NCBI RefSeq assembly: GCF_000613305.1
Contig: NZ_BAIO01000089.1
Span: forward strand, 1 to 7,617
From: Komagataeibacter kakiaceti JCM 25156
GTDB lineage: Bacteria > Pseudomonadota > Alphaproteobacteria > Acetobacterales > Acetobacteraceae
Direction of reading: 5' to 3'
DNA: 7,617 nucleotides
Positions 1-7,617 of the stretch are shown in pieces; within the stretch, counting starts at the first letter, position 1; the number at the start of each line of letters is the position of its first letter. Below the pieces are notes generated by a model. That model saw nothing but the letters and a program-made list of their open reading frames with translations, did no database searches and had not been told where the DNA came from. A program made the position numbers and the translations under genes.

Positions 1-38
1 CCCCCACCAACAACGATCACATCATATGCGCGGTTCAT
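1..38 (-). CDS. mnmG: MnmG (GidA), 5' end only
   Basis: These are the first twelve codons of a minus-strand gene that runs off the left edge. They read MNRAYDVIVVGG, the start of an FAD-binding Rossmann fold as found at the N terminus of MnmG. MnmG works with MnmE to build the 5-carboxymethylaminomethyl (or aminomethyl) group on the wobble uridine of certain tRNAs, using FAD, NADH and methylene-tetrahydrofolate. The gene starts 12 nt after the mnmE stop codon. A GAAAGG ribosome-binding site (minus strand, 50-45) lies 6 nt before the ATG, so the two are almost certainly co-transcribed. The identification rests on a short stretch plus position directly after mnmE, where mnmG is usual in Alphaproteobacteria. 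Only the start is visible, so integrity cannot be judged. Confidence 0.88.
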   Translation of the reverse strand, partial: MNRAYDVIVVGG

Positions 39-50
39 CCTGCGCCTTTC

Positions 51-1358
51 CTATTTGCCAATACAGAACTGGCCAAACACGGTATCCAGAAGGGCCTCCA
101 CATCAACTGCGCCTGTCAGCCGCCCCAGCGCGCGCATGGCAAGCCGCATTTCCTCCCCGCGCATTTCAGGCCAGTCCATATCAAGCGCGCGCCCGATATG
201 ATGCACCGTCTCCTCCAGGGCGGCACGGTGCCGCGCACGGGTGAAAGGCGCGTTCGCCCGCCCCGCGGTCAGCGCCCGTGCGCGCGTGACCAGGGCATCC
301 CTTAGCACATCCATGCCCGCATGGGTGAGTACACTCACACCAATAGCCCCCTCCGGCGCGGAATGCAGATCTATCTTGTTGCAGACCAGCAGGCCATCCC
401 CTTCCAGCCGTGGGGGCACATCTTCGCCTGCGAATACCTGCACGACGCAATCCGCCTGTTTCACGTGAAACAGTGAACGCCGCACCCCCTCGGCCTCGAT
501 CTCGTCATCGGTTTTGCGCAGGCCGGCGGTATCGACCAGCGTGACCGGCACATCCCCCAGCACGACCCTGGCCTCGATCGCATCGCGCGTCGTGCCCGCG
601 CGGGCGGACACGATCGCCGCATCCCGTCCGGCCAGCGCATTGAGCAGGCTGGACTTGCCAACATTCGGCTCTCCCACAATGGCGAAGACCAGCCCCCGGC
701 GCAGCCGCTCGGCCCCGGCCCCTTCCGCCAGGCTGGCGTGCATCGTCGTATGCAGTTCGCGCAATCCGTCAACCAGGCCCTGTTCGACCTCGGGGGGCAG
801 TTCCTCATCGGGGAAGTCGATCAGGGCTTCCTGATGCGCCAGCAGCACGCGCAGCCGGTCTGCCCATTGCTGGTACAGGCGGCTCTGCGCCCCATCGACC
901 TGCGCCAGGGCCTGACGCCGCTGGGCCTCGGTCTCGGCGTCGATCAGGTCGGCTATCCCCTCCGCCTGCATGAGATCCATCCGCCCATGGGTAAATGCCC
1001 GGCGGCTGAACTCCCCCGGTTCCGCCGGGCGGGCTCCAAGGGCGACCAGCGCGTCGGCCACGGCGTTGATGACGGCAGGCCCCGCATGCAGGTGCAGCTC
1101 CGCGCTATCCTCGCCAGTATAACTGTCCGGGCCGGGAAACCACAGCACCAGCGCCCGGTCCAGCAATACCGGCTCCGCCCCGTCGCGCCGCCACAGGCCA
1201 CGAAGGGAGGCCCGACGTGGCGCGGGCAGACGCCCGCACAGGCTTTCCACAATCCTGCCGCACCCCGCCCCACTCAGCCGCATGACCGCGATGGCGGCGC
1301 GTGACAGGCCGCTGGCCAGGGCGAAAATGACCGGAGGATGCCCATCACTTTCCTGCAT
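51..1358 (-). CDS. mnmE: tRNA modification GTPase MnmE (TrmE)
   Basis: MnmE is a dimeric GTPase that, with MnmG, modifies wobble uridine 34 of tRNAs. The 435-residue product has the full family layout: an N-terminal tetrahydrofolate-binding domain beginning VIFALASG, a helical domain, and an inserted G domain. Counted from the chosen start, the G domain shows the P-loop GEPNVGKS (229-236), GTTRD (255-259), DTAGLR (276-281) and NKID (327-330). The protein ends in the family's CIGK motif, whose Cys is needed for modification. The frame stays open upstream to an ATG at 1445. I choose the ATG at 1358 because a GGAG sits exactly 6 nt upstream, family members begin just before the VIFALASG block, and the longer form would overlap the divergent gene and a likely promoter. 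A perfect parS site lies within the coding sequence at 457-472. mnmG follows 12 nt downstream. Confidence 0.96.
457..472. promoter_or_regulatory. parS centromere site (ParB-binding) inside mnmE
   Basis: The 16 bases TGTTTCACGTGAAACA are a perfect palindrome identical to the conserved chromosomal parS sequence bound by ParB. One further flanking base pair (456/473) extends the symmetry to 18 bp. ParB loads at such sites as a CTP-dependent clamp, spreads to neighbouring DNA, and with ParA and SMC directs origin segregation. The site lies inside mnmE, whose reading frame reads it as Leu-Phe-His-Val-Lys-Gln just after the DTAGLR region of the G domain. Location in the mnmE-mnmG block fits, since parA-parB usually lie close to it in Alphaproteobacteria. 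I see only half-sites elsewhere in the window. Binding itself is inferred from sequence identity. Confidence 0.88.
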
Positions 1359-1406
1359 AAACATCTCCGTTACCGCCATCATCATTTTGTCCGCTCCGGG
1401 AACGGC

Positions 1407-1435
1407 GTTATCCTTCACCTCTTTGTCCTGATCAA
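1407..1435 (-). promoter_or_regulatory. Possible sigma-70-type promoter for mnmE-mnmG
   Basis: On the minus strand, TTGATC (1435-1430) and GATAAC (1412-1407) are separated by exactly 17 nt. Each matches the housekeeping consensus at four of six positions. Transcription would begin near 1400, leaving a leader of about 40 nt before the GGAG and ATG of mnmE at 1358. If correct, the upstream ATG at 1445 could not be the mnmE start, because it would lie outside the transcript. The element also sits just upstream of the divergent alkyltransferase gene, and its -35 overlaps that gene's ribosome-binding region. This is a pattern match only. Confidence 0.35.
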
Positions 1436-1443
1436 GGTGACTC

Positions 1444-1910
1444 ATGCCACAACTTTCAATGCACTCGCCACTGGCGCCACTTACGGTCTCGACCGAAGAT
1501 GAGCGGATCGTGGCGCTCGACTGGGGCTGGGGGCGTGATCAGGAACAGACCCCCGTGCTGCTGGCCGCGCGCGCCTGGCTGGATGCCTATTTCGATGGCG
1601 CGACAGCACTTTGCGATCTCCCCCTCGCCCCCTATGGCAGCGATGACCAGCTTGCCGCATGGCGCTTCATGCTGACCATTCCCGTAGCCGTCAGGTTCAC
1701 TGGAAAGATGCGGCGGCGCAGGCCGGGATCGCGCCCGAAAGCATTGTCAGCGCCTGCGTGGAAAACCCCATTCCCATTCTCATCCCCTGCCACCGCATCG
1801 ATTTCACCGACTGCCCCGACTACGACCCGGACACCTATCCCGGTGATGAAGGCGCGCGCGACCGGCTGTTCCTGCGCGATCTGGAGGCACTGTCCACCAC
1901 CACGCCCTGA
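1444..1910 (+). pseudogene. O6-alkylguanine-DNA alkyltransferase-like gene, frameshifted
   Basis: This is a methylated-DNA--protein-cysteine methyltransferase (Ogt/MGMT family) gene read in two frames. Proteins of this family repair O6-alkylguanine by transferring the alkyl group irreversibly to their own cysteine. The first part starts at an ATG with AAGG 6 nt upstream and gives about 80 residues, including [11 protein letters not shown] and the LAAWRFMLTIP segment. After codon 1681-1683 the family similarity jumps to another frame, which continues from 1686 through NPIPILIPCHRI (active Cys codon 1788-1790) to a stop at 1908-1910. The shift equals a loss of one base, or of four if the usual residue and glycine after IP are restored. 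Relative to human MGMT, the DNA-contact Tyr aligns with His and the arginine finger with Glu, so even a repaired product is divergent. It may be a real pseudogene or a sequencing error. qor follows 37 nt downstream and could be co-transcribed. Confidence 0.78.
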
Positions 1911-1947
1911 CCCGGGCAATCCCGTAACGCTCAAGGGAAGACAAGCC

Positions 1948-2919
1948 ATGAATACTGTCATCCGCGTTCACGACTATGGCGGCCCCGATGTGCTCCGCAC
2001 GGAAACGCTGCCCGTTCCCACCCCGGCTGCGGGCGAGATCGTGCTGCGACACGATGCGATCGGGGTCAATTTCATTGATACCTATTTCCGCAGCGGCCTG
2101 TACAAATTCCCCTCCCTCCCCGCCATACCCGGCATGGAGGGCGCGGGCACCGTCACGGCGGTCGGCCCCGACGTGCAGGATCTCAGCCCCGGCATGCGTG
2201 TAGCCTATGCCGGCGTACCGGGCAGCTACGCAACATTCCGGACCATTGCCGCCGACAGGGTGGTCGCCCTGCCCGATGACATTCCATCCGATACCGCCGC
2301 CGCCATCATGCTGCGCGGGATGAGCGCCCACATGCTGCTGCGCGAAGTCTATCGCGTGCAACCCGGTGACGACATACTGGTCTATGCGGCGGCGGGGGGC
2401 GTGGGGCTTCTCATGTGCCAGTGGGCGCAGCATCTGGGCGCGCATGTCATCGGTGTTGTCTCGACCGCTGAAAAAGCCCGGCTGGCGCAGGCCAATGGCG
2501 CCGCACATGTCATTATCGGCACGGACCGCCTTACGGAACAGGTCCGCGACCTGACGGAAGGCCGGATGCTGCCCGTCGTTTATGACAGCATCGGCAAGGC
2601 CACGTTCGAAACCAGCCTGTCCTGTCTCGCGCCACGGGGGCTTATGGTCAGCTATGGCAATGCTTCAGGCCCCGTGACCGGCGTGGATGTCGGCACGCTG
2701 GCCAGCCATGGCAGCCTGTATCTCACCCGCCCGCTGCTCATGACCTATATCGCCAGACGGACCGCCCTGCTGCATGCGGCGAAGGAAGTCTTCTCCCTGG
2801 TCAGAAAGGATGTGCTCAAGCCACATATCGGCCAGCGATTCGCACTACGCGACGCCGCGCAGGCCCATATCGCACTTGAATCCCGCAAGACCACAGGCAG
2901 CACCATCCTGCTGCCCTGA
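1948..2919 (+). CDS. qor: NADPH:quinone oxidoreductase (zeta-crystallin type)
   Basis: The 323-residue product is a zinc-independent medium-chain dehydrogenase closely resembling E. coli Qor (327 residues) along its length. It should reduce quinones with NADPH in the cytoplasm. Visible markers are the N-terminal VNFIDTYFRSGLY segment (40-52) typical of Qor, PGMEGAGTV (61-69), the nucleotide-binding AAAGGVG (147-153) that replaces the classical GxGxxG, VVYDSIG (210-216), and GSLYLTRP (255-262) near the end. No structural-zinc cysteine cluster is apparent, as expected for this subfamily. The start is the ATG preceded by AAGGGA (1933-1938), 9 nt upstream. The same frame is open all the way back to 1444, but only because the upstream alkyltransferase is frameshifted; the extra 168 residues are not part of Qor. 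The gene ends about 30 nt before a strong terminator that it shares with convergent rho. Confidence 0.93.
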   Translation: MNTVIRVHDYGGPDVLRTETLPVPTPAAGEIVLRHDAIGVNFIDTYFRSGLYKFPSLPAIPGMEGAGTVTAVGPDVQDLSPGMRVAYAGVPGSYATFRTIAADRVVALPDDIPSDTAAAIMLRGMSAHMLLREVYRVQPGDDILVYAAAGGVGLLMCQWAQHLGAHVIGVVSTAEKARLAQANGAAHVIIGTDRLTEQVRDLTEGRMLPVVYDSIGKATFETSLSCLAPRGLMVSYGNASGPVTGVDVGTLASHGSLYLTRPLLMTYIARRTALLHAAKEVFSLVRKDVLKPHIGQRFALRDAAQAHIALESRKTTGSTILLP

Positions 2920-2949
2920 AACGGGCCGCACCCGGTACTTCCGGCAATA

Positions 2950-2981
2950 AAAAACCCCGACCTATAAAAGCCGGGGTTTTT
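2950..2981. terminator. Bidirectional intrinsic terminator between qor and rho
   Basis: A perfect 10-bp inverted repeat, AAAAACCCCG and CGGGGTTTTT, flanks a 12-nt loop. The G/C core is preceded by an A tract and followed by a T tract, so the transcript from either strand forms a hairpin ending in U residues. It lies 30 nt after the qor stop codon and 26 nt beyond the rho stop codon on the opposite strand, so it probably terminates both convergent transcripts. Confidence 0.92.
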
Positions 2982-3007
2982 CACGTTCGGGATTACGGAT
3001 AATCCGG

Positions 3008-4318
3008 TCAGGTATTCATCGCGTCGAAGAAGTCGTGATTGGTCTTGCTGTATTTGAGCTTGTCCAGCAGGAAGTCCATCGCATCCATGGTGCCCATGGG
3101 GGCAAGGATACGGCGCAGGACCCACATCTTGGCCAGGTCGGCCCGGTCAACCAGCAGTTCTTCCTTACGGGTGCCGCTCTTGGTGATGTCGATGGCCGGG
3201 AACGTACGCTTGTCCGCCAGCTTGCGGTCAAGGATCAGTTCCGAGTTGCCGGTGCCCTTGAACTCTTCAAAAATGACTTCATCCATGCGGCTGCCGGTAT
3301 CGATCAGCGCGGTCGCGATGATGGTCAGCGAGCCGCCTTCCTCGATATTGCGGGCCGCGCCGAAGAAGCGCTTGGGGCGCTGCAGCGCATTGGCGTCCAC
3401 GCCACCGGTCAGCACCTTGCCCGATGATGGCACGACGGTGTTGTAGGCGCGGGCCAGACGCGTGATCGAATCCAGCAGGATCACCACATCGCGCTTGTGC
3501 TCAACCAGCCGCTTGGCCTTTTCCAGCACCATTTCCGTCACCTGTACGTGCCGTGTGGCCGGCTCGTCAAAGGTGGAGGAAACCACTTCCCCACGCACCG
3601 AACGCGCCATGTCGGTCACTTCTTCCGGCCGCTCGTCAATCAGCAGCACGATCAGGAAGACTTCGGGGTGGTTGGCGGCGATGGAGGAGGCGATGCTCTG
3701 CAGCATCACGGTCTTGCCGGTGCGCGGCGGCGCCACGATCAGGGCGCGCTGGCCCATACCGATGGGCGAGACCAGGTCAATCACACGGGAAGTAAAGTCG
3801 CGGTTCGGGGTCTTGCCCTTCCCCTTGCCATTGGCGGGCGGCTCGGCCACCCCGCCCACGGCGGAGTTCTCGACCTCCATCTGCAACCGGCGTTCGGGGT
3901 ACAGGGGGGTCAGGTTGTCGAAGTTGATCCGCTGGCGCACCGCCTCGGGCGGCTCGAAATTGATCGCGTTGACCTTGAGCAGGGCGAAATACCGCTCACC
4001 ATCGCGCGGGGCCCGGATCTGGCCTTCCACCGTATCGCCGGTGCGCAGCCCGAAGCGGCGGACCTGGCTGGGGGAAATATAGATGTCATCCGGGCCGGGC
4101 AGGTAATTGGCCTCGGGCGAGCGGAGGAAGCCAAATCCATCGGACAGGATTTCAAGCGTACCGTCCCCATAGATGGCCTGGTCATTATCGGCCAGGGTCT
4201 TGAGGATCGTGAACATCAACTCCTGCTTGCGAAGGGATGATGCGTTTTCAATGTTCAGACTTTCAGCATAAGCCAGAAGGTCTGCTGGGGATTTGGCCTT
4301 GAGTTCGGCGAGTTGCAT
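3008..4318 (-). CDS. rho: Transcription termination factor Rho
   Basis: Rho is the hexameric RNA-dependent ATPase that loads on nascent C-rich RNA and dissociates RNA polymerase. The 436-residue product has an N-terminal helical domain, a cold-shock-like RNA-binding domain (GFGFLRS 61-67, PDDIYIS 76-82), a P-loop APPRTGKT (196-203), a Walker B VVILLDS (278-284), the Q-loop region around SSGKVLTGG (298-306) and [14 protein letters not shown] (355-368) of the secondary RNA-binding site. Compared with E. coli Rho (419 residues), a Gly/Lys-rich linker of roughly 15 extra residues (about 151-170) lies between RNA-binding and ATPase domains. I chose the ATG at 4318, since MQLAELK matches where Rho proteins start; a GTG at 4375 in the same frame would add 19 residues unlike the family. 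Its own ribosome-binding site is weak. The gene ends at an intrinsic terminator and points towards mnmE, its usual neighbour. Confidence 0.96.
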
Positions 4319-4595
4319 GCAGGATATGCCTATAAGTGGGCAGTTCACGGAGGGAAAAGTAAAGCCAGCAATCACGTTGACAGGGTGCGCGGGGCGCGGC
4401 CCCTGACCATGTTCTTACGAAACGGTTGATGCTGCTTGACTGATAAGGCGGGGAATCCGGACAGGTGCGAAGACCTTCCGGAACAGCGCCACCTTATGCC
4501 AAATCCGCCCCGGCGTCAAGCCTGACCTGCGCCACGGCGTGCCGCCACGCGGCCGGGACCGGTCATGAAACGCCCGTCCGCGCCACGTCCGCGCC
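4319..4595. other. Intergenic region upstream of rho
   Basis: This 277-nt stretch between the corA stop and the rho start holds no supported gene on either strand. It contains two small GC hairpins without U tracts: arms GGGGC/GCCCC at 4391-4403, and GCGTG/CACGC at 4537-4550. It also contains the palindrome TTCCGGAA at 4476-4483. I cannot identify a convincing promoter for rho. A TATAGG close to the start codon on the minus strand lacks a good -35 element. The length is enough for an independent rho promoter and an untranslated leader. Rho autoregulates in its leader in some bacteria, but nothing here shows it directly. Confidence 0.5.
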
Positions 4596-5558
4596 CTATT
4601 TGCCCAGCCACCCGCGCCGCCAGAACCAGATCAGGGGCAATATGACGGTCGCCGCCATGAGCACGAGGGAATACCAGTAACCATATTTCCAGTTCAGTTC
4701 CGGTATGTCATGAAAATTCATGCCATAGATGCCCGCCACCAGCGTCGGGGCCACGCCAATAAAGCTGACCACGGTCAGTATCTTCATGCCGTTATTCTGT
4801 TCGATGCTGATAAAGCCCAGTGTCGCGTCCAGCAGGAACTGGACCTTGTTGGCCGTCTGCGACACGAAGTCGTTCAGGGAGCGGATATCGCGCTCCACCG
4901 TGCCCAGCCGCGCCTGAAGCTGCTCGGACAGGTCATGGCGCTTGTTCTCGCCCAGGAAGATGGAAATGCGCTCAAGCCCCAGCAGGCTGTCCCTGACCGA
5001 TGACCCCAGATCGCCCGACCGGCCCACCCGGCGCAGCATGTTGCGCAGCAGCGTGCCCGCCTGCGCCTGTCCCGGCTCCTCGGACTGGAACACGTCGCGC
5101 GACATGACATCGAGCGACTGCCCCAGATGTTCGAGAATATCCGCCAGGCGGTCCACGATCGCCTCAAGCAGCATGATCGCCGCCTCGTTGGCGGTCAGGG
5201 CGCCCTGGCCCGCCACCTGCCGGGCCACCACGTCAAACGCGCTGAAACCGGTGAAACGGATGGTCAGGATCCGCTCATGCATCAGCACGAACCCCACGGG
5301 GGAGACGAAAAAATCATCCGGCGTCTTGCGCACCAGCGGCGTGGAAAGATAAACGGCGTCATCCTCCATGAACAGGCGCGAGGAACTCTCGATCTCGTCA
5401 AGCTGGGCGCGGGTGGGAATCCGCTGGCCCGTCACCTGCGCGGCCAGGGCCTCCTCATCCGCCGTGGGATTGAGCAGATCCAGCCACGCGGCGCCTGCCG
5501 CGTCCTCCGCTATGGTCACACTTCTGGCCGGAGCCCCGGGGCGGTGCGCTAGAAACAT
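4596..5558 (-). CDS. corA: CorA-family magnesium/divalent cation transporter
   Basis: The 320-residue product belongs to the CorA family of pentameric inner-membrane channels for Mg2+, some members also carrying Co2+ or Ni2+, or exporting Zn2+. A long, charged cytoplasmic region (about 1-255), including the long helices that form the funnel, leads to two C-terminal transmembrane segments at roughly 258-278 and 294-313. The signature YGMNF follows the first segment, with GMN at 279-281, and the chain ends in a short basic tail. Length matches E. coli CorA (316). The frame is open to an ATG at 5600, but that start has no ribosome-binding site and would overlap a possible promoter. The ATG at 5558 follows a purine-rich stretch and gives the usual length. 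corA is divergent from trpB and upstream of rho on the same strand; I see no functional link. Ion specificity cannot be read from sequence. Confidence 0.92.
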   Translation of the reverse strand: MFLAHRPGAPARSVTIAEDAAGAAWLDLLNPTADEEALAAQVTGQRIPTRAQLDEIESSSRLFMEDDAVYLSTPLVRKTPDDFFVSPVGFVLMHERILTIRFTGFSAFDVVARQVAGQGALTANEAAIMLLEAIVDRLADILEHLGQSLDVMSRDVFQSEEPGQAQAGTLLRNMLRRVGRSGDLGSSVRDSLLGLERISIFLGENKRHDLSEQLQARLGTVERDIRSLNDFVSQTANKVQFLLDATLGFISIEQNNGMKILTVVSFIGVAPTLVAGIYGMNFHDIPELNWKYGYWYSLVLMAATVILPLIWFWRRGWLGK

Positions 5559-5753
5559 GAGCCGTCTTTCTTTCGTTCCTGATCCGTGTCCATCCATCAT
5601 GCGCCAGCAAACATGTCAAATCATGACACGCGCACGCTGCGCCGGGGGCTGGTATTTTGCCGCCATCCGGTCCAGAACCGCCCTACACGCGGCCCGGAAT
5701 GGCTGCATGAGTACAGCAGTGAGCCACGCACCTATTCTTGCGGAGTAGCGAAG
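5559..5753. other. Divergent corA/trpB intergenic region
   Basis: This 195-nt region must carry the start signals for corA (minus) and trpBA (plus). On the minus strand a perfect TTGACA (5619-5614) lies about 55 nt before the corA ATG; it could be a -35 element, though no good -10 follows at 16-18 nt. The same bases form an imperfect operator-like inverted repeat, TGTCA-N5-TGACA (5614-5628). On the plus strand a 41-codon open frame (5623-5748) ends in a TAG beside the trpB ribosome-binding site; it has a single Trp codon, so it does not resemble a trp attenuator peptide. No trpF is present immediately upstream, although trpF-trpB-trpA order is common in Alphaproteobacteria. Confidence 0.4.
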
Positions 5754-5756
5754 TTG
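5742..5756 (+). promoter_or_regulatory. Ribosome-binding site and TTG start that set the trpB N terminus
   Basis: GGAG at 5742-5745 lies 8 nt before TTG at 5754-5756. Translation from this TTG gives a short leader of about 20 residues before the conserved [11 protein letters not shown] block, as expected for TrpB. The in-frame ATGs further upstream (5586 and 5613) would add 47 or more residues that look non-homologous and lack a good ribosome-binding site. Confidence 0.65.
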
Positions 5757-6982
5757 AGCGCAACAGACACACAGGCAGGCGCCAACAGCCTGCGCAGCGG
5801 CCCCGACGGCCGCGGCCGTTTTGGAATTTTTGGCGGCCGTTTCGTCGCTGAAACCCTGATGCCGCTCCTGCTGGAGCTGGACGGCGCGTACAGGGCCGCG
5901 CAGGCGGACCCCGAATTCCGGCGCGAACTGGATTATTACCTCAAGGATTACGTCGGCCGTCCCAGCCCACTGTGGTTCGCGCGCCGCATGACCGAACAGC
6001 TTGGCGGCGCGAAAATCTACATGAAGCGCGAGGAGCTGAACCACACCGGCTCCCACAAGCTCAACAACGTCATGGGGCAGATCCTGCTGGCCCGCCGCAT
6101 GGGCCGCACCCGCATCGTGGCCGAGACGGGGGCTGGCCAGCACGGTGTGGCCACCGCCACGGTCTGCGCGCTGTTCGGCATGAAATGCGCGATCTACATG
6201 GGGGCCACCGATGTGGAGCGGCAGAAGCCCAACGTCTTCCGCATGCGGCTGCTGGGGGCGGAGGTCGTGCCCGTCACGGCAGGCGCGGGCACGCTCAAGG
6301 ATGCGATGAACGAAGCCATGCGCGACTGGGTCACCAACGTGCATGACACCTACTTCCTTGTCGGCACGGTGGCGGGGCCGCACCCCTACCCGCAGATGGT
6401 GCGTGACTTCCAGTCCGTGATCGGGGTGGAAACGAAAGAGCAGATCCTCGCCGCCGAAGGTCGCCTGCCCGATACGATCGTGGCCGCGATCGGCGGTGGA
6501 TCGAATGCGATGGGCATCTTCCATCCCTTCCTTGACGACCCCCAGGTACGCCTGATCGGGGTGGAAGCGGCAGGGCTGGGGCTGGACAGCGGGCGCACCG
6601 CCGCCTCCATCGAGCGCGGCAGGCCCGGCGTGCTGCATGGCAACCGCACCTACCTGCTGCAGGACGCGGATGGCCAGATCACGGAAGCCCATTCCATCAG
6701 CGCGGGCCTCGACTACCCCGGCGTCGGCCCCGAGCATTCATGCTCAGTGACATAGGCCGCGCGGAATACGTGGGCGCCACCGATCAGGAAGCGCTGGACG
6801 CCTTCCAGCTCTGCACCCGCACCGAAGGGATCATTCCCGCGCTGGAAAGCGCGCACGCCATCGCCTATGCCGCCAAGATCGCGCCCGACATGCCGAAGGA
6901 CGCGATCGTGGTCGTCAACATTTCCGGCCGGGGGGATAAGGACATCTTCACGGTTGCCGAACATCTGGGAGTGAAACTGTGA
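5754..6982 (+). CDS. trpB: Tryptophan synthase beta chain, one frameshift in the sequence
   Basis: TrpB condenses indole with L-serine to tryptophan using PLP, within the alpha2-beta2 tryptophan synthase complex. From the TTG start, the visible motifs are [10 protein letters not shown] (21-30), the PLP-lysine segment NHTGSHK (Lys102), AETGAGQHG with the catalytic Glu124, and the phosphate-binding GGGSN (247-251). The reading frame breaks after Ser329: GPEHS should continue WLSDIG, but the codon reads TG followed by CTC, one G short of TGG. Downstream of 6743 the other frame supplies the entire C terminus, including NISGRGDKD, to a TGA at 6980-6982. As read, the first frame ends at 6755 after four spurious residues. 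With one base restored the protein is 409 residues, a normal TrpB length. The clean conservation on both sides suggests a sequencing error rather than a dead gene. trpA overlaps the end by 4 nt (GTGA), which implies translational coupling. Confidence 0.92.
6741..6743 (+). other. Frameshift point in trpB
   Basis: The conserved tryptophan codon after GPEHS appears as TG instead of TGG. Adding one G between 6742 and 6743 joins the two frames with no loss of any conserved residue. No slippery heptamer or following hairpin suggestive of programmed frameshifting is evident. Confidence 0.85.
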
Positions 6983-7617
6983 GCCGCATCGCCCGCCGCT
7001 TCGCCAGCCTGCGCCAGCAGGGCCGTGGCGCCCTGATCCCGTATGTCGAAGCCTGCGACCCGGATTACGACACGGCACTCGCGATCCTGCGCGGCATGCC
7101 GGGCGCGGGCGCCGACCTGATCGAGGTGGGCGTGCCTTTCTCCGATCCGTCAGCCGATGGCCCGACCATACAGAAGGCGGCCCTGCGCGGGCTGAAGGCC
7201 GGGTCCAGCATGAAGCGCGTGCTGGAAATGGTCACGGCCTTCCGCGCGGATGATGACGAGACCCCGATCATCCTCATGGGCTATACCAACCCGATCGAGG
7301 CCTACGGGCCGGACCGCTTCTGCGCCGATGCGAAAAAGGCGGGCGTGGATGGCTGATCGTGGTCGATCTCCCGCCCGAGGAAGCGGATCTGCTCAGCGCC
7401 CCCGCCGCACGGGCGGGGCTGGACATCATCCGCCTTGTCGCCCCCACCACGCCCGATGACCGGCTGCCGGTGGTCTTCAATGGCGCGTCGGGGTTCGTGT
7501 ATTATGTCAGCATTACCGGCGTAACCGGCACGCGCACCGCCAGCACCGATGAACTGGCCCACGCCCTGCCGCGCCTGCGCCGGGCCACTGACCTGCCCAT
7601 CGCCATCGGCTTTGGCA
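6979..7617 (+). CDS. trpA: Tryptophan synthase alpha chain, one frameshift, 3' end missing
   Basis: TrpA cleaves indole-3-glycerol phosphate to indole and glyceraldehyde 3-phosphate, passing indole through a tunnel to TrpB. The GTG start overlaps the trpB stop. The TIM-barrel markers are [16 protein letters not shown], with catalytic Glu49 and Asp60 at the same numbers as in E. coli, and later [15 protein letters not shown]. The frame breaks at 7354, where AGVDG is followed by TGA. Adding one base (probably a second C, giving GGC CTG) restores [17 protein letters not shown], and the frame then stays open to the window edge at about IAIGFG. Roughly 40 C-terminal residues lie outside. The loop usually read as VTLGDP or VTAGDP is VEACDP here (23-28); this may be normal in the lineage, and I cannot verify it. 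A base-calling error is the likeliest reason for the shift. Confidence 0.91.
7351..7356 (+). other. Frameshift point in trpA
   Basis: The sequence GGCTGA produces a premature stop where homologues continue Gly-Leu-Ile. One base added before 7354 (GGC CTG ATC) restores the conserved strand and the downstream frame. The simplest cause is loss of one C from a CC pair. Confidence 0.85.

Follow-up and report, generated by a model that had tools for sequence, protein, structure and literature searches.

The 7,617-nt stretch of DNA analysed for this report (the window) carries within the codons of its mnmE gene a 16-bp palindrome that is almost certainly a centromere site of the chromosome. We have little doubt that this palindrome is a working chromosomal parS for the ParB protein of the same gene cluster, and that the need for ParB binding fixes the mnmE codons in which it lies, hence the residues FHVK or FHVE found there. 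The case is drawn from the sequence of the site, its conservation footprint, the number and position of its copies in relatives, and an adjacent ParB with parS-type contact residues; ParB binding and loading at the site, and its function in segregation, are what we infer from these.

As we envisage it, the ParB encoded ~3.7 kb along the cluster mnmE-mnmG-rsmG-parA-parB (gene order as in K. melaceti) would load on the mnmE parS and, by analogy with studied ParB proteins, might then slide out over the flanking DNA, which in turn could let ParA and SMC organise the region of the origin and segregate it. A further effect of such spreading on mnmE-mnmG expression, as put forward in the initial annotation, is hypothetical. 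Chromosomes of the relatives searched would each have two such sites, ~2.3 kb apart and flanking mnmG, with the second near the start of rsmG. The requirement for ParB binding would fix the mnmE codons and thereby impose FHVK (or FHVE) where a G-domain helix ends; MnmE would tolerate these residues but not require them.

The parS word and its place in mnmE

The palindrome, TGTTTCACGTGAAACA, lies at 457-472, with no strand to be assigned to it, and is the sole parS match in the window when as many as three mismatches are allowed. The initial annotation had claimed a perfect 16-bp parS in mnmE and had judged a chance match very unlikely; the 16-mer is indeed exact, and a chance origin is ruled out by shuffles of the window (n = 200), which gave a mean of 0.01 parS matches per window and reached one match in 2 of the 200. 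The surrounding gene, on the minus strand, encodes the tRNA uridine-5-carboxymethylaminomethyl(34) synthesis GTPase (NCBIfam NF003661, E 1.5e-154), its longest ORF spanning 51-1445 (464 aa), and the first codons of mnmG, MNRAYDVIVVGG, follow on the same strand at 1-38, 12 bp past the mnmE stop codon. The window comes from a Komagataeibacter genome; among the loci compared, its nearest named match is that of K. melaceti, to which it is 89.6% identical in nucleotide sequence over 7,603 bases of summed alignment pieces.

The site is held by the codons CTG TTT CAC GTG AAA CAG (456-473, minus strand), read as L325, F326, H327, V328, K329 and Q330. This agrees with the Leu-Phe-His-Val-Lys-Gln reading within the G domain that had been proposed from the sequence, as the Pfam GTPase domain MMR_HSR1, at MnmE residues 254-339, covers the parS-coded residues. 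In an AlphaFold model of the window's MnmE (mean pLDDT 81.8, pTM 0.64, from a 16-sequence alignment) L325-Q330 close the G-domain helix 315-330, directly ahead of the GTPase-domain strand 333-339. One of the three frames of the parS word contains TGA and, because of this, a parS inside any gene must be translated as either xVSRET or xFHVKx.

The mnmE ORF has ~39 additional N-terminal residues ahead of its conserved part (1329-1445, minus strand), and residues 1-34 are modelled with pLDDT below 50; the true start codon is probably further in than the start of the ORF.

Conservation of the site, base by base

The 16-mer in mnmE is exact in all 52 of the acetic-acid-bacterial loci obtained by MnmE similarity (L001-L051 and L054), a first set that had FHVKQADC among its six peptide patterns and is thus enriched for the peptide, not for its codons. 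Codon usage was tabulated for 65 distinct genes with the exact word, in which 127 columns hold an invariant amino acid with degenerate codons; only four of these columns use a single codon, all four belong to the site, and the next-best top-codon share is 0.92. This table is partly circular, its genes having been picked by the exact DNA word, and the count was therefore repeated with protein-based selection: TTT CAC GTG AAA is used by 69 of 69 genes selected for FHVK, the window included, and four genes selected for FHVE read TT(T/C) CAC GTG GAA, which gives TGTTTCACGTGGAACA (the complement of TGTTCCACGTGAAACA) in three and TGTTCCACGTGGAACA in one. Identical genes were dropped for the codon table and for the change count described below, and among the fetched stretches are some from species already present in the first set. 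The codon alignment omits L058-L078 (21 loci, mostly Pelagibacter-like); judged by position, these have no parS with up to two mismatches inside mnmE.

Changes were counted for 67 distinct genes picked by FHVK or FHVE and mapped on a protein tree of MnmG, the gene for which does not hold the mnmE parS site. Only 3 changes are placed in the 16 parS bases, as compared with 15 at the adjoining base before the site and 11 at the one after it, and the 124 other columns of invariant amino acid have 4 to 28 codon changes each (median 15.5). The initial annotation had extended the palindrome by one symmetric base pair, to 456-473; that pair is present in the window, as CTGTTTCACGTGAAACAG, but it is not conserved, both of its bases varying freely in relatives. 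Synonymous variation across the six codons, by which the same annotation had proposed to judge its claim, is almost absent from relatives within the site itself. The changes that did occur are one synonymous T to C at parS position 5 and two replacements of A by G at position 12, each turning Lys into Glu, and all three are at two mirrored positions that are open in the Bacillus subtilis consensus TGTTNCACGTGAAACA (table in PMC7022226) when it is read on either strand. The charge of the Lys residue may in this way be flipped at position 12 with the word recognised by ParB left unbroken. Taken at the level of sequence, this pattern points to purifying selection on the DNA word itself, as would be expected of a chromosomal parS.

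It might be supposed instead that the bases are kept because MnmE needs LFHVKQ and that the match to parS is incidental. FHVK is after all common to 69 genes and lies inside the GTPase domain, and HVK or HVE is still read at this place in five loci that do not have the word (L098, L103, L105, L107 and L109). Against this, third bases are frozen too, with no changes at H, V and K and one at F; residue 325 may be L or M, with a codon that always ends in TG, residue 330 may be Q or H, with a codon that always starts with CA, and K gives way to E only through a change that parS tolerates. Outside the clade described below, where none of the 27 members of the tree has the site, the residues at this place are mostly unrelated to those of the window and often read RARAxx. 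The frozen synonymous positions and the sharp boundary bases rule out a constraint on the protein only, and we regard an incidental match as exceedingly improbable. Since the residues of relatives without parS are mostly unrelated, it is the DNA that appears to dictate the protein at the site.

Two other accounts of the palindrome were weighed against a parS in use by ParB, and each seems very improbable to us. The first takes it for a relic, or for a parS-like word arisen by chance, that ParB has ceased to use, a view to which some weight is lent by the loss of the site in some lineages and by the fact that we infer the binding of ParB here. Such a word would be expected to drift, yet only parS-compatible changes are seen in the 67 distinct genes, next to 11 to 15 changes at the bases one step outside, and those ten members of the clade that are without the site stand 5 to 12 bases away from parS at that stretch. 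According to the second, the palindrome serves as an RNA hairpin or as a regulator's operator for mnmE-mnmG and does not nucleate a segrosome. ParB can affect nearby promoters in Pseudomonas, according to an extract of PMC5521831, which might be taken to favour such a role. Against it, all Rfam families stay below their gathering scores in a scan of the window, and the variation that is permitted tracks the DNA consensus of ParB. In the gene with the T to C change the other half of the word has changed too, to give the perfect palindrome TGTTCCACGTGGAACA; a hairpin would pair equally well with it, and this gene is undiagnostic when taken alone.

Copies, origin and ParB partner in relatives

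The number and position of parS copies in whole genomes were taken from relatives of the window's genome. In the K. melaceti locus, mnmE (10001-11395) is followed by mnmG (11408-13279) and rsmG (13276-13902), whose products are both above their NCBIfam cut-offs, by parA (13877-14719), which matches ParA-type families, all those shown being below their curated cut-offs, and by parB (14719-15618; TIGR00180, E 8.4e-57, cut-off passed). A second exact parS of this locus, at 13311, is also coding and is read in rsmG as D-VSRET. The ParB of K. melaceti matches the structure of Caulobacter ParB (6t1f, E 4.1e-60) and has R and G at the positions aligned to Caulobacter R173 and G201, as counted by hand along the alignment. 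These two residues are described in PMC7383237 as absolutely conserved in ParB orthologs and as helping to distinguish parS from Noc sites, and the parS consensus given there is the same as the word in the window. Gene order and alignment together thus place a cognate-type ParB with parS-type contact residues near the site in K. melaceti. The open-licence literature yielded no data on ParB binding or segregation for any acetic acid bacterium.

The closest view of a whole chromosome is offered by genome G065, a close relative whose MnmE is 97% identical to that of the window and whose largest contig searched has 3,003,528 bases. This contig has two exact copies of parS, 2.3 kb apart, at 2,015,872 and 2,018,209, no words with one mismatch, one with two and six with three; a reversed control word gave 5 matches with up to three mismatches. 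A neighbouring pair of parS words is found in each of five more genomes (G001-G005: two of Komagataeibacter and one each of Novacetimonas, Gluconacetobacter and Acetobacter), one copy of the G004 pair having one mismatch, and the remaining words, all with two mismatches, number two each in G003 and G005, one in G004 and none in G001 or G002. At least one exact copy is present in 197 of 397 genomes drawn from the family. Dispersed copies of the 16-mer and the lack of a parB had been named beforehand as findings that would count against a centromere site; the copies are few and paired as just described, and a parB adjoins the site in K. melaceti, with a ParB-family match in seven other genomes as well.

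The window was also predicted to lie near the replication origin, and the GC skew of G065 fits this. The skew rises from -0.035 (1.738 Mb) by way of -0.0002 (1.896 Mb) to +0.037 (2.005 Mb), parS being at 2.016 Mb. Negative values extend from 0.63 to 1.74 Mb and positive ones from 2.005 Mb past the contig end to 0.47 Mb. A switch from negative to positive is the usual sign of an origin. The skew was computed from twenty 20-kb samples, which place the switch to within about 120 kb, and by these values it lies within about 120 kb of parS. The dnaA gene of G065 is at contig position 445, or ~1 Mb from parS if the contig is circular, and is therefore a poor landmark there. A contig beginning with dnaA may therefore not begin with oriC, as can be seen in G065, where dnaA is ~1 Mb off both the skew switch and parABS. 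Among six ParB-family matches in this genome the best is at 2.0197 Mb, near parS; in view of the five further matches, it is by position and score that parS is paired with the adjacent ParB.

Evolution of the site and known intragenic parS

An MnmG tree of 68 loci was built by a quick search after those without a usable MnmG stretch, including L103, had been dropped. An mnmE parS with up to two mismatches is present in 31 of the 41 members of one clade (SH-aLRT 94) and in none of the 27 outside it. Its presence and absence require at least five changes on this tree, a count that does not separate gain from loss; a single gain in the clade, followed by loss or relocation in some lineages, is probable. 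One of the ten clade members without it, L135, was flagged as a long branch. Six of the ten form one sub-clade with a single parS (up to one mismatch) downstream of mnmG in the fetched stretch, and these six show partial echoes at the mnmE site (HVK, HVE, HVS or HIE) with no parS word; L103 likewise reads LLHVKN without it. The mnmE parS is not indispensable, because 10 of the 41 clade members lack a site at that place.

A family-wide fetch free of peptide bias returned 60 stretches, mostly those with the best MnmE scores, from 143 matching genomes among 160. At the mnmE site the word is exact in 16 of the 60, has one or two mismatches in 4 and is absent from 40. In two of these 40, L095 and L106, mnmE has an exact parS some 37 codons beyond that place, read as NVSRET and located after the NKxD position (RTKxD in these two). 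In a third, L129, a word with one mismatch is found just upstream of the matched part of mnmE, in the extended frame. For a wider set, 58 alphaproteobacterial genomes were searched, of which 45 matched, and 40 stretches were obtained from 43 not fetched before. Only one of the 40 (L184) has parS inside mnmE, as VSRET after NKxD, and the sites of L095, L106 and L184, which are at another place and in another frame, probably arose separately. On the rsmG side of the wider set parS lies inside the rsmG match in 19 of 40 and at its start in 6 more, two of which have two mismatches. In Gluconacetobacter (L017-L026) the rsmG-side site, with one mismatch, lies near the start of the open frame and is read as MFHVKP or MFHVKR, not VSRET, and the second site thus also shifts frame between genera.

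The gap between mnmE and mnmG holds a parS (up to one mismatch) in 27 of 36 scored class-wide loci and has a median of 103 bp, as compared with 18 bp where the mnmE site is present (52 acetic-acid-bacterial loci); 10 of 157 loci were unscorable, and L097, with two mismatches, was placed among those without a site. That a short gap forced parS into mnmE is argued against by the 33 family loci without the mnmE site, in which the gap is also short (median 23). The picture suggests that an old pair of sites flanked mnmG and that the first of the two shifted out of the gap into mnmE. A broader reading, which we offer tentatively and would not press, is that acetic acid bacteria carry their entire chromosomal centromere in protein-coding DNA, as two parS straddling mnmG, of which the mnmE one gives FHVK and the one near the start of rsmG mostly VSRET; that, as the gap between mnmE and mnmG shrank, an ancestral site there gave way to the mnmE copy, which from then on dictated residues of a GTPase helix; and that at least two more lineages separately made a comparable move to another place in mnmE (after NKxD, as VSRET).

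Intragenic parS sites are already established, as extracts from three papers make clear. Caulobacter crescentus has at least five parS near ori, within essential or high-fitness-cost genes (PMC5815017), and the acetic-acid system resembles it in consensus type and in the clustering of its sites near the origin; unlike what that extract describes, two sites are present in the acetic-acid relatives searched, and the one in the codons of the mnmE G domain has a clade-wide footprint at each base. The parSc of Thermus thermophilus, bound by ParB in gel shifts, is within gidB (rsmG) next to parA (PMC4409726); the present cluster shares with it a parS in a coding gene by parA, its second site also being in rsmG, and differs from the single gidB site reported there by the additional site in mnmE. 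In Corynebacterium glutamicum, parS1 lies in trpCF and matches the mnmE site in being intragenic and in its type of consensus; of the ten sites there it alone is in a coding sequence (PMC7083940), whereas both of the acetic-acid sites are apparently in codons. What is new here, apparently, is a clade-wide case resolved to single bases, with what appears to be a whole two-site centromere in codons.

The site offers a clean natural case in which a DNA-binding need sets the amino acids of a conserved enzyme and can be read base by base, and the FHVK block cautions against taking such a block for a functional motif of MnmE. Acetic acid bacteria might also provide a ready test of how many parS a chromosome needs, as those searched appear to have two, both coding, and the mnmE site and the VSRET form of the second site can be recoded with the proteins unchanged.

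Two further features of the window lie away from the site. Single-base deletions relative to K. melaceti at 1686, 6742 and 7350 break three reading frames, which we take to be an Ogt-like ORF at 1444, trpB and trpA; three such deletions in 7.6 kb suggest sequencing errors in the assembly and not pseudogenes. At about 2949-2981 a G+C-rich inverted repeat with runs of A and T at its flanks was noticed by eye between an ORF, presumably quinone-oxidoreductase-like, and the oppositely oriented rho, and it looks like a terminator common to the two converging genes.
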